Positions 1 through 64,000 of a stretch of DNA of 64,000 nucleotides are shown piece by piece. The notes beneath the pieces are model-generated. The model saw only the letters and a list, made by a program, of their open reading frames with translations. It had not been told where the DNA came from and did no database searches. Source of the DNA: Methylococcales bacterium (GTDB taxonomy: Bacteria; Pseudomonadota; Gammaproteobacteria; Methylococcales; Methylomonadaceae); the NCBI GenBank assembly GCA_030693155.1, contig JAUYBJ010000026.1, positions 1 to 64,000 on the forward strand, written 5' to 3'. The position numbers and the translations under genes are program-made. Within the stretch, counting starts at the first letter, position 1. Every line of letters begins with the position of its first letter.

Positions 1-247
1 GGCAACACGAGAAACCACAGCGGAACTGGTACAGCTGGTACAACGTATCGCCGCTGACGCTAACGCGCAAGTATTAACCACTCAACGCTTACAAGAACGG
101 GCAGTGGAAATTACCAAAAGTTCCGAAGAAACGTTTGATAAGTTGCAAGCGCAAGGGCTGCAAACTGAACAGTTGGTGGGATTATCAAACGATCTAGTGG
201 AATCGGTCGGGGTATTCACTCTGCCAGCTGTTAAAACAGCGGCTTAA
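1..247 (+). CDS. C-terminal fragment of a coiled-coil, possibly methyl-accepting/phasin-like protein (truncated by window start)
   Basis: Open frame from base 2: ATRETTAELVQLVQRIAADANAQVL...ESVGVFTLPAVKTAA*, stop TAA 245-247. Confidence 0.5.
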   Translation, partial: ATRETTAELVQLVQRIAADANAQVLTTQRLQERAVEITKSSEETFDKLQAQGLQTEQLVGLSNDLVESVGVFTLPAVKTAA

Positions 248-352
248 AATTCATTCCGTAGGGTGGGCAACGCTTTTTTGCCCACCACTTTTCATCGGCA
301 AATGGTGGGCAAACGATAAAGCTGTTTGCCCACCCTACAAACTTATTCCAAC

Positions 353-1135
353 CTACCTCACTGTCAGCCAGTTAATTTCTTTAGCGGTTTGTTCACCAAT
401 AACACAAGCATTCAAATTACCCGCCATGTGTGATTTAGTCACACTTTCTGGTATCCCGATAGCCATAATCTCTGCTTTACTTTGCGGATACAAGGGCGAC
501 TGATTTGAAACCGCATAACCACTAGGGAAAAGCGGCTGACCGTTGACATCGTATTTATCAGTCGCACCAACCGTATGCAGTAACTCATGAACAATAACCA
601 CGTTGTTTTGTTCATCGTAAGTTTCCGCAGCAAACGCATGAACAATCGCAATCAAGCCTTTATCGAGTCCGAGTGAATGCTCCAGATGGCGACCAGCCAC
701 TGGCTCATGATAATAAACAAACACCCGAATACGATGCAGATTAGCGTTTACATCGGGGGTGTTTTTATAAGCCCAATAACGCAGTTTTATACTCCACGCG
801 ATAATAGCAAAAACGTTGGCATCAGGTTTAGGTGATGCAGGCGGCTGTACTGTCATCACCGCGCCTAACTGCGTTTGAGTAGGGTGGCTACTCGACTTAT
901 AAAGTAAACTTTGTTGCTTTATAAAATCATCAACAGGCTGAAATACACTGCTATCAAGTTCATTGATGTACTCATTAACACTGGAGCTATTGTTATCGCC
1001 ATTAATAGGATAAATCACTACCTGCAAAGGAGTTGCCCACGATCTTGCCTGTACTTTTTGTATTTTGCTGTAAAAAGCCAAGGTGACAAAGATAGCCAGC
1101 AGGATGGTTATGCGGGTGAATTTCCACCAGTTCAT
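353..1135 (-). CDS. Putative secreted/membrane-anchored zinc metallopeptidase (metzincin-like motif)
   Basis: N-terminal hydrophobic segment; HELLHTVGATDKYD matches HExxHxxGxxD. Confidence 0.6.
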   Translation of the reverse strand: MNWWKFTRITILLAIFVTLAFYSKIQKVQARSWATPLQVVIYPINGDNNSSSVNEYINELDSSVFQPVDDFIKQQSLLYKSSSHPTQTQLGAVMTVQPPASPKPDANVFAIIAWSIKLRYWAYKNTPDVNANLHRIRVFVYYHEPVAGRHLEHSLGLDKGLIAIVHAFAAETYDEQNNVVIVHELLHTVGATDKYDVNGQPLFPSGYAVSNQSPLYPQSKAEIMAIGIPESVTKSHMAGNLNACVIGEQTAKEINWLTVR

Positions 1136-1275
1136 AGCGGAAAATGCGCGATTTCAGGTTGCACAAATGTCTTCATTAAGAATCGGTTTTGATCCACTAG
1201 CGGTATAGATTGGGCTGCTAAAAAGCGGCAACCCAAGCTATATTTTTCGTCATTATTCAACAAACCTGCCATCAC

Positions 1276-1815
1276 TTAATCGTAATGCACTAAATCGTAA
1301 TCCAAACCCGGTTCGCGTCCTTCCAGTAAATCGGTTAAAAACTTCCAGAATACATCCGCAGACGGTGGACAACCGGGCAGTGAATAATCAATTTTCACCA
1401 CTTCATGAATCGGATGCACTTGATTCAGCAATAACGGCAATTCAGGGTCATTGGGAATCATCGGATTTTCCACGCCGATACCGTCCAGATAGGCTTCTCT
1501 TAAACATTCTTCCAGCGGTACAGAATTGCGCATCGCAGGCAAACCGCCGTTAATCGCACACGCGCCGACTGCTACCAGAATTTTACAATTCTGGCGAAAT
1601 TCGCGTAATACATGAACGTTTTCCGCGTTACACACACCACCTTCAATTAAACCGATGTCGCACGGAGCGCAGTGTTTAATGTCGGTAATCGGCGAACGGT
1701 TGAATTCGACCAACTCCGCTAATGGCACTAAACGCTCATCCAAATCTAAAAACGACATATGACAACCGAAACAACCCGCTAACGAGGTGGTCGCTATTCT
1801 TACTTTATTCGCCAT
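1276..1815 (-). CDS. hoxY: NAD-reducing [NiFe] hydrogenase small subunit HoxY
   Basis: ATTSLAGCFGCHMSFLDLDERL...GACAINGGLPAMRN...LPGCPPSAD; follows hoxU. Start taken at MANKVRI. Confidence 0.88.
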   Translation of the reverse strand: MANKVRIATTSLAGCFGCHMSFLDLDERLVPLAELVEFNRSPITDIKHCAPCDIGLIEGGVCNAENVHVLREFRQNCKILVAVGACAINGGLPAMRNSVPLEECLREAYLDGIGVENPMIPNDPELPLLLNQVHPIHEVVKIDYSLPGCPPSADVFWKFLTDLLEGREPGLDYDLVHYD

Positions 1816-2512
1816 GCTGTTCTCCTGCACTCATGTCACAAATATCATGGTGGTCGTAACGTCGTTGTCCAATCGGCACTTTAAACGCCGTGCCTTTGAC
1901 TAAAATCGCCCCTGTCGGGCAAATATGCGCCGCTCTATCATCGACGTTTATATCACTGTCGCCCAAATTGCCCGATGCAGAATTGACAATTAAATGTTTA
2001 TTAATCCCGCGTCCTGCAATCGCAAATACATCTTTGCCGTCGGCATGACTGGCGCGCACACACAAATTGCAGAAAATACAGCGATTGCGATCCAGTAATA
2101 AATCGGGATGTGAGGAATCAAGATCGCGTAACGCGAAAAAATGCGGGTAATGATTATCCAGCATATTCAAATGATAACCGACCGCCTGTAACTGGCAATT
2201 GCCCGATTTTTCACACGAAGGGCAAAAATGATTGCCTTCAACAAACAGCATTTGCGTGAGACGTTTGCGGTCAAAATTGAGTTCTTCGGTATTATTGCAA
2301 ACCGCCTGCCCCTCAACCGCTGGAAAGGTACACGCCGTGGCATTACGCCCATTCACATTGACCGTACACAGTTTGCAACTGCCGTGCGGCGCAAATTCAG
2401 GGTTATGGCATAAATGCGGAATATACACCCCTGCCGCCGTTGCCGCTTCGATAATGGTTTGCCCTTCTTCAAAAGGGATGGTTTGTCCGTCTATAGTAAT
2501 GTGACTCATCAC
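1805..2512 (-). CDS. hoxU: NAD-reducing hydrogenase diaphorase subunit HoxU
   Basis: N-terminal 2Fe-2S ferredoxin domain (CHNPEFAPHGSCKLCTVNV), CPSCEKSGNCQLQ, CIFCNLCVRAS. Confidence 0.9.
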   Translation of the reverse strand: MMSHITIDGQTIPFEEGQTIIEAATAAGVYIPHLCHNPEFAPHGSCKLCTVNVNGRNATACTFPAVEGQAVCNNTEELNFDRKRLTQMLFVEGNHFCPSCEKSGNCQLQAVGYHLNMLDNHYPHFFALRDLDSSHPDLLLDRNRCIFCNLCVRASHADGKDVFAIAGRGINKHLIVNSASGNLGDSDINVDDRAAHICPTGAILVKGTAFKVPIGQRRYDHHDICDMSAGEQHGE

Positions 2513-4290
2513 TCTTCCTCCACTTGAGCTAAATGCGCGTTGCTGTCATCACGACCGCTCAGTTGTCTGGCAATCGCTAAAGCACCGTCCAAATCAAAAC
2601 CCGGTTCAAAGCTGATTTGTTTAATTTTCTGATTATATAATTCGGGATACCGTTCCAGCGTGGTAATAATCGGTTGCGCCGCTGTTTGCCCCAAACCGCA
2701 ATGGCTGGTAGTTTTAATCAACTGGGCAATTTCCTGTAATTCACGCACATCACCCGACGAACCGTGACCTGTGCAAATTTTATCAAACTGTTTTTTCAGC
2801 AATGATGTACCCACACGGCACGGTGTACAAAAGCCACAGCTTTCATGCGCGAAAAAGTCGGTAAAATTCTGCACAATATCGAAAATACTGCGGCTGGTAT
2901 TAAAGATAATGAATGAGCCGCCGGTGGCTAAATCTTGAAACCCCAACACGCGGTCAAATTCGGTATCGCAAATAAATGTTCCTGACGGCCCGCCGACTTG
3001 CACACCCAACACATCATCCGCACCGCAATCATTAAGTATTTGCCGAATTGATGTCCCGAATGGGTATTCATAAATACCCGCTTTCGCACAATCACCGCTG
3101 ATACTGAGGATTTTTGTGCCTGTGGATTGTTCTGTGCCGTGTGCGGCAAACCATGCGCCACCGTGTAGCGCGATATGCGCGGCAGCTACAAAAGTTTCAA
3201 CGTTATTCACCACGGTGGGTTTATTCAAATAGCCAGAAGTGACGGGATACGGCGGACGGTTGCGCGGAATGCCGCGTTTACCTTCCAGCGATTCAATCAG
3301 TGCCGATTCTTCGCCGCAAATATACGCGCCCAGTCCTAGTTGAATGGCTATATCGAAACTCAAACCTTGATCCAGAATATTATCGCCCAATAATCCCGCG
3401 TTACGGCGTTGGGCTAATACGGCTAATAAAGGTTCGTACAGGTGTAAATACTCACCGCGTAAATAAATAAAGCCCTGAGTCGCGCCGATAATTGCGCCGC
3501 ATAAGGTCATGCCTTCGATTAATTCATGCGCATAACTATTTAATAGCACACGGTCTTTAAATGTTCCCGGTTCGCCTTCGTCGGCATTGCAGACCACATA
3601 ACGTTGTGATGCCTCAGTATTGCGGCACAACTGCCATTTCATTGCGGTAGTAAAACCCGCACCGCCCCGACCGCGTAAGCCTGCAGTTTTAATTTCATCC
3701 AGCGTTTCTGTTAATCCGCGTTGCAAGGCGGCTTGTAACGCCGCGCCGTGGGCTAATTCAGCGGTTAACAATAAACCTGCCTGATGAATGTTATCGTCCA
3801 CCGCTAATAAATCACTGTCCCAGTCGGTCACGGGTATATTGTGTTTGATAGCGGCAACCATGCGATCTATACGTTCTGGAGTCAAATAAGCAATCGCATG
3901 ACCATTGACTAATGCCGCTGGCCCTTGATCGCACAAACCTGTACAGGAAGTGTTATCAATGCTCACCAATCTGTCTGCTCGCACCGTTCCCAATGGTGTG
4001 TGCAGTTTTTGACATAAATAATCCGCTAAGTCCTGTTTGCCCAGCATAATATCGGTAATTGAATTACTGAGTAGAATGTCATAATGACCACGCGACTCAA
4101 ACGAAAGAAAACTGTAAAACTCAACAACTGCGATAATTTGCGTTCTCGGAACACCTAACTGCTGAGAGATTAAGTCAACAGCAAGTTTGGGAATATGAAA
4201 ATATTGTGCCTGTACCTCGCGCAATATCATTAACAGGGGCGTAGCGTAGCTTTGATATTTTTTCAGCGTGTGATTAATAAATGATTCCAT
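2509..4290 (-). CDS. hoxF: NAD-reducing hydrogenase diaphorase subunit HoxF with N-terminal NuoE/HoxE-like domain
   Basis: GLRGRGGAGFTTAMKW, CNADEGEPGTFKDR, ESCGFCTPCRVGTSLL; N-terminal thioredoxin-like 2Fe-2S domain. Start at MESFINHTLKK rather than the longer ORF start. Confidence 0.9.
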   Translation of the reverse strand: MESFINHTLKKYQSYATPLLMILREVQAQYFHIPKLAVDLISQQLGVPRTQIIAVVEFYSFLSFESRGHYDILLSNSITDIMLGKQDLADYLCQKLHTPLGTVRADRLVSIDNTSCTGLCDQGPAALVNGHAIAYLTPERIDRMVAAIKHNIPVTDWDSDLLAVDDNIHQAGLLLTAELAHGAALQAALQRGLTETLDEIKTAGLRGRGGAGFTTAMKWQLCRNTEASQRYVVCNADEGEPGTFKDRVLLNSYAHELIEGMTLCGAIIGATQGFIYLRGEYLHLYEPLLAVLAQRRNAGLLGDNILDQGLSFDIAIQLGLGAYICGEESALIESLEGKRGIPRNRPPYPVTSGYLNKPTVVNNVETFVAAAHIALHGGAWFAAHGTEQSTGTKILSISGDCAKAGIYEYPFGTSIRQILNDCGADDVLGVQVGGPSGTFICDTEFDRVLGFQDLATGGSFIIFNTSRSIFDIVQNFTDFFAHESCGFCTPCRVGTSLLKKQFDKICTGHGSSGDVRELQEIAQLIKTTSHCGLGQTAAQPIITTLERYPELYNQKIKQISFEPGFDLDGALAIARQLSGRDDSNAHLAQVEEE

Positions 4291-4407
4291 GACTTCCTCT
4301 TGTTGAGTTAGGTTTTGGTGTTTCTCTCTGGTCAAAAAGCCATTGAGAGAGTAAGTTAATAGTAACACCCCACTTATTAAAATCAATGCCAGTCAACAAA
4401 TCAGCCT

Positions 4408-4989
4408 ATGTTAAAACGATTTATTACCCTGTTACTCACCTGTATATGCTTATCGTCTCTTGCTTACGCGGCACAAGTGACCGAAAAGCAAGGCAATATC
4501 TATTACGATAATCAGCAACTAACTTCATCAGGCAAAGATAGCATGGCGGTGTTATCGCCCGATGACAAACAAGTGGTTTTTGTGCGTGATGATGCACTGT
4601 GGTTGATGGATGTGAGTGGCAACAATGCTCATGCTATCGTTGTCAGTGCTGAAAATGACGACGTTAAACAGCATTTAACTGACCTCAATAATCCCCGTTT
4701 TTCCTTGGATGGCAAGGCAGTTTATTTTCTCAGTGCCGCGTGGGCTATCTCTAATGCCGTTCATGTCGTCGATTTAACCACTCATAAACAGCATTTTGTC
4801 ACCGATGGTAACAGTCTGTAATTAGTGCCTAGGGGTAACTATAAAGGTTATCTCATTGTATCCAAACATAAGTACCATCAAGGCGGCGGTTCTTATGAAG
4901 ATTTTTGGCTGGTATCGCCCAAAGGCAAAGCCATAAAATCGTTAGGTGAAGAAGAGGAACGAGTGAATGCGTTTCTTAAGGCAAATTGA
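4408..4989 (+). pseudogene. Secreted beta-propeller (TolB-like) small protein interrupted by an in-frame TAA
   Basis: ORF 4408..4821 ends in TAA; the same frame continues LVPRGNYKGYLIVSKHKYHQGGGSYEDFWLVSPKGKAIKSLGEEEERVNAFLKAN* to 4989. Confidence 0.65.
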
Positions 4990-5116
4990 AGTAAAATAGC
5001 CGTTACTTGCACTATCAATTTATGTCGATTGGATTAGTGATAACGAAATCCATCAACATAACGCTTATTGTTGGGTTTCGTCCCTCAACCCAACCTACGA
5101 GACAACTGGAACACTT

Positions 5117-7477
5117 ATGACGACTTGGTTAGAAACCTGCCAACAACAACTGGCACGCTTGGAAAAAACGGCGGTGTTAGCCGATAAATTAGTGACGCTC
5201 GGCAATAAAACAGGCGTAGACATTGCGCCTGAACTGCTGAAAAAACTGAACAGCGAACGCCCGCGTCTCAATCGCCAATTAGAACGCTTACACGCCAATC
5301 GCTTTGAAGTGGCGGTTATCGGCTTGGAAAAAGCGGGCAAAAGCGCGTTACTGAATGCGTGGTTAGGACAGGAAATTCTACCCTCCGCGCGTGAGCGTTG
5401 TACATTCACCAGCACCGAAATCTGGTCGGCACAAACTGAACAAGATCAATTATTGCAAATTCAATACTACACTCAGGATGAAATAAATGAATTGCAACAA
5501 CAACGCAGTAACGCCCTGTTAGGCTTGCTGGGCGAACGGGAACGCAAAGAAATTCAGGAAGATTTTGATGATACTGAACAAAATCTCAACGCTATTTATG
5601 AATTCACCAAACACACCGAAGGCTTTAGGCAGAATTTTATTGATATAAGCGAAATTAACGAACAACTGCAAGCGGCGATTTTCAGAAACCGTGCACAATC
5701 GCTCGCCATTAAACGCATTCAACTAAAAACCGTGCGTCTGCGTAGTGATCGTGACATCGTATTTCATGATGTCCCTGGCTTTAACTCAGGTATTTTAATG
5801 CACGCCGAACAAGCCATTGAACGGCTGAAACATTGCGATGCCATTATTTATGCCAAAGAAATGAAACAGCCGTCTATCACTGGTCCCGAAAAAGAAATGC
5901 TGGTGATTGCCGATGCCGAAGACCCCAGTATTCGCGTCGCTGACAAAGTGTTTGTGGTGCTGACGCAAGCCGATGCATTGGATGACCAAATTGATTTTAA
6001 AGACACCTTGGCAAAACACAGAAACTACTGGCCAACCGTACCCGAACGCCGTTTATTACCCGTGTGTGCGCGGTCGCATTTGGTGGAATTCGGTATTCCG
6101 TCCGAAGACACGCTGCGCCGTACCAAAAGTGCCGATGATAAAGGCAAAATGAAAAAACTGGGGATTAACGATGGTATTCCCGCACTGAAAGAAGCGGTCA
6201 ATCATTACATCGACCACGAACGCGCGTTGGTATTAGAAAAACGCTGTGACGCGCTGGTCAATAATATTCGCCAAATCGCCAGCGATATACTCACCAAACT
6301 CGAACCGATTTACGGCACAGTGGTAGTTGATGGTGACGCACAAGAAGATGATTTAATCGGCAAAGAATTCAATCAATGGTGGGGACGTGAATGGCAACGC
6401 ATCAAAAAAGATTTTGATGTCTGGTACGCGGAAGTCATTCAGGGACGCAAAGAAGCCGATGCGATAGGCTCTGAACATCAGGAACTCGCCGCGTTACGCG
6501 CCGCTTATGACAGCAAAATTGAATCGTTACTCAGCGAATTGACCACTGCGCAACCCGATGAATTAAAACGCATTTATACCGCAGGCGGTGCGATTTCCAT
6601 GCCTGACCCGCGCGAAGGCAATTATAAAATTCGGGAGGAATTGTTTCGAGAAATTCAGAAAAAATTTGAAACCGAAATGACCGACCAGTTAGCGCAAGCT
6701 CTGCAAGCGTTAATCGACCAGATTGTACAAAAAACCCAAGCCTTGTTATGGAACACCGAGGAAGTGCGCCGCACCCTGTTACATTCTCATGCCGATGAAA
6801 GTCTGGAACAAGCGCGTATTCGTCATGGCTTTCAAGTGCTATTTTTACGTTTCAGCCGCGTCGCGGTAGAAGCCTTTATTGCCAAACCGTTGCAAGCGCG
6901 TGAACGTTTATTAAATGAACGCGCCGCTGAAATTAAAACTCTGGAAGCGTTTTATCAAGGCATCGACAAAGCCAAACAGGAAGGCGGCTTAACGCATTAT
7001 TTGCGTTATGGTTTATGGGAAAAATTAGTCAGCCCGCCTGCAAACACCCGAAGCAGAGGCAAAGCGGCAAACGCACAAGAAGCGGTCGCCGCTATCATGC
7101 CCGAAGTCATTACTATTGCTAAAAAAGTCATCGAAGAACAACAGGAAAAAGCCCCTGAACCCAACAACTTCGATGCAGTAGTAGCAGAAATCAACGGCGA
7201 TTTAGCGGCATTAGAAGATTATCTGAAAAACAGCGTGTTTTATGCGGCGGGGTTTATCACCTACTGCAATCAGGAATTAGAACGCATACGCAATCGTTTT
7301 AAAGAAATGGAAGACAACGACAGACAATGGATAGGCATTATCCGCACCGCTGTTAAATACGAAAAAAATACTGCTATTCCTTATAGCATTGCCCATTCCA
7401 AACGTGATTTTCGCTTGCGTCGGGAAATTGCGTTAGAACTCAAGGAAATTCGGGAAATCTGCTTAAACGTTTATTAG
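5117..7477 (+). CDS. Dynamin-family GTPase
   Basis: P-loop GLEKAGKSALLNAWLG, switch region CTFTSTEI, DVPGFNSG, long coiled-coil C-terminus. Confidence 0.8.
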   Translation: MTTWLETCQQQLARLEKTAVLADKLVTLGNKTGVDIAPELLKKLNSERPRLNRQLERLHANRFEVAVIGLEKAGKSALLNAWLGQEILPSARERCTFTSTEIWSAQTEQDQLLQIQYYTQDEINELQQQRSNALLGLLGERERKEIQEDFDDTEQNLNAIYEFTKHTEGFRQNFIDISEINEQLQAAIFRNRAQSLAIKRIQLKTVRLRSDRDIVFHDVPGFNSGILMHAEQAIERLKHCDAIIYAKEMKQPSITGPEKEMLVIADAEDPSIRVADKVFVVLTQADALDDQIDFKDTLAKHRNYWPTVPERRLLPVCARSHLVEFGIPSEDTLRRTKSADDKGKMKKLGINDGIPALKEAVNHYIDHERALVLEKRCDALVNNIRQIASDILTKLEPIYGTVVVDGDAQEDDLIGKEFNQWWGREWQRIKKDFDVWYAEVIQGRKEADAIGSEHQELAALRAAYDSKIESLLSELTTAQPDELKRIYTAGGAISMPDPREGNYKIREELFREIQKKFETEMTDQLAQALQALIDQIVQKTQALLWNTEEVRRTLLHSHADESLEQARIRHGFQVLFLRFSRVAVEAFIAKPLQARERLLNERAAEIKTLEAFYQGIDKAKQEGGLTHYLRYGLWEKLVSPPANTRSRGKAANAQEAVAAIMPEVITIAKKVIEEQQEKAPEPNNFDAVVAEINGDLAALEDYLKNSVFYAAGFITYCNQELERIRNRFKEMEDNDRQWIGIIRTAVKYEKNTAIPYSIAHSKRDFRLRREIALELKEIREICLNVY

Positions 7478-7603
7478 TTAATTAGGTTAAAATGCACCGC
7501 AACAACCATTATTACGGTGCATTTCAACCTTAACAGGCCACCTAAAATCACAACTCATTGAATCTATTAGCTTTACAATAATGGCGTATTTATTGCTTTA
7601 ATC

Positions 7604-7742
7604 TAGAGCTAACGCACAATAAAATGATAACGTTCGCACTGAGCCTGTCGAAGCCTGTCATGAACTTGTCGAATGGTGTGAGCATGGTTCGACAAGCTCA
7701 CCACGAACGGTTTTGTAATCATTTTATTAGCGGTTAGCTATA
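7604..7742. repeat. MITE-like inverted-repeat element containing a 'TTCGACAAGCTCA' palindromic repeat
   Basis: Imperfect 25-bp terminal inverted repeats: tagagctaacgcacaataaaatgat (7604-7628) / atcattttattagcggttagctata (7718-7742). Confidence 0.6.
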
Positions 7743-7904
7743 GCAAGTATTTGTCGGATTTCTAATAAACGTGGTTCGCCACAAATAGAAGACAATAATT
7801 TCTAGTCGCGTAGGGTGGGCAACGTTCTTTTGCCCATCTTTTATCCTGCAAGCGTTAAGCAAAAAAGCACTGCCCGCCCTGCAACACTGCATAAATACTT
7901 CCGA

Positions 7905-9824
7905 ATGCCAGCTATTTCAACAGATAACTTTCGTTACGACATCAACGCCCTACGCGCCATAGCGATTATCGGAGTGGTAGCGTATCACTACGGCATTGCA
8001 GGCTTTAGCGGCGGCTTTGTCGGTGTTGATGTATTTTTTGTTATTTCAGGATTCTTGATTTCTTCTCACATTATCAGAGACCTGAAGCAAAGCCGATTTT
8101 CCTTTGCGGCATTTTATAGTGCCAGATTACGACGCATCTTCCCTGCCCTCGCTATCATGTGTATGGCTTGTGCAATCTGGGGCTGGTTTTACACGCTTCC
8201 GAAAGATTATCTGGCTCATACGCGCCATGAGCTGGAAGCTCTGCTGTTTGTGTCCAATACCGTATTCAGCAATGAACGCGGTTATTTTGATGCCGCTTCA
8301 CATACCAAGCCTTTATTGCATACTTGGTCGTTATCGGTAGAAGGGCAATTTTATTTATTTTTGCCGCTGTTTTTGGCGATAGTCTGGCGGTTTGCTCGCC
8401 GATATAACGTGTTTATCACAACGGGTGTATTTTTAGCCTCATTCGCGTGGTGTTTATACGATAGCGAGGTCGATGCAGGGGCGGCTTTTTATCAGTTGGC
8501 AACGCGGGCGTGGGAATTTATGGCGGGTACATTATTGGCATTATTCGCTCTTAATAAGCCCAGTGTGGTGCTATCTAATATCGGCAGTGTTATTGGTTTA
8601 AGTCTGGTGTGTATCAGTATCGGCTGGTTTAATTCATCCTTGCTGTGGCCGAGTTACTACGCACTGCTACCCGTTGCGGGCAGTGCGTTATTAATTGTTT
8701 CAGGTGACGCGCTCTTAACACGCTGGTGTTTTAACTCGTGGATTTTACAGCGACTGGGCGACATTTCGTATTCGCTCTATTTGTGGCACTGGCCTGTGTG
8801 GGTATTTGCCAAGCCCTATGTCAACACGCGTCTGGAGCGTGAATTATCGCAAGCTGAAACAGTCGGTTTAATCGGTTTGGCATTAATGTTAGCTGTGCTA
8901 AGTTGGCGATTTGTCGAAAAACCGATTCGTTTTAAAAAAGGCTGGTGGTCATCCAAACGGGTGTGGCAAGGCGCGTTAATCACGCTCAGCGGTTTTATTG
9001 CTTTAACCATCGCGGCGGCAGTAACCAAAGGCTTTCCCAATCGACTGCCCGATTATATACAACGCGGTTTTGCGGCAGTGGCACTCAACACCCCCAGAGG
9101 TGAATGCTTTAGAAACCAAGTATCACAAAAACAAGCCCCAGAACAATTCTGTCAATTCGGCGCGGATAACCAGCAACCCAGTTTATTACTGTGGGGCGAT
9201 TCACACGCCAATATGTATTTAAGCGCGTTGTCAAACGCGGCAAATGCCACAGGAAAAACGGGTTACATTGCCACGCAAACAGGTTGCCGCGCTACACTTG
9301 CCAATCAACCTAATGATTTAACAGGTGCGGCAGGTGTTTCTTGTACAGCTTTTAATAATGAAGTGAATGCGTTTGTGGCAAATAATCCTCAGATTCAGAC
9401 GGTCATCATTGCCAGAATGTGGGGCGGTGGTGATAGTTTGACCAGAACTATTCAGCTCATTAATCACCTGCTGGAACAGGGTAAAAACGTTATTGTGGTC
9501 GGGCCCGTGCCATTTTTGGCATTCAGTGTGCCAGAACACTGGATTTATCAGCAGATTAACGCGGGGCAAGCGATAAACACTCTGACTGACCCGATAACCC
9601 ATCAACAACATTTATTTGAATTTCAAACGCTTGCCCAACAGCAGTTAGCCGCGCCGCTTGCCACTGGGCGCGTTATTTGGATTAATCCCCTGCAAAAACT
9701 CTGCAAGCAAACTGGTTGCTTATTAGTAAACAATGGCGTGAGTTATTTTAAAGATGTTACGCATTTATCCGAGGCGGGAGCGATGTTGTTTACCGAGGAT
9801 TTTGCGGGTGCTTTACGCCAGTAA
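7905..9824 (+). CDS. OafA/YrhL-type acyltransferase with C-terminal SGNH domain
   Basis: YDINALRAIAIIGVVAYHYG, GFVGVDVFFVISGFLIS, LLHTWSLSVEGQFYLFLP, SGNH LLWGDSHANMY. Start at MPAISTDNFRYD; the upstream ORF extension is dispersed repeat sequence. Confidence 0.9.
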   Translation: MPAISTDNFRYDINALRAIAIIGVVAYHYGIAGFSGGFVGVDVFFVISGFLISSHIIRDLKQSRFSFAAFYSARLRRIFPALAIMCMACAIWGWFYTLPKDYLAHTRHELEALLFVSNTVFSNERGYFDAASHTKPLLHTWSLSVEGQFYLFLPLFLAIVWRFARRYNVFITTGVFLASFAWCLYDSEVDAGAAFYQLATRAWEFMAGTLLALFALNKPSVVLSNIGSVIGLSLVCISIGWFNSSLLWPSYYALLPVAGSALLIVSGDALLTRWCFNSWILQRLGDISYSLYLWHWPVWVFAKPYVNTRLERELSQAETVGLIGLALMLAVLSWRFVEKPIRFKKGWWSSKRVWQGALITLSGFIALTIAAAVTKGFPNRLPDYIQRGFAAVALNTPRGECFRNQVSQKQAPEQFCQFGADNQQPSLLLWGDSHANMYLSALSNAANATGKTGYIATQTGCRATLANQPNDLTGAAGVSCTAFNNEVNAFVANNPQIQTVIIARMWGGGDSLTRTIQLINHLLEQGKNVIVVGPVPFLAFSVPEHWIYQQINAGQAINTLTDPITHQQHLFEFQTLAQQQLAAPLATGRVIWINPLQKLCKQTGCLLVNNGVSYFKDVTHLSEAGAMLFTEDFAGALRQ

Positions 9825-9932
9825 TGCAGGGATTTTCAGCATAAAAATAGATTGCTTCCATGACAAATAGGCTTACACTCGCCACCTGTATTCACTCTAC
9901 GCAATACTACATCAACTATAGGAGAACAGTTT

Positions 9933-10514
9933 GTGAACGACATTTATCATCAAGGCAATCGTGAGTTACAAGATCAATTCGATTCGCGGAAACTCGCTGA
10001 CCGTGTAGGCGAGATTATAGTGCATGACAAAATTTCTGATGAAGAACGCGAATTTATCACCACCCGCGATATGTTTTTTATCAGCAGCGTTGATGAGCAA
10101 GGCAGACCTACGGTGTCTTACAAAGGCGGCGATGTGGGCTTTGTGCGCGTTATTGATGAATCAACCATCGCGTTTCCAGATTATGATGGCAATGGTATGT
10201 TTTTAACGGCGGGCAATATTGCATCAACCCATGAAGTCGGGCTGCTGTTTATTGATTTGGAAAATCCCCAGCGTTTACGTCTGCATGGCACAGCCAGTAT
10301 CGCTATCAATGATCCGTTGCTCAGTGAATATGTCGATGCAAACGCTATTATCCGCATCACGGTACGAAATTTATTTCTTAATTGCCCCAGATACATTCAT
10401 CAGTATAAAAAACTTGCCCAATCCGAGTACGTTCCCAAAAAAGGCTGTATTGCGCCAATTCCTGAATGGAAAAAACTGGATGTTGTGCAAGATGTACTGC
10501 CAAAAAATACCTGA
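9933..10514 (+). CDS. Pyridoxamine 5'-phosphate oxidase-like FMN-binding protein
   Basis: FFISSVDEQGRPTVSYKGGDVGFVRVID...GNGMFLTAGNIASTHEVGLLFID; GTG start after aggaga. Confidence 0.8.
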   Translation: MNDIYHQGNRELQDQFDSRKLADRVGEIIVHDKISDEEREFITTRDMFFISSVDEQGRPTVSYKGGDVGFVRVIDESTIAFPDYDGNGMFLTAGNIASTHEVGLLFIDLENPQRLRLHGTASIAINDPLLSEYVDANAIIRITVRNLFLNCPRYIHQYKKLAQSEYVPKKGCIAPIPEWKKLDVVQDVLPKNT

Positions 10515-10569
10515 TTAACACGCAGTTTGTAGTGTTGGGGTTCAAGCCGCCCCAACCTACTGAAATACA

Positions 10570-11319
10570 CTAAAAAAAGCCAATAATCATCGCCTGCACA
10601 ACGTGTTCATCAACGCCTTTGACACCGTATTTATTATGCCAGTGTTGATATTCAGTACCTATGTAAACTTTATCGCTTTTCAAACCTGCTAAATGACCGA
10701 CATCGAACAATAATTGCGGTTGCGACAGAATGCTAAAAACACCTGCTGCATTGGTATTACCGATATTAAAATCAGTAAAGCCTCTGAATTTAAACTTTAA
10801 ATCCGCCAGTTCAAACGGCACACTCCACACAGGCGTGATTTGCGTACCGTATTTATGGCTGACATTATCATCTTTATACGCCGAAACGCTGATCTGTAAA
10901 TAATCAAATGCGGGTGCGGAAAATTCAAAATTAAGTCCTAATAAATAGGCTTGGAAATTATCATTTTCAGGTTTGTTGCTGATATTTAAGCCCGTCATTA
11001 AGGAAATATCTTTCAGCACACCGACCGACCAGTCATGACCTGAGATTTTATTTAAACTCAGATAACTGTAAACCTCGGCATACAGCTCAATACCGACATC
11101 ATTACGGTTCACAATATCGACAAAAAAGAAATTGGAACCGTATTTCCATCCGTTGCTATGTTCGACGGTAACGGTGGTTCTGTCTTTATCGCCGAGTTTA
11201 AAATCATTGCCGTGCAACACTTGCATATCACTGGATGTCCATTCAAACGCACCCGCAGAGTGACTGCTGAGGCTTAATAAACAAAACAGGGGCAAGGTTT
11301 TTGATAAGGGGCTGCTCAT
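10570..11319 (-). CDS. Tsx/OmpK-like nucleoside-specific outer-membrane channel family protein
   Basis: Signal peptide; EWTSSDMQVLHGNDF...TTVTVEHSNGWKYGSNFFFVDI; C-terminal Phe. Confidence 0.75.
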   Translation of the reverse strand: MSSPLSKTLPLFCLLSLSSHSAGAFEWTSSDMQVLHGNDFKLGDKDRTTVTVEHSNGWKYGSNFFFVDIVNRNDVGIELYAEVYSYLSLNKISGHDWSVGVLKDISLMTGLNISNKPENDNFQAYLLGLNFEFSAPAFDYLQISVSAYKDDNVSHKYGTQITPVWSVPFELADLKFKFRGFTDFNIGNTNAAGVFSILSQPQLLFDVGHLAGLKSDKVYIGTEYQHWHNKYGVKGVDEHVVQAMIIGFF

Positions 11320-12491
11320 AGCCCAAGCAATGTGCGGGTATGGCGGGCAATCATCAATTCTTCATTAGTAGGCAGCATCCACACGGTAACGCGGCTATCG
11401 GCACGACTGATACACGCCGCACCGGCTTGATTAGCCGCTGCATCAAAATCGACACCCAACCATGTTGCCTGCTCACAAATAAGCTGGCGGATTTGCGGGC
11501 TGTTTTCACCGATACCCGCCGTGAATACCAAAGCATCTACACCGCCCATTGCCGCCGCTAATGAGCCGATTTCACGACTGACACGGTAGACAAAATAGTC
11601 AATCGCCAGTCGCGCACGCGGCTCATCGCTGTCCAGCAACACACGCATATCGTTACTGATACCTGATAATCCCAGCAAGCCCGATTGTTTATACAACAGA
11701 TCTTCCAGTTGTTTGAGACTTAGGCCTTGTTGCTGGAGCAAATAAAGAATAACGCCCGGATCCAGACTTCCTGCCCGTGTTCCCATCAATAAGCCGTCCA
11801 GCGCGGTGAAGCTCATTGTAGTAGCGACACTGCGTCCTTTATGAATAGCGCATAAACTCGCACCACTGCCGATATGTGCAACGATAACGCGTCCCATGCT
11901 AATCTCGGCGGGTAAAACCGAAGCAATATATTCATAAGACAGCCCATGAAAACCGTAACGCTGTACACCATGCTCGTAGTATTCGTAAGGCAAGCCGAAC
12001 AATTTGGCGACCGTGTCTTGCTGACGGTGAAAAGCGGTATCGAAACAGGCAACTTGCGGTAAAACAGGGCTTTCTTGCATCATTGCCCGAATAGCGGCGA
12101 GATTGTGGGGATTATGCAGCGGGGCTAATGGAGTAATGATGTCAAGTTTGATCATTACTGCTGGGGTAATGAGCAGGGGTGCGGAATAATCAGGGCCGCC
12201 ATGTACCACACGATGCCCCACACCGAGCAATTGTCGGTGCTGAAGCTTGGTATGCAGAAAATGCGTAATGTGTTGCAGTGCCTGCGCGTGATTGGCAACC
12301 TCGGTGGTTTGCCAATGAACGTCGATAAAATTTTGCCCGTTGCCGTCTTTGACTTTAAGATGCGGCGCAGTGCCGATACCTTCGACCTGCCCTGTGATGC
12401 TCTGGCGTAATCGCCCTTCACTGAGCAGATTGAAAACTGAAAATTTTAAGCTGGATGATCCTGCATTGAGTACAAGAATGGCGTTTTCCAT
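11316..12491 (-). CDS. ackA: Acetate kinase
   Basis: LVLNAGSSSLKFSVF, GHRVVHGG, VAHIGSGASLCAI, SFTALDGLLMGTRAGSLDPG, FTAGIGENSP. Confidence 0.96.
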   Translation of the reverse strand: MENAILVLNAGSSSLKFSVFNLLSEGRLRQSITGQVEGIGTAPHLKVKDGNGQNFIDVHWQTTEVANHAQALQHITHFLHTKLQHRQLLGVGHRVVHGGPDYSAPLLITPAVMIKLDIITPLAPLHNPHNLAAIRAMMQESPVLPQVACFDTAFHRQQDTVAKLFGLPYEYYEHGVQRYGFHGLSYEYIASVLPAEISMGRVIVAHIGSGASLCAIHKGRSVATTMSFTALDGLLMGTRAGSLDPGVILYLLQQQGLSLKQLEDLLYKQSGLLGLSGISNDMRVLLDSDEPRARLAIDYFVYRVSREIGSLAAAMGGVDALVFTAGIGENSPQIRQLICEQATWLGVDFDAAANQAGAACISRADSRVTVWMLPTNEELMIARHTRTLLGL

Positions 12492-12652
12492 AATAATCTC
12501 AGACTGTTCGTTACGTTGATGCCAGTATAAAATTTACGCGCCTAGTGACTGAACATTATTTGGTAGTGGTAGAAACAAAGTGATGCTGACACAAGGAGTC
12601 AAAAATCATGATTTTTGATTCCATTGCATCATGAGCTTGTGACCGCTACCTA

Positions 12653-13033
12653 TTATTTTACAACGCGCAACGCAGGCTTGGCAGGGGGTGTTTTTTCTGG
12701 CGGCGGGGTGTTGTCAGTGTCTTCATCTTCTGGGTTAAAGACCATGCCTTTACCGTTTTCTTTCGCATAAATAGCCATAACAGCAACCACAGGGGCGATA
12801 ATGTGCATGGGTTTACCGCTGAAACGTGCGTTAAATTCAATGGTATCGTTACCCAAAGATAATGCTTCTACGGCTTCCGGTCTGATATTTAAAACAATTT
12901 TACCATCATCAACAAACTGCATCGGTAAAATGGCACTGTCATTTTCAGCATCGACCAGTAAATAGGGTGTTAGCTGATTGTCCAGTATCCACTCATAAAT
13001 TGAGCGGATTAAATAAGGTTTTAAAGAAGTCAT
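12653..13033 (-). CDS. sspB: ClpXP protease specificity-enhancing factor SspB
   Basis: RSIYEWILDNQLTPYLLVDAE...IEFNARFSGKPMHIIAPVVAVMAIYAKENGKGMVF. Confidence 0.93.
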   Translation of the reverse strand: MTSLKPYLIRSIYEWILDNQLTPYLLVDAENDSAILPMQFVDDGKIVLNIRPEAVEALSLGNDTIEFNARFSGKPMHIIAPVVAVMAIYAKENGKGMVFNPEDEDTDNTPPPEKTPPAKPALRVVK

Positions 13034-13674
13034 TTTGAAGGTTCAACCATTTCTTTTTCAGCATCACTCAGACTGCGTTTAAAGCCAGGGCGATTAAATA
13101 ATCGGTGTGCATAGTGAGTAATGACATCGTCGGGTGTTGATATATCAATACCGATGCTGGGCAATCGCCATAATAGCGGTGCGATAGCACAGTCAATCAA
13201 TGAAAACTCATCACTCATAAAATAGGGTCTGGACGCAAAAATAGGGGTAGCAGACAAAATACTTTCTCTGAGCATTTTTTTAGCACGCGCCGACTTTTTC
13301 TCACCTGAAAATAAAATTTCATCCAGCAATTGATACCAGTCCTGATCAATACGCTTAATCAACATTCTGGCATTGGCGCGGGAGACAGGATCCATCTGGT
13401 GTAATGGCGGATGAGGGAAGCGTTCATCGAGGTATTCCATGATAATACGCGAATCGTACAGCACTAAGTCGCGTTCTATCAAGGTAGGTGATGTACCTGT
13501 CGGATTAAGTTCAAGCAAATCCTCAGGCGGATTATTCGGGTCGTAATATTCTATATCTGCGGCAACGCCTTTTTCGTGTAGAACGAAGCGGGCGCAATGA
13601 CTCATCGCGCACGTTGGCGATGAAAACAGCGTCATAACAGATTTACGAGTGATAATGTTTGCCACGAATAACAA
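13030..13674 (-). CDS. sspA: Stringent starvation protein A (GST-fold)
   Basis: MTLFSSPTCAMSHCARFVLHEKGV...LYDSRIIMEYLDERFPHPPL; upstream partner of sspB. A later start (MTLFSS) is possible. Confidence 0.92.
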   Translation of the reverse strand: MLFVANIITRKSVMTLFSSPTCAMSHCARFVLHEKGVAADIEYYDPNNPPEDLLELNPTGTSPTLIERDLVLYDSRIIMEYLDERFPHPPLHQMDPVSRANARMLIKRIDQDWYQLLDEILFSGEKKSARAKKMLRESILSATPIFASRPYFMSDEFSLIDCAIAPLLWRLPSIGIDISTPDDVITHYAHRLFNRPGFKRSLSDAEKEMVEPSK

Positions 13675-13805
13675 CCTCTTTGAACGTGTAGGACGGTAAA
13701 TTCAGGCATTATATCATGAAAGCGAGTGTTTTTGACTTGAGGGCAAGAATTAGAACACAGCGCGAGTGGGTAAAAGAAAACATCCCTGTTTTCTTGTGAA
13801 CCGAA

Positions 13806-14525
13806 TTAATGAATATCTTTCCAATATTCTTTTTTCAGTAAGTACGCCAAGGCAAGAAACAGGAACAGGAATATCAGGACATATTTACCCATGCTCTGTC
13901 TTTCCAGTTGCGTGGGCTCACCGACATAGACAAGGAAAGTAACCAGATCATTAACCATTTGATCAAATTCTTTCTCAGATAACACGCCTTCTTTAGCAAG
14001 CAGCAACTCTTTTTGATCGCCATAAATGGTTTTTCTTATTTCAATATGCTGTTCGCCTTGCAATTGCCATAACGGATTAGGCATAGCGGTATCTTCAAAA
14101 ACCAGATTATTGACACCAAACGGTCTTTTAGTATCCGAATAATAGCTTTTCAAATAGCTATACAACCAGTCGGCACCACGCACTCTGGCAATCAATGACA
14201 AATCAGGCGGCTGCGTACCGAACCATCTTTCTGCATCGTGCTTGTTCATGGCACTGAGCATCGGGTCGTAGATACTCGCGCCGAAAGGTGCAATGTCTTT
14301 TAACACCTCTTTTTCATCGGCATGAGTATCCAACGCAATACGCAGATAGCGAACGTGTTTGATAGAGTGACAGCCTAGACAATACGTTACAAAATGCTTT
14401 GCACCGCGCAATAATGACGTTTTATCGCCAAGGTCAACATCTGCTTCTTGTAGCTCTACACCTTCAGACGCATAAGCCCCAAAAGACAGGGTTAGTAATA
14501 ACAATAGTGTTGTAATATTTTTCAT
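13806..14525 (-). CDS. petC: Ubiquinol-cytochrome c reductase cytochrome c1 subunit
   Basis: CLGCHSIKHVRYLR heme c motif, PPDLSLIARVRGADWLYSYLKSYY, C-terminal TM anchor. Confidence 0.94.
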   Translation of the reverse strand: MKNITTLLLLLTLSFGAYASEGVELQEADVDLGDKTSLLRGAKHFVTYCLGCHSIKHVRYLRIALDTHADEKEVLKDIAPFGASIYDPMLSAMNKHDAERWFGTQPPDLSLIARVRGADWLYSYLKSYYSDTKRPFGVNNLVFEDTAMPNPLWQLQGEQHIEIRKTIYGDQKELLLAKEGVLSEKEFDQMVNDLVTFLVYVGEPTQLERQSMGKYVLIFLFLFLALAYLLKKEYWKDIH

Positions 14526-14526
14526 A

Positions 14527-15954
14527 TCAATCCAGACTCTCTTTTAGTTTTTTTGCCAATCGAGTTGCTACATTACGCATACCCTCAGGATTAGGTCTTC
14601 GACTAAAAAACACACTTCTAAAGGCAGGATGGTTATGGTCATCGGAAGTTTGTATCGCTGTTGGATTTATCTCGGTAATTTCCTCGAACGTTTCGATTAA
14701 TGCAGGTATTTGCTCTTCAAGTGACAGCTCTTCAGTGACGCGCTCTGGCACAGGTTTGGTTTTTTCCCAGCGAGTATAAAGCGGCATTAATAAAAAGAAG
14801 CCGAAATAAATCACGGTGAATACGCGAGCAACATTCGTCGCGACAGGAGTCGCAGGCTGTGTTCCCAAATAACCCAAAGCGATAAAGCTGATGACAAATA
14901 AGGCTAAGGCTTTTTTGTAGATACCACCGCGATAACGAATCGAACGTACTGGGTTTCTATCCAGCCACGGTAATAAAAACAACACTACAATCGCACCGCC
15001 CATGCCGATAACGCCTGCAAATTTATCAGGAATCGCGCGTAAAATCGCGTAAAAAGGCGTGAAATACCACACAGGGGCGATATGTTCAGGGGTTTTCATC
15101 GGATCAGCTGGAATAAAGTTCGCGTGTTCCAGAAAATACCCACCCACTTCAGGCATATAAAAAATAACTGTCGCAAAGAAAATCATGAATACGCCGACAC
15201 CGACAAGATCTTTTACGGTGTAATAAGGATGAAAAGGAATACCGTCTAAAGGGATGCCATTTTTATCTTTCAGTTTTTTAATATCAATACCGTCTGGGTT
15301 GTTAGAGCCGACTTCATGTAATGCGACAATGTGCATAAACACCAGCATCACTAATACCAATGGCACAGCGATAACATGAAACGCAAAGAAACGGTTTAAT
15401 GTGGCATCAGACACCACATAATCGCCGCGTATCCACAACGATAATTCATCACCAATCACTGGAATCGCACTGAACAGGGAAATAATAACCTGTGCGCCCC
15501 AGTAAGACATTTGTCCCCAAGGTAACAGATAGCCCATAAAAGCTTCTGCCATCAAGGCAACGAAAATCAGCATACCGAAAATCCATATCAGTTCGCGCGG
15601 TTGTTTAAACGATCCATACATAATGCCGCGAAACATATGCAGATACACCACGATAAAGAAAGCGGACGCGCCTGTGGAGTGCATATAACGCACCAACCAG
15701 CCCCAGCTCACATCACGCATGATGTATTCCACCGAATCAAACGCCAGTTTTGCGTCTGGTTTGTAATTCATGGTCAATAAAATACCGGTAATAAACTGAT
15801 TGACCAATACCAGCAACGCTAACGAACCGAAGAAATACCAGAAATTAAAATTTCTTGGTGCGTAATAATGGGTCATGTGGTCTTTCCACAGACTCGCCAG
15901 AGGGAAACGATCTAAAACCCATTCCCCACAAGCAGTTAATCGAGACGGTTTCAT
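14527..15954 (-). CDS. petB: Ubiquinol-cytochrome c reductase cytochrome b subunit
   Basis: YFFGSLALLVLVNQFITGILLTMNYKP, HSTGASAFFIVVYLHMFRG, AFMGYLLPWGQMSYWGAQVI. Confidence 0.96.
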   Translation of the reverse strand: MKPSRLTACGEWVLDRFPLASLWKDHMTHYYAPRNFNFWYFFGSLALLVLVNQFITGILLTMNYKPDAKLAFDSVEYIMRDVSWGWLVRYMHSTGASAFFIVVYLHMFRGIMYGSFKQPRELIWIFGMLIFVALMAEAFMGYLLPWGQMSYWGAQVIISLFSAIPVIGDELSLWIRGDYVVSDATLNRFFAFHVIAVPLVLVMLVFMHIVALHEVGSNNPDGIDIKKLKDKNGIPLDGIPFHPYYTVKDLVGVGVFMIFFATVIFYMPEVGGYFLEHANFIPADPMKTPEHIAPVWYFTPFYAILRAIPDKFAGVIGMGGAIVVLFLLPWLDRNPVRSIRYRGGIYKKALALFVISFIALGYLGTQPATPVATNVARVFTVIYFGFFLLMPLYTRWEKTKPVPERVTEELSLEEQIPALIETFEEITEINPTAIQTSDDHNHPAFRSVFFSRRPNPEGMRNVATRLAKKLKESLD

Positions 15955-16550
15955 ACGATTTCTCCTTCGGCGGGTTCGCCAACAATCAACAGAGTGTCAG
16001 TCACATAGCGATGAGGTGGCACTTCTAAATTAGTCGGTGCAGGTACACCGCTATAAACGCGACCCGCTAAATCAAACCACGAACCATGACACGGACAGAA
16101 AAATCCGCCTTTCCATTTATCACCTAAATCAGGAGGCGATACCTCAGGGCGAAAGGTCGGCGAACAGCCCAAATGCGTACACAAACCGACTGCGACAAAA
16201 ATTTCCGGCTTAACAGAGCGGACTGCATTTTTACTGGACGCTGGTTGAAGAGATTCCAAAGACTGGGGATCTCTTAACTCACTGTCCAATGTTTTTAACG
16301 TTGCCAGTACCTCAGGTGTTCTATTAAGTACCCAGACTGGCTTCCCTCGCCAAGCAACCCTAATCAACTGCCCTGTTTCCATCTTGGATAGATCAACGTC
16401 AACAGGTGCGCCCGCTGCCATTGTTTTCACACTCGGCTGCATTTGCGAAAGAAAAGGAACGGCTAAATATCCCGTACCGACAGCACCAACCACGGTTAAA
16501 GCCGTAGTTAAAAACTGGCGTTTAGATTGATCTACGCCTTCATTATTCAT
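15951..16550 (-). CDS. petA: Ubiquinol-cytochrome c reductase Rieske iron-sulfur subunit
   Basis: CTHLGCSP...CPCHGSWFDLAGRVYSGVPAPTNL. Confidence 0.96.
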   Translation of the reverse strand: MNNEGVDQSKRQFLTTALTVVGAVGTGYLAVPFLSQMQPSVKTMAAGAPVDVDLSKMETGQLIRVAWRGKPVWVLNRTPEVLATLKTLDSELRDPQSLESLQPASSKNAVRSVKPEIFVAVGLCTHLGCSPTFRPEVSPPDLGDKWKGGFFCPCHGSWFDLAGRVYSGVPAPTNLEVPPHRYVTDTLLIVGEPAEGEIV

Positions 16551-16834
16551 TATAGAGTTCTCCTCATTAGGTCTGTGGCTTAAAAGCTCTTTATTGTTTT
16601 ATCAATATACCACTAGAAGCCCTTACATTTGAAGTGTTGTATGCAATTGTTTACCTTGATAACTGGTATATTGACAAAGCACAACCAGACTAAAAACCTA
16701 AGCCAATGAACTAGCATGACATTCTTTATAATTTATGCGTGCTAACTGTCATCAAACACGCCACCGCACTGGGTTTTGACTATAAAACAGGAAGGAATAT
16801 AAATACTTGCAGATAAGAAAAACTGACAGACAAT

Positions 16835-16951
16835 AAAAAGCCCCCGTCTGTTTTGCAACATTGTGAGGGCTTGGGTCGCTTGGAAGCGTTGCCTACGGAA
16901 TAATCATCCATTGGTATGATAAGTCAGATAGGCTATAGTTGGTTACACTAT
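16835..16951 (-). ncRNA. Predicted tracrRNA of the type II-C locus
   Basis: 21-bp exact anti-repeat at 16929-16949 (taggctatagttggttacact on +, so the minus-strand RNA is AGUGUAACCAACUAUAGCCUA, complementary to the crRNA repeat 3' half); downstream hairpin CGCTTCCAAGCG; terminator AAGCCC...GGGGGCTTTTT ending near 16835. Confidence 0.82.
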
Positions 16952-16957
16952 GACAAT

Positions 16958-16986
16958 ATATTATCAATAAGGACACAAATGAGCAA
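16958..16986 (-). promoter_or_regulatory. Candidate sigma70-like promoter for tracrRNA, overlapping the cas9 start codon
   Basis: Minus strand TTGCTC (16986-16981) - 17 bp - TAATAT (16963-16958); predicted +1 about 7 nt downstream coincides with the start of the anti-repeat. Confidence 0.55.
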
Positions 16987-19900
16987 GCAAATTTTAGGAC
17001 TGGATTTAGGCAGTAATTCCATTGGTTGGGCATTACTGGAAGCACACGAGGGCAAGCCCGACAAAATTATTCAAATTGGCAGTCGGATTTTTACCAAAGC
17101 CGTTGAAGAAAAAACACCCGTACCCAAAAACGTAAAACGCCGCAATGCCCGATTAACGCGACGCGTTACTCAACGCCGCGCCAGACGTAAATTGCGAATG
17201 CTCAATTATCTTATCAAGCTCACACTATTACCGCCTGAACTCATACATAATCCTGAACCTGAAAAAATCCTCAACGGTTTAGGCAACCCTTACACCTTAC
17301 GCGCCAAAGCACTAGACCACGCGCTCACACCGTTTGAATTGGGGCGCGTGTTTCTTCACTTGGTACAGCTGCGCGGTTTTTTAAGCAATCGTAAAATTCT
17401 GCTGGGCGATATGGCTGATGATCCCGATGTGCAGGACGTATTGGCAGAATTGGAAGCCGAAGCCGACACCAGTAACGAACAGGCAAAAGAAGAAACCAGT
17501 TTTAAAGCGGACATCAGCCAGTTAAGAGCCGCTATCACTGATTCAGGTTATCGCACCCTTGGCGAATACCTCTCCTCATTAGATGTGCATGACTGCCAGC
17601 GCAACCGTATCAGAAACGGCGGGCATTTACGCACCGACCGGCAAATGTACCGTGACGAATTAAATCTAATCTGGCAACAACAAAGCCAGCATCATGCGGT
17701 TTTAACGGATACGGTCAAAGAACAGCTGGCAGACATTATTTTCAAGCAACGCCCGTTAAAATTGAACAGCGACCGCGTAGGACAATGCTCACTTGAGCCG
17801 AAAAACAAACGCGCCAAAATTGCCAGACTGGAATGCCAGCGTTTTCGCTATCTGCAAGACATCAACAACCTGCAATACATCAACCATTCAGGCATAACAA
17901 CGACACTCACCAGCGAAGAAAAACACAGGCTGATAACGCTGTTTGAAAGCACTGCCCACGTCAGTTTTGCGGGTATAAAAAAAGCATTGCAGTTAAAAGG
18001 CGTAGAATTCAACCTGGAAAACGGCAGTAAAAAGTTAAAAGGCAATCTCACCGCCTGTGACATTCGCAAACAGCTACCCGACTGGGACAGTTACGACAAC
18101 GCCCAACAACTAGCATTAGTAGAAGACCTGCTCACCATCACCAAAAAATCGGTACTGAAAAACCGTTTGATAACCCACTGGCGATTATCACCACACACCG
18201 CCGTACAACTGTGTTTAGTGGAATTTGAAGCAGGGCATAGCAATCTGTCTTTGAAAGCCATCAACAAATTACTGCCATTTTTACAACAAGGGCAGATTTA
18301 TTCCGCTGCACGAGTCGGTGCGGGTTATGGTTATGAAATGCAGGACATAACACCCGCCGACAACCTCGGCACACCGCCCGAAACCACCAACCCCATCGTC
18401 AACAAAGCCCTCCATGAATTACGGCGCGTGATTAACGCTATTATTGCCGAATACGGCAAACCCGCTGCGATTCGTATAGAAATGGCGCGGGATCTGGAAA
18501 TGAACACCCAACGCTATCAGGACTACATCAAACAACAAAAGCGCAACACCAAAGCCAACGAAGACGCACAACAAGCCTATAAAGAAGAAGCCCAAAGAAC
18601 CCCGCAACTGGGTTTATCACAAAAAGCGGGCAAAACCGACAAGCTCAAATACCGCTTATGCCAGGAACAAAAAGCAACCTGTATTTACAGCGGCAAATCC
18701 ATCACCCTCGCACAACTGTTCAGCGCACAAATAGAGATCGACCACATCCTGCCTTACAGTCAATCGCTGGATGACTCCTACATGAACAAAGTCGTGTGTT
18801 TTGCCAGTGAAAACCACTACAAAGGACAACGCACCCCCAAAGAGGCATTTAGCGGACACACACGGATAAATGGGAACAAATACGCCACCGCCTGAAATCC
18901 CTGCACAAAAGTAAACAGGCGCGTTTTTCTATCACGGCAAGCGAGTTACAACAGCGTGATTTTATCAGCACCCAACTCAACGACACCCGCCACATCAGCC
19001 GCTTAGCACAAAGCTATCTAGCCGAATTGGGTGCGGATATTTCCGTCAGCAAAGGCATCACTACCGCGTGGCTCAGGCATCAATGGGGACTGAATAACTT
19101 AATCGGAGAAACGGATAACAAAGACCGCACCGACCACCGCCACCATGCGATTGATGCCGTAGTAATCGCCTGTGTTGATAGAAAACTCTATCAAACCCTA
19201 GTGTATGTCGCTAATGACTTGGAGCGCAGACATTCAGAACTGAGCATGAGAGACGTACATATAGACCCGCCTTGGCATCATTTGCGCGAAGATTTAGAAA
19301 TCGCTTTAGAGCAAGTGATTATCGCCCACACCCCGCAACGCAAATTATCAGGCGAACTGCACGAAGTCACAGGCGCGGGTTTTATTCATGGTCTGGGTAA
19401 TGTACATCGTAAAAACCTCGATGCCAGTTTTACCCAAGTCGATAAAATCATCGACGACCGCGTAAAAGAACAGGTACAACAACACCTTGCCCGTCATAAC
19501 AACAACCCCAAAACTGCGTTTGCGGAAAACATCACCGTACTGCACAAAGACGGCAAAACCCCGATTAAACGGGTACGCATTCTGCAATCCAAAACCACGC
19601 TGGACAAGCTGAACAAAACTAAATTTGGCGTAAAAGACAGGCAGGGCAAGGTATTCAAATGGCTGGCATTCGGCAATCTGCATCATGTAGAAATTATCAG
19701 GCATCAGGAAACAGGCGCGTATTCAGGGCAGTTTGTCACCATGATGGAAGCCTCGCACCGTGCCAAAGGCATAAAAATGCCCAAGGAGGCAATTATCAAA
19801 ACCGACCACGGCGCGGCTTATGGTTTTATCATGGCTCTGCATATCAATGACTTGGTGAGTGTGGAAAAAGACGGGCGGCGCGTCTACTATCGGGTGCAGA

Positions 19901-20061
19901 AGCTAGATGCTGGGGTCAATATGATAATGTTTCGTTTACATACTGCCGCTAAATTGGACGATAAATCCGAAGGTTTACATTTGACGGTCAACGAAAAATC
20001 ATTCATCACTTGGCAATTACAAAAACACAGTGTCAATGGGATTGGTAAGCTGACGGAGTAA
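16979..20061 (+). pseudogene. cas9: Cas9 (type II-C size class), frameshifted by an apparent 2-bp (AC) insertion at 18856-18863; 1026 aa if repaired
   Basis: RuvC-I ILGLDLGSNSIGWALLE; bridge helix KRRNARLTRRVTQRRARRKLR; HNH EIDHILPYSQSLDDSYMNKVVCFASENHYKG; then frameshift; RuvC-III DHRHHAIDAVVIAC in the downstream frame. Removing one AC joins ...KEAFSGHTDKWEQIRHRLKSLHKSKQARF... Confidence 0.9.
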
Positions 20062-20095
20062 AACCAGCGTTAGCTGTTTTCCAGCCAATAGCTAA

Positions 20096-20294
20096 AGAGA
20101 CTGTGAAAGTATTATAAAAATAACTCACAAAACAATTTTTGAATTTTGTAAGTCATTGTTTTTATATAATGTGGGAGGGGCTTTAGCCCCGAAAAGCGAG
20201 GCTAAAGCCTCTCCCACATGAACACTTTCACAGTCTCTAAAGAGACTGTGAAAGTGTTCTATTTTGGAGTCAAAAATCATGATTTTTGACTCCT
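20096..20294. repeat. Stacked palindromic repeats in the cas9-cas1 gap
   Basis: agagactgtgaaagt (20096-20110) inverted at 20224-20238; REP-like hairpin 20171-20217; near-perfect ~40-bp palindrome gaacactttcacagtctct-aa-agagactgtgaaagtgttc (about 20220-20258); palindrome ggagtcaaaaatcatgatttttgactcc (about 20267-20294). Confidence 0.8.
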
Positions 20295-20326
20295 GCAACC
20301 AATAATTTAACATGGGCGCAAGCCCC

Positions 20327-21220
20327 ATGATAAAACGCATCATAGACACCAGCGAAGCCACCTATTTACACGCCAACCATCAACAACTGTTGCTGGACAG
20401 AAACGGCACAGCCATCGCCCGACTGCCGATAGAAGATTTAGGCGTAGTCATCCTGCAACACCCCGCGATTGTTATCACTCAGGCAGTCATTATTGCCTGT
20501 CAGAAGAATAACGTCGTGCTGGTATTCTGTGATGAACGCCATTTGCCTTATTCCGTGTTACTGCCTATTAGTGAAGGCAACACGCTGCACAGTAAAATAC
20601 TACAGCAACAACTGAACGTCAGCCTAGCAACTAAAAAACGGCTGTGGCAACAAGTGGTTAAACAAAAAATCACCCAACAAATGCACACCTTAAAAAATCT
20701 GGATAAGCCTTACAAGCCATTAGAACGACTGGCGGACAACGTTAAAACAGGTGATCCCGACAATTTAGAAGCCCAAGCCGCACAACATTATTGGCGGTTA
20801 TTGTTTGGTAATGACTTTAGGCGTGATGTGGAATTAGACGGTATCAACAGCCTATTGAATTATGGCTATGCCATCATGCGGGCAATGGTGGCACGCGCCA
20901 TTGTCGGCAGCGGCTTGCATCCCGCGCTGGGCTTGCACCATCACAACCAGTACAACGGGCTGTGTTTGGCGGATGATTTAATGGAACCGTTCAGACCGTG
21001 GATTGATTATCGCGTTTATCAAATAGCACAACACCATGCCACGCTGGACATCAACAGGGAAAACAAAATACCGCTACTGAATTTATTATCCGAAACCGTA
21101 GAATGGGAGCAGCAAACCATGCCCTTGATGGTCGCCTGTCATTACTTGATGGCGCAGTTAAAACGCGCCTTTGAAGACCGCCGCATCACCCTGAACTACC
21201 CTAAAATAGTGAGACCTTAA
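20327..21220 (+). CDS. cas1: CRISPR-associated endonuclease Cas1 (type II)
   Basis: RIIDTSEATYLHANHQQLLLDRNGTAIARLPIEDLGVVILQHPAIVITQ; ALGLHHHNQYNGLCLADDLMEPFRPWID. Start at MIKRIIDTS. Confidence 0.95.
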   Translation: MIKRIIDTSEATYLHANHQQLLLDRNGTAIARLPIEDLGVVILQHPAIVITQAVIIACQKNNVVLVFCDERHLPYSVLLPISEGNTLHSKILQQQLNVSLATKKRLWQQVVKQKITQQMHTLKNLDKPYKPLERLADNVKTGDPDNLEAQAAQHYWRLLFGNDFRRDVELDGINSLLNYGYAIMRAMVARAIVGSGLHPALGLHHHNQYNGLCLADDLMEPFRPWIDYRVYQIAQHHATLDINRENKIPLLNLLSETVEWEQQTMPLMVACHYLMAQLKRAFEDRRITLNYPKIVRP

Positions 21221-21247
21221 CCGATGATTTTTGGAGGCTTAAATACC

Positions 21248-21553
21248 ATGTGGGTAATTGTTATGTTTGATTTACCGACCGACAGCGCAGAAGCCAGAAA
21301 ACAATACACGATTTTTCGTGAACATTTGCTTAAAGACGGCTTTACCATGATGCAGTATTCGGTTTATAAACGGCATTGTGCCAGTGAAGAAAATGCGGAC
21401 GCTCATGTGCAACGCATCAAAGCCGACTTACCGCCCGATGGTGAAGTGAGGATTATCAAAATAACCGATAAACAGTTTGGCAGAATGCAGGTTTTTTATG
21501 GAAATTTTCGCAAAGAAACAGAATTGCCACCTGAACAACTGTCACTTTTTTAA
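21248..21553 (+). CDS. cas2: CRISPR-associated endonuclease Cas2
   Basis: MWVIVMFDLPTDSAEARKQYTIFREHLLKDGFTMMQYSVYKRHC. Confidence 0.94.
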   Translation: MWVIVMFDLPTDSAEARKQYTIFREHLLKDGFTMMQYSVYKRHCASEENADAHVQRIKADLPPDGEVRIIKITDKQFGRMQVFYGNFRKETELPPEQLSLF

Positions 21554-21603
21554 ACAAAAAAGTGACAGTTTATTTAGAAAAAACAACTGGTTATGAGAGG
21601 GCT

Positions 21604-22363
21604 AGTGTAACCAACTATAGCCTACCCGCAAACCACAACACCTCATACCATTGCCCTTCGCTATCTCTTAGTGTAACCAACTATAGCCTACCCGCAAACC
21701 ACAACCCGTCTAAGTCCTTATGGTCGTGTCTATAGAGTGTAACCAACTATAGCCTACCCGCAAACCACAACCTATATTCCCCACTGTTCAATTCATCAAT
21801 AAGTGTAACCAACTATAGCCTACCCGCAAACCACAACAAGTCGCCATTGCTTGCCAGTTTGCAATTTAGTGTAACCAACTATAGCCTACCCGCAAACCAC
21901 AACCTGTCGGGGGTGTGTTGATAGCGGGCTTAGAGTGTAACCAACTATAGCCTACCCGCAAACCACAACTAGGTTTTAACGCGACCTCATACAGCATTAA
22001 GTGTAACCAACTATAGCCTACCCGCAAACCACAACTGAAGTGTTGGCACTGACCGCAATTTACGAGTGTAACCAACTATAGCCTACCCGCAAACCCACTG
22101 CCATTAAGTTAAGGATTTTTACAGAATTGTGGGAGTGGCTTTAGCCACGATAATCGTGGCTAAAGCCACTCCCACAGTGTGCATTCCCACGCGACTCATC
22201 ACTGCCATTAAGTTAAGGATTTTTCCGTTCGCCCTGAGCTTGTCGAAGGGTGAATGGAAAAATTCCAGTCCCGAAGTTAAGCCGTTCATGCTTCGACTGT
22301 TCGACAAGCTCACAGCTCAGCACGAACGGCTTAAATTAATGGTAGTGACCCGCAAACCACAAC
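21604..22363 (-). CRISPR. CRISPR array: 8 repeats of 36 bp, 7 spacers of 29-30 bp; the last repeat is split by an inserted element
   Basis: Repeat (+) AGTGTAACCAACTATAGCCTACCCGCAAACCACAAC at 21604, 21670, 21736, 21802, 21868, 21934, 22000 and 22065 (the 8th = 22065-22095 plus 22359-22363 after the insertion). crRNA-sense repeat GTTGTGGTTTGCGGGTAGGCTATAGTTGGTTACACT inferred from the tracrRNA anti-repeat strand. Confidence 0.97.
22096..22347. mobile_element. 252-bp non-autonomous (MITE-like) element with IS4-like ends inserted in CRISPR repeat 8
   Basis: TIRs CACTGCCATTAAGTTAAG / revcomp of CTTAAATTAATGGTAGTG (CACTACCATTAATTTAAG), 16/18 identical; 11-bp direct duplication ACCCGCAAACC at 22085-22095 and 22348-22358; no transposase ORF. 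Confidence 0.88.
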
Positions 22364-22370
22364 CAACCAA

Positions 22371-23720
22371 CTACTTGCCGATACAAAAACTGGAAAATAT
22401 TTTGCCCAGTAAATCATCAGAGCTGAACTGTCCTGTGATTTCAGCGAGGGCATTTTGCGCTTGCTTTAAATCTTCGGCAACCAATTCACCTGCCAAGCTG
22501 GTTTGTAGTTGCGATAAGGCACGGGTGACGGATTCATAACCTTGATTTAAGGCTTCGATGTGCCGTCTGCGGGCGATGAACACGTTTTCAGTGTTGGCAT
22601 TGAAATCCACGCTTTGTTTCAGGTGTTCAGTGAGCAGTTCCATGCCCTGCCCTGTTTTGATGGACAGGTAGATGTCGCTTTGATGTTCATGGTGTTTAAT
22701 TGCTGGTGTGATGCCCAGTAAATCAATTTTGTTGTAGATTTTGGTGATGTCGATATGGGCGGGTAATGAGGCGAGTAATTCGGGATCTTCGGTTTCTCTG
22801 GCATCAATCAACAGCAGAATTTTGTCGGCTTTTTCAATTTCTGCCCACGCGCGGCGGATGCCTTCCTGTTCGATAGCGTTATCGCTGTCGTGCAAGCCTG
22901 CGGTGTCGATGATGTGCAGCGGCATTCCATCCAGCTGAATACGTTCGCGCAATACGTCGCGCGTTGTACCCGCTATATCGGTAACGATAGCGGCTTCATG
23001 TCCTGCCAGTGCGTTCAATAAGCTGGACTTACCTGCGTTGGGTTTGCCCGCGAGTACGATGGTCATACCGTCATGCAGTAAGCGTCCTTGATTGGCAGTT
23101 TTTTGGATGTGTTCAAGTCGCTCTAATAAACGAATAAGGCGATTTTCAACCACGCCATCACTGAGAAAATCAATTTCTTCATCGACAAAATCAATCGCGG
23201 CTTCTACATAAATGCGCAGTTCGGTGAGTTCTTCAACCAGTTGGTTGATTTGCTCGGAGAATACCCCCTGCATGGATTTTTGTGCGGAACGCACTGCTTG
23301 TTCGGTGCTGCTGGTGATGAGGTCGGCAACCGCTTCGGCTTGGGCTAAATCCAGTTTGTTATTTAAAAATGCGCGTTCGGTGAATTCACCTGCATTGGCG
23401 AGCCTCGCGCCCAGACTGATAACGCGGCGTAATACCATATCCAGCACCACTGCGCCGCCGTGTCCTTGCAATTCAAGGATGTCTTCGCCTGTGTAGGAAT
23501 GGGGATTGGGGAAATACAGGGCGATGCCTGAATCAATAATACTGCCGTCGCTATCGAGAAACGAGGTGTACACGGCGTGGCGTGGTGTTATCGGTTTATT
23601 GAGCAATTGACGGGCAATATCGGCAACTAACACGCCTGAGATGCGGATAATGCCGACTCCACCGTTACCTGAGGGTGTGGCGATAGCGGCGATGGTATCG
23701 GTATTTTTTAACATTATCAT
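22371..23720 (-). CDS. mnmE: tRNA uridine-5-carboxymethylaminomethyl modification GTPase MnmE
   Basis: [49 protein letters not shown]-terminal FCIGK. Confidence 0.97.
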
Positions 23721-23737
23721 GCCTCAATATGAAAAAA

Positions 23738-23768
23738 CCTCCGAGATTTTAAAAACCTCGGAGGTTTG
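23738..23768. terminator. Palindrome between yidC and mnmE
   Basis: aaacctccgagattttaaaaacctcggaggttt: inverted repeat with AT-rich loop. Confidence 0.5.
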
Positions 23769-23795
23769 GGCTTGTTTTAGTAGACCAAAAAGCCG

Positions 23796-25511
23796 TTACA
23801 CTTCTTTTTCTATTTGCTTGGTGATGATGGTTTGTTGAATAATCGACAAAGTATTGTTGATAACCCAGTACAGCACTAAACCCGCAGGGAAGAACAGGAA
23901 GAATATAGTGAACACGATAGGAAACATTTTCATGACTTTCGCCTGAATAGGATCAATCGGTGCGGGATTGAGACCTTGCTGAATTTTCATGGTAATGCCC
24001 ATAATAACCGGCAACACATAGAACGGGTCTTGTATGGATAAATCTTGTATCCATAACATGAACGGTGCCTGACGGAATTCAACGGTTTCACTCAATACCC
24101 AATACAATGCCATGAAGACAGGAATTTGTACCAATATGGGTAAACAGCCGCCCAATGGATTCACTTTTTCCTTTTTGTACAATGCCATCATTTCAGTGTT
24201 GAAACGCGGTCTGTCATCGGCAAAACGCTCTTGCAGTTCTTTCAAACGCGGTTGAATTTTGCGCATTTTCGCCATTGATTTAAAACTGGCTTGTGACAGC
24301 GGGAAAAATAACAGTTTTATACATAAAGTAACGCCGATGATAGCCAGTCCCCAGTTGCCTATAAAGCTGTGAATTTTGTCCAGTAACCAGTAAATAGGTT
24401 TGCCGACAAAAGTCAGTACACTGTAATCAACGGTTAATTCCAGACCTGTCGCTACTTTTTCCATGACAGGCTGAATTTTCGGCCCAGCATATAATTGTGC
24501 GGAAAATTTGGTCTCAGTGTTGTTCAGGACATTAATCGACGGCGAATAAGAGCCGATTAAATAGCGACCGTCTTTTAATTCATCGGTGTATAAATTATTT
24601 TCCTGATCCGCAGGTGGAATCCATGCCGACGCAAAATAATGTTGAATCATTGCCGTCCAGCCGCCTTTAGTGGCGACTTTAAGATTCTCTTCGCTCATGT
24701 CATCGAAGCTGATTTTTTGGTATTTATTTTTGTCAGTATAAACAACACCGCCGTCATACGCTCTCATACCGCCTGTGAGCATATTGCCCTTGTCTTCGGT
24801 ATTAGGAACGCGCAATAATTGGCTGTATTGTCTGCCCGTCCACATTTTTCCTGTGTTGTTTTTAATGCTTTGCTCCAGCGCAATTGCGTAGCTACCGCGT
24901 GTAAAGGTAAATACTTTGCTGACTGTCAAGCCATTATTGTCTGTCCATGTTAATGGTACGGATAGGCTTTCTTGCCCGTCTGCCAAGGTGTAACTGTCTT
25001 GTGCGGCAGTAAATACGCTGTAGTGATTAGGTGCGGTGGCAGATTCTTTTTCAGTAATAAAACCACTTTGCGCAAGAAATAATTTTTCTGCATCGCTGTT
25101 AAACAATCTGACAGGTGCGGTGTTTTTTTCTGCAACCGACATACCCACTAAACTGCGTAAGTAGTCAACGGTGGTATTGGATTTTTCAACAGGGTAGTTG
25201 AGCAAGTCCAGATTTAAAATCGTGCCGCCCTGCGGATCAATTTCCAAAGCGATAACATCGGTTTTAACTTTGATGGTACTGGTTTTGGCAACGACTGCGG
25301 CAGTTAAAGGCACAGAACCTGCTGGCTGTTCACTGCTACCGCCTTCTGCGGTTGTGCCGCCTGTGGTACTGGGCAGGTCATCGACATTAATAGCGGTACT
25401 GGCTATTTCTGCGGCGGGTGGTTTGGGGCCATAATCAATTTGCCAAGCTTGATACAACATAAAAACAAGCATTGCAAACGTAACGACGAGTATAAATCTT
25501 ATGTTATCCAT
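23796..25511 (-). CDS. yidC: Membrane protein insertase YidC
   Basis: [67 protein letters not shown]. Confidence 0.97.
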
Positions 25512-25737
25512 TCTTTTTACCAAATTTTTCTGGAACAGGATCAATGCCGCCTTCATGGAAGGGATGGCATTTTAATAATCTTCTGAGTGTGAGATAGAGG
25601 CCGATAACAGTGCCGTGGCGTGTCAGTGCTTCCAGCGAATAATGAGAGCAACTTGGATAGAAACGACAGTTAGACCCAAGTAAAGGGCTAATAAAGTACC
25701 GATAAAATTTTATCAGTGCTATGAGTGCGAAGCGCAT
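25504..25737 (-). CDS. yidD: Membrane protein insertion efficiency factor YidD
   Basis: [34 protein letters not shown]. Confidence 0.96.
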
Positions 25738-26087
25738 CGGGCGACCAACCTAAGCCAATGCTTTTCCAAAGACTTTCTTAATAATTCCAGCGGCACACCG
25801 ATTGCCTCTTTACGAGCCAAAACGACAATATCTATATTACCCAGATTTTCTTGTAACCTAAAGTTTTCCCTGACAGTACGTTTAATAATATTTCTATGCA
25901 CTGCTTTTCGTATATTTTTTTTAGCTATCGCTAAGCCTAGCCGTGAATGATCTAAATCATTTTGAATGGCTAACAGGGTAAAATATTGGTCACTGGATTT
26001 TACAGGCTTAGCAAACACTTTTTTATACTCAGCCGGTTTTTTTAACCGGCACTGAGGGGAAAAACTAAAAGTGGCTGTTTCACACAC
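25719..26087 (-). CDS. rnpA: Ribonuclease P protein component
   Basis: [12 protein letters not shown]...[32 protein letters not shown] start. Confidence 0.95.
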
Positions 26088-26217
26088 GCGTTAACTGTGC
26101 GCGACCTTTCGCTCTACGCGCTTTAATGACGTTACGACCGCCGACAGTTGCCATTCTGGCACGAAAGCCGTGAGTTCTTGCACGTTTGATTTTACTTGGT
26201 TGGTATGTTCTTTTCAT
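26080..26217 (-). CDS. rpmH: 50S ribosomal protein L34
   Basis: Read on the minus strand: [45 protein letters not shown] (not in the ORF list because of length). Confidence 0.97.
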
Positions 26218-26369
26218 TTTACTATGAGCCTACAGATGAGTTTTAACAAAAACGGATAAAAAAGACTGCCGATGATAAAATAATCCATGCACACTGTCAA
26301 TTCTGTAGTGTAATGTTTTATTACGGTATAGTGGTACGCCACACCCCATCGAACTATTATCGACTGCAC

Positions 26370-27701
26370 ATGAATTCAATCTGGAACAACTGTCTTGCTA
26401 AACTTGAAAATGAAATACCCAGTTCAGACTTCAGTACATGGATACGCCCGCTTCAGTCGGTAGAAGATGCCACTCAGATTAAATTACTCGCACCCAATCG
26501 TTTTGTACTGGACTGGGTCAAAGAACATTATTTTGCCAAAATAGAGACCTCTGTTCGGGAGTTTTCTAATGGCACAATGAGTTTAAATCTGGAAATCGGC
26601 TCCAAAAGTTCTGCACCTCCTACCGCAGTGACTGCCACTAAAAAAACCGGCAAACAGGACGCTGAACCGAAAAAAGCAGGGCCTAATTTCCTGAACAAAG
26701 CCTTTACCTTTGATAATTTTGTCGAAGGCAAATCCAATCAGTTGGCAAGAGCCGCATCATTGCAAGTGTCTGAAAATATCGGCAGAGCCTACAACCCATT
26801 ATTAATTTACGGCAGTTCAGGCTTGGGCAAAACCCATTTAATGCACGCTATCGGCAATGCCATTGTCGCCAATAATCCGTCTGCCACCGTTGTTTATCTG
26901 CATTCAGAAAAATTCGTACAGGATATGGTCAGAGCCTTACAGCAAAATGCTATCGGGAAATTTAAGGAATATTACCGTGCCATTGATGTGCTGTTAATTG
27001 ACGATATTCAGTTTTTTGCGGGCAAAGAACGCTCGCAAGAAGAGTTTTTTCATACCTTTAATTCGTTATTGGATAGAAAACATCAGGTGGTTCTCACCTG
27101 CGACAAGTACCCGAAAGAAATCGTCGGACTGGAAGAGCGGTTAAAATCGCGTTTCGGTTCAGGATTGCCCGTATCCATTGAACCGCCCGACATGGAAACC
27201 CGCGCCGCTATTTTGCTGAAAAAAACCGCGCAGTCAAATATCCATCTGCCACAAGAAGTGGCGTTTTTTATTGCCAAACGCATTCCGTCCAATGTGCGTG
27301 ATTTAGAAGGTGCATTGCGCCGAGTGATTGCCAACGCGCAATTTACGGGGCGTGACATCACCATCGAATTTACTAAAGAAGCCCTGCACGATTTAATTTC
27401 TTTACAGGATAAACTGGTTAATATCGACAATATTCAAAAAACCGTTGCGGATTATTACAAAATTCGCGTCGCCGATTTATTGTCCAAAAGCCGTAGTCAA
27501 CCCGTCACCAGACCACGACAAATCGCCATGTGTTTAGCCAGAGAACTCACCACACAAGGCTTATGCGCTATCGGTGATGCCTTTGGCGGACGCGATCACA
27601 CCACCGTTATCAATGCCTGTAAAAAAGTGGCTGAGCTGAAAAAATCGGACATGAAAATCGCCGAAGATTATGCCAATTTACTACGCTCTTTATCCCACTA
27701 A
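26370..27701 (+). CDS. dnaA: Chromosomal replication initiator protein DnaA
   Basis: [60 protein letters not shown]. Confidence 0.98.
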
Positions 27702-27715
27702 CTGGTTGAGCCATT

Positions 27716-29461
27716 ATGTATTATCAGGGTATTAAAAAAGTCATCACGCAACGCCCCGTCAGCAAAAAAGCGGTTCAATTCGGCGATATTCACCCCCTAT
27801 TAGCGCGTATCTATGCCGCCAGAGGCTTAAGTACCGAGACAGAATTAGATAGAAGTCTCGCTAAACTGCCCTCCCCTTGGTTGCTATCAGGGATGACGGA
27901 GATGGTGGAGCAATTAATCACCGCGATTAAAGACCAAAAGCGACTGTGCATCGTCGCCGATTTTGATGCAGACGGGGCGACCAGTTGTGCGGTGGCGATT
28001 AAAGGCTTGCAATTATTGGGTGCGAACCATGTCAGTTTTGTTGTGCCGAATCGTTTTGAATACGGCTACGGTTTAACGCCTGAAATTGTCGAACTGGTTA
28101 AACTGCAAACTCCTGATATTATTATCACCGTCGATAACGGCATCTCCAGCGTAGACGGCGTAAAAGCGGCGAAAGATGCAGGTATCACCGTGCTGGTAAC
28201 CGACCATCATTTACCGCCCGCTGAATTACCCGAAGCTGATGCGATTGTGAATCCTAATCTGCTTGATGACAAATTCCCCAGCGGCGCATTAGCGGGCGTG
28301 GGCGTGATGTTTTATGTGTTACTGGCACTGCGCAACCGCTTGCGGGAACTGCACTGGTTTGAACAACAGCAGGTCGCCGAACCCAATCTTGCGCAGTTAT
28401 TGGATTATGTCGCCTTAGGCACGGTTGCCGATGTGGTAGCACTGGATCAGGTCAATCGCATTTTGGTGTATCAAGGATTGCAACGCATCCGCACAGGACG
28501 GGCGCACGCAGGTTTAATGGCATTAATTGAAGTCTCAGGCAAAAATTATCAGACCATGAGCGCGACTGATTTCGGTTTTTCGCTCGGCCCCAGATTAAAT
28601 GCCGCAGGGCGCATGAATGATATGGCGATAGGCATTGAATGCTTATTGACTAACGACCCGCAACTGGCAAAAGAACTCGCCGCACAACTGGATGAATTTA
28701 ATCAGGATCGCCGCGAAGTGGAGGGCGTGATGAAACAACAAGCCATCAGTTATCTTGCAGAAATGAAACCGCTGGATGAGCGGCATTTGCCTGCGGGCGT
28801 GTGTTTATACGATAAAACGTGGCATCAAGGCGTTATCGGCATTCTGGCATCACGCATCAAAGACCGTATTCATCGCCCTGTGATTGCCTTTGCGCCTGCT
28901 GGCGACGATTTAATCAAAGGTTCGGCACGTTCCATTACCGGCGTGCATATTCGTGACGTACTAAGCGACATTGCTAGTCTGCATCCGCAGTTGCTCAGTA
29001 AGTTCGGCGGTCATGCAATGGCGGCGGGTTTAAGTTTAAAAATGCACGATTATCCCCCGTTTGCGCTGGCGTTTGATGACATGGTTGCCAAACGATTGGC
29101 TCATGTGGATTTAGAACAAAAAGTATTATCCGATGGTGAATTGAGCGAGCAGGACATGACGGTGGAATTTGCCGAGCTGTTACAAAACGCAGGGCCGTGG
29201 GGACAAGAATTCCCAGAACCCATTTTTGACGGTATATTTGATGTGATTCAGGCGCGAATTGTCGGACAGCGGCATCTTAAATTAGTGCTGAGAAAGCCTG
29301 ACGGACAGCTACTGATTGATGCGATTGCCTTTTCTATCGACCAACCTGAAAAATGGTTAGGTCTACGGCAGACACACGCCGCTTATCGACTGGATATTAA
29401 CGAGTACCGAGGCAACCGTACTGTGCAGTTTATTGTGCAGTATCTGGAAAAAATTATTTAA
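27716..29461 (+). CDS. recJ: Single-stranded-DNA-specific exonuclease RecJ
   Basis: VADFDADGATSCAVAIKGL, VTDHHLPP, GPRLNAAGRM, SKFGGHAMAAGL. Confidence 0.95.
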   Translation: MYYQGIKKVITQRPVSKKAVQFGDIHPLLARIYAARGLSTETELDRSLAKLPSPWLLSGMTEMVEQLITAIKDQKRLCIVADFDADGATSCAVAIKGLQLLGANHVSFVVPNRFEYGYGLTPEIVELVKLQTPDIIITVDNGISSVDGVKAAKDAGITVLVTDHHLPPAELPEADAIVNPNLLDDKFPSGALAGVGVMFYVLLALRNRLRELHWFEQQQVAEPNLAQLLDYVALGTVADVVALDQVNRILVYQGLQRIRTGRAHAGLMALIEVSGKNYQTMSATDFGFSLGPRLNAAGRMNDMAIGIECLLTNDPQLAKELAAQLDEFNQDRREVEGVMKQQAISYLAEMKPLDERHLPAGVCLYDKTWHQGVIGILASRIKDRIHRPVIAFAPAGDDLIKGSARSITGVHIRDVLSDIASLHPQLLSKFGGHAMAAGLSLKMHDYPPFALAFDDMVAKRLAHVDLEQKVLSDGELSEQDMTVEFAELLQNAGPWGQEFPEPIFDGIFDVIQARIVGQRHLKLVLRKPDGQLLIDAIAFSIDQPEKWLGLRQTHAAYRLDINEYRGNRTVQFIVQYLEKII

Positions 29462-29465
29462 TCAT

Positions 29466-29501
29466 CAGACCTGACAGGTGTTAAACACCTGTCAGGTCTT
29501 T
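29466..29501. terminator. Bidirectional terminator-like palindrome after recJ
   Basis: gacctgacaggtgttaaacacctgtcaggtcttt. Confidence 0.75.
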
Positions 29502-29515
29502 ATCAAGCCAGCGAC

Positions 29516-30562
29516 TTATTTTTTATCGCCTTTCTTGTCTTCTTTTTTGTCTTTATGTTCTGGTTTTACTGGGATAGTGTCGTGGTGCTTGGCAGGTGCG
29601 GCTTCTGCTTTAGCAGGTTCAGCTGGTTTCGCTGTACCCGCTTCTTCAACAGCGGCAGGTTTGTCTTCTGCAACGGGTGCCGGTTCAGCCGCCGCTGGTT
29701 TGTCTTCTGTCAACGGAACTAAAATTTCCACTTTTGCTTGTTTACGCATTTCTTCGACCATTTTTTTGACTTTTTTGCGTTCTAACTGTGGTTTGAATTG
29801 TTCTTTAACGGCATCAAACGGAGGTGGCGTTTGGGCGCGTGAATCTTCTCTTAAAATGATGTGATAACCGAACTGGGTTTTAACAGGCTCTTTGGAGTAT
29901 TTGCCTTTTTCCAATTTAGCCACTGCTTCCGAGAACGGTTCAACCATTTGTCCAGCCGCAAACCAACCTAATTCACCGCCGTTTTGTGATTCTTTCGCAT
30001 CCAGAGAATGTTTATTCGCCAAATCAGCAAACTTCGCGCCCTTGTCTAAATCAGCAATCAGTTTTTTAGCTTCGGCTTCATCTTTAACCAAAATTTGGCT
30101 GGCTTTGTATTCCGTTGCATTTGAACCACCTACTTTGCTGTCATATTCGGCTTTCAGGTCTGCATCAGTAACAGGATTGGTTTTTAAATAGTTTTGCAGG
30201 TCTGCTTGAGTTAATAAGGTGTTTCTGGCACTTTCAAGTTGATCGACCACTTCAGGTGATTGATCCAATTTCTTTTGCAGAGCATCCTGAATCAATAACT
30301 GGCGTTGTACCAATTCTTCAATCAGTTTTTCTTTAGGAAAGGTTTGACCTTGACCGCGTACCGCAATTTCTTTTTCCAGATCAGCCAGTGTTGATTTAGC
30401 GATGTACTGACCATTTACAACCGCAACTGCATCCGCTTTATCAACGACAACAGATGACGAGCTGGCAGCAGGTGCAGTGCCGTTAGCAGGTGCTGAGCCT
30501 TTGTCACAACCAGCAATCAGAGCAGTACCTGCAACCAGCAGAGAAACGAGCTTTTTTTTCAT
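29516..30562 (-). CDS. Peptidylprolyl isomerase (parvulin/PpiC type, EpsD/SurA-like lipoprotein) with low-complexity Ala/Pro/Lys tail
   Basis: Lipobox LIAGC; YKASQILVKDEAEAKKLIADLDKGAKFADLANKHSLD...GGELGWFAAGQMVEPF. Confidence 0.87.
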   Translation of the reverse strand: MKKKLVSLLVAGTALIAGCDKGSAPANGTAPAASSSSVVVDKADAVAVVNGQYIAKSTLADLEKEIAVRGQGQTFPKEKLIEELVQRQLLIQDALQKKLDQSPEVVDQLESARNTLLTQADLQNYLKTNPVTDADLKAEYDSKVGGSNATEYKASQILVKDEAEAKKLIADLDKGAKFADLANKHSLDAKESQNGGELGWFAAGQMVEPFSEAVAKLEKGKYSKEPVKTQFGYHIILREDSRAQTPPPFDAVKEQFKPQLERKKVKKMVEEMRKQAKVEILVPLTEDKPAAAEPAPVAEDKPAAVEEAGTAKPAEPAKAEAAPAKHHDTIPVKPEHKDKKEDKKGDKK

Positions 30563-30573
30563 GGGTTTAATCC

Positions 30574-30837
30574 TTATTCTTCAGAAGGTGAGAGAGCATT
30601 AATGCCTAAGGCATGAATTTGTTGTTTCATCATATCGCCCAAGGCTTGATAAATTAATTGGTGGCGTTGCACTAAACTTTTACCTTCAAACATCTCGGCA
30701 ACAATAGTGACATTGTAATGACCGCCGCCACTGCGTGCGCCCGCATGACCTGCATGAGCCGCGCTATTGTCAATAATTTCTAATGTGTCTGGTTTAATCG
30801 CTTCGGTAAGTAAACGTCTGATTGTATCGGTTGTCAT
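30574..30837 (-). CDS. BolA family protein
   Basis: [43 protein letters not shown]. Confidence 0.9.
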
Positions 30838-31139
30838 TGAGGAAAGACCTTTTTAAAGGGTTTAACAGTGACACGGGCATAAACACCCGCATCTATGTAA
30901 GGATCAGCCACTGCCCATTGCTGTGCGGCGACCAAGTCAGTAAATTCTGCAACAATCAAGCTGCCCGTAAAACCCGCTTCTGCTGGGTTTTCGCTGTCAA
31001 TTGCAGGATGAGGGCCTGCTAACAGCAAGCGTCCTTCATTTTGCAAAGCCTGTAATCGTTCAAGATGAGCAGGTCTTGCCGCCAGTCTTTTGCTCAGACT
31101 GTCGGCGACATCTTCGCTGATAATAGCGTATAGCATCAA
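30834..31139 (-). CDS. YciI family protein
   Basis: [45 protein letters not shown]. Confidence 0.9.
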
Positions 31140-31694
31140 TTATTCCTCTGTTTCAGTCGTTTCGTTAGGATCAGGAATGTATTTATATAAAAACGCCATT
31201 TGTACCACGATAAACGCCAGCATCAGCGCAGGTGCGATAAAGGTTTTAAAATACACCCAGTCATCGGTTGCGTAGTTATACATCACATACACATTGAGAA
31301 AACCCACACCGATAAAAAAACTTGCCCACGCTAAATTTAACCGTGTCCAAATTTCAGGCGGCAATACCATATTGTCCGACATCATGCGTTCAATAAACGG
31401 TTTTTTGCCGATGAATTGACTACCCAAAAATACCGAGCCGAATAACCATTCAATAATAGAAAATTTCCATTTAATAAACGCTTCATCCTGAAAATACAGC
31501 GTTGCACCACCCATTACTACAACCAATCCCAGCGTCACCCATTGCATGGTTTCTACTTTACGATAGCGAAACCACATGAACGCAACCTGAATAATGGTTG
31601 CCATCATCACCACCGCCGTAGCGACGTAGATGTCATACACTTTAAACGCAATAAAAAATAACAGGATAGGGAAAAATTCTAAAAGTTGTTTCAT
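31140..31694 (-). CDS. yciB: Septation protein A / inner membrane protein YciB
   Basis: MKQLLEFFPILLFFIAFKVYDIYVATAVVM...GKKPFIERMM; adjacent to yciI and bolA. Confidence 0.92.
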   Translation of the reverse strand: MKQLLEFFPILLFFIAFKVYDIYVATAVVMMATIIQVAFMWFRYRKVETMQWVTLGLVVVMGGATLYFQDEAFIKWKFSIIEWLFGSVFLGSQFIGKKPFIERMMSDNMVLPPEIWTRLNLAWASFFIGVGFLNVYVMYNYATDDWVYFKTFIAPALMLAFIVVQMAFLYKYIPDPNETTETEE

Positions 31695-31831
31695 AAATGT
31701 TTTGGAATGGCGATGTTAGCGCGTTATTGGGCAAGAGGAAGGCGTTTCAGTCATCAGCCCTGAATTATGGCTGAATCAGGATTTTTCAATACGAGTAATC
31801 TAACTAAGGGTGAAAAAGTTTTAGATGATAA

Positions 31832-31864
31832 ATGACTGCCAGTCCTTCAAGGGTTGGCAGTCAT
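31832..31864. repeat. Dispersed palindrome (AGTCCTTTAAAGGACT family)
   Basis: atgactgccagtccttcaagggttggcagtcat. Confidence 0.8.
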
Positions 31865-31984
31865 ATTCCTGAAAACTGATACATAGTTACTTACTTACTC
31901 ATCATTGTAAAATTTTTACCCGTTAATGTACATGATAGCCTGAGTGTTTCTGCTAGAATGCTTCGTTATTTTTGGAGCATCCTC

Positions 31985-32278
31985 ATGGACAAACAAACCG
32001 AATTAGAAGCGGCCGCCTTCCGCCACTTGGTCAGTCATTTACAACAACATACCGAAGTACAGAACATCGAGCTAATGGTTTTGGCAGATTTTTGTCGCAA
32101 CTGCTTAGCAAAATGGCTGGTTGCCGCCGCCGAAGAACGCGGTGTTGACATGAACTACGAACAAGCCAGAGAACAAGTATACGGGATGCCCTACAGCGAA
32201 TGGAAAGACCAGTTCCAACTCGAAGCCACAGAAGAACAACTTGCCGCTTATCAACGTAAGCAACAAGCGAAAGTGTAG
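31985..32278 (+). CDS. DUF1244-family small protein
   Basis: MDKQTELEAAAFRHLVSHLQQHTEVQNIELMVLADFCRNCLAKW. Confidence 0.8.
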   Translation: MDKQTELEAAAFRHLVSHLQQHTEVQNIELMVLADFCRNCLAKWLVAAAEERGVDMNYEQAREQVYGMPYSEWKDQFQLEATEEQLAAYQRKQQAKV

Positions 32279-32284
32279 CTTAAT

Positions 32285-32372
32285 AAGGTAGGGTACGCTG
32301 CGCGTACCAAAAAGATTCCAAATCCACAGTGTAACGGGTATTCATGGACAAGGTACGCACAGCGTACCTTAC
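32285..32372. repeat. Inverted dispersed repeat (ggtacgc..gcgtacc)
   Basis: aggtagggtacgctgcgcgtacc ... ggtacgcacagcgtaccttac. Confidence 0.7.
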
Positions 32373-34084
32373 AGGGCTGGTTTATTACGTCTAAACTTGT
32401 CCGCCCAAGCGAAACGATAACGGTCTTTTTTTAACAGGTAGTCAATCAACCCTTCACGCTCTTGGTCTTTCTTTTTGAGTAGAATACGTTTAATTTCCGC
32501 GTCTTGGCCTTGAAGTTTCGCATCACGTTTAATAGCTTCTTCAAACCATCTATCGCCTTCGTCATAACGTCCAGTGTCGTAGCACAACGCGCCCATTAAA
32601 GTATAAGGATTATGGCTATCTGGAAAATATTTAATGGCTTCAAGTGCGCATTGTTCGGCTTCGTCAAGACGCTCTATATCGCGTAATGCGCCGCCTCTTG
32701 TTGTGAGCAATGCAGATAATAATTTGGTTTCCCTGATTTGCTTGAAATCCAAATTATGAGTTTGTTTTAAAGCCTGTTGTGGTTTTTCTGCCTTGCGCCA
32801 ATGCGCACTTGCGTTGACCAAATTCCAGTGACCTTTTTTGGTACGCTGAAATTCGTTTTCATAAAATTGTGCTTCTAATGCGTGATGAGCGAGGTATATT
32901 TTTCTGGTGGCTGGTGTTAATAATTCCTCAGTTTTTAACCAAACCACGTCATCATCAGTTAAGCGATTACCCGTTTGTAGCTTTTTTAAAATAGCATACA
33001 GAGGACTTTCTAACGTGTCTTGACGATAGTTAATCGCGTAATCTTTTTTCAACCATGTGAAAATAATGTCTTCACATTGATGTGCTTTACACCAAATAAC
33101 ATCCTCTGGTCTTAAACCGTGTCCTTGTTCAATTTTGCGAATAAGGCTATCTGTCTCTTTTTGGTAAACAAACTTAACGGTTTCGAATAATTTACGATTT
33201 TTTAAGTAATTAATATCTGGCTCAGGTAAGGGTAAACCCGCTTCCAGTTTTTTTAACACTTTGAAAAGGTGATGATTAATGTCATCGTCTTGAATTTGCG
33301 TAGCGTGATATTTGACTTTGAGAGTAGAAAATTCGATTTGCTGTACAATTTCCAGCGTTTCAGTAAAGGCTGCTGCTTTTAGATAGCCAATTTCAATTTC
33401 ATTTAACAGCGTGTTTTCATCAAGTTTTTGCAGAATGTGACAAAGCATAAGAGGGCTAACGGTGTTTACACCCTGCACGATTGCCTTGTATTTGTTTTGT
33501 AATCGAGAGAACTGATTTTGTAGCGGTGTTAAAAAAGAATAAGCGTTGTGAGTGCAAAGCCATTTAATGTCAGTGGCAGAAAACGGCGTTTGGTTTTCTA
33601 ATTTTGCTAGGATAACTTTCGCATTAGCATCAAACGGAATGTTTTCGGTTATGCCATGTTTTTGTATTCTATCGTTAAAGTCTTTAACATCTAAGAACCG
33701 ATGATAATCTTGATTAACAAAATATAATTCATTAACCTCAAGTCTTTGTTCTGCATTAACTTTGTATAAAATGAACGCTCTTCCTGAATCAATAAGACTC
33801 TCTGTGGTATCCGTTTGTTTGATAATGTAAAACGGTACAAACCTATTTTCTCTTAATTTTATAGCCTCCTGATGAATCTCTTTATATAAAGAAATTCTAT
33901 AATTTTCCTGATTTTTAATTATTTCTATCGTTTCAGAAAGTCCGTGCTGTTTCAACCAATTCCATTCTGATACTGTTAAGTCAAGACACAGTTCAGCCTT
34001 GCGTAAAATAAAACTTAAAGGATTGATAGGGGGTAAATCTTGATAATGCGTGGCGTTATATTTTTTGTACAGTTTCGTTAGCAT
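32369..34084 (-). CDS. TPR-repeat hypothetical protein
   Basis: LDEAEQCALEAIKYFPDSHNPYTLMGALCYDTGRYDEGDRWFEEAIKRD. Confidence 0.6.
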   Translation of the reverse strand: MLTKLYKKYNATHYQDLPPINPLSFILRKAELCLDLTVSEWNWLKQHGLSETIEIIKNQENYRISLYKEIHQEAIKLRENRFVPFYIIKQTDTTESLIDSGRAFILYKVNAEQRLEVNELYFVNQDYHRFLDVKDFNDRIQKHGITENIPFDANAKVILAKLENQTPFSATDIKWLCTHNAYSFLTPLQNQFSRLQNKYKAIVQGVNTVSPLMLCHILQKLDENTLLNEIEIGYLKAAAFTETLEIVQQIEFSTLKVKYHATQIQDDDINHHLFKVLKKLEAGLPLPEPDINYLKNRKLFETVKFVYQKETDSLIRKIEQGHGLRPEDVIWCKAHQCEDIIFTWLKKDYAINYRQDTLESPLYAILKKLQTGNRLTDDDVVWLKTEELLTPATRKIYLAHHALEAQFYENEFQRTKKGHWNLVNASAHWRKAEKPQQALKQTHNLDFKQIRETKLLSALLTTRGGALRDIERLDEAEQCALEAIKYFPDSHNPYTLMGALCYDTGRYDEGDRWFEEAIKRDAKLQGQDAEIKRILLKKKDQEREGLIDYLLKKDRYRFAWADKFRRNKPAL

Positions 34085-34158
34085 AAAAATCTCTATCAGT
34101 AAGAATCACAGGCATTGTAAACACTTTATCGCGTGTTATTTATAAATATGCCAGCATC

Positions 34159-34236
34159 GTAGGTTGGATTGCATCTTTTCGCAACCCAACGAATTTTGGT
34201 AAATGTTGGGTTGCGAAAAGATGCAACCCAACCTAC
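34159..34236. repeat. Inverted dispersed repeat (GTAGGTTGG...CCAACCTAC)
   Basis: gtaggttggattgcatcttttcgcaacccaac ... gttgggttgcgaaaagatgcaacccaacctac. Confidence 0.8.
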
Positions 34237-34322
34237 ATAACTTGATTGTATCGCGTCAATCTAGCATTCTTTGCCCTACTGCCCTACACTGCACACTTTA
34301 TTTTTAGCACGGCAAGACTTCC

Positions 34323-36242
34323 TTGACAGCACTCACTGCATTTTTTAAACCCGACGGCGCGTTAGCCAACATAATCAAAGGTTATCAGCCGCGAGCGGCG
34401 CAACTGGAAATGGCTGAGGCGATTGAACGCGCCATCGACAAGCAACAGCATTTAATCGCCGAGGCGGGTACAGGCACGGGTAAAACCTTTGCTTATTTAG
34501 TGCCTGCGATTTTGTCGGGTAAGAAAGTGATTATTTCGACAGGGACGAAAAATCTGCAAGATCAGTTGTTTAACAAAGATTTACCGCTGATTCGCCGCGC
34601 ACTGGGTCAGCCGTTTGTGGCTACTTTATTAAAAGGGCGCGCAAATTATCTTTGCACTTATCGCTTGGCTAATTCGCTGACTTCACACATTGGTTTCAGT
34701 CAATTTGATGCCAAAGCCTTGGCAAAAATCAGCACTTGGGCAAAACGCACCGTCACGGGTGATATTGCGGAAATGGCAACGGTTGCCGATACTGAGCCTG
34801 TGTGGTTTAACGCCACGTCTACGCTGGACAATTGTTTAGGCTCGGATTGTGATGATTACGATACCTGTTTTTTAATGCAGGCGCGTAAAAAAGCCAAAGA
34901 AGCCGATATTGTGGTGGTCAATCATCATGTATTGTGTGCCGATTGGTCATTGCGTGACGGCGGTTTTGGCGAATTATTACCCAGTGCCGATGTGGTGATT
35001 ATTGATGAAGCGCATCAATTGGCAGAAACCGCGAGTAATTTTTTGGGCATGACCGTAGGTGCAAAACAATTCAATCATTTGGCAGCCGACGCGCTGGTAG
35101 AATTTTTTAAAGATGCCACCGATATTCCTGAATTGCGCACCGCCGCTGAAACGCTGGAACACGAAGTAAAAGATTTACGCCTTGCCTTTGGCGTAGACCA
35201 AAAACGCGGCGAGTGGCAGGACATTGAAAGCAATCCGAAAATAATGGCGGCGTTGACCGCCGTACAGAAGCAGTTAGAAGCTCTGACGGCGCAGTTAAAA
35301 ATCGCTTCGGTAAAAACCAAAGGCTTGGAAACCTGTTATAAACGCAGTGATGAGCTGATTCAGCAACTGGAATTGATGCTGAAACCTGCGGATAATAAAT
35401 GGATACGCTGGTACGAAATCCATAAACGAACCTTTACGCTCAATCGCACCCCGCTGAACATCGCCAGTGAATTTCAGAGTTTTATGCGTCAGCATCAAGC
35501 AACGTGGATTTTTACCTCCGCCACCCTCAGTGTTGCCAATCGTTTTGAGCATTTTTCCCATAATTTAGGTTTAAATGATGCCGCCAGTGACAGTTGGGAA
35601 AGTCCGTTTGATTTTGCCAAGCAAGCCCTGTTTTATCATCCGAAAAACCTGCCGCAACCGAATGACGTGGATTGTATTCCCCGTCTGGTTGAGTTTGCGT
35701 TGCCTGTGTTGCAAGCCAGTCGCGGACGGGCATTTTTTCTGTTTACCAGCCACCGCGCGTTAAAACAAGCCGCTGATTTGCTGGAAGATAAATTGGATTA
35801 TCCGTTGCTGGTGCAGGGAACGGTGTCGAAAAACCGCTTGCTGGAACAATTTGAAACAGCGGGTAACGCGGTATTGTTAGGTACATCGAGTTTTTGGGAA
35901 GGAGTGGATGTGCGCGGCGAGGCGTTATCGTGCGTGATTATTGATAAACTACCGTTTGCCTCGCCATTCGATCCCGTGTTAAAAGCCCGTCTGGATGCCA
36001 TGACCCAACAAGGCAAAAATGCCTTTATGGATTATCAAGTGCCGAATGCGGTGATTGCCTTGCGTCAAGGTATCGGGCGTTTGATTCGTGATGTGGAAGA
36101 CAAAGGCGTGCTGATGATATGTGACCCCCGATTATTAAAAAAAGCCTACGGGCAGATTTTTTTAGACAGTGTGCCGCCGATGCGCCGCACCCGTGATATT
36201 GCCGATGTACAGGCATTTTTCCAACCAGAGAATAAACAATGA
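34323..36242 (+). CDS. ATP-dependent DNA helicase, DinG/YoaA family
   Basis: YQPRAAQLEMAEAIE, AEAGTGTGKTFAYLVPAI, CDDYDTC, DEAHQL, SFWEGVDVRGEALSCVIIDKLPF. Confidence 0.93.
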   Translation: MTALTAFFKPDGALANIIKGYQPRAAQLEMAEAIERAIDKQQHLIAEAGTGTGKTFAYLVPAILSGKKVIISTGTKNLQDQLFNKDLPLIRRALGQPFVATLLKGRANYLCTYRLANSLTSHIGFSQFDAKALAKISTWAKRTVTGDIAEMATVADTEPVWFNATSTLDNCLGSDCDDYDTCFLMQARKKAKEADIVVVNHHVLCADWSLRDGGFGELLPSADVVIIDEAHQLAETASNFLGMTVGAKQFNHLAADALVEFFKDATDIPELRTAAETLEHEVKDLRLAFGVDQKRGEWQDIESNPKIMAALTAVQKQLEALTAQLKIASVKTKGLETCYKRSDELIQQLELMLKPADNKWIRWYEIHKRTFTLNRTPLNIASEFQSFMRQHQATWIFTSATLSVANRFEHFSHNLGLNDAASDSWESPFDFAKQALFYHPKNLPQPNDVDCIPRLVEFALPVLQASRGRAFFLFTSHRALKQAADLLEDKLDYPLLVQGTVSKNRLLEQFETAGNAVLLGTSSFWEGVDVRGEALSCVIIDKLPFASPFDPVLKARLDAMTQQGKNAFMDYQVPNAVIALRQGIGRLIRDVEDKGVLMICDPRLLKKAYGQIFLDSVPPMRRTRDIADVQAFFQPENKQ

Positions 36243-36943
36243 AATTATTAGCCGTAGAAACTGCAACTGAAGGCTGTTCCGCCGCGTTATATGTGGATGG
36301 TGTTATAAGCGAACGCTTTGAACTTGCACCCAGACATCATACAAAGCTGATTTTGCCGATGATTGATGAGTTGATGCGTGAAGCAGGATTAAAACCCAGC
36401 GAATTAGACGCGCTGGCCTTTGGCTGCGGGCCGGGGTCGTTTACGGGTATTCGTATTGCCACAGGCGTGATTCAAGGGATTGCGTTAGGTGCGGATTTGC
36501 CTGTGGTGTGCGTCTCAACCTTAGCGGCTATGGCACAGGAATTTTTTGACCGCACCGATAACACGCTGGCATTTACCGCGATAGATGCCCGCATGGACGA
36601 AATTTTTTGGGGCGTGTATCAGCGTGACGCGCTGGGTTTTGCAGAGTTGCTGGGTAATGAATCGGTGACTCCTGCCGCTTTAGTGGAATGTGCTGTTGAG
36701 GGTTCAGGTGTCGGGATTGGTTCAGGCTGGGGCGTGTATGCCGATGTGTTAATGGAACGCTTGGCAGGGCGCGTGAATCATTATGAATCTGACAATCTGC
36801 CCAGAGCCGCGCTGATTGCCCGTTTAGGGGTGCGTGGTTTTGAACAAGGTTTAGCCGTGCCTGTGGAACTGGCAACGCCTGTGTATTTGCGTGATAAAGT
36901 GGCAAAAACGGAAGCAGAACGGCGTGGAGTCCAATCGCTTTAA
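36239..36943 (+). CDS. tsaB: tRNA threonylcarbamoyladenosine biosynthesis protein TsaB
   Basis: LLAVETATEGCSAALYVDG; FGCGPGSFTGIRIATGVIQGIA. Confidence 0.95.
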   Translation: MKLLAVETATEGCSAALYVDGVISERFELAPRHHTKLILPMIDELMREAGLKPSELDALAFGCGPGSFTGIRIATGVIQGIALGADLPVVCVSTLAAMAQEFFDRTDNTLAFTAIDARMDEIFWGVYQRDALGFAELLGNESVTPAALVECAVEGSGVGIGSGWGVYADVLMERLAGRVNHYESDNLPRAALIARLGVRGFEQGLAVPVELATPVYLRDKVAKTEAERRGVQSL

Positions 36944-36960
36944 AAATAGAAAACATTCGT

Positions 36961-37006
36961 GTGAGAGAGGCTTTAGCCTCGAAAACGAGGCTAAAGCCTC
37001 TCCCAC
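36961..37006. repeat. REP-like palindrome (GTGGGAGnGGCTTTAGCC family)
   Basis: gtgagagaggctttagcctcgaaaacgaggctaaagcctctcccac; further copies at 20171-20217, 22129-22175, 52590-52636. Confidence 0.9.
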
Positions 37007-37031
37007 AATAAACCAACTACGGAAATCCATA

Positions 37032-37490
37032 ATGAACTACTGGCTAATGAAATCCGAACCCGACACGTTTAGCATTGATGATTTGGCAAGTCGTCCACAG
37101 CAAACTGAACCGTGGGATGGTGTGCGTAATTATCAGGCGTGCAATATGATGCGTGATGACATGAAACTAGGCGATTTGGTGTTTTTTTATCATTCCAACT
37201 GTACGGAAGCGGGTATCGTCGGCATGATGGAAGTGGTCAAAGAAGGTTATCCTGATTGCTCTGCGTTTGATCCTGATGATAAACATTTTGACCCGAAAAG
37301 TGATGCCACTAAACCGCGCTGGATGCGGGTTGATGTGCGTTATGTCAGAAAATTAGCCCGCACTATCAGCCTGAAAGAACTGAAAACCAAAGCTGAATTG
37401 ACCGATTTTACGCTGGTAAAAAATGGCAATCGTTTATCCATTATACCTGTCAGTCAGGCGCAATGGGATTTTATTCTGTCCTTGGAGTAA
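37032..37490 (+). CDS. EVE domain-containing protein
   Basis: MNYWLMKSEPDTFSIDDLASRPQQTEPWDGVRNYQACNMMRDDMKLGDLVFFYHSN. Confidence 0.93.
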   Translation: MNYWLMKSEPDTFSIDDLASRPQQTEPWDGVRNYQACNMMRDDMKLGDLVFFYHSNCTEAGIVGMMEVVKEGYPDCSAFDPDDKHFDPKSDATKPRWMRVDVRYVRKLARTISLKELKTKAELTDFTLVKNGNRLSIIPVSQAQWDFILSLE

Positions 37491-37495
37491 TCCCT

Positions 37496-38050
37496 GTGAA
37501 CTCAGAACAATCGTTTATTACCGCCACGCAAACATGGTTAAGCTCCATTATTATTGCCCACAATATCTGCCCGTTTGCAAAACGCGAGCAAGAACGCGGC
37601 AGTATTCGTTTTAGCGTGGTGCAGGATTACGATACGGAAGCCTGTTTATTGAATTTGCTACAGGAATGTGCGCGACTCGATAACGATAATGCTATTGAAA
37701 CCACGCTATTGATTTATGCGAATGCGTTTAAATCGTTTGATGATTATCTGGATTTTGTGGCAGTTTCCGAAGATTTATTAATCGACCAAGGCTATGAAGG
37801 CGTGTATCAACTGGCAAGCTTTCATCCTGATTATTATTTTGAGGGTGCAAAACTGGATGACCCTGAAAATTATACCAACCGTTCACCTTATCCAATGGTG
37901 CATTTATTACGCGAAACCAGTATTGACCGTGCGGTGAGCAGTTATCCCGATGTTGAAAATATTCCACAACGCAATATTGAATTAATGCGCCACTTGGGTT
38001 TGGATAAATTGAAATCTTTATTAGCTGCGTGTTATTCATCGGGCGCATAG
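37496..38050 (+). CDS. DUF1415-family protein
   Basis: AHNICPFAKREQERGSIRF...YQLASFHPDYYFEGAKLDDPENYTNRSPYPMVHLLRE; GTG start likely. Confidence 0.85.
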   Translation: MNSEQSFITATQTWLSSIIIAHNICPFAKREQERGSIRFSVVQDYDTEACLLNLLQECARLDNDNAIETTLLIYANAFKSFDDYLDFVAVSEDLLIDQGYEGVYQLASFHPDYYFEGAKLDDPENYTNRSPYPMVHLLRETSIDRAVSSYPDVENIPQRNIELMRHLGLDKLKSLLAACYSSGA

Positions 38051-38092
38051 TGTTATGATTCAAGCATTCAAAACCTTATAAAAAACAGCATT

Positions 38093-38695
38093 ATGAAACC
38101 CTTTAAGAATTTTTTTCGCTCTGAGCGGTTTGAAATGGATTGGCGACCTTTAGTGGCACAGGGCATTGTCATCATGTTAATCGGCATCGCACTGGTACTG
38201 GTGTGTACAGTACGCCCTAATGTCATTATTTTATCGGCAAGAGAATTATCGTGGCTGCCTGCCAGTGGTATGGTGATTTTAGCGTTGGGATTGGTGGAGT
38301 GTCTTGATGCGTTTCTGGCTGAAGAAACCCGCGATTTTCTGCAAAACCTGCAAGTCGGCGTATTGGATACGGTTATCGGGGCATTAATTATTCTGAGTGT
38401 CGCCGAAGAACCTGCGCGTTTTAGTATGATGATTGCCAACTACCTGATTGTGCGCGGTGTGGTGCGTGTCACCTTGATTTATGCCTTGCAAATGCCCCGC
38501 GCCGCTTTGTCTTCCGTTGGCGGTTTTTTATCGGTCGTCATGGGTTTTATGATTTGGATGGGCTGGCCGTCAACCGCTGGCTGGTTTCTGTCGCTGTGTT
38601 TGAATGTTGAAATTGCGGTGCGCGGCTGGGCAATTATTATTTTCGCGCTGTGGATAAAACAACAAACCGACACTGAGTTGTTACGCGCCCGCTAA
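38093..38695 (+). CDS. HdeD-like/DUF308-like integral membrane protein
   Basis: Multiple TM segments; GALIILSVAEEPARFSMMIANYLIVRGVVRV. Confidence 0.5.
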   Translation: MKPFKNFFRSERFEMDWRPLVAQGIVIMLIGIALVLVCTVRPNVIILSARELSWLPASGMVILALGLVECLDAFLAEETRDFLQNLQVGVLDTVIGALIILSVAEEPARFSMMIANYLIVRGVVRVTLIYALQMPRAALSSVGGFLSVVMGFMIWMGWPSTAGWFLSLCLNVEIAVRGWAIIIFALWIKQQTDTELLRAR

Positions 38696-38736
38696 TGTAT
38701 TTGGGACGCGCTTAAGCGCGTCCCGATGCAGGCTGA

Positions 38737-39477
38737 TTATTCCTTAGGACTCTCAGGCTCATCTGTACTGTCAGTTTGAGTTTCTGGCTCTATTTCTAGC
38801 TTTGTTTCTGCGTCTGCTGCTTGTTCAGCTGTGTCGCTTGATGCCTCATTTTCCGCTTCATCGCTTGTCGATGCTTCGTCCAATGTCTTCATAAACATCA
38901 CAAACCACAGTTGATTTTTCGCTTTATCAAGGTCAGGGTCGCTCATAATTTCTTCGGCATCGGGTAAATAGCCGCTGTTTTTGGCATTTTCCAGTGCTTC
39001 TAAACAGGCTTGTTTTTCGTCGCGCAAGGCATGAATACAGGCAATATTATAAGCGGCTGAATTTGCTTGAATAGCATTGGCTTTATCAAAGTAATTTCTC
39101 GCCATTGAATAAGTTTCATCATAACAATCAACGCCTTCCAGTCTTGCCAAGTCCATGAAAGCCACGCCGACATTAATCGCCGAACCCAGATAAGACGGGT
39201 TAAGCAATAAACAAAAATAAAATTTCGCAATCGCTTCTTGATAGAGCTTAACGGCTTCATCACCTGTTTTGGTTTTTGCCTGATGCAATAAGGCAAAACC
39301 CCAGTTGTATAAGGTTTCAGAACGCAATGGATCGCCGAGTAATACGTCGGCATAATGATGATACGCCGCGTTATACAAAGTATCTGCGGCTTCACCTTCG
39401 CTTGCGCGTGCTTTTACGGTGTCATTAATTGCCGTGGTCAGGGCTTTTTTCTTAGTGAATGATTCTAACAGTGACAT
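38737..39477 (-). CDS. TPR-containing protein with acidic C-terminal tail
   Basis: ADVLLGDPLRSETLYNWGFALLHQAKTK...SAAYNIACIHALRDEKQACLEALENAK. Confidence 0.6.
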   Translation of the reverse strand: MSLLESFTKKKALTTAINDTVKARASEGEAADTLYNAAYHHYADVLLGDPLRSETLYNWGFALLHQAKTKTGDEAVKLYQEAIAKFYFCLLLNPSYLGSAINVGVAFMDLARLEGVDCYDETYSMARNYFDKANAIQANSAAYNIACIHALRDEKQACLEALENAKNSGYLPDAEEIMSDPDLDKAKNQLWFVMFMKTLDEASTSDEAENEASSDTAEQAADAETKLEIEPETQTDSTDEPESPKE

Positions 39478-39483
39478 AGTATT

Positions 39484-39828
39484 TTACTGGGCTACGATTG
39501 CAAAACTGTGTACCCACGCCAGACCGTCATCGTTCCATGTCATGCCTGCGTGCATTTTTAAGATAATGTCTTTATACATGGCTAAACTGGGATAGCCTTC
39601 GGCTTGCGCGTGTGCATCGGTCATGTCGCCTAAACGCTGACGCTGTACATCGGTGACGATAAATTTTACGCCATCCAGTTCAAAGGTTTCATTCGGATAC
39701 GCATAAAGTCCGTCACGACGCTGTTCGGTTTTCGTTCCTGCCAGTGCTGAGGCAACTAATTTCGGGTGCGTGACCAGACGTTCGATTGAACAGGTTCTTT
39801 CAGGGTAGTTATCCATGGTAAATCTCAT
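39484..39828 (-). CDS. ASCH-domain-like protein
   Basis: HPKLVASALAGTKTEQRRDGLYAYPNETFELDGVKFIVTDVQRQRLGDMTDAHAQAEGY. Confidence 0.65.
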   Translation of the reverse strand: MRFTMDNYPERTCSIERLVTHPKLVASALAGTKTEQRRDGLYAYPNETFELDGVKFIVTDVQRQRLGDMTDAHAQAEGYPSLAMYKDIILKMHAGMTWNDDGLAWVHSFAIVAQ

Positions 39829-39874
39829 GAGGGTTAAAAGGTGTCATTGTATAGCACAATCGACTGGTTTGCTG

Positions 39875-40423
39875 CTAATGCACAGTCATCAACCACTGCT
39901 GAATTTTATCACCCGCCTGTTGCGTTAAGTGCGCAAAACCTGCCACTGCACCTGTTGCGTCAGCTGTGGCGCTCGCTTGTTGCAAATAAAATGCCTGTGT
40001 AGTCAATAGACGATCCGAACCCGCTTCGTACACATCAACGACAACATTCACTACCACGCGTGTTTGTTGGGCGGTAGTGAATTGTTGTTCAAAATCAAGC
40101 AGGTGAATACTTAAACGGTGCTTGGAAAATTGACCGCTGGTCAGCAGTTGTTGTTTAAATAATTCGGCAGGCGGGGCAATCCATTTATCCAGATTGTAAC
40201 AGCGTAACTCGGTGGGTGCTGCATAGAGCAGACGATAATGAATACAGTCATTCGCCAGCCACGCGGGGCTGTCTATACTGATGTCGGCTTTTGTCTTGTC
40301 CGTAGGTTGGGGTGAGGCACGAACCCCAACAACTACCCCAAAATCATGCAATGCAATATTTTTGGCGGTTGTACTACACGCCGAATTCAGCAGCATCAGC
40401 ACAGCGATTAATAAGCGACTCAT
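39875..40423 (-). CDS. ABC-type transport auxiliary lipoprotein (PqiC/Mla-associated type)
   Basis: Lipobox LLNSAC; ANDCIHYRLLYAAPTELRCYNLDKWIAPPAELFKQQLL; last gene of the MCE operon. Confidence 0.7.
   Translation of the reverse strand: MSRLLIAVLMLLNSACSTTAKNIALHDFGVVVGVRASPQPTDKTKADISIDSPAWLANDCIHYRLLYAAPTELRCYNLDKWIAPPAELFKQQLLTSGQFSKHRLSIHLLDFEQQFTTAQQTRVVVNVVVDVYEAGSDRLLTTQAFYLQQASATADATGAVAGFAHLTQQAGDKIQQWLMTVH
40301..40330. repeat. Dispersed palindromic repeat inside the lipoprotein CDS
   Basis: cgtaggttggggtgaggcacgaaccccaac; related sequence at about 10528-10560 (intergenic). Confidence 0.7.
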
Positions 40424-41358
40424 TTGACTTCCTCATAATCAGGTTCACCGGGTGCGGGTTGTGCTGTTGGTGTGCCGAATAATAATGACTGCGGGTTATT
40501 TTTCAGCAAAGTAGCCGTGCTTTTTACTTCGCGCGAGGTGGCTTGTAAATCAGTGAGCAGAGCATTCATTTTGGGCAAGGTTTTTTGTATCAGAATATCG
40601 CCCATGTCTTTGCCGGTATCGGCGAAATTACCCGCTTTGTCAGTGAGTTGCCCCGTTTTCGTACTCAAGGTGCGTAATTCTTTACTTAAAGTTTGCAATT
40701 CTGCGGTTAAGCCGTTGATGTGTTTCAGCGTCTTTTGCGCATCGTGGCTTAAGTCAGGAATACTGACCAGTGCCTTATCAAGGCTTTTATTCAAGTCGAT
40801 TAATTTATCACTCAGGTTTTTTAAATTGCCCAGAATATCGCCGACATTTTCCACATTTTCATCGCTTAATAACGCATCCAAACGCATCATGACATGATCG
40901 GCTTTTACCAGTATTTTCTCCCCTGAATCTAATAATTTATCGGTCATCGACGGTACTAGGGGAATACGGTAGGCTTTATTGTTATTGTTGGGAGGCAAGG
41001 TTTCAGTGATGTGACCTGCATCGGCTAATTGAATCTGCGTTAAACCCGTTACGCCCTTTAAGCGTAAAGTCGCAAATACACCTCTGGTAAAAATGATATT
41101 TTTATCAACTTCAATCGGCATCAGAATGATGCTGGAGTCATCGGGATCGAATTTGATTTTAAGCACTTTACCGACCGCAATACCACGGTAAAACACCGTT
41201 GATTCAGGATTAAGCCCCGCGACCGCTTCGTGCGTGGCAATCATATAAATATTGCGCTCGCGTTCAAAATGCCCTATCCAGTAAATAATCCCAGTCACTG
41301 CCACCACAAAAACAACCAGAAACAGCCCTGTTATCAATGCGTGCTTATTTTTACCCAT
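40420..41358 (-). CDS. MlaD/MCE-domain lipid transport protein
   Basis: EAVAGLNPESTVFYRGIAVGKVLKIKFDPDDSS; long coiled-coil C-terminus. Confidence 0.88.
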   Translation of the reverse strand: MGKNKHALITGLFLVVFVVAVTGIIYWIGHFERERNIYMIATHEAVAGLNPESTVFYRGIAVGKVLKIKFDPDDSSIILMPIEVDKNIIFTRGVFATLRLKGVTGLTQIQLADAGHITETLPPNNNNKAYRIPLVPSMTDKLLDSGEKILVKADHVMMRLDALLSDENVENVGDILGNLKNLSDKLIDLNKSLDKALVSIPDLSHDAQKTLKHINGLTAELQTLSKELRTLSTKTGQLTDKAGNFADTGKDMGDILIQKTLPKMNALLTDLQATSREVKSTATLLKNNPQSLLFGTPTAQPAPGEPDYEEVK

Positions 41359-42127
41359 GCGTCGCCTCTCGATATTGAAATACCCGCTGTGCGCGTTTAT
41401 TGTAAAAAAACTTCTTAATGAACGGATGTTTACTGCTTAACACCTCTGCCAGTGTGCCATAAGCCACCAGTTGATTATCGGCAAGTACCGCGACTTTGGT
41501 ACATAAATCGCGCAGAATATCCAAGTCATGCGTCACCATAAACACGGTGAACTTAAGCGTGTGATGCAGTTCGGACAACAGATTGACAAAATCTTCACTG
41601 GAAATAGGATCGAGTCCTGAGGTGGGTTCATCAAGTAATAACAAACTGGGTTCAAGTACCATTGACCGCGCCAATGCGACACGCTTAATCATACCACCCG
41701 ACAAATCAGCAGGTTTTAACCACGCATCATGTTCAGACAAGCCGACCATAGACAGCTTCATAAACACGATGCGAGCAATCAAGTCCTCGTCATGCAAGCC
41801 GATTTCACGCAGGGGAAAGGCGATGTTATCAAACACATTCAACACACTGAACAACGCGCCTTTTTGAAACAACACGCCGCAATCATAACGCAACCATTGC
41901 CCGTGGTCGGCGGTGACTTTTTGCAAGGATTTACCCATCACGAACACCTCACCCTCAGTCGGTATTTGCAAGCCAATCACTTCGCGTAGCAAGGTGGTTT
42001 TACCGCACCCAGACTCGCCGACCACGCCCAATATTTCGCCCTGTTCAAGATTAAAACTAATATCCTTATGCACCACTTTATCGCCAAAGCGCGTCCAGAT
42101 ATGTTCAAACTGTATCGCGTAGCTCAT
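41351..42127 (-). CDS. ABC transporter ATP-binding protein (MlaF-like)
   Basis: GVVGESGCGKTTLLREVIGLQ; LSGGMIKRVALARSMVLEPSLLLLDEPTSGLDP. Confidence 0.92.
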   Translation of the reverse strand: MSYAIQFEHIWTRFGDKVVHKDISFNLEQGEILGVVGESGCGKTTLLREVIGLQIPTEGEVFVMGKSLQKVTADHGQWLRYDCGVLFQKGALFSVLNVFDNIAFPLREIGLHDEDLIARIVFMKLSMVGLSEHDAWLKPADLSGGMIKRVALARSMVLEPSLLLLDEPTSGLDPISSEDFVNLLSELHHTLKFTVFMVTHDLDILRDLCTKVAVLADNQLVAYGTLAEVLSSKHPFIKKFFYNKRAQRVFQYREATHG

Positions 42128-43263
42128 GGCATTCCGATTCCCATAAATAAAATAGCAAACAGCGCGTCTATCATAATCACCACGGTAATTGCCGCGACTA
42201 CGGAATTAGTGGTTTCACTGCCCAGACTTTCGGTATTGGGTTTGATTCTAAAACCAAAATGACAGGCAATCAGCGCAATCATCAAACCAAATACGGTACT
42301 TTTACCCAGACCGATAAACAGATTCACTAACGGCACAACATCAGGCAGTTGCACTAAAAATTGTTGATAACTAATGTCCAGCGTATTTTGCGCAGAAAAC
42401 ATCCCGCCTATCAGTGCGGCGGCACTTGTCCAAGTGCTTAACAGGGGCATAACGATTGCCAGCGCGGTGACTTTGGGCAAAATCAAACGCAGTGAATGGG
42501 AAATGCCCATTGCTGATAACGCATCCAACTCTTCTGTGACCCGCATAATACCGATTTGTGCGGTAATCGCAGAACCTGAACGCCCGGCAACCAGAATAGC
42601 CGCCAACAAAGGCCCTAATTCTCGAATAATGCTTAAGCCCAGAATATTAATAATATACACTTCCGCGCCGAAGGTTTTTAATTGCAGGGCGGATAAATAG
42701 CTCAATACTATGCCGATTAAAAACCCCACCAAGGCGGTAATGCCCAAGGCGCGAACCCCTGCATCGTAAATGGTGATAAAAATCTCAGCCCACGGAATAG
42801 CCTGCGGATGCCAGATTAAATACAGTCCATCCAATAGCAACTGCCCTAATAATATCAACACACTTAACAACTGCGACCAAAAACCCACTAGCGTTTGTCG
42901 GCAATAATCGACAACCACACTGAAACCAAACGGCGTGGCTTCAATAACAGGTAGCTGTTGCGCTTGCCAACGGTCAAACAGGCTTTGATGCTCAGGCTTA
43001 ATGTTTAACTGGCTGGGCAGTTGTTCACCCCATGCCCGCCAGAGTAATAACGCCGCCACACTATCCAGCACATCGACGGAGGTTATATCCCAGCTTTGGC
43101 TCTTATTAGTCGCTAGTTGTTTGATTTGTTGCTGTATGCTGGTATTTATTGACAGGTTACGCAGATTCCAGCTGCCTGATAAGGTAACGCACGATTGCCC
43201 GTTGTCTTGTTTGGAGACGGTTAGAGAGGGGGGAAGTTCTGAGTTTATCGGCGTGTCTGTCAT
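42124..43263 (-). CDS. MlaE-family ABC permease with N-terminal STAS-like domain
   Basis: STAS-like N-terminus; IIRELGPLLAAILVAGRSGSAITAQIGIMRVTEELDALSAMGI. Confidence 0.92.
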   Translation of the reverse strand: MTDTPINSELPPSLTVSKQDNGQSCVTLSGSWNLRNLSINTSIQQQIKQLATNKSQSWDITSVDVLDSVAALLLWRAWGEQLPSQLNIKPEHQSLFDRWQAQQLPVIEATPFGFSVVVDYCRQTLVGFWSQLLSVLILLGQLLLDGLYLIWHPQAIPWAEIFITIYDAGVRALGITALVGFLIGIVLSYLSALQLKTFGAEVYIINILGLSIIRELGPLLAAILVAGRSGSAITAQIGIMRVTEELDALSAMGISHSLRLILPKVTALAIVMPLLSTWTSAAALIGGMFSAQNTLDISYQQFLVQLPDVVPLVNLFIGLGKSTVFGLMIALIACHFGFRIKPNTESLGSETTNSVVAAITVVIMIDALFAILFMGIGMP

Positions 43264-43349
43264 AAGTTATGCGTCACGACCATTAAATGAATAGAAAAAA
43301 GAGTACAAACCTAAGTACACCGTCAGTTTAATGATGACGGGTAAAGTTG

Positions 43350-43386
43350 CTAGACCTGCGAGGTTTTTAAAACCTCGCAGGTCTTT
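43350..43386. terminator. Terminator-like palindrome
   Basis: agacctgcgaggtttttaaaacctcgcaggtcttt. Confidence 0.65.
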
Positions 43387-43417
43387 ATCGCACCGTCATA
43401 ATAAAATAGACTGACTA

Positions 43418-43528
43418 GGTTCTGTTGACATTTCGGGAATAGTCATTCAGAAACAACCAGTTATAAATATATAGCAAAATCATAACTTACTGATATAGTT
43501 AGCGATTTTACCAAATTTCAACAGAGCC
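43418..43528. mobile_element. 111-bp MITE-like element with TA flanks
   Basis: Ends GGTTCTGTTGACATTT / revcomp of AAATTTCAACAGAGCC (GGCTCTGTTGAAATTT); flanked by TA at 43416-43417 and 43529-43530. Confidence 0.7.
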
Positions 43529-43566
43529 TAATAGGCTTGTACTCTAAACTCACTGACCGTTATAGT

Positions 43567-44319
43567 CTACTGTTCAATATTATAAACAATAGTCACCACG
43601 ACTTTGGCGGTTTTATTGACGGTGGTTTTATCATACACGCCGCCGTAATCATCGGTTTCGGCATTTGCACCAGCGGCGAGAATATAAAACGCACCTTGTG
43701 AAGCGGAACGCATCACACCGACATGGACACCGTCTTGTTTGGTGAATTCGTTGGCGCGTTTGCGGGCGTTTTCCGTTGCCGCACCGATAAGTGACATTTT
43801 TACATCTTCCAGATTACTCGCCAAATATAACGGGGAATCGGCATTAACAGGACGACCTTCGGCTTGTAAGCTGAGAAAATCTTTACTGGCGGTGACGATT
43901 TTGGCTAAATCCTGTGTACTGATAACAATATCCTGATGTGCATCAAAACCGTTTTGTACCGATTTAGTGCCACCTTGAGGTAAAGGAATGTCTTCATAAT
44001 GCGGTTCGACAAATTCAGTGCCTTCCTGCCAACCTGCTTTATCCAGCGCATGGTCGAGTAAAAATTTATCCAGCGCAGGACGTTCGCCGCGCAGTTTAGC
44101 TAATGCCTGTGCAAAATCAGGCGCATTCACGAAAACCGATACCCGCCATTCCGCTCTGTCGGCAGTAATGGCTTTTTCTGCCAGACCTTTAACCGTGATG
44201 GCTTGTTGACTGGACACCGCTTTTTTCGCTTGCACACCTAATATGAACGCCGCGCTGGACATACCGAGTGCGAGCGTAATGCCCAGCACTGCCATTGCGG
44301 TTAATGATTGTTTTTCCAT
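43567..44319 (-). CDS. SIMPL domain-containing (DUF541) protein
   Basis: ITVKGLAEKAITADRAEWRVSVFVNAPDFAQALAKL...AATENARKRANEFTKQDG. Confidence 0.85.
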   Translation of the reverse strand: MEKQSLTAMAVLGITLALGMSSAAFILGVQAKKAVSSQQAITVKGLAEKAITADRAEWRVSVFVNAPDFAQALAKLRGERPALDKFLLDHALDKAGWQEGTEFVEPHYEDIPLPQGGTKSVQNGFDAHQDIVISTQDLAKIVTASKDFLSLQAEGRPVNADSPLYLASNLEDVKMSLIGAATENARKRANEFTKQDGVHVGVMRSASQGAFYILAAGANAETDDYGGVYDKTTVNKTAKVVVTIVYNIEQ

Positions 44320-44382
44320 TGCCTTAGCCTGTTGTGAGTTGTGTTGGTCGAGTTGCCCAAAAACGGCAACCCGAGCGGCTGA

Positions 44383-45270
44383 CTATAGTTTTTGCACTAA
44401 GTCTTTCAGATACGCTAAAAAGTCGGTTTTCAGTTCGCTGTGTAATAAGCCATGCTCAACGTTGGCAATTAAAAAGCCCAATTTTGAGCCGCAATCGTAA
44501 CGAGTGCCTTCAAATTCAAACGCCAATACTTGCTGGTCTTTTAATAAATCAGCAATTGCATCGGTGAGTTGAATTTCACCGCCCGCACCTCTTTCGGTGG
44601 TGGCGAGTTTATCAAAAATGGCAGGTGTCAAAATATAACGCCCGATAACGGCAAGATTGGACGGTGCTACGTCGGGTTTCGGTTTTTCAACAATCAACTC
44701 AATCGGTGCGTGTGAACCTGAACTTTCGCCGGTTCTGACGATACCATAACTGCCCGTATCGGCAGGATTGACGCGCTCTACCGCTAAAATTGAGCTGTGT
44801 TGTTCATCGTATAATTTAACCATTTGCGCCATACAGCCGCGTGTTCCGTCTTCAACCAGATCATCAGCTAAAATAACGGCAAACGGTTCATCACCAATCA
44901 CAGGTCGGGCGCAAGCAACGGCATGACCTAAGCCTAGGGGTTCGGGTTGACGAATAAACACGAATGACACATTAGGCGGTACGATGCTGCGCAGTAACGT
45001 CAACAGCTCGGTTTTGTTTTTGTTTTCCAGCTCGGTTTCTAGTTCGTAGGCTTTATCGAAATGGTCGATAATCGCGTTTTTACTGCGTCCTGTGATGAAT
45101 ATCATGGTATCAATACCAGCGGCGACGGCTTCTTCAACCGCGTATTGAATCAGGGGTTTATCAACAATCGGTAACAGTTCTTTCGCGACAGACTTGGTTG
45201 CAGGCAGGAAACGGGTTCCTAAACCTGCCACGGGAAATACGGCTTTGGTAACTTTAGTAATGCTGCTCAT
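44383..45270 (-). CDS. galU: UTP-glucose-1-phosphate uridylyltransferase
   Basis: KAVFPVAGLGTRFLPATKSVAKELLPIVDKPLIQYAVEEA. Confidence 0.96.
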   Translation of the reverse strand: MSSITKVTKAVFPVAGLGTRFLPATKSVAKELLPIVDKPLIQYAVEEAVAAGIDTMIFITGRSKNAIIDHFDKAYELETELENKNKTELLTLLRSIVPPNVSFVFIRQPEPLGLGHAVACARPVIGDEPFAVILADDLVEDGTRGCMAQMVKLYDEQHSSILAVERVNPADTGSYGIVRTGESSGSHAPIELIVEKPKPDVAPSNLAVIGRYILTPAIFDKLATTERGAGGEIQLTDAIADLLKDQQVLAFEFEGTRYDCGSKLGFLIANVEHGLLHSELKTDFLAYLKDLVQKL

Positions 45271-45315
45271 TGATGGTTTCCTTTATGGAGATTAGTTGTT
45301 GATAAAGTGAATTAA

Positions 45316-46713
45316 TTAATCGCGGTGGTAGTGGTCGGAAAAACGCACAATATCATCCTCGCCCAGATAACTGCCTGATTGCACTTCGACAATTTCCAGC
45401 GGAATGACCCCCGGATTTTCCAGACTGTGAATCATACCCACAGGAATATAGGTGGATTCATTTTCGGTAATCAATACCGTTTCATCGCCCCTGCTGACCA
45501 GTGCCGTGCCTTTGACGACGACCCAGTGTTCGGCGCGGTGATGATGTTTTTGTACGGATAATTTTGCCTTGGGTTTAACCACAATGCGTTTGGTGTGGTG
45601 GCGTTCACCCTCATCCACCAAATCATAATGCCCCCACGGACGGTATATTTTACGGTGTGTTTCCACTTCTTTACGGTGGGCTTTTTTCAGTTGGTCAACG
45701 ATATGTTTAACGTCCTGAACTTTATCTTTACTGGCAATCATCAGCGCGTCTTTGGTTTCGACCACCACTAAATCCTGCACACCGATGACCGTGACCAGTT
45801 TATGTTCGGCATAGATAAACGAGTTTTCCGTATCCCGCGTGATGACATCGCCGCTGATGGCATTACCGTGTGCGTCTTTTGGCGTGACATCCCACAATGC
45901 CGACCACGAGCCGATGTCATTCCACCCCGCATCCAACGGAATGACGACTGCCAAGTCGGTTTTTTCCATCACTGCGTAGTCGATAGAATTGCTGGGACAG
46001 GTAGCAAACACGTCTTTATCGACACGGACAAAATCAACATCCACTTGCGCTGTACTGATGGCTTTTTGGCACACGGACAACATGGTCACATCAAATTTTG
46101 CCAGTTCATTTAAAAAACAGCTGGCTTTAAAGACAAACATTCCGCTGTTCCAGAAATAATCGCCGCTGTCTAAATAGTCTGTTGCTGTTTCTAGGTCGGG
46201 TTTTTCCACAAACGCAGCCAGATTAAACGCCACGCCTTGTTGTACCGTATCGCGCTTAATATAACCATAGCCTGTTTCAGGTGCAGTCGGCACGATACCG
46301 AAGGTCACTAAAAAGCCCTGCTCTGCCAATCTTTGTGCGTGGTGAATCGCCTGATGAAATGCGTTTATATCGGTGATAACGTGATCGGCGGGCAGTACCA
46401 GTAAAATATCCTCTGCATCCGCACTCAGTGCCGCCATGGTAATAGCGGGCGCGGTGTTTTTACCGACAGGTTCAAGAATAATCGCCGCAGGTTTAGCATC
46501 AATTTCCCACAACTGCTCTGCCATCATAAAACGGTGTTCTTCGTTACACACTGCTATCGGTGGCTGCAAACCTTCCAGCCCTGACAATCGCAACAAAGTG
46601 TCCTGTAACATCGTATGGTTAGACACCAACGGCAGGAATTGTTTCGGATATTGTCCGCGCGATAATGGCCACAGGCGCGTACCCGAACCGCCAGACAAAA
46701 TGACTGGAATCAT
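45316..46713 (-). CDS. manC: Mannose-1-phosphate guanylyltransferase/mannose-6-phosphate isomerase
   Basis: [73 protein letters not shown]. Confidence 0.95.
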
Positions 46714-47336
46714 GCGTGTTCCTTATGGGGGAAATGAATAATGCCGCGTTCCACCAATAGCCCGATGACCTGCTGCACGCTGTCTTCCAGCGACAGATTT
46801 TGCGTATCCACCACTAATTCAGGATTTTCAGGGGCTTCATAAGGTGAGCCTATGCCTGTAAAAAAGGGAATCTGCCCTGCTCTGGCTTTTTTGTATAAGC
46901 CTTTTACGTCGCGCTGTTCGCAGGTTTCAATCGCGCATTCACAATAAATTTCCAAAAAATCACCATGCGGCACTAAATTTCTGGCGGTATTACGGTCGGA
47001 TTTAAACGGGGAAATAAACGCGGTCAGCGTGATAGTACCCGCTTCCGTCATCAGTTTAGCCAGCTCACCGATACGGCGGATATTTTCCATGCGGTCTTTA
47101 TCGCTAAAGCCTAAATCACTGCACAAACCATGACGCACATTATCGCCATCCAGCACAAAAGTAGAAATGCCCAGATGATACAAATAATCTTCCACCGCGT
47201 GGGCTAACGTCGATTTTCCTGAGCCTGATAAACCCGTAAACCACAGAATAACGCTACGGTGTTTATGCAGTTTTTCGCGTGCTGCACGGGTGATAGTGGC
47301 ATGATGCCAAACGGTATTGGTGCTTTTTGAAGTCAT
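46710..47336 (-). CDS. cysC: Adenylyl-sulfate kinase
   Basis: [60 protein letters not shown]. Confidence 0.95.
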
Positions 47337-47342
47337 AGTCTG

Positions 47343-48302
47343 TTATGAATAGTGTTGTGCAAAGGCATTGATAAAATTGGGCAGTTGGTCAAACGGCAAA
47401 TGATTAATACCCGCCGCACTTTTACGCCCGCCACCCGAAGCAAAAGCCGAGCATAGCGTATCTGCACCCGTGTTATTGGTTAATGGCGCACGAACACTGA
47501 CTTGATAATCGCCTTGCATCGTGACATTTAACACGGCATGAGCGCGGTCTGGGTACTGATTCGCCAATTCATTGCTGAATACGCCGCCGACCCGTCTTGC
47601 CCATGCTTCATCGGGCAGACTATACACCGCGACCCGCGCGGTTTGATAATCAGCTTTTATCGTTAATGCCTGCGCCATATCTTCCTCATAGCCCGTTATC
47701 AACTGCTCATAAATCAACGGTTGCTCACGCATAAATTCAAACGGTGACGGGTATGGCAGACAGGCATGATACAGCGCGGCGGGAGAAAAATGCAGATCCG
47801 CAACACAACTGCCATAGCCATTGTAATTGATACAGATCCCCAAGCGTTGCAGCGTTTTCAATTGCTCAGCGGACAATGATAAATTTTGTGCAGCTTGCGT
47901 GGCACTGTCCCGTAAATTATCACCAAACGCCGCCACCACTGCCCACGCACGGTACTGACCGTTTAAATACTCATCCACCAACAAACTGGTGCAAATATTT
48001 GAGTCGGTATTAATCCGCGTGGTTAAGTGCGGGTGTTGTGGAATGTCGCCTGATTGATGATGATCGACATAAAACACACTTGCACCCTGTAATAATAGCC
48101 TATCCAGAGCGGTGCGGTTTTTTCTCAGCGAAATATCCAGCACCGTGACGCTATCACCCGCTTGCGCATTAACGCGCTGCAACAATTCAATATCGCGTTT
48201 AACACCTGTTACTAAAATTGAATCCACTGGTTCAGCAAGGCGCAATTGCAACAACGCGCACAAACCATCGGCATCCCCATTAAAAACATCGTATTGCATC
48301 AT
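47343..48302 (-). CDS. DHH-family phosphoesterase
   Basis: YDVFNGDADGLCALLQLRL; YVDHHQSGDIP; C-terminal GGGRKSAAGINHLP. Confidence 0.85.
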   Translation of the reverse strand: MMQYDVFNGDADGLCALLQLRLAEPVDSILVTGVKRDIELLQRVNAQAGDSVTVLDISLRKNRTALDRLLLQGASVFYVDHHQSGDIPQHPHLTTRINTDSNICTSLLVDEYLNGQYRAWAVVAAFGDNLRDSATQAAQNLSLSAEQLKTLQRLGICINYNGYGSCVADLHFSPAALYHACLPYPSPFEFMREQPLIYEQLITGYEEDMAQALTIKADYQTARVAVYSLPDEAWARRVGGVFSNELANQYPDRAHAVLNVTMQGDYQVSVRAPLTNNTGADTLCSAFASGGGRKSAAGINHLPFDQLPNFINAFAQHYS

Positions 48303-48426
48303 TCACTCGAATTGATTGCTGAATGGCTTATTTTACGCGAGAAGCAACGCAATTCAAAAACAGCCGTGCTGGAAAAAGCATTATTAAGTAGAATGCGGCA
48401 AACAAAATCAACAGGTATTCACGTTT

Positions 48427-49530
48427 ATGTCCACTCAAGTCCAATTTGTCACCCTGCGTTTTTTAAGAAACGGTCTACGGCAGCTATTGCCCAATACGCA
48501 AGCCGTGTTATTAGCAGCGACATTAATCCTGAGTTTTGTGCTGATTTATTCGTTGTCTGACTTACTCATGCCCGTATTCGTCTCCATCGTACTTGCCTAT
48601 TTGCTGGAAGGCATCGTCCGCAAAGTGGAAAGCATGAAAGTCTCGCGCATAGTCGCCGTGTATCTGGTATTTTTAAGTTTTATGATCGGACTGGGATTTT
48701 TATTATTTTTTTTGCTGCCTGTGGTATCGGAGCAGGCAATACAATTGGTACAGCAAATACCTGATATTCTCAGCCGCTCACAAACTGAAATCATGCGTTT
48801 ATCTAAAGTCTATCCGCAGTTTTTTTCTGAAAAGAAAATTCAACAAATCATGCCCTTGGCACAAAAAGAATTATTAGGCTACGCGCAAAACTTATTGTCC
48901 GTTTCTGCCGCCTCTGTGGTCGGCTTAGTCAGCGTGATGATTTATTTGTTTTTAGTGCCGATGATGGTATTTTTCTTTTTAAAAGATAAAGAATTATTCC
49001 TCTCATGGTTCGTACAATTTTTGCCCAGCGAGCGGCATCTAACGGTTCATGTCTGGGAAGAAATTGATGACCAGATCGGTAATTATGTCCACGGGAAATT
49101 TGCCGAAGTGTTTATACTCTGGTTTATCAGCTTTGCCACTTTCGCCGCTCTGGATTTACATTACGCCATGTTACTGGCGGTATTAATGGGCATACAGGCG
49201 ATTATTCCCTACATCGGCGCGACTTTAGTGACTTTCCCCGTATTAGGCGTAGCGTATTTTCAATGGGGCTTAAGCGGTGATGATTTTATGTACGTCCTGA
49301 TTGCTTACAGTATTATTCAAGCCTTGGATGGCGTGATATTAGTGCCGCTATTATTTTCAGAAGCGGTGAATTTACACGCGGTCGCCATTATTATCGCCAT
49401 CTTGTTTTTCGGCGGCTTATGGGGATTTTGGGGGGTATTTTTAGCGATTCCCTTAGCCACCGTGGTGAAAGCGGTATTAACTTCATGGCCGCGCATAGGT
49501 TCTAATATTGAGTTACACCGCAATTATTAA
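48427..49530 (+). CDS. AI-2E family transporter (PerM-like)
   Basis: 8-TM protein; LMGIQAIIPYIGATLVTFPVLGVAYFQWG; GGLWGFWGVFLAIPLATVVKAVL. Confidence 0.9.
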   Translation: MSTQVQFVTLRFLRNGLRQLLPNTQAVLLAATLILSFVLIYSLSDLLMPVFVSIVLAYLLEGIVRKVESMKVSRIVAVYLVFLSFMIGLGFLLFFLLPVVSEQAIQLVQQIPDILSRSQTEIMRLSKVYPQFFSEKKIQQIMPLAQKELLGYAQNLLSVSAASVVGLVSVMIYLFLVPMMVFFFLKDKELFLSWFVQFLPSERHLTVHVWEEIDDQIGNYVHGKFAEVFILWFISFATFAALDLHYAMLLAVLMGIQAIIPYIGATLVTFPVLGVAYFQWGLSGDDFMYVLIAYSIIQALDGVILVPLLFSEAVNLHAVAIIIAILFFGGLWGFWGVFLAIPLATVVKAVLTSWPRIGSNIELHRNY

Positions 49531-49568
49531 CTGATGTTACGCATGAAAAAGCAAAATCTGTTATTTTT

Positions 49569-49602
49569 ATGACTGCCAGTCCTTTAAAGGACTGACAGTC
49601 AT
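49569..49602. repeat. Dispersed palindrome (AGTCCTTTAAAGGACT family)
   Basis: atgactgccagtcctttaaaggactgacagtcat; about 60 bp of shared context with 62398-62455. Confidence 0.9.
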
Positions 49603-49681
49603 TCACGCTGTTGTAACAGGTTTAACCCATTACCATTTTTAATTTTTTTCGTGCTTTTCGTGGACAATATTTTCTTGTGAA

Positions 49682-50230
49682 TTAATACAAGCCCAACTGC
49701 AATTGCGCGACTTCTGACATCATTTCCCTCGCCCATGGTGGATCAAGCACCACTTCGACATTGACCTTCGCAACACCCGGCAAAGCGCGAATACATTTTT
49801 CCACGTCGCTTTGAATCACAGGTCCCATGCCGCAACCGGGCGCTGTAAGGGTCATTTGCACATAGACATCATTTTTATCGTCGCCGACAGGGGTAACTTC
49901 ACACTGATAAACCAGACCTAAATCCACGACATTGACGGGAATTTCAGGGTCATAAACGGTTTTCATCACTTCCCAGCAATTTTTTTCAACGGCTTCGGCG
50001 CTGGTTTCAGACACCAGTGTATGCAGTTCGTGGACTTCTTTGCCCAAGGCATCGGCATCAACACCCGCAATACGCACCATGTGACCGTAGCCTGTAATGA
50101 CGGTGTAGTTATTACCCAGCGATTGGTGAATGGTGACTGTTTCACCTTTTTTTAAAGTGTCAGGTGTACCGTCAGGAATAGTGATGATATTGACATCTCT
50201 GGTTAAAACAAAACTTTCGTTTTCAGACAT
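49682..50230 (-). CDS. sufT: Putative Fe-S cluster assembly protein SufT
   Basis: CWEVMKTVYDPEIPVNVVDLGLVYQCEVTP...MTLTAPGCGMGPVIQSDVE. Confidence 0.92.
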   Translation of the reverse strand: MSENESFVLTRDVNIITIPDGTPDTLKKGETVTIHQSLGNNYTVITGYGHMVRIAGVDADALGKEVHELHTLVSETSAEAVEKNCWEVMKTVYDPEIPVNVVDLGLVYQCEVTPVGDDKNDVYVQMTLTAPGCGMGPVIQSDVEKCIRALPGVAKVNVEVVLDPPWAREMMSEVAQLQLGLY

Positions 50231-50239
50231 GATTGTGGC

Positions 50240-50968
50240 TCATAAGTGGAAAGTTCTCGCGTCAATCACTTGACCTGTAATGGCTATGCTTTGCGAGGTG
50301 AATAAATGGAGATACGCACCCGCTAAATCTTCCATAGCGGGTAATTTGGTTTTATCTTCGGCAGGATAGGCGCGTTTGCGCAACGGCGAATCAACGGGGC
50401 CTGGAACTAATACATTGACGCGAATTTTTTGCGCGGCTTCCAATTCTTCTGCCAGTATTTTAGCCAGCCCTTCCATACCGATTTTCGATACGCCGTACGC
50501 GCCAGTGTAGGCGTGGGCTAGGCGTGCGGAAGAATCGGAGGTAAACACGATGGAGGCGTGTTCGCTTTTTTGTAACACGGGCAGCAACACGCGGGTCAGT
50601 AAAAACGGCGCGTTGAGATTGACGTTCAGCGTGTGTCCCCAGTCTTTGGTACTGTGCAGGGCAAGCGGTGTAAACGCGCTGAATTCAACGGCGGAATGTA
50701 ATACTCCGTGTAATACTCCGTATTTTTCTTCAATACGGTTGGCTAAGTTCTGATAGTCGTTTTCGGTCGCGCCCGCTAAATCAAACGGGTACATAATCGG
50801 TTCAGGCGCGTTTTCTGCGACAATCGCATCGTAAATTTTTTCTAATTTAGGAATGCTTTTATCGAGCAGAATAATGTGTGCGCCGTGTTTGGCTAACGTG
50901 AGTGCGGCGGTACTGCCTAGACCGCCGCCTGCACCGGTAATTAAAATAACGTTGTTTTTTAGTGGCAT
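50240..50968 (-). CDS. YciK-family short-chain dehydrogenase
   Basis: MPLKNNVILITGAGGGLGSTAALTLAKHGAHIILLDK; YGVSKIGMEGLAKIL. Confidence 0.9.
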   Translation of the reverse strand: MPLKNNVILITGAGGGLGSTAALTLAKHGAHIILLDKSIPKLEKIYDAIVAENAPEPIMYPFDLAGATENDYQNLANRIEEKYGVLHGVLHSAVEFSAFTPLALHSTKDWGHTLNVNLNAPFLLTRVLLPVLQKSEHASIVFTSDSSARLAHAYTGAYGVSKIGMEGLAKILAEELEAAQKIRVNVLVPGPVDSPLRKRAYPAEDKTKLPAMEDLAGAYLHLFTSQSIAITGQVIDARTFHL

Positions 50969-51639
50969 AGCGCGGTATTTATCCAAGTTGTGAGCTGTGC
51001 GGGAGAGGCGATAAGCGCGTCCGCGCCCCATGTTTCGGGGGTGTCAGTCGGTTTAAGGTAGCCATACACAGCGGCAAGAGTTTTCATTTGTACGCTTTTT
51101 CCTGCGGTAATGTCGTGCAGCGCGTCACCGATATACACGCATTCGCGCGGATTGACATTCGCTTGCGTGCAGGCGGCTATCATCGGGTCGGAATGCGGTT
51201 TGGGGTTGGCGGTAGTGTCGCCGCTGATAATGCAGGCGGCGCGGTCTGTCAGTTGGAGCGCGTCCATCAGCGGCGTGGTGAAGCGTTGGCGTTTATTGGT
51301 CACTACGCCCCATTTCAAGCCGTGCTGTTCGATGGTTGCCAAAGTCTCGACCATACCTGTGAAAAACACCGTGTGTTCAGCAATATTATTCTCATAGTGG
51401 GTGAGCATCGCGTCCAGCATTTCCGCGCGGTGATTTTCGCTAATCTCAGGCGTAACACTGGCGTTAATCATCGCTAACGCACCCCATGAAATAAACGGCT
51501 TAACCTGTGCGGGGTTGACGGTGTTCAAGCCATGCGCCGCTAAAGTCGCATTTAAACAGGCGATTAAATCAGGCGCGGTATCGACCAGCGTACCGTCCAG
51601 ATCAAATAACACGCAGGATAATTTAAATTCCCTGTTCAT
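50959..51639 (-). CDS. gph: Phosphoglycolate phosphatase (HAD family)
   Basis: CVLFDLDGTLVDTAPDLIACLNATL; GVVTNKRQRFT; YIGDALHDITAGK. Confidence 0.9.
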   Translation of the reverse strand: MNREFKLSCVLFDLDGTLVDTAPDLIACLNATLAAHGLNTVNPAQVKPFISWGALAMINASVTPEISENHRAEMLDAMLTHYENNIAEHTVFFTGMVETLATIEQHGLKWGVVTNKRQRFTTPLMDALQLTDRAACIISGDTTANPKPHSDPMIAACTQANVNPRECVYIGDALHDITAGKSVQMKTLAAVYGYLKPTDTPETWGADALIASPAQLTTWINTALCH

Positions 51640-52343
51640 TAGACAATGCGTTTAAACGCGGCAATGTAATTGACATCAATGTCTTTACCCAAGCTGAATT
51701 GCTTAGTAATCGGGTTGTAGCTGATACCCACCATGCCTTGTAATTCCAGACCTGCGGCGCGTGCTGATTGGCACAGCTCAGACGGTTTGATGAAAGTTTT
51801 ATAGTCGTGCGTACCTTTGGGAAGCATTTGTAAAACGTATTCGGCGGCGGCAATCGCCAATAAATAGGCTTTAGGATGACGGTTGAGCGTGGAGAAAAAT
51901 ACCATGCCGTCAGGTTTAACCAGTTTGGCACAGGCGGCAATAATCGAACCTGCATCGGGAACGTGTTCCAGCATTTCCATGCAAGTGACATGATCAAAAC
52001 TTTCGAATTGTTCAGCGGCTAATTCTTCCACGCTGATTATTTGATAATGCGCGTTGACACCTGTTTCCAAGCCGTGCAAATCAGCAACATCAATCAAGTC
52101 TTCGCTTAAATCAATACCCAGCGCGTCCGCGCCTGCTTTGGCTAAGCCCTCGGTAAGAATTCCGCCGCCACAACCGACATCCACTACGCGCTTACCTGCT
52201 AGGTCGGCGTATTGTTGGATAAATTGCAGACGTAACGGGTTGATGTCATGCAGGGTTTTAAATTCACCCTGCAAGTCCCACCAGCGTTCTGCCATTGAGC
52301 CAAATTTATGAATTTCGTGTAAATGTACGTTAGTTGCTGTCAT
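51639..52343 (-). CDS. ubiG: Ubiquinone biosynthesis O-methyltransferase
   Basis: EIHKFGSMAERWWDLQGEFKTLHDINPLRLQFI; VVDVGCGGGILTEGLAKAGA. Confidence 0.96.
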   Translation of the reverse strand: MTATNVHLHEIHKFGSMAERWWDLQGEFKTLHDINPLRLQFIQQYADLAGKRVVDVGCGGGILTEGLAKAGADALGIDLSEDLIDVADLHGLETGVNAHYQIISVEELAAEQFESFDHVTCMEMLEHVPDAGSIIAACAKLVKPDGMVFFSTLNRHPKAYLLAIAAAEYVLQMLPKGTHDYKTFIKPSELCQSARAAGLELQGMVGISYNPITKQFSLGKDIDVNYIAAFKRIV

Positions 52344-52556
52344 TGTGTTGAACCGTATTTGTTATTGGCTATAGTGTACTATAACACTAGGTTATTAGTC
52401 ATGATTTAGCTGTGTAAGTCGGACTGATGGAGGTGACGCAGTGTCGGGATTGAAAAATCCGCTGGTTATGATAACAAAACTATTGATTGGGAAATAAAAA
52501 ATGCGTGTTGCGTACAAGACGCTGCAGGTTTCTGCTGCATTCGCACGCAGGCGGGT

Positions 52557-52645
52557 TACTGCCATTAAGTGATTAAAATTCAGTCTATTGTGGGAGCTGC
52601 TTTAGCCGCGACCATCGTGGCTAAAGCCACTCCCACAATGTCTGC
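52557..52645. repeat. Second copy of the MITE-like unit seen in the CRISPR array (IS4-like end plus REP hairpin)
   Basis: tactgccattaag then, 33 bp from the unit start, gtgggagctgctttagccgcgaccatcgtggctaaagccactcccac; same 33-bp offset as at 22096/22129. Confidence 0.7.
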
Positions 52646-52646
52646 A

Positions 52647-53933
52647 TTACAAGATCCCTAACGCATGACGTAAGCGCAACCGCGCCAGAGTCATATCATA
52701 ACGGGCGTTATTGAGATTATCGTGGCTGGTGAGGCGCGAATTTTCAGCGGCGAGCACTTCAGTGTGTATGCTTAAACCTTGTTGATAGCGGTCGGTGGCG
52801 ACTTTAACATTCTCATCAGCGAGGTTGATGGTTTTTTCAGCGGTTGCCAGACGTTTTTTGGTTTCTTCAATTTCCAGCCACGCTTGGCGTACTTGCAGCA
52901 TCATAAGACTGCTTAAATCATCACGCTGCTCTTTCAGAGCAATGGCTTGGTTTTTCAGTGCATCGGTTTTGTGTCCTGTACTGCCGTCAAATAATTTCCA
53001 GTCCATATTAATACCTGCCACCCATAAACCTTCATGCGCCTGATAGCGGTTTTGCTGGTATTGATAGCCGCCATTGACATTGACTTGCGGTAAACGCGTG
53101 GCGTTGACGCTTGCCGCCTGTTGTTCGAGCGCGTCGATTTGCGCGTTTACTACGGTTAATTCAGGGCGTTGTTTGAGCGCGTTGCGGGTTAATTCCTCCA
53201 GTGTACCCGTCGGTGCATCAGGCAGATGTTCATCCAGACTGACTTCGGCGGTTAAGGCTCTATCCAGCAAACGATTGTATGAGGATTTGGCGTTATCCAG
53301 CTGGAGATTAACTTTGGTCTGTTGCTGTTCGGCATTGGCAAGTTCAACGGTGGCGGCTAATACATCATTACTGGCGACGATGCCTTGGTCGAAACGATCC
53401 AACACGTCTTTACTGTCGGCACGCAGGCTATCAACGTGACTTTGCGCCACATTCACCGCACTTTTTGTCCGCAACACGGCGATATAGGCTTCGGCAACCT
53501 GCATTTTAAGATTCAGTTCGCTGGTGGCTTCCTGTTGCTGTGCCGCTTCTACGCTGGATTCAGCCGATTTAATATTATTGTCAATGCGACCGCTGGTATA
53601 CACAGGCATTGTGACCATTGCCTGCGCTTTCGCACTGCCTGCTTGAGTAGTGGGAAATTGCGTGGTATCGCCATTGAAACTGGCAATCGCGGTCGGAGAT
53701 TGGCTATATTGTGTATAGCCTGTATTGATATTGAGTTCAGGCAGGCGTTGCCCCTGTGCGGATTGCAGTTGCTGTTCCGATGCGGAGGTATTGGCGGCGG
53801 CGGCTTTTATCTGGTGATTACGTTCCAGTGCGGTTGTCCACGCAGCGGTTAAGGTTTCAGCGACCGTTACAGGCGCACTCACCGCGATAATGAAACCCAG
53901 CGCGGCAGCGACATAATCAGGATTGCGCGGCAT
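52647..53933 (-). CDS. TolC family outer membrane efflux protein
   Basis: Signal peptide; coiled-coil repeats; PELTVVNAQIDALEQQAASVNATRLPQVNVNGGYQYQQNRY. Confidence 0.92.
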   Translation of the reverse strand: MPRNPDYVAAALGFIIAVSAPVTVAETLTAAWTTALERNHQIKAAAANTSASEQQLQSAQGQRLPELNINTGYTQYSQSPTAIASFNGDTTQFPTTQAGSAKAQAMVTMPVYTSGRIDNNIKSAESSVEAAQQQEATSELNLKMQVAEAYIAVLRTKSAVNVAQSHVDSLRADSKDVLDRFDQGIVASNDVLAATVELANAEQQQTKVNLQLDNAKSSYNRLLDRALTAEVSLDEHLPDAPTGTLEELTRNALKQRPELTVVNAQIDALEQQAASVNATRLPQVNVNGGYQYQQNRYQAHEGLWVAGINMDWKLFDGSTGHKTDALKNQAIALKEQRDDLSSLMMLQVRQAWLEIEETKKRLATAEKTINLADENVKVATDRYQQGLSIHTEVLAAENSRLTSHDNLNNARYDMTLARLRLRHALGIL

Positions 53934-54525
53934 GAAGAATTCCCCGCAAATAAAAGGTGGTGGCTGATTCGCATAACGCGGTTTTTTCCGCTTCAGTGGG
54001 CGCGGCTTGTATGCCCAATAAACAGCGAAAATGTAAATCGCCTTTCAATAAACTAAAAAATGCATCGGCGGCAAAATGCGTATCGGGAATGTAAAAACAG
54101 CCCGTATTCTGCAATTGTTGCAGATAACTTTCCAATTGCGTTAATGCCAGACGCGCCCCGTTGTCATAAATCAATTGCCCCAATTCGGGAAATTCATGAC
54201 TTTCCGCCACTACTAAACGGTACATGGCCAACCCGTCGGCTGAATACAGCAATTCAACAAACGACGCGGCAATTTTTTGCAGGGTCTGTTCGGCATTATC
54301 GTCTTCCGATAAAGTGATGCTCTGTAATAACGAGGTGCATAACTCACCGACCACTGCCGCAAACAAGTCATTTTTGCTGGTGAAATGATTGTACAGCGTG
54401 GCTTTGGACACAGGCGCGGCGGCGGCAATTTTGTCCATACTGACACTGCGATAGTTATGCGTTAAAAATAACCGCGTAGCCGCCTGCACGATAGCGCGGC
54501 GTTTAGATTCGATAATTTCAGACAT
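53917..54525 (-). CDS. TetR/AcrR family transcriptional regulator
   Basis: RRAIVQAATRLFLTHNYRSVSMDKIAAAAPVSKATLYNHFTSKNDLFAAVV. Confidence 0.93.
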   Translation of the reverse strand: MSEIIESKRRAIVQAATRLFLTHNYRSVSMDKIAAAAPVSKATLYNHFTSKNDLFAAVVGELCTSLLQSITLSEDDNAEQTLQKIAASFVELLYSADGLAMYRLVVAESHEFPELGQLIYDNGARLALTQLESYLQQLQNTGCFYIPDTHFAADAFFSLLKGDLHFRCLLGIQAAPTEAEKTALCESATTFYLRGILHAAQS

Positions 54526-54599
54526 TTTGATAACAACACTTGCTAAATTGAGAAGATAATTTAGAATAAACTAAACCGTTCAGTTTATCAAGGTCGTTT

Positions 54600-55667
54600 A
54601 TGAAGCGTTTGTTCACCCTATTAGTTATCAGTGTATTGGTTATCGGCTCTGGCTTTTTTTTGTTCCGCTGGATAATGGAGCGGCAGAATTTTGAAAGCAC
54701 CGATAATGCGTATTTAAAAGCCAATCAGGTATTAATTACCCCGCAGGTCAATGGCACCATTACACAATTGCTAATGGAAGATAATCAAGCCGTCAAACAA
54801 GGCGACCTGATCGCGGTGATTGATGACCGTGATTATCAGGCCAAACTGGCGGTTGCCGAAGCGCAGCTTGCCGAAGCACTCGCCCACGTTGAACGGTTAC
54901 ACGCCAACAAAAACACCCAGCACGCCAATATCGCCAGTGCCGATGCAGCGATGTCAGTCGTTGAAGCCAAACGCCAACAGATTAATCAGGATTTAAAACG
55001 TTTTAACGCGCTGATTGAGCGCGGCTCTGCCCCGCGCCAGTCACTGGATAAAATAGCATCCGAAGCCAAACAAGCCGCCGCTGAATTGCGCGGTTCACAA
55101 GCCGCCGTCACCGCTCAACAAAAACAGCTCAGCAGTTTTGACAGTGAAATAGCCGAAGCCGACGCGCGTGTTAAACAAGCGATTGCGCACGTTGAACTGG
55201 CAAAACTGGATGTGGAACACACGCAGATTCGTGCGCCGTTCACGGGTGTAATCGGGCATAAAGGCGTACAAATCGGCTCGCACGTTCAAACAGGTATGGC
55301 TCTCGCCTATCTTATGGAAACGGGCAAAATCTGGACGGAAGCTAATTTTAAAGAAACCCAATTGCAGGACATGAAAATCGGGCAGTCGGTAGACATTCAT
55401 ATAGATGCCTATCCCGATGTGAAATTCACGGGTAAAGTGGCGAGTTTTTCCCCTGCCAGCGGTTCAGAATTCAGTATTTTACCGTCCGAAAATGCCACAG
55501 GAAATTTCACCAAAATCGTGCGTCGGGTGCCTGTAAAAATTGTCTTTGATAATCAAAACGATTGTGCAACGACCGCCAGTCCTTTAAAGAACTGGCCGTC
55601 GTGTTCTGAGAATAAATTAAAATCGGGCTTATCAGTCACCGTTAAGGTGCGAGTTAAAAATTCATGA
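54600..55667 (+). CDS. HlyD/EmrA-family membrane fusion protein
   Basis: FESTDNAYLKANQVLITPQVNGTITQLLMEDNQAVKQGDLIAVIDDRDYQAKL; AYLMETGKIWTEANFKETQL. Confidence 0.92.
   Translation: MKRLFTLLVISVLVIGSGFFLFRWIMERQNFESTDNAYLKANQVLITPQVNGTITQLLMEDNQAVKQGDLIAVIDDRDYQAKLAVAEAQLAEALAHVERLHANKNTQHANIASADAAMSVVEAKRQQINQDLKRFNALIERGSAPRQSLDKIASEAKQAAAELRGSQAAVTAQQKQLSSFDSEIAEADARVKQAIAHVELAKLDVEHTQIRAPFTGVIGHKGVQIGSHVQTGMALAYLMETGKIWTEANFKETQLQDMKIGQSVDIHIDAYPDVKFTGKVASFSPASGSEFSILPSENATGNFTKIVRRVPVKIVFDNQNDCATTASPLKNWPSCSENKLKSGLSVTVKVRVKNS
55569..55602. repeat. Palindromic dispersed repeat inside the membrane fusion protein CDS
   Basis: acgaccgccagtcctttaaagaactggccgtcgt, same family as 31832, 49569 and 62410; translated in frame as TTASPLKNWPS. 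Confidence 0.85.
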
Positions 55668-57232
55668 CGGCTGTCAATGAAACTGATGAAAAAATCCTCA
55701 CCACAGGTGAATGGATTGGTTTTTTCAGCATGGCAGTCGGCGTATTTATGGCGGTGCTGGATATTCAAATCGTCGCCAGTTCGTTGCAGGAAATTCAGGC
55801 AGGACTATCGGCGACGCAAGATGAAATCGCGTGGGTACAAACCTCTTATCTCATCGCCGAAGTCATTATTATTCCGCTGTCAGGCTGGCTGGGGCGGGTA
55901 TTTTCCACGCGCTATTTATTCGTGCTATCGGTCGGCGGTTTTACGCTAGCCAGTTTAGCGTGTGCGTTTGCGTGGAATTTGCCCTCCATGATTGTGTTTC
56001 GCTGTATTCAGGGATTTCTCGGCGGTGCGATGATTCCGATGACTTTTACCGTGATTTTCATGCTGTTTCCTCAGCGACTGCAATCGTCTATGACCATTGT
56101 GCTGGGCTTGATTGTTACTATGGCTCCTACCATTGGGCCCGTGTTGGGCGGTTATTTAACGGATTCTTACAGTTGGCAATTGTTGTTTTTAATCAACGTG
56201 ATTCCCGGTTTTTTGGTGTGCTTTTTTGTCTGGCGATTTTTGGACATTGATAAACCCGACTGGGCATTGTTGCAGAAAATAGATTTTGTCGGCATCGGCT
56301 TGATTGCCTTGTGTCTGGGATGTATGCAGTTTGTGCTGGAAGAAGGCGCACGCGATCAATGGTTTGAAGATAATTTAATTATCGCATTGACAGCGGTAGC
56401 AACACTGAGCGGCGTGGCAATGTTGTGGTGGGAATTAAAAATTGCCCACCCGATTATTGATTTACGCGCGTTTAAAAATCGTAATTTTGCCGTCGGTTGC
56501 GCTTATAGTTTTGTGCTGGGTATTGGCTTGTACACCATCATTTATCTAACGCCGATTTATTTAGCCAGTGTTAAAGGCTTGAACAGCTTGCAGATTGGCT
56601 ACTATTTAATGGTAGTCGGTTTGTTTCAATTGGTGTCTGCATTTGTGGCAGGCCCTCTGGAAAAGAAAATAGATTTACGCGTCATGCTGGGTTTGGGTTT
56701 CGGCTTATTTGCCTTGGGTTCGTGGTTAAACGGCCAACTTACCGCTGAATCAGGGTATTGGGAATTTTTTCTGCCGCAAGCGATACGCGGTGGCGCGTTG
56801 ATGCTGTGCTTCTTGCCGATTAACACGCTTACCTTAGGTTTGCTACCCGTTGAAGAAGTCAAAAATGCCAGCGGTCTATACAATTTAATGCGCAATTTAG
56901 GCGGGGCAATCGGCTTGGCGGTGGCGAATACCCAAATGCAGTATTTAACCAAAGCGCATTATGCAACGCTACGCGAATCAGTCACGGCAACCGCCGCGCC
57001 TGTGCAGGAGTTGCTTTATGGTTTAGAACAAACCATGCACAACGCTTTACTTGCCGACCCCAGTGCCGCCGCTTTAGCACAACTCACTGGCTTGGCATTG
57101 CGCGAAGCCGAAGTGATGACTTTTAATAACTTGTTTCAAACGATTGCCTGTATCTTTTTCGCCTCCTTATGCGTCGCGCCATTTTTACAAAAAGTCGATG
57201 CTGAAAAAGCCGCCTCGTTGCCGATGGATTGA
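55664..57232 (+). CDS. DHA2 family (EmrB/QacA) MFS efflux permease
   Basis: FMAVLDIQIVASSLQEIQAGLSATQDEIAWVQTSYLIAEVIIIPLSGWL. Confidence 0.94.
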   Translation: MTAVNETDEKILTTGEWIGFFSMAVGVFMAVLDIQIVASSLQEIQAGLSATQDEIAWVQTSYLIAEVIIIPLSGWLGRVFSTRYLFVLSVGGFTLASLACAFAWNLPSMIVFRCIQGFLGGAMIPMTFTVIFMLFPQRLQSSMTIVLGLIVTMAPTIGPVLGGYLTDSYSWQLLFLINVIPGFLVCFFVWRFLDIDKPDWALLQKIDFVGIGLIALCLGCMQFVLEEGARDQWFEDNLIIALTAVATLSGVAMLWWELKIAHPIIDLRAFKNRNFAVGCAYSFVLGIGLYTIIYLTPIYLASVKGLNSLQIGYYLMVVGLFQLVSAFVAGPLEKKIDLRVMLGLGFGLFALGSWLNGQLTAESGYWEFFLPQAIRGGALMLCFLPINTLTLGLLPVEEVKNASGLYNLMRNLGGAIGLAVANTQMQYLTKAHYATLRESVTATAAPVQELLYGLEQTMHNALLADPSAAALAQLTGLALREAEVMTFNNLFQTIACIFFASLCVAPFLQKVDAEKAASLPMD

Positions 57233-57303
57233 CAATCAAGACAAACAAGGTACAGCAATTACGCTAAAATACCGCAACAACAAGCCAAAACGGGAAATAT
57301 TCA

Positions 57304-58053
57304 ATGAAAACAGTAGCGTTATACAGCATTAAGGGCGGTGTCGGCAAAACCGCCAGCGCGGTTAATCTGGCGTTTAATGCGGCGCGTAGCGGCTATCGAA
57401 CCTTGATATGGGATTTAGATCCGCAAGCGGCGAGCAGTTATTATTTTCGGATTCAACCAAAAGTAAAAGGCGGCAGCAAGGATTTAATCGCAGGTAAACG
57501 CCCGTTAGATGAGCTGATTAAAGCTACTGATTTTGATAAGCTGGATTTATTGCCTGCTGATTTTTCCTTTCGTAATATGGATTTGGTGCTGGATACCAAG
57601 AAGAAACCCACGCGACAACTGAAAAAATTACTCGCGCCACTGGCATCCGACTATGATTTTGTGTTTTTGGATTGCCCGCCTAATATCTCGTTATTATCGG
57701 AGGCGGTATTTGAAGGGGTCGATGTGTTGCTGTCACCGATTATTCCGACCACGCTGTCAATCGGCACACTGGAGCAGTTACAAAAATTTATCACCGATAA
57801 TGAGCTGACTCATTTAACGTTGTTGCCGTTTTTTTCGATGGTGGACAGCCGCAAAAAAATGCACCTCGACATCATGGCGCATCTCAGTGAAACCTACCCG
57901 AACACCTTAAACACCGCGATTCCTTATGCCAGCGATATTGAACGCATGGGTCTGGAGCGCAAGCCGTTAGGCGCGTATAGTCATAATGGCAAGTCTATCA
58001 ATGCTTATAATGACTTATGGCAAGAGATTCTGACTTGCATCGACACCCCTTGA
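57304..58053 (+). CDS. ParA-family ATPase
   Basis: VALYSIKGGVGKTASAVNLAFNAARSGYRTLIWDLDPQAASSYYF; FVFLDCPPNISLLSEAVF. Confidence 0.9.
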   Translation: MKTVALYSIKGGVGKTASAVNLAFNAARSGYRTLIWDLDPQAASSYYFRIQPKVKGGSKDLIAGKRPLDELIKATDFDKLDLLPADFSFRNMDLVLDTKKKPTRQLKKLLAPLASDYDFVFLDCPPNISLLSEAVFEGVDVLLSPIIPTTLSIGTLEQLQKFITDNELTHLTLLPFFSMVDSRKKMHLDIMAHLSETYPNTLNTAIPYASDIERMGLERKPLGAYSHNGKSINAYNDLWQEILTCIDTP

Positions 58054-58078
58054 GTCACCGCTATCGACAGTTAACATC

Positions 58079-59527
58079 ATGACACAATCACCTTCTGGCA
58101 ATATTCATTCTGAGCAATTCTTACAGCACCAGCTGCAAGAAGTCATCACGCTGTTAGAAAAACAGGAGCTGGAAAAGTCACTGGTTCATAGAGACATTTC
58201 AACCACTGATTTAATTGAAACCGTGCTGCATAAACAACAGCAAACCCGCCTACAGGAAAAATTTGCCCAATTACACCCTGCTGATATTGCTGCTATTCTG
58301 GAATCGTTACCGCTGGATCAGCGGCAAATCGCATGGGATGCAATTAAAAAAGATCACGAAGGACAGGTATTATTAGAAGTCTCCGATGCGGTTCGGCAAA
58401 CGCTGATTTCAGGCATGGCGGCGGAAGAACTCGCCAGCGTTGCCAGTCAATTAAATACCGATGAAATAGCTGACATTGTCGCTGATATTCCTAAAAGGAC
58501 GATGCTGAAAATTCTGCGCTCTTTAAATAGTAAAGAGCGTAGTGACTTAAATGCTATTTTGGCGTATTCAGAAAATCAAGTCGGCTCCTTAATGGATTTT
58601 GGCATGATAACGATTCGGGATGATTTGAATTTAAAAGCCGTAATTGCCTATATTCGTAAATTGGGCAAATTACCCAGTCACACCGATAAATTATTTGTTG
58701 TTAATCAATATGATGTCGTTTTAGGAATACTGCCCTTACAACGCTTATTAACGCATAGACCCACGCTACAAGTGGCAGATGTGATGGTAACGGATTTTGT
58801 CCGTTTTGAAGTCACTCAAGAAGCCGCTGAAGTAGCGCGTGCCTTTGAACGCTATGATTTAATTTCCGCGCCTGTGGTTGATAGCGCGGGCAAATTACAA
58901 GGTCGCTTGTGTATCGACAATATCTTACATTTTGTTCGTGAAAAATCGGATGAAGAATTGCTAAGCCAAGCAGGTGTTGGTGAAGAAGAAGATTTATTTT
59001 CCAGCGTTTGGAAAAGTGCTAGAAATCGCTGGGGTTGGTTACTGATTAATATCGTTACCGCGTTTGTCTCCACACGCATTATTGGCTTGTTTGAAAATAT
59101 TATTTTGCAATTGGTCGCGCTGGCTTCGCTCATGCCTATTATTGCCGCAATGGGCGGTAACACGGGCAATCAAACCAGTATGTTGATTATTCGCTCGCTG
59201 GCATTAGGGCAAATTACCCCCGCTAATGTCTCGCGCATGATTAAAAAAGAACTGACGTTAGCGATTATTAACGGCACATTCATCGGATTAATTATCGGTG
59301 CGTTAAGTCTATTACTGTATCAAGATTTGGCATTATCGGGAGTCATGGCAACCGCAATGTTTATTAATATGTTAGTCGCGGTCGTGGTTGGATTAGCCAT
59401 TCCGTTGGTACGGCATAAATTCGGGCGTGACCCAGCGGTAGGCACTAGCGTTATCCTTACCGCCATCACCGACTCGATGGGCTTTTTTATTTTCCTCGGC
59501 TTAGCGAGTTTATTTTTAATTCATTGA
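58079..59527 (+). CDS. mgtE: Magnesium transporter MgtE
   Basis: LHPADIAAILESLPLDQRQIAWDAI; CBS domains; MPIIAAMGGNTGNQTSMLIIRSLALGQI. Confidence 0.95.
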   Translation: MTQSPSGNIHSEQFLQHQLQEVITLLEKQELEKSLVHRDISTTDLIETVLHKQQQTRLQEKFAQLHPADIAAILESLPLDQRQIAWDAIKKDHEGQVLLEVSDAVRQTLISGMAAEELASVASQLNTDEIADIVADIPKRTMLKILRSLNSKERSDLNAILAYSENQVGSLMDFGMITIRDDLNLKAVIAYIRKLGKLPSHTDKLFVVNQYDVVLGILPLQRLLTHRPTLQVADVMVTDFVRFEVTQEAAEVARAFERYDLISAPVVDSAGKLQGRLCIDNILHFVREKSDEELLSQAGVGEEEDLFSSVWKSARNRWGWLLINIVTAFVSTRIIGLFENIILQLVALASLMPIIAAMGGNTGNQTSMLIIRSLALGQITPANVSRMIKKELTLAIINGTFIGLIIGALSLLLYQDLALSGVMATAMFINMLVAVVVGLAIPLVRHKFGRDPAVGTSVILTAITDSMGFFIFLGLASLFLIH

Positions 59528-59631
59528 GGTCGTTTTAAGTGGCTACTGAATTTTATCGAAACTGCTGATTTATTCAATCGACTACTACACGCTACAACTT
59601 AAATAATGACAGGTCAGTTTTTAGCTCACGG

Positions 59632-62370
59632 CTATTTTTTTAACGTAACTTCTAGCATCGTTTTTGAATCACTTTTAATCTCAACAGTTTCCGAATGTGC
59701 CGCTTGACCATCTGGTATCAATTGATACTTGCCTTGATGCAAACTATCAATAAAGAAAACGCCTGCGCCGTTGGAAATGGCAGAGCCTTTGTTACCTTTC
59801 TCTGATAGCACAGCGTCTACTTTCACACCGTCAACAGGATTGCCTTGAGCATCTAGCACTCTACCCGCTATGGTGTAGGTCACTGAAAAGGGAATTAAGA
59901 CCGTGACATAAGCCCCCGACGGCACTTCAACCGCATAGCTTTCTTGACTGGGTTTCCCCTCTACTGGATAGCCAGCTGGATCGAGGTCTAAGCGACATTT
60001 CCCTGCTTGTTGACTAATATAAAGCCCTTGTAAGCCGATTTCTATATTGTGTTTAGTGACAGGATAACCATCTATTTGCAGTAAGCGATCCGAATTTTCG
60101 AGGTAAAGACTGTCCTCGTCATCATATTGTCCATTGTCATTTTTATCCAAAAAAGGCTGAATAAATAAGCCACCGATACCGCGTAATTCTTGAACACTGG
60201 AACTTCGATTGCTTAAACCCAGTGTGGGTTCTACTCTGCCGTTCATATAGATATTCAGGGAAAACTGCCTGTCGTTGGATGCAATTGAAATATCTTGATA
60301 ATTGGCACTCAGTTCAACACCTGGAATCATGACCGTTGATAAACTGGCTAGTAAACCTTGTCCTTGCGTTCCCATACCATAGCCTATTTGGACATCCGCT
60401 AATATACGCCCGTCATTCAGCGCAGCAGGAGGGCGATATTGCCAAACAATCATCCCAAATTTATTCACGCTGGCAGTCGTTTTATTAGTTTCCGCGCTGA
60501 TATTGAGTGAATGCCCGTTAGCATACTCAAACTCAGACTCAGGAAATTTATAAGATAAATCCAGTTTTTGCCTGCTACCATCCCATTGATAACCAACCGC
60601 CCACGCATCTCGATTGACTGAGCTACTAATGCGCAACACCGCATTACTATCAAAATTAGCATTAATCGATGCAGAGGTTTCGTAAAAACGTCCATTAGCG
60701 GTTGTGCCTGCAAACCACGTTCTGGGTTTAACGGTGGCAGTGGTGCTTGAATTCACTGCACCACCTGCGCTAAACGTTAACCAAGATAACGCATTCCAAT
60801 TTAAAAAAGCCTGTTTTGCTAAAGGTGTACTGGTAAAGTTAGCACTGAGATTGTCCAATAACTGTAATTGCGCTTGGCTGTTATAGTCATACTTACCTGT
60901 TTTAAAATCATATAATGCCACTATGTTTGAAACATAAGGAAACCATGACGGACTGTAAAAATACTCCGCTAAAAGTTGCCAACCATTTGAATAAACTAAA
61001 CCTGCACCAACCGTTAATGACTCAAATAACCCATAGCGATAACTCGCACCGCCTGCAAAGCCAATGGGGTGTCCCCATGAGTCAAGCAGGCTATAAGCAG
61101 CTTTATTCTTAGTAGTTGTGCCATTTCCCTGATTTAATTGATTATTGCTCCCGTTGGCAGTGTTTGTTGACAGGGAACGATTAATCCCACCGCTAACGAC
61201 CCAAGTCGATGTCCCTTGCTGTAACTGCGTAGCACGGCTGACAAAACTGGATCTAACCCGTTCAGGTTCTGCGGTTAAAATGCCATTCGGGTACAGCAAA
61301 ATATCATACTCATTGATACTGCCCGCATTGCTTAATACATTATTAAATGTATACAGCCCACTGGAATCAACAAACACTTCAGCAATCATCCGATCATTAG
61401 AAGACCGATCAACCAATCTGGCTAAGGTATTCGGCTGAGCTTGACCTGTAATCGTGCGTCCAATACTGCCAGTGGTGCGGCGAGAAACAGGATCAAAACC
61501 ACCCGTTGATTGCGGCACATTTTTAAAATCATCACGCTTTAACAGTGTCACTCCCCAAAAGTCACCACCTGATTGGTTCTGCCAAAAAGTAGGCTGTGAG
61601 CCGATGACATAATCCGCGTCATCGGTTTTCCAAAAATATTGCAAATCCTGCACACGCCAACTTTCAGGCTTATCCATAACCGCTTGGTTAATATCAACAT
61701 ACCAACTACCGTGATCCAAATTACCCACCGCCAATAAATTACCGCTGATATTAACGGTCTTTTTTTGACTGCTAACGTGCAGGTGTTGAGTAACCGCTGA
61801 GAAATTAAAACGGTCTGGCTGTATGGTTTCCAGCCCCTCAAACGAAATAACTTTTTTAGTTTCTTGTTGCGTATCATTGGTAGCTGCTGCCCCCGCTGGC
61901 AATTTCAACACCAGTGCATATTGACCAATATCAAACGAAACAGTGGCATTGAGTAAGTGGGTAATATAGGCGACCGACAAAGACGTGCCTATTTCTTTAT
62001 CCTTGTGTATTTGTTGTTCAGATAAGCGCACCGCTATTTCAGGCGAGCGTAATTCGATTTGCCCATCATCTAAAGTGCGCGTTTTAATATTTAACGCGGT
62101 AGTGACAGCCTCCAAAGGAATCAGCCAGTCCTCTAAATTAATCGCTTGTTTACCGTCTTCTGCACCCCGCACCAAGGCAGACGGAACGATATTACGGCTA
62201 TCGTTATTGATACCAATAGGGAAAACGTAAAATTCAGGCGTTTTTGTGGCGGGTGATTTTTCGGTAGCGGGGGGAGTGGGTTTTTCAGCTATTTCATCTG
62301 CATAACCGTCATTGCCAAAGAGCATTAACATGGCAAAAAAAGTGATTTTAAGCGCATTGTACATTTTCAC
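59632..62370 (-). CDS. CS1/alpha-clade-like or divergent outer-membrane usher with C-terminal carboxypeptidase-regulatory-like domain
   Basis: Signal peptide, long beta-rich porin-like body, C-terminal TIAGRVLDAQGNPVDGVKVDAVL...GAGVFFIDSLHQGKYQL; adjacent chaperone and pilin-like genes. Confidence 0.65.
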   Translation of the reverse strand: MKMYNALKITFFAMLMLFGNDGYADEIAEKPTPPATEKSPATKTPEFYVFPIGINNDSRNIVPSALVRGAEDGKQAINLEDWLIPLEAVTTALNIKTRTLDDGQIELRSPEIAVRLSEQQIHKDKEIGTSLSVAYITHLLNATVSFDIGQYALVLKLPAGAAATNDTQQETKKVISFEGLETIQPDRFNFSAVTQHLHVSSQKKTVNISGNLLAVGNLDHGSWYVDINQAVMDKPESWRVQDLQYFWKTDDADYVIGSQPTFWQNQSGGDFWGVTLLKRDDFKNVPQSTGGFDPVSRRTTGSIGRTITGQAQPNTLARLVDRSSNDRMIAEVFVDSSGLYTFNNVLSNAGSINEYDILLYPNGILTAEPERVRSSFVSRATQLQQGTSTWVVSGGINRSLSTNTANGSNNQLNQGNGTTTKNKAAYSLLDSWGHPIGFAGGASYRYGLFESLTVGAGLVYSNGWQLLAEYFYSPSWFPYVSNIVALYDFKTGKYDYNSQAQLQLLDNLSANFTSTPLAKQAFLNWNALSWLTFSAGGAVNSSTTATVKPRTWFAGTTANGRFYETSASINANFDSNAVLRISSSVNRDAWAVGYQWDGSRQKLDLSYKFPESEFEYANGHSLNISAETNKTTASVNKFGMIVWQYRPPAALNDGRILADVQIGYGMGTQGQGLLASLSTVMIPGVELSANYQDISIASNDRQFSLNIYMNGRVEPTLGLSNRSSSVQELRGIGGLFIQPFLDKNDNGQYDDEDSLYLENSDRLLQIDGYPVTKHNIEIGLQGLYISQQAGKCRLDLDPAGYPVEGKPSQESYAVEVPSGAYVTVLIPFSVTYTIAGRVLDAQGNPVDGVKVDAVLSEKGNKGSAISNGAGVFFIDSLHQGKYQLIPDGQAAHSETVEIKSDSKTMLEVTLKK

Positions 62371-62409
62371 ACGCTAGTAATCTGGTGAGGTATTAAATTT
62401 GTTATTTTT

Positions 62410-62443
62410 ATGGCTGCCAGTCCTTTAAAGGACTGGCAGTCAT
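62410..62443. repeat. Dispersed palindrome (AGTCCTTTAAAGGACT family)
   Basis: atggctgccagtcctttaaaggactggcagtcat. Confidence 0.9.
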
Positions 62444-62627
62444 TCATGCTGTTGTAAGTTTTTGGAAATAAGTTGACTGGTATTCAGGAGTGCAAGCTTT
62501 GCTTGCAAGTCAGGCAAAGCCTGACCTCCAGCGTTTAGCAATACATCCCTGTGACTGGATACTGGCATCCATGCCAGTATGACAGTGCTAGCTGAACAAT
62601 CTTGCTATTCAAATTCGAGGCGTTAAC

Positions 62628-63431
62628 TTAATGCCCGACGACCAAAGGTTGGTCAAATTTCAAGGTATTTTCATCATGCTCACCCCAAAATAACGTACCG
62701 ATTAACTGATAATTACCAGCGGCAAGTTTACTTAACGCATCATCATTTAATTCAACAGTACGTTTGCCTTCGGCAATCACCGTGATTGCGTCAAAGGCAG
62801 TTTTATGAGCCGCGTTGGTGGCAACTGTTTTACCTGCTTGTTCTAACGTCCATTCCATACGCGGACGTGCGCTGGCTTTGCCTGCATTGGTAACGGCCAA
62901 TAAAACTTTTTTATCTTTGTAGCTGGCACTCTGCACGGCTAACTCTGCTTTTACTCCGCCTACTCGCACATAGATAGCAGAACCGATGCGTGGAATGATT
63001 GACGTTGTAGAACCTGCACTTTTCTCGGCAGCCGCTTGTTCAACAAACACCATCGATCGGTATTCACCTGCTGCCGTGCTGGGTAAAAACCGCGCATTAA
63101 AACGTATTTGTCTACTTTCGTTGGGTTTAAGTTTTACCGATTTAGGTGAAAAAACCAAATAACTGCTTAAATCATTAGGGCTAGATTTCAGAGCTTCAAA
63201 GCCTTTGTCATTGTAAGTAAAAGGCATACTATACAGTTTTGCTTCTTGTTCAGTTGACTCGGCGTTAGTCACGGTAATAACGCCGCTCACGCCTTCATTA
63301 GTCGCATCTGACTGAATCACAAGAGGCGAAACCCCTAAGGCATAGCTGTTACCCAGAAAAAAAAGGCTGCCTAAAAACAGCATTGTTTTAATCGTTGTTT
63401 TCATTATTGTTTTCATCATTATTGTTAGCAA
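62628..63431 (-). CDS. Periplasmic pilus-assembly chaperone-like protein
   Basis: Signal peptide; YLVFSPKSVKLKPNESRQIRFNARFLPSTAAGEYRSMVFVEQ resembles the PapD-like N-terminal fold. Confidence 0.75.
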   Translation of the reverse strand: MLTIMMKTIMKTTIKTMLFLGSLFFLGNSYALGVSPLVIQSDATNEGVSGVITVTNAESTEQEAKLYSMPFTYNDKGFEALKSSPNDLSSYLVFSPKSVKLKPNESRQIRFNARFLPSTAAGEYRSMVFVEQAAAEKSAGSTTSIIPRIGSAIYVRVGGVKAELAVQSASYKDKKVLLAVTNAGKASARPRMEWTLEQAGKTVATNAAHKTAFDAITVIAEGKRTVELNDDALSKLAAGNYQLIGTLFWGEHDENTLKFDQPLVVGH

Positions 63432-63463
63432 AGGTTAATAGAGATGTTTTTACATGGTCAGCG

Positions 63464-63979
63464 TTAGTTGGCTAATAAAGTTGTGGTAACAGAGACGGTA
63501 TAATCACCTGCTGGCAACGGTGTCGTGCCGTTATCTATCCAAACACTGACACTAAAATTACCTATGGGTATAGATGAAGAAGTAGACGACCCTCCTTTTG
63601 AGGCAGCGACAATTAAATTACCATTTTGATGAATTTGCGCACCATACTGCGTATTACCTGCAAATGCGGCAATTGCCGCCGCACCTATTGGCACAGGATT
63701 GGCTACCGATATGCTCATAGATCGGTTTGCAGCATTACTGGTCATCGAATAACTGACATCTGACCCTGTGCCTTCAGTTGGCTTGGAGGAGATGCGAGTA
63801 GAATTTCCTCTTGTGAACGCCATTTCGCCACCTGAGCCAGTGTTGACTATTGGCTCCACGGTAAATACGTCGATGATCGATCCAGAAAAATTCGTGGTCG
63901 TGGTTAGTGCGAATGCCATGCTACACGCCGCGAATAAATTAACAACCAGCGTTGTTTTTAACAAAAAAATTGTTTTTAT
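63464..63979 (-). CDS. Secreted pilin-like structural subunit of the chaperone-usher cluster
   Basis: Signal peptide ending AFA; FSVSVWIDNGTTPLPAGDYTVSVTTTLLAN at the C-terminus. Possible non-canonical ATA start at 63979-63977, 5 nt after AAGGAGG. Confidence 0.6.
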   Translation of the reverse strand: MKTIFLLKTTLVVNLFAACSMAFALTTTTNFSGSIIDVFTVEPIVNTGSGGEMAFTRGNSTRISSKPTEGTGSDVSYSMTSNAANRSMSISVANPVPIGAAAIAAFAGNTQYGAQIHQNGNLIVAASKGGSSTSSSIPIGNFSVSVWIDNGTTPLPAGDYTVSVTTTLLAN

Positions 63980-64000
63980 AAGTGCCTCCTTGTATGAATT

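Follow-up and report, generated by a model that had tools for sequence, protein, structure and literature searches.

What has split the terminal repeat of a CRISPR array, how did it come to be there, and what has the array lost by it? The question arises in a stretch of 64,000 nucleotides, referred to below as the window, from a methane-oxidising bacterium of the order Methylococcales, which falls in the same genus as Crenothrix sp. D3 (G007, MBQZ01000019.1). The D3 genome carries the identical repeat and was used for comparison along with the Kiruna bin-09260 MAG (G003) and the congeners G001, G002, and G006. The features to which this report refers are collected in Table 1.

Table 1. Features of the CRISPR-Cas locus and of the inserted element, in positions of the window
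Feature	Position	Strand	Description
tracrRNA candidate	16831-16949	-	anti-repeat, then a terminator-like stretch; upstream of cas9
cas9	16916-20061	+	reading frame broken near 18856-18863 by 2 inserted bp; a pseudogene, barring a sequencing error
Second MITE-like element	20096-20238		unrelated to the insert; between cas9 and cas1; ends AGAGACTGTGAAAGT, strong hairpins
cas1	20312-21220	+	Cas1_NMENI type, open; true start may be slightly downstream
cas2	21224-21553	+	open
Leader motif	21590-21603	+	GTTATGAGAGGGCT; adjoins repeat 1 at the cas2 side, where spacers are probably acquired
CRISPR array	21604-22363	-	type II-C by content; 8 repeats of 36 bp, 7 spacers
Repeat 8, first 31 bases	22065-22095	+	ends in the left duplication copy (22085-22095)
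Insert	22096-22347		252 bp, read as a composite MITE
MITE-a	22096-22176		hairpin-type MITE, left part only; right end missing
Carried-over flank	22177-22199		23 bp; contains one half of a former REP target, TTCCCACGCGACTCAT, beside MITE-b
MITE-b	22200-22347		complete MITE of 148 bp; in the family, its relatives measure 134-171 bp
Right duplication copy	22348-22358		11 bp, ACCCGCAAACC
Repeat 8, last 5 bases	22359-22363	+	ACAAC
mnmE	22371-23720	-	intact; ends 8 bp from the array

The footprint in the eighth repeat

Repeats 1-7 of the array are perfect over their 36 bp, and the eighth is interrupted after 31 bases. Its left fragment, which reads AGTGTAACCAACTATAGCCTACCCGCAAACC, is followed by the 252-bp insert, a second and perfect copy of the 11-bp sequence ACCCGCAAACC with which that fragment ends, and the five final bases of the repeat. 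When the insert and one 11-bp copy were deleted in a scripted excision, the exact 36-bp repeat was regained. The coordinates and the excision result reported in the initial annotation were thereby confirmed, as were the imperfect inverted-repeat ends that it quoted, CACTGCCATTAAGTTAAG and CACTACCATTAATTTAAG, the right terminal repeat having two mismatches relative to the left one. The range that it assigned to the insertion, 22085-22363, also takes in both copies of the duplication and the last five bases of the repeat.

The 18-bp end of the insert occurs in exact form 23 times in the host's own 3.7-Mb genome and 123 times in the complete genome of a relative (G017), as opposed to no occurrences of a reversed-letter control, and chance is excluded because of these counts. 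Copies with the same boundaries were found elsewhere, and the arrays of two sister species, D3 and the Kiruna bin, finish in an uninterrupted repeat without the insert. The insertion of a transposon into the terminal CRISPR repeat is confirmed as a real event with a clean footprint.

A composite MITE and its probable IS4-family partner

The segment had initially been taken for a single, simple MITE, a reading that we reject because a second left end lies within it: the left end of the insert recurs exactly, over 25 bp and in direct orientation, at 22200-22224. Judged by its sequence, the insert is composite and joins two MITE types with old target DNA, namely the left portion of one MITE of the hairpin type, 23 bp of flank, and a complete 148-bp MITE, which apparently moved as one unit. 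The complete form of MITE-a, 112 bp in length, is found on another contig of the own genome, C51 (L018, 554-665). MITE-b has relatives with 96% identity in G003 and 92-93% in G002 and G007, along with shorter relatives of 134 bp in the family, 19 of which were read from one complete genome, that of G017; overall, 28 of the 39 genera sampled match this inner unit as query, and many of the matches within the genus span the whole unit. No transposase gene is present in the insert, and the single ORF of at least 70 aa that overlaps it continues into the DNA opposite mnmE. The Rfam hits on hairpins, mir-558 among them, fall far short of the gathering scores and were regarded as chance.

Could such a composite have formed in place, a simple MITE having arrived first and the rest having been added inside the array by nested insertion or by recombination? 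Nesting is common for these elements, and the identical 25-bp left end common to both parts could recombine. However, a nested MITE-b would leave a duplication on both of its sides, whereas ACGCGACTCAT is found only on the left, and the CRISPR duplication directly abuts the right end of MITE-b. Likewise, the half REP target TTCCCACGCGACTCAT, which corresponds to the usual landing site of MITE-b, lies only to the left of this element and points to an earlier home outside the array. We consider formation in place to be unlikely.

In the account that we prefer, MITE-b would have landed in a REP palindrome beside a truncated hairpin element, MITE-a, at a site outside the array. A transposase would then have paired the left end of MITE-a with the right end of MITE-b, these being the outermost compatible ends, and the composite, including the captured half REP, would have been carried to the CRISPR repeat. 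In this account, the right end would still be active in spite of its two mismatches. The order MITE-a, REP, MITE-b recurs with slightly different spacing on contig C192 of the own genome and at its counterpart in G002; this arrangement is a recurrence of the order and not the immediate donor, and no second copy or donor of the whole 252-bp composite was found in the own genome and the relatives searched.

As for the mobiliser, the initial annotation had proposed an IS4-family transposase on account of the ends and of the duplication length, and the evidence does support a non-autonomous element that has IS4-family ends and duplicated 11 bp of its target. Among the transposase loci fetched from the genus, we picked out an autonomous element of 1398 bp in the congener G001, whose 18-bp ends on both sides are identical to the left end of the MITE and which is flanked on both sides by GGTCGTTAGCT, an 11-bp duplication. 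The transposase ORF of this element (~378 aa) matches the NCBIfam profile NF033592, IS4 family transposase, with 159 bits against a cut-off of 115, and PF01609 with 65 bits against a cut-off of 23. In the own genome, a protein search located the C-terminal part of a related transposase at the ends of seven contigs, the longest piece having 64% identity. Six of these seven contig ends were read (C33, C107, C117, C187, C210, and C239); they begin from the same end sequence and adjoin REP sequence, mostly TTCCCACGCGGCGCGT. Three more contig ends (C75, C95, and C255) carry a related end, CACTGCGATTAAGTTAAG, and are probably the other side of the same IS element. No full-length IS is assembled in the own genome, where only its ends are seen, and this is the pattern of a multicopy IS in a short-read assembly.

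The short, gene-less, and dispersed MITE copies have an IS4-family partner transposase, and the insert has terminal repeats in common with it, identical over the 18 bp on the left and with two mismatches on the right. Past the 18-bp end, the interiors differ, reading …AAGGATTTTTCCG in the MITE and …AAGAAAAATCGCC or …AAGCAAGCGGCAC in the IS; derivation of the MITE interior from the IS by deletion was not found, the ends alone being common to both. Common ends without a common interior are seen in many MITEs. The proposed mobiliser has thus gained a same-ended transposase in a congener and partial copies at contig ends of the own strain, while its action in trans is something that we infer from the common ends and the duplication length, the probable source being the multicopy IS with the same 18-bp ends. 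IS4 of E. coli resembles the present element in its 18-bp ends, which are related in sequence (…GTTAAG), and in the length of its target duplications, about 11-13 bp, and it differs in the end sequence and in the size of the transposase. In G017, the relatives of the partner transposase that were found are distant, with 25-29% identity, despite the many exact ends present there; this genome holds a large MITE population whose autonomous partner may have been lost or have diverged.

Regarding the choice of target, 80 paired-end elements were listed, including a few overlapping pairings or near-identical sites. A duplication within one mismatch was found for 46 of the 80 (34 of 11 bp, 9 of 12 bp, and 3 of 10 bp), which corresponds to the constant length of 11 bp, sometimes 10-12 bp, of an IS4-family MITE. 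The target consensus is ACGCnnnGCGT, frequently inside TTCCC...GGGAA or GGTAC...GTACC palindromes, and insertion is usually into REP palindromes. The CRISPR site, with 1 of 10 pairs, is non-palindromic, and on a position matrix it falls below the median of the known sites, 40% of which score no better. Because of these two properties, the CRISPR repeat is an acceptable secondary target and not a preferred one, and a strong target preference was rejected as the reason for the insertion.

An apparently decayed locus and the probable effect of the insertion

By its content of cas9, cas1, cas2, an array, and a tracrRNA candidate, the locus classifies as type II-C; csn2 and cas4 are absent, there is no extra gene between cas2 and mnmE, and the profile matches comprise TIGR01865, TIGR03639 (cas1_NMENI), and TIGR01573. 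The tracrRNA candidate was recognized by comparing sequences, against the repeat as well as against the loci of D3 and the Kiruna bin, and, judging from its anti-repeat, the crRNA strand would be the minus strand. The cas9 frames of D3 and of the Kiruna bin are intact, with 1071 and 1059 codons, respectively, and relative to them the gene of the window is frameshifted by 2 bp inserted in an AC run near 18856, which, barring a sequencing error, leaves no intact, interference-competent cas9 in the window.

For the second MITE-like element, the own genome gives dozens of matches, and the boundaries are the same in many of them; the element was not found in the cas locus of D3. A 2-bp duplication is suggested by the two sites inspected. 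An extra copy of the end of this element follows at 20241-20259. The CRISPR-Cas locus looks decayed because cas9 is frameshifted and because this element sits between cas9 and cas1. Array erosion, as the initial annotation had read the insertion, is hence a reasonable view, but the clearest signal of decay is the frameshifted cas9, which it did not mention.

Among the congeners, no empty site of the MITE was found in the 3' flanks of mnmE; only G001 keeps the synteny, but the CRISPR-Cas locus is missing entirely, and there (L205, C76) cytochrome bc1 genes adjoin mnmE. The same CRISPR-Cas system is found in other neighbourhoods in D3 and in the Kiruna bin, and the locus itself seems to move or to get lost. 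G006 and G003 also contain orphan units of a leader and a single repeat without spacers (L148, 1724-1759; L149, 1615-1650; L145, 443-478), consisting of GATTATGAGAG..CT and then one repeat (variant AAATCACAAC), with the L145 unit placed within a duplicated cas2 region; these units are possibly ectopic or copied. Solo repeats without a leader occur on contig C4 of the own genome (L150, 1097-1132), directly after the end of an apparent outer-membrane protein gene, and in G006 (L147, 1385-1420), adjoining an apparent coding region, and they may be scars of off-target integration.

The acquisition end of the array is most likely on the cas2 side, because the leader motif is conserved there and the far-end repeat of D3 is degenerate, carrying a substitution. 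The motif, GATTATGAGAGGGCT (in the window GTTATGAGAGGGCT), adjoins repeat 1 in D3 and in the window, and nearly so in the Kiruna bin, where it stands in the leader on the cas2 side. Acquisition next to cas2 was shown in another II-C system (PMC6008519), and spacer acquisition at this position is also covered in a review (PMC12638026). By this reading, the MITE struck the oldest repeat, which is distal and on the mnmE side. On the crRNA strand, repeat 8 precedes spacer 7 and is the handle for no spacer; beside spacer 7 it is without only its first 5 bases, and any repeat-embedded promoter within the 31 bases that are kept would remain. The insertion is probably near-neutral, as expected from the entry of new spacers at the cas2 side, the lack of a handle function of repeat 8, the 31 bases retained, and the frameshift of cas9.

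It had been suggested instead that the insertion may block spacer addition or transcription from this side, and, in a stronger form, the insertion would have disabled the array in one of these ways and been kept or selected for that, an idea already put forward for IS insertions in cas genes. Insertions of IS and MITE elements that inactivate cas genes are documented (PMC10359306), and the struck repeat is the first of the array on the crRNA strand. However, the conserved leader lies at the opposite end, repeat 8 is distal, and its 31 spacer-proximal nucleotides are intact, so that such a block is unlikely; furthermore, if the frameshift of cas9 came first, there was probably little left to disable. 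Disablement followed by retention or selection is, in our estimate, quite improbable. Even more doubtful is that the MITE gives the array a new promoter, or a transcription start reading into spacer 7. A sigma-70-like pair with 18-bp spacing spans the junction, with ATGGCA (22104-22099) in the transposon end and TATAGT (22080-22075) in the repeat, but a hybrid promoter was rejected because finding 2 promoter-like matches, when shuffled sequence is expected to give 1.1, is within chance.

The least credible proposal takes the segment for an ancestral array trailer or for a chimera that arose during assembly at a dispersed repeat. In its favour is the chimera-prone setting of such a repeat in an assembly of 281 contigs with 5.6% estimated contamination. 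It was rejected because repeat bases 21-31 are duplicated exactly, because excision gives a perfect repeat, and because the two sister arrays lack the segment; the duplication length also agrees with dozens of other copies, and a chimera would need a matching 11-bp duplication within the 72-kb contig. To the whole account, in which a composite MITE, mobilised in trans by an IS4-family IS, would have entered the terminal repeat by ordinary transposition, leaving an 11-bp duplication and near-neutral in effect, we assign a probability of roughly 0.9.

Comparison with known insertions

The locus provides a clean case in which a transposable element has entered a CRISPR repeat in a methane-oxidising relative of Crenothrix, ties a MITE to an IS4-family element that strongly prefers REP palindromes in methane-oxidising bacteria, and indicates that small elements can travel as a composite, using the ends of two neighbouring copies. 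With its frameshifted cas9 and its second MITE-like element, it also illustrates the decay of a II-C locus, and it opens no new question on the workings of CRISPR.

Insertion sequences that target REP elements are known, among them ISRm22 (PMC1525189), which likewise belongs to the IS4 family and has a palindromic REP target, but makes duplications of 6 bp rather than 11 bp and lives in another host. In Haloquadratum walsbyi HBSQ001, the MITE HqIRS37 is found in a CRISPR spacer (PMC3119063), and as here a MITE sits in a residual array with cas functions lost; that case differs in being archaeal, in affecting a spacer and not a repeat, in the element family, and in that all cas genes are missing. 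In Xanthomonas citri pv. citri, an IS interrupts the repeat that separates two spacers, and another strain has one within a spacer (PMC6889575); these are likewise mobile elements in a CRISPR array, although they are full IS21-family elements and not MITEs. The naturally occurring insertions of IS and MITE elements mentioned above (PMC10359306), which likewise affect CRISPR-Cas loci, strike cas genes and abolish function, whereas the element described here struck a terminal repeat. CRISPR arrays invaded by a MITE or an IS are therefore already documented, and the present case is an ordinary and well-preserved example of them, in which the detail added to a known kind is composite transposition.
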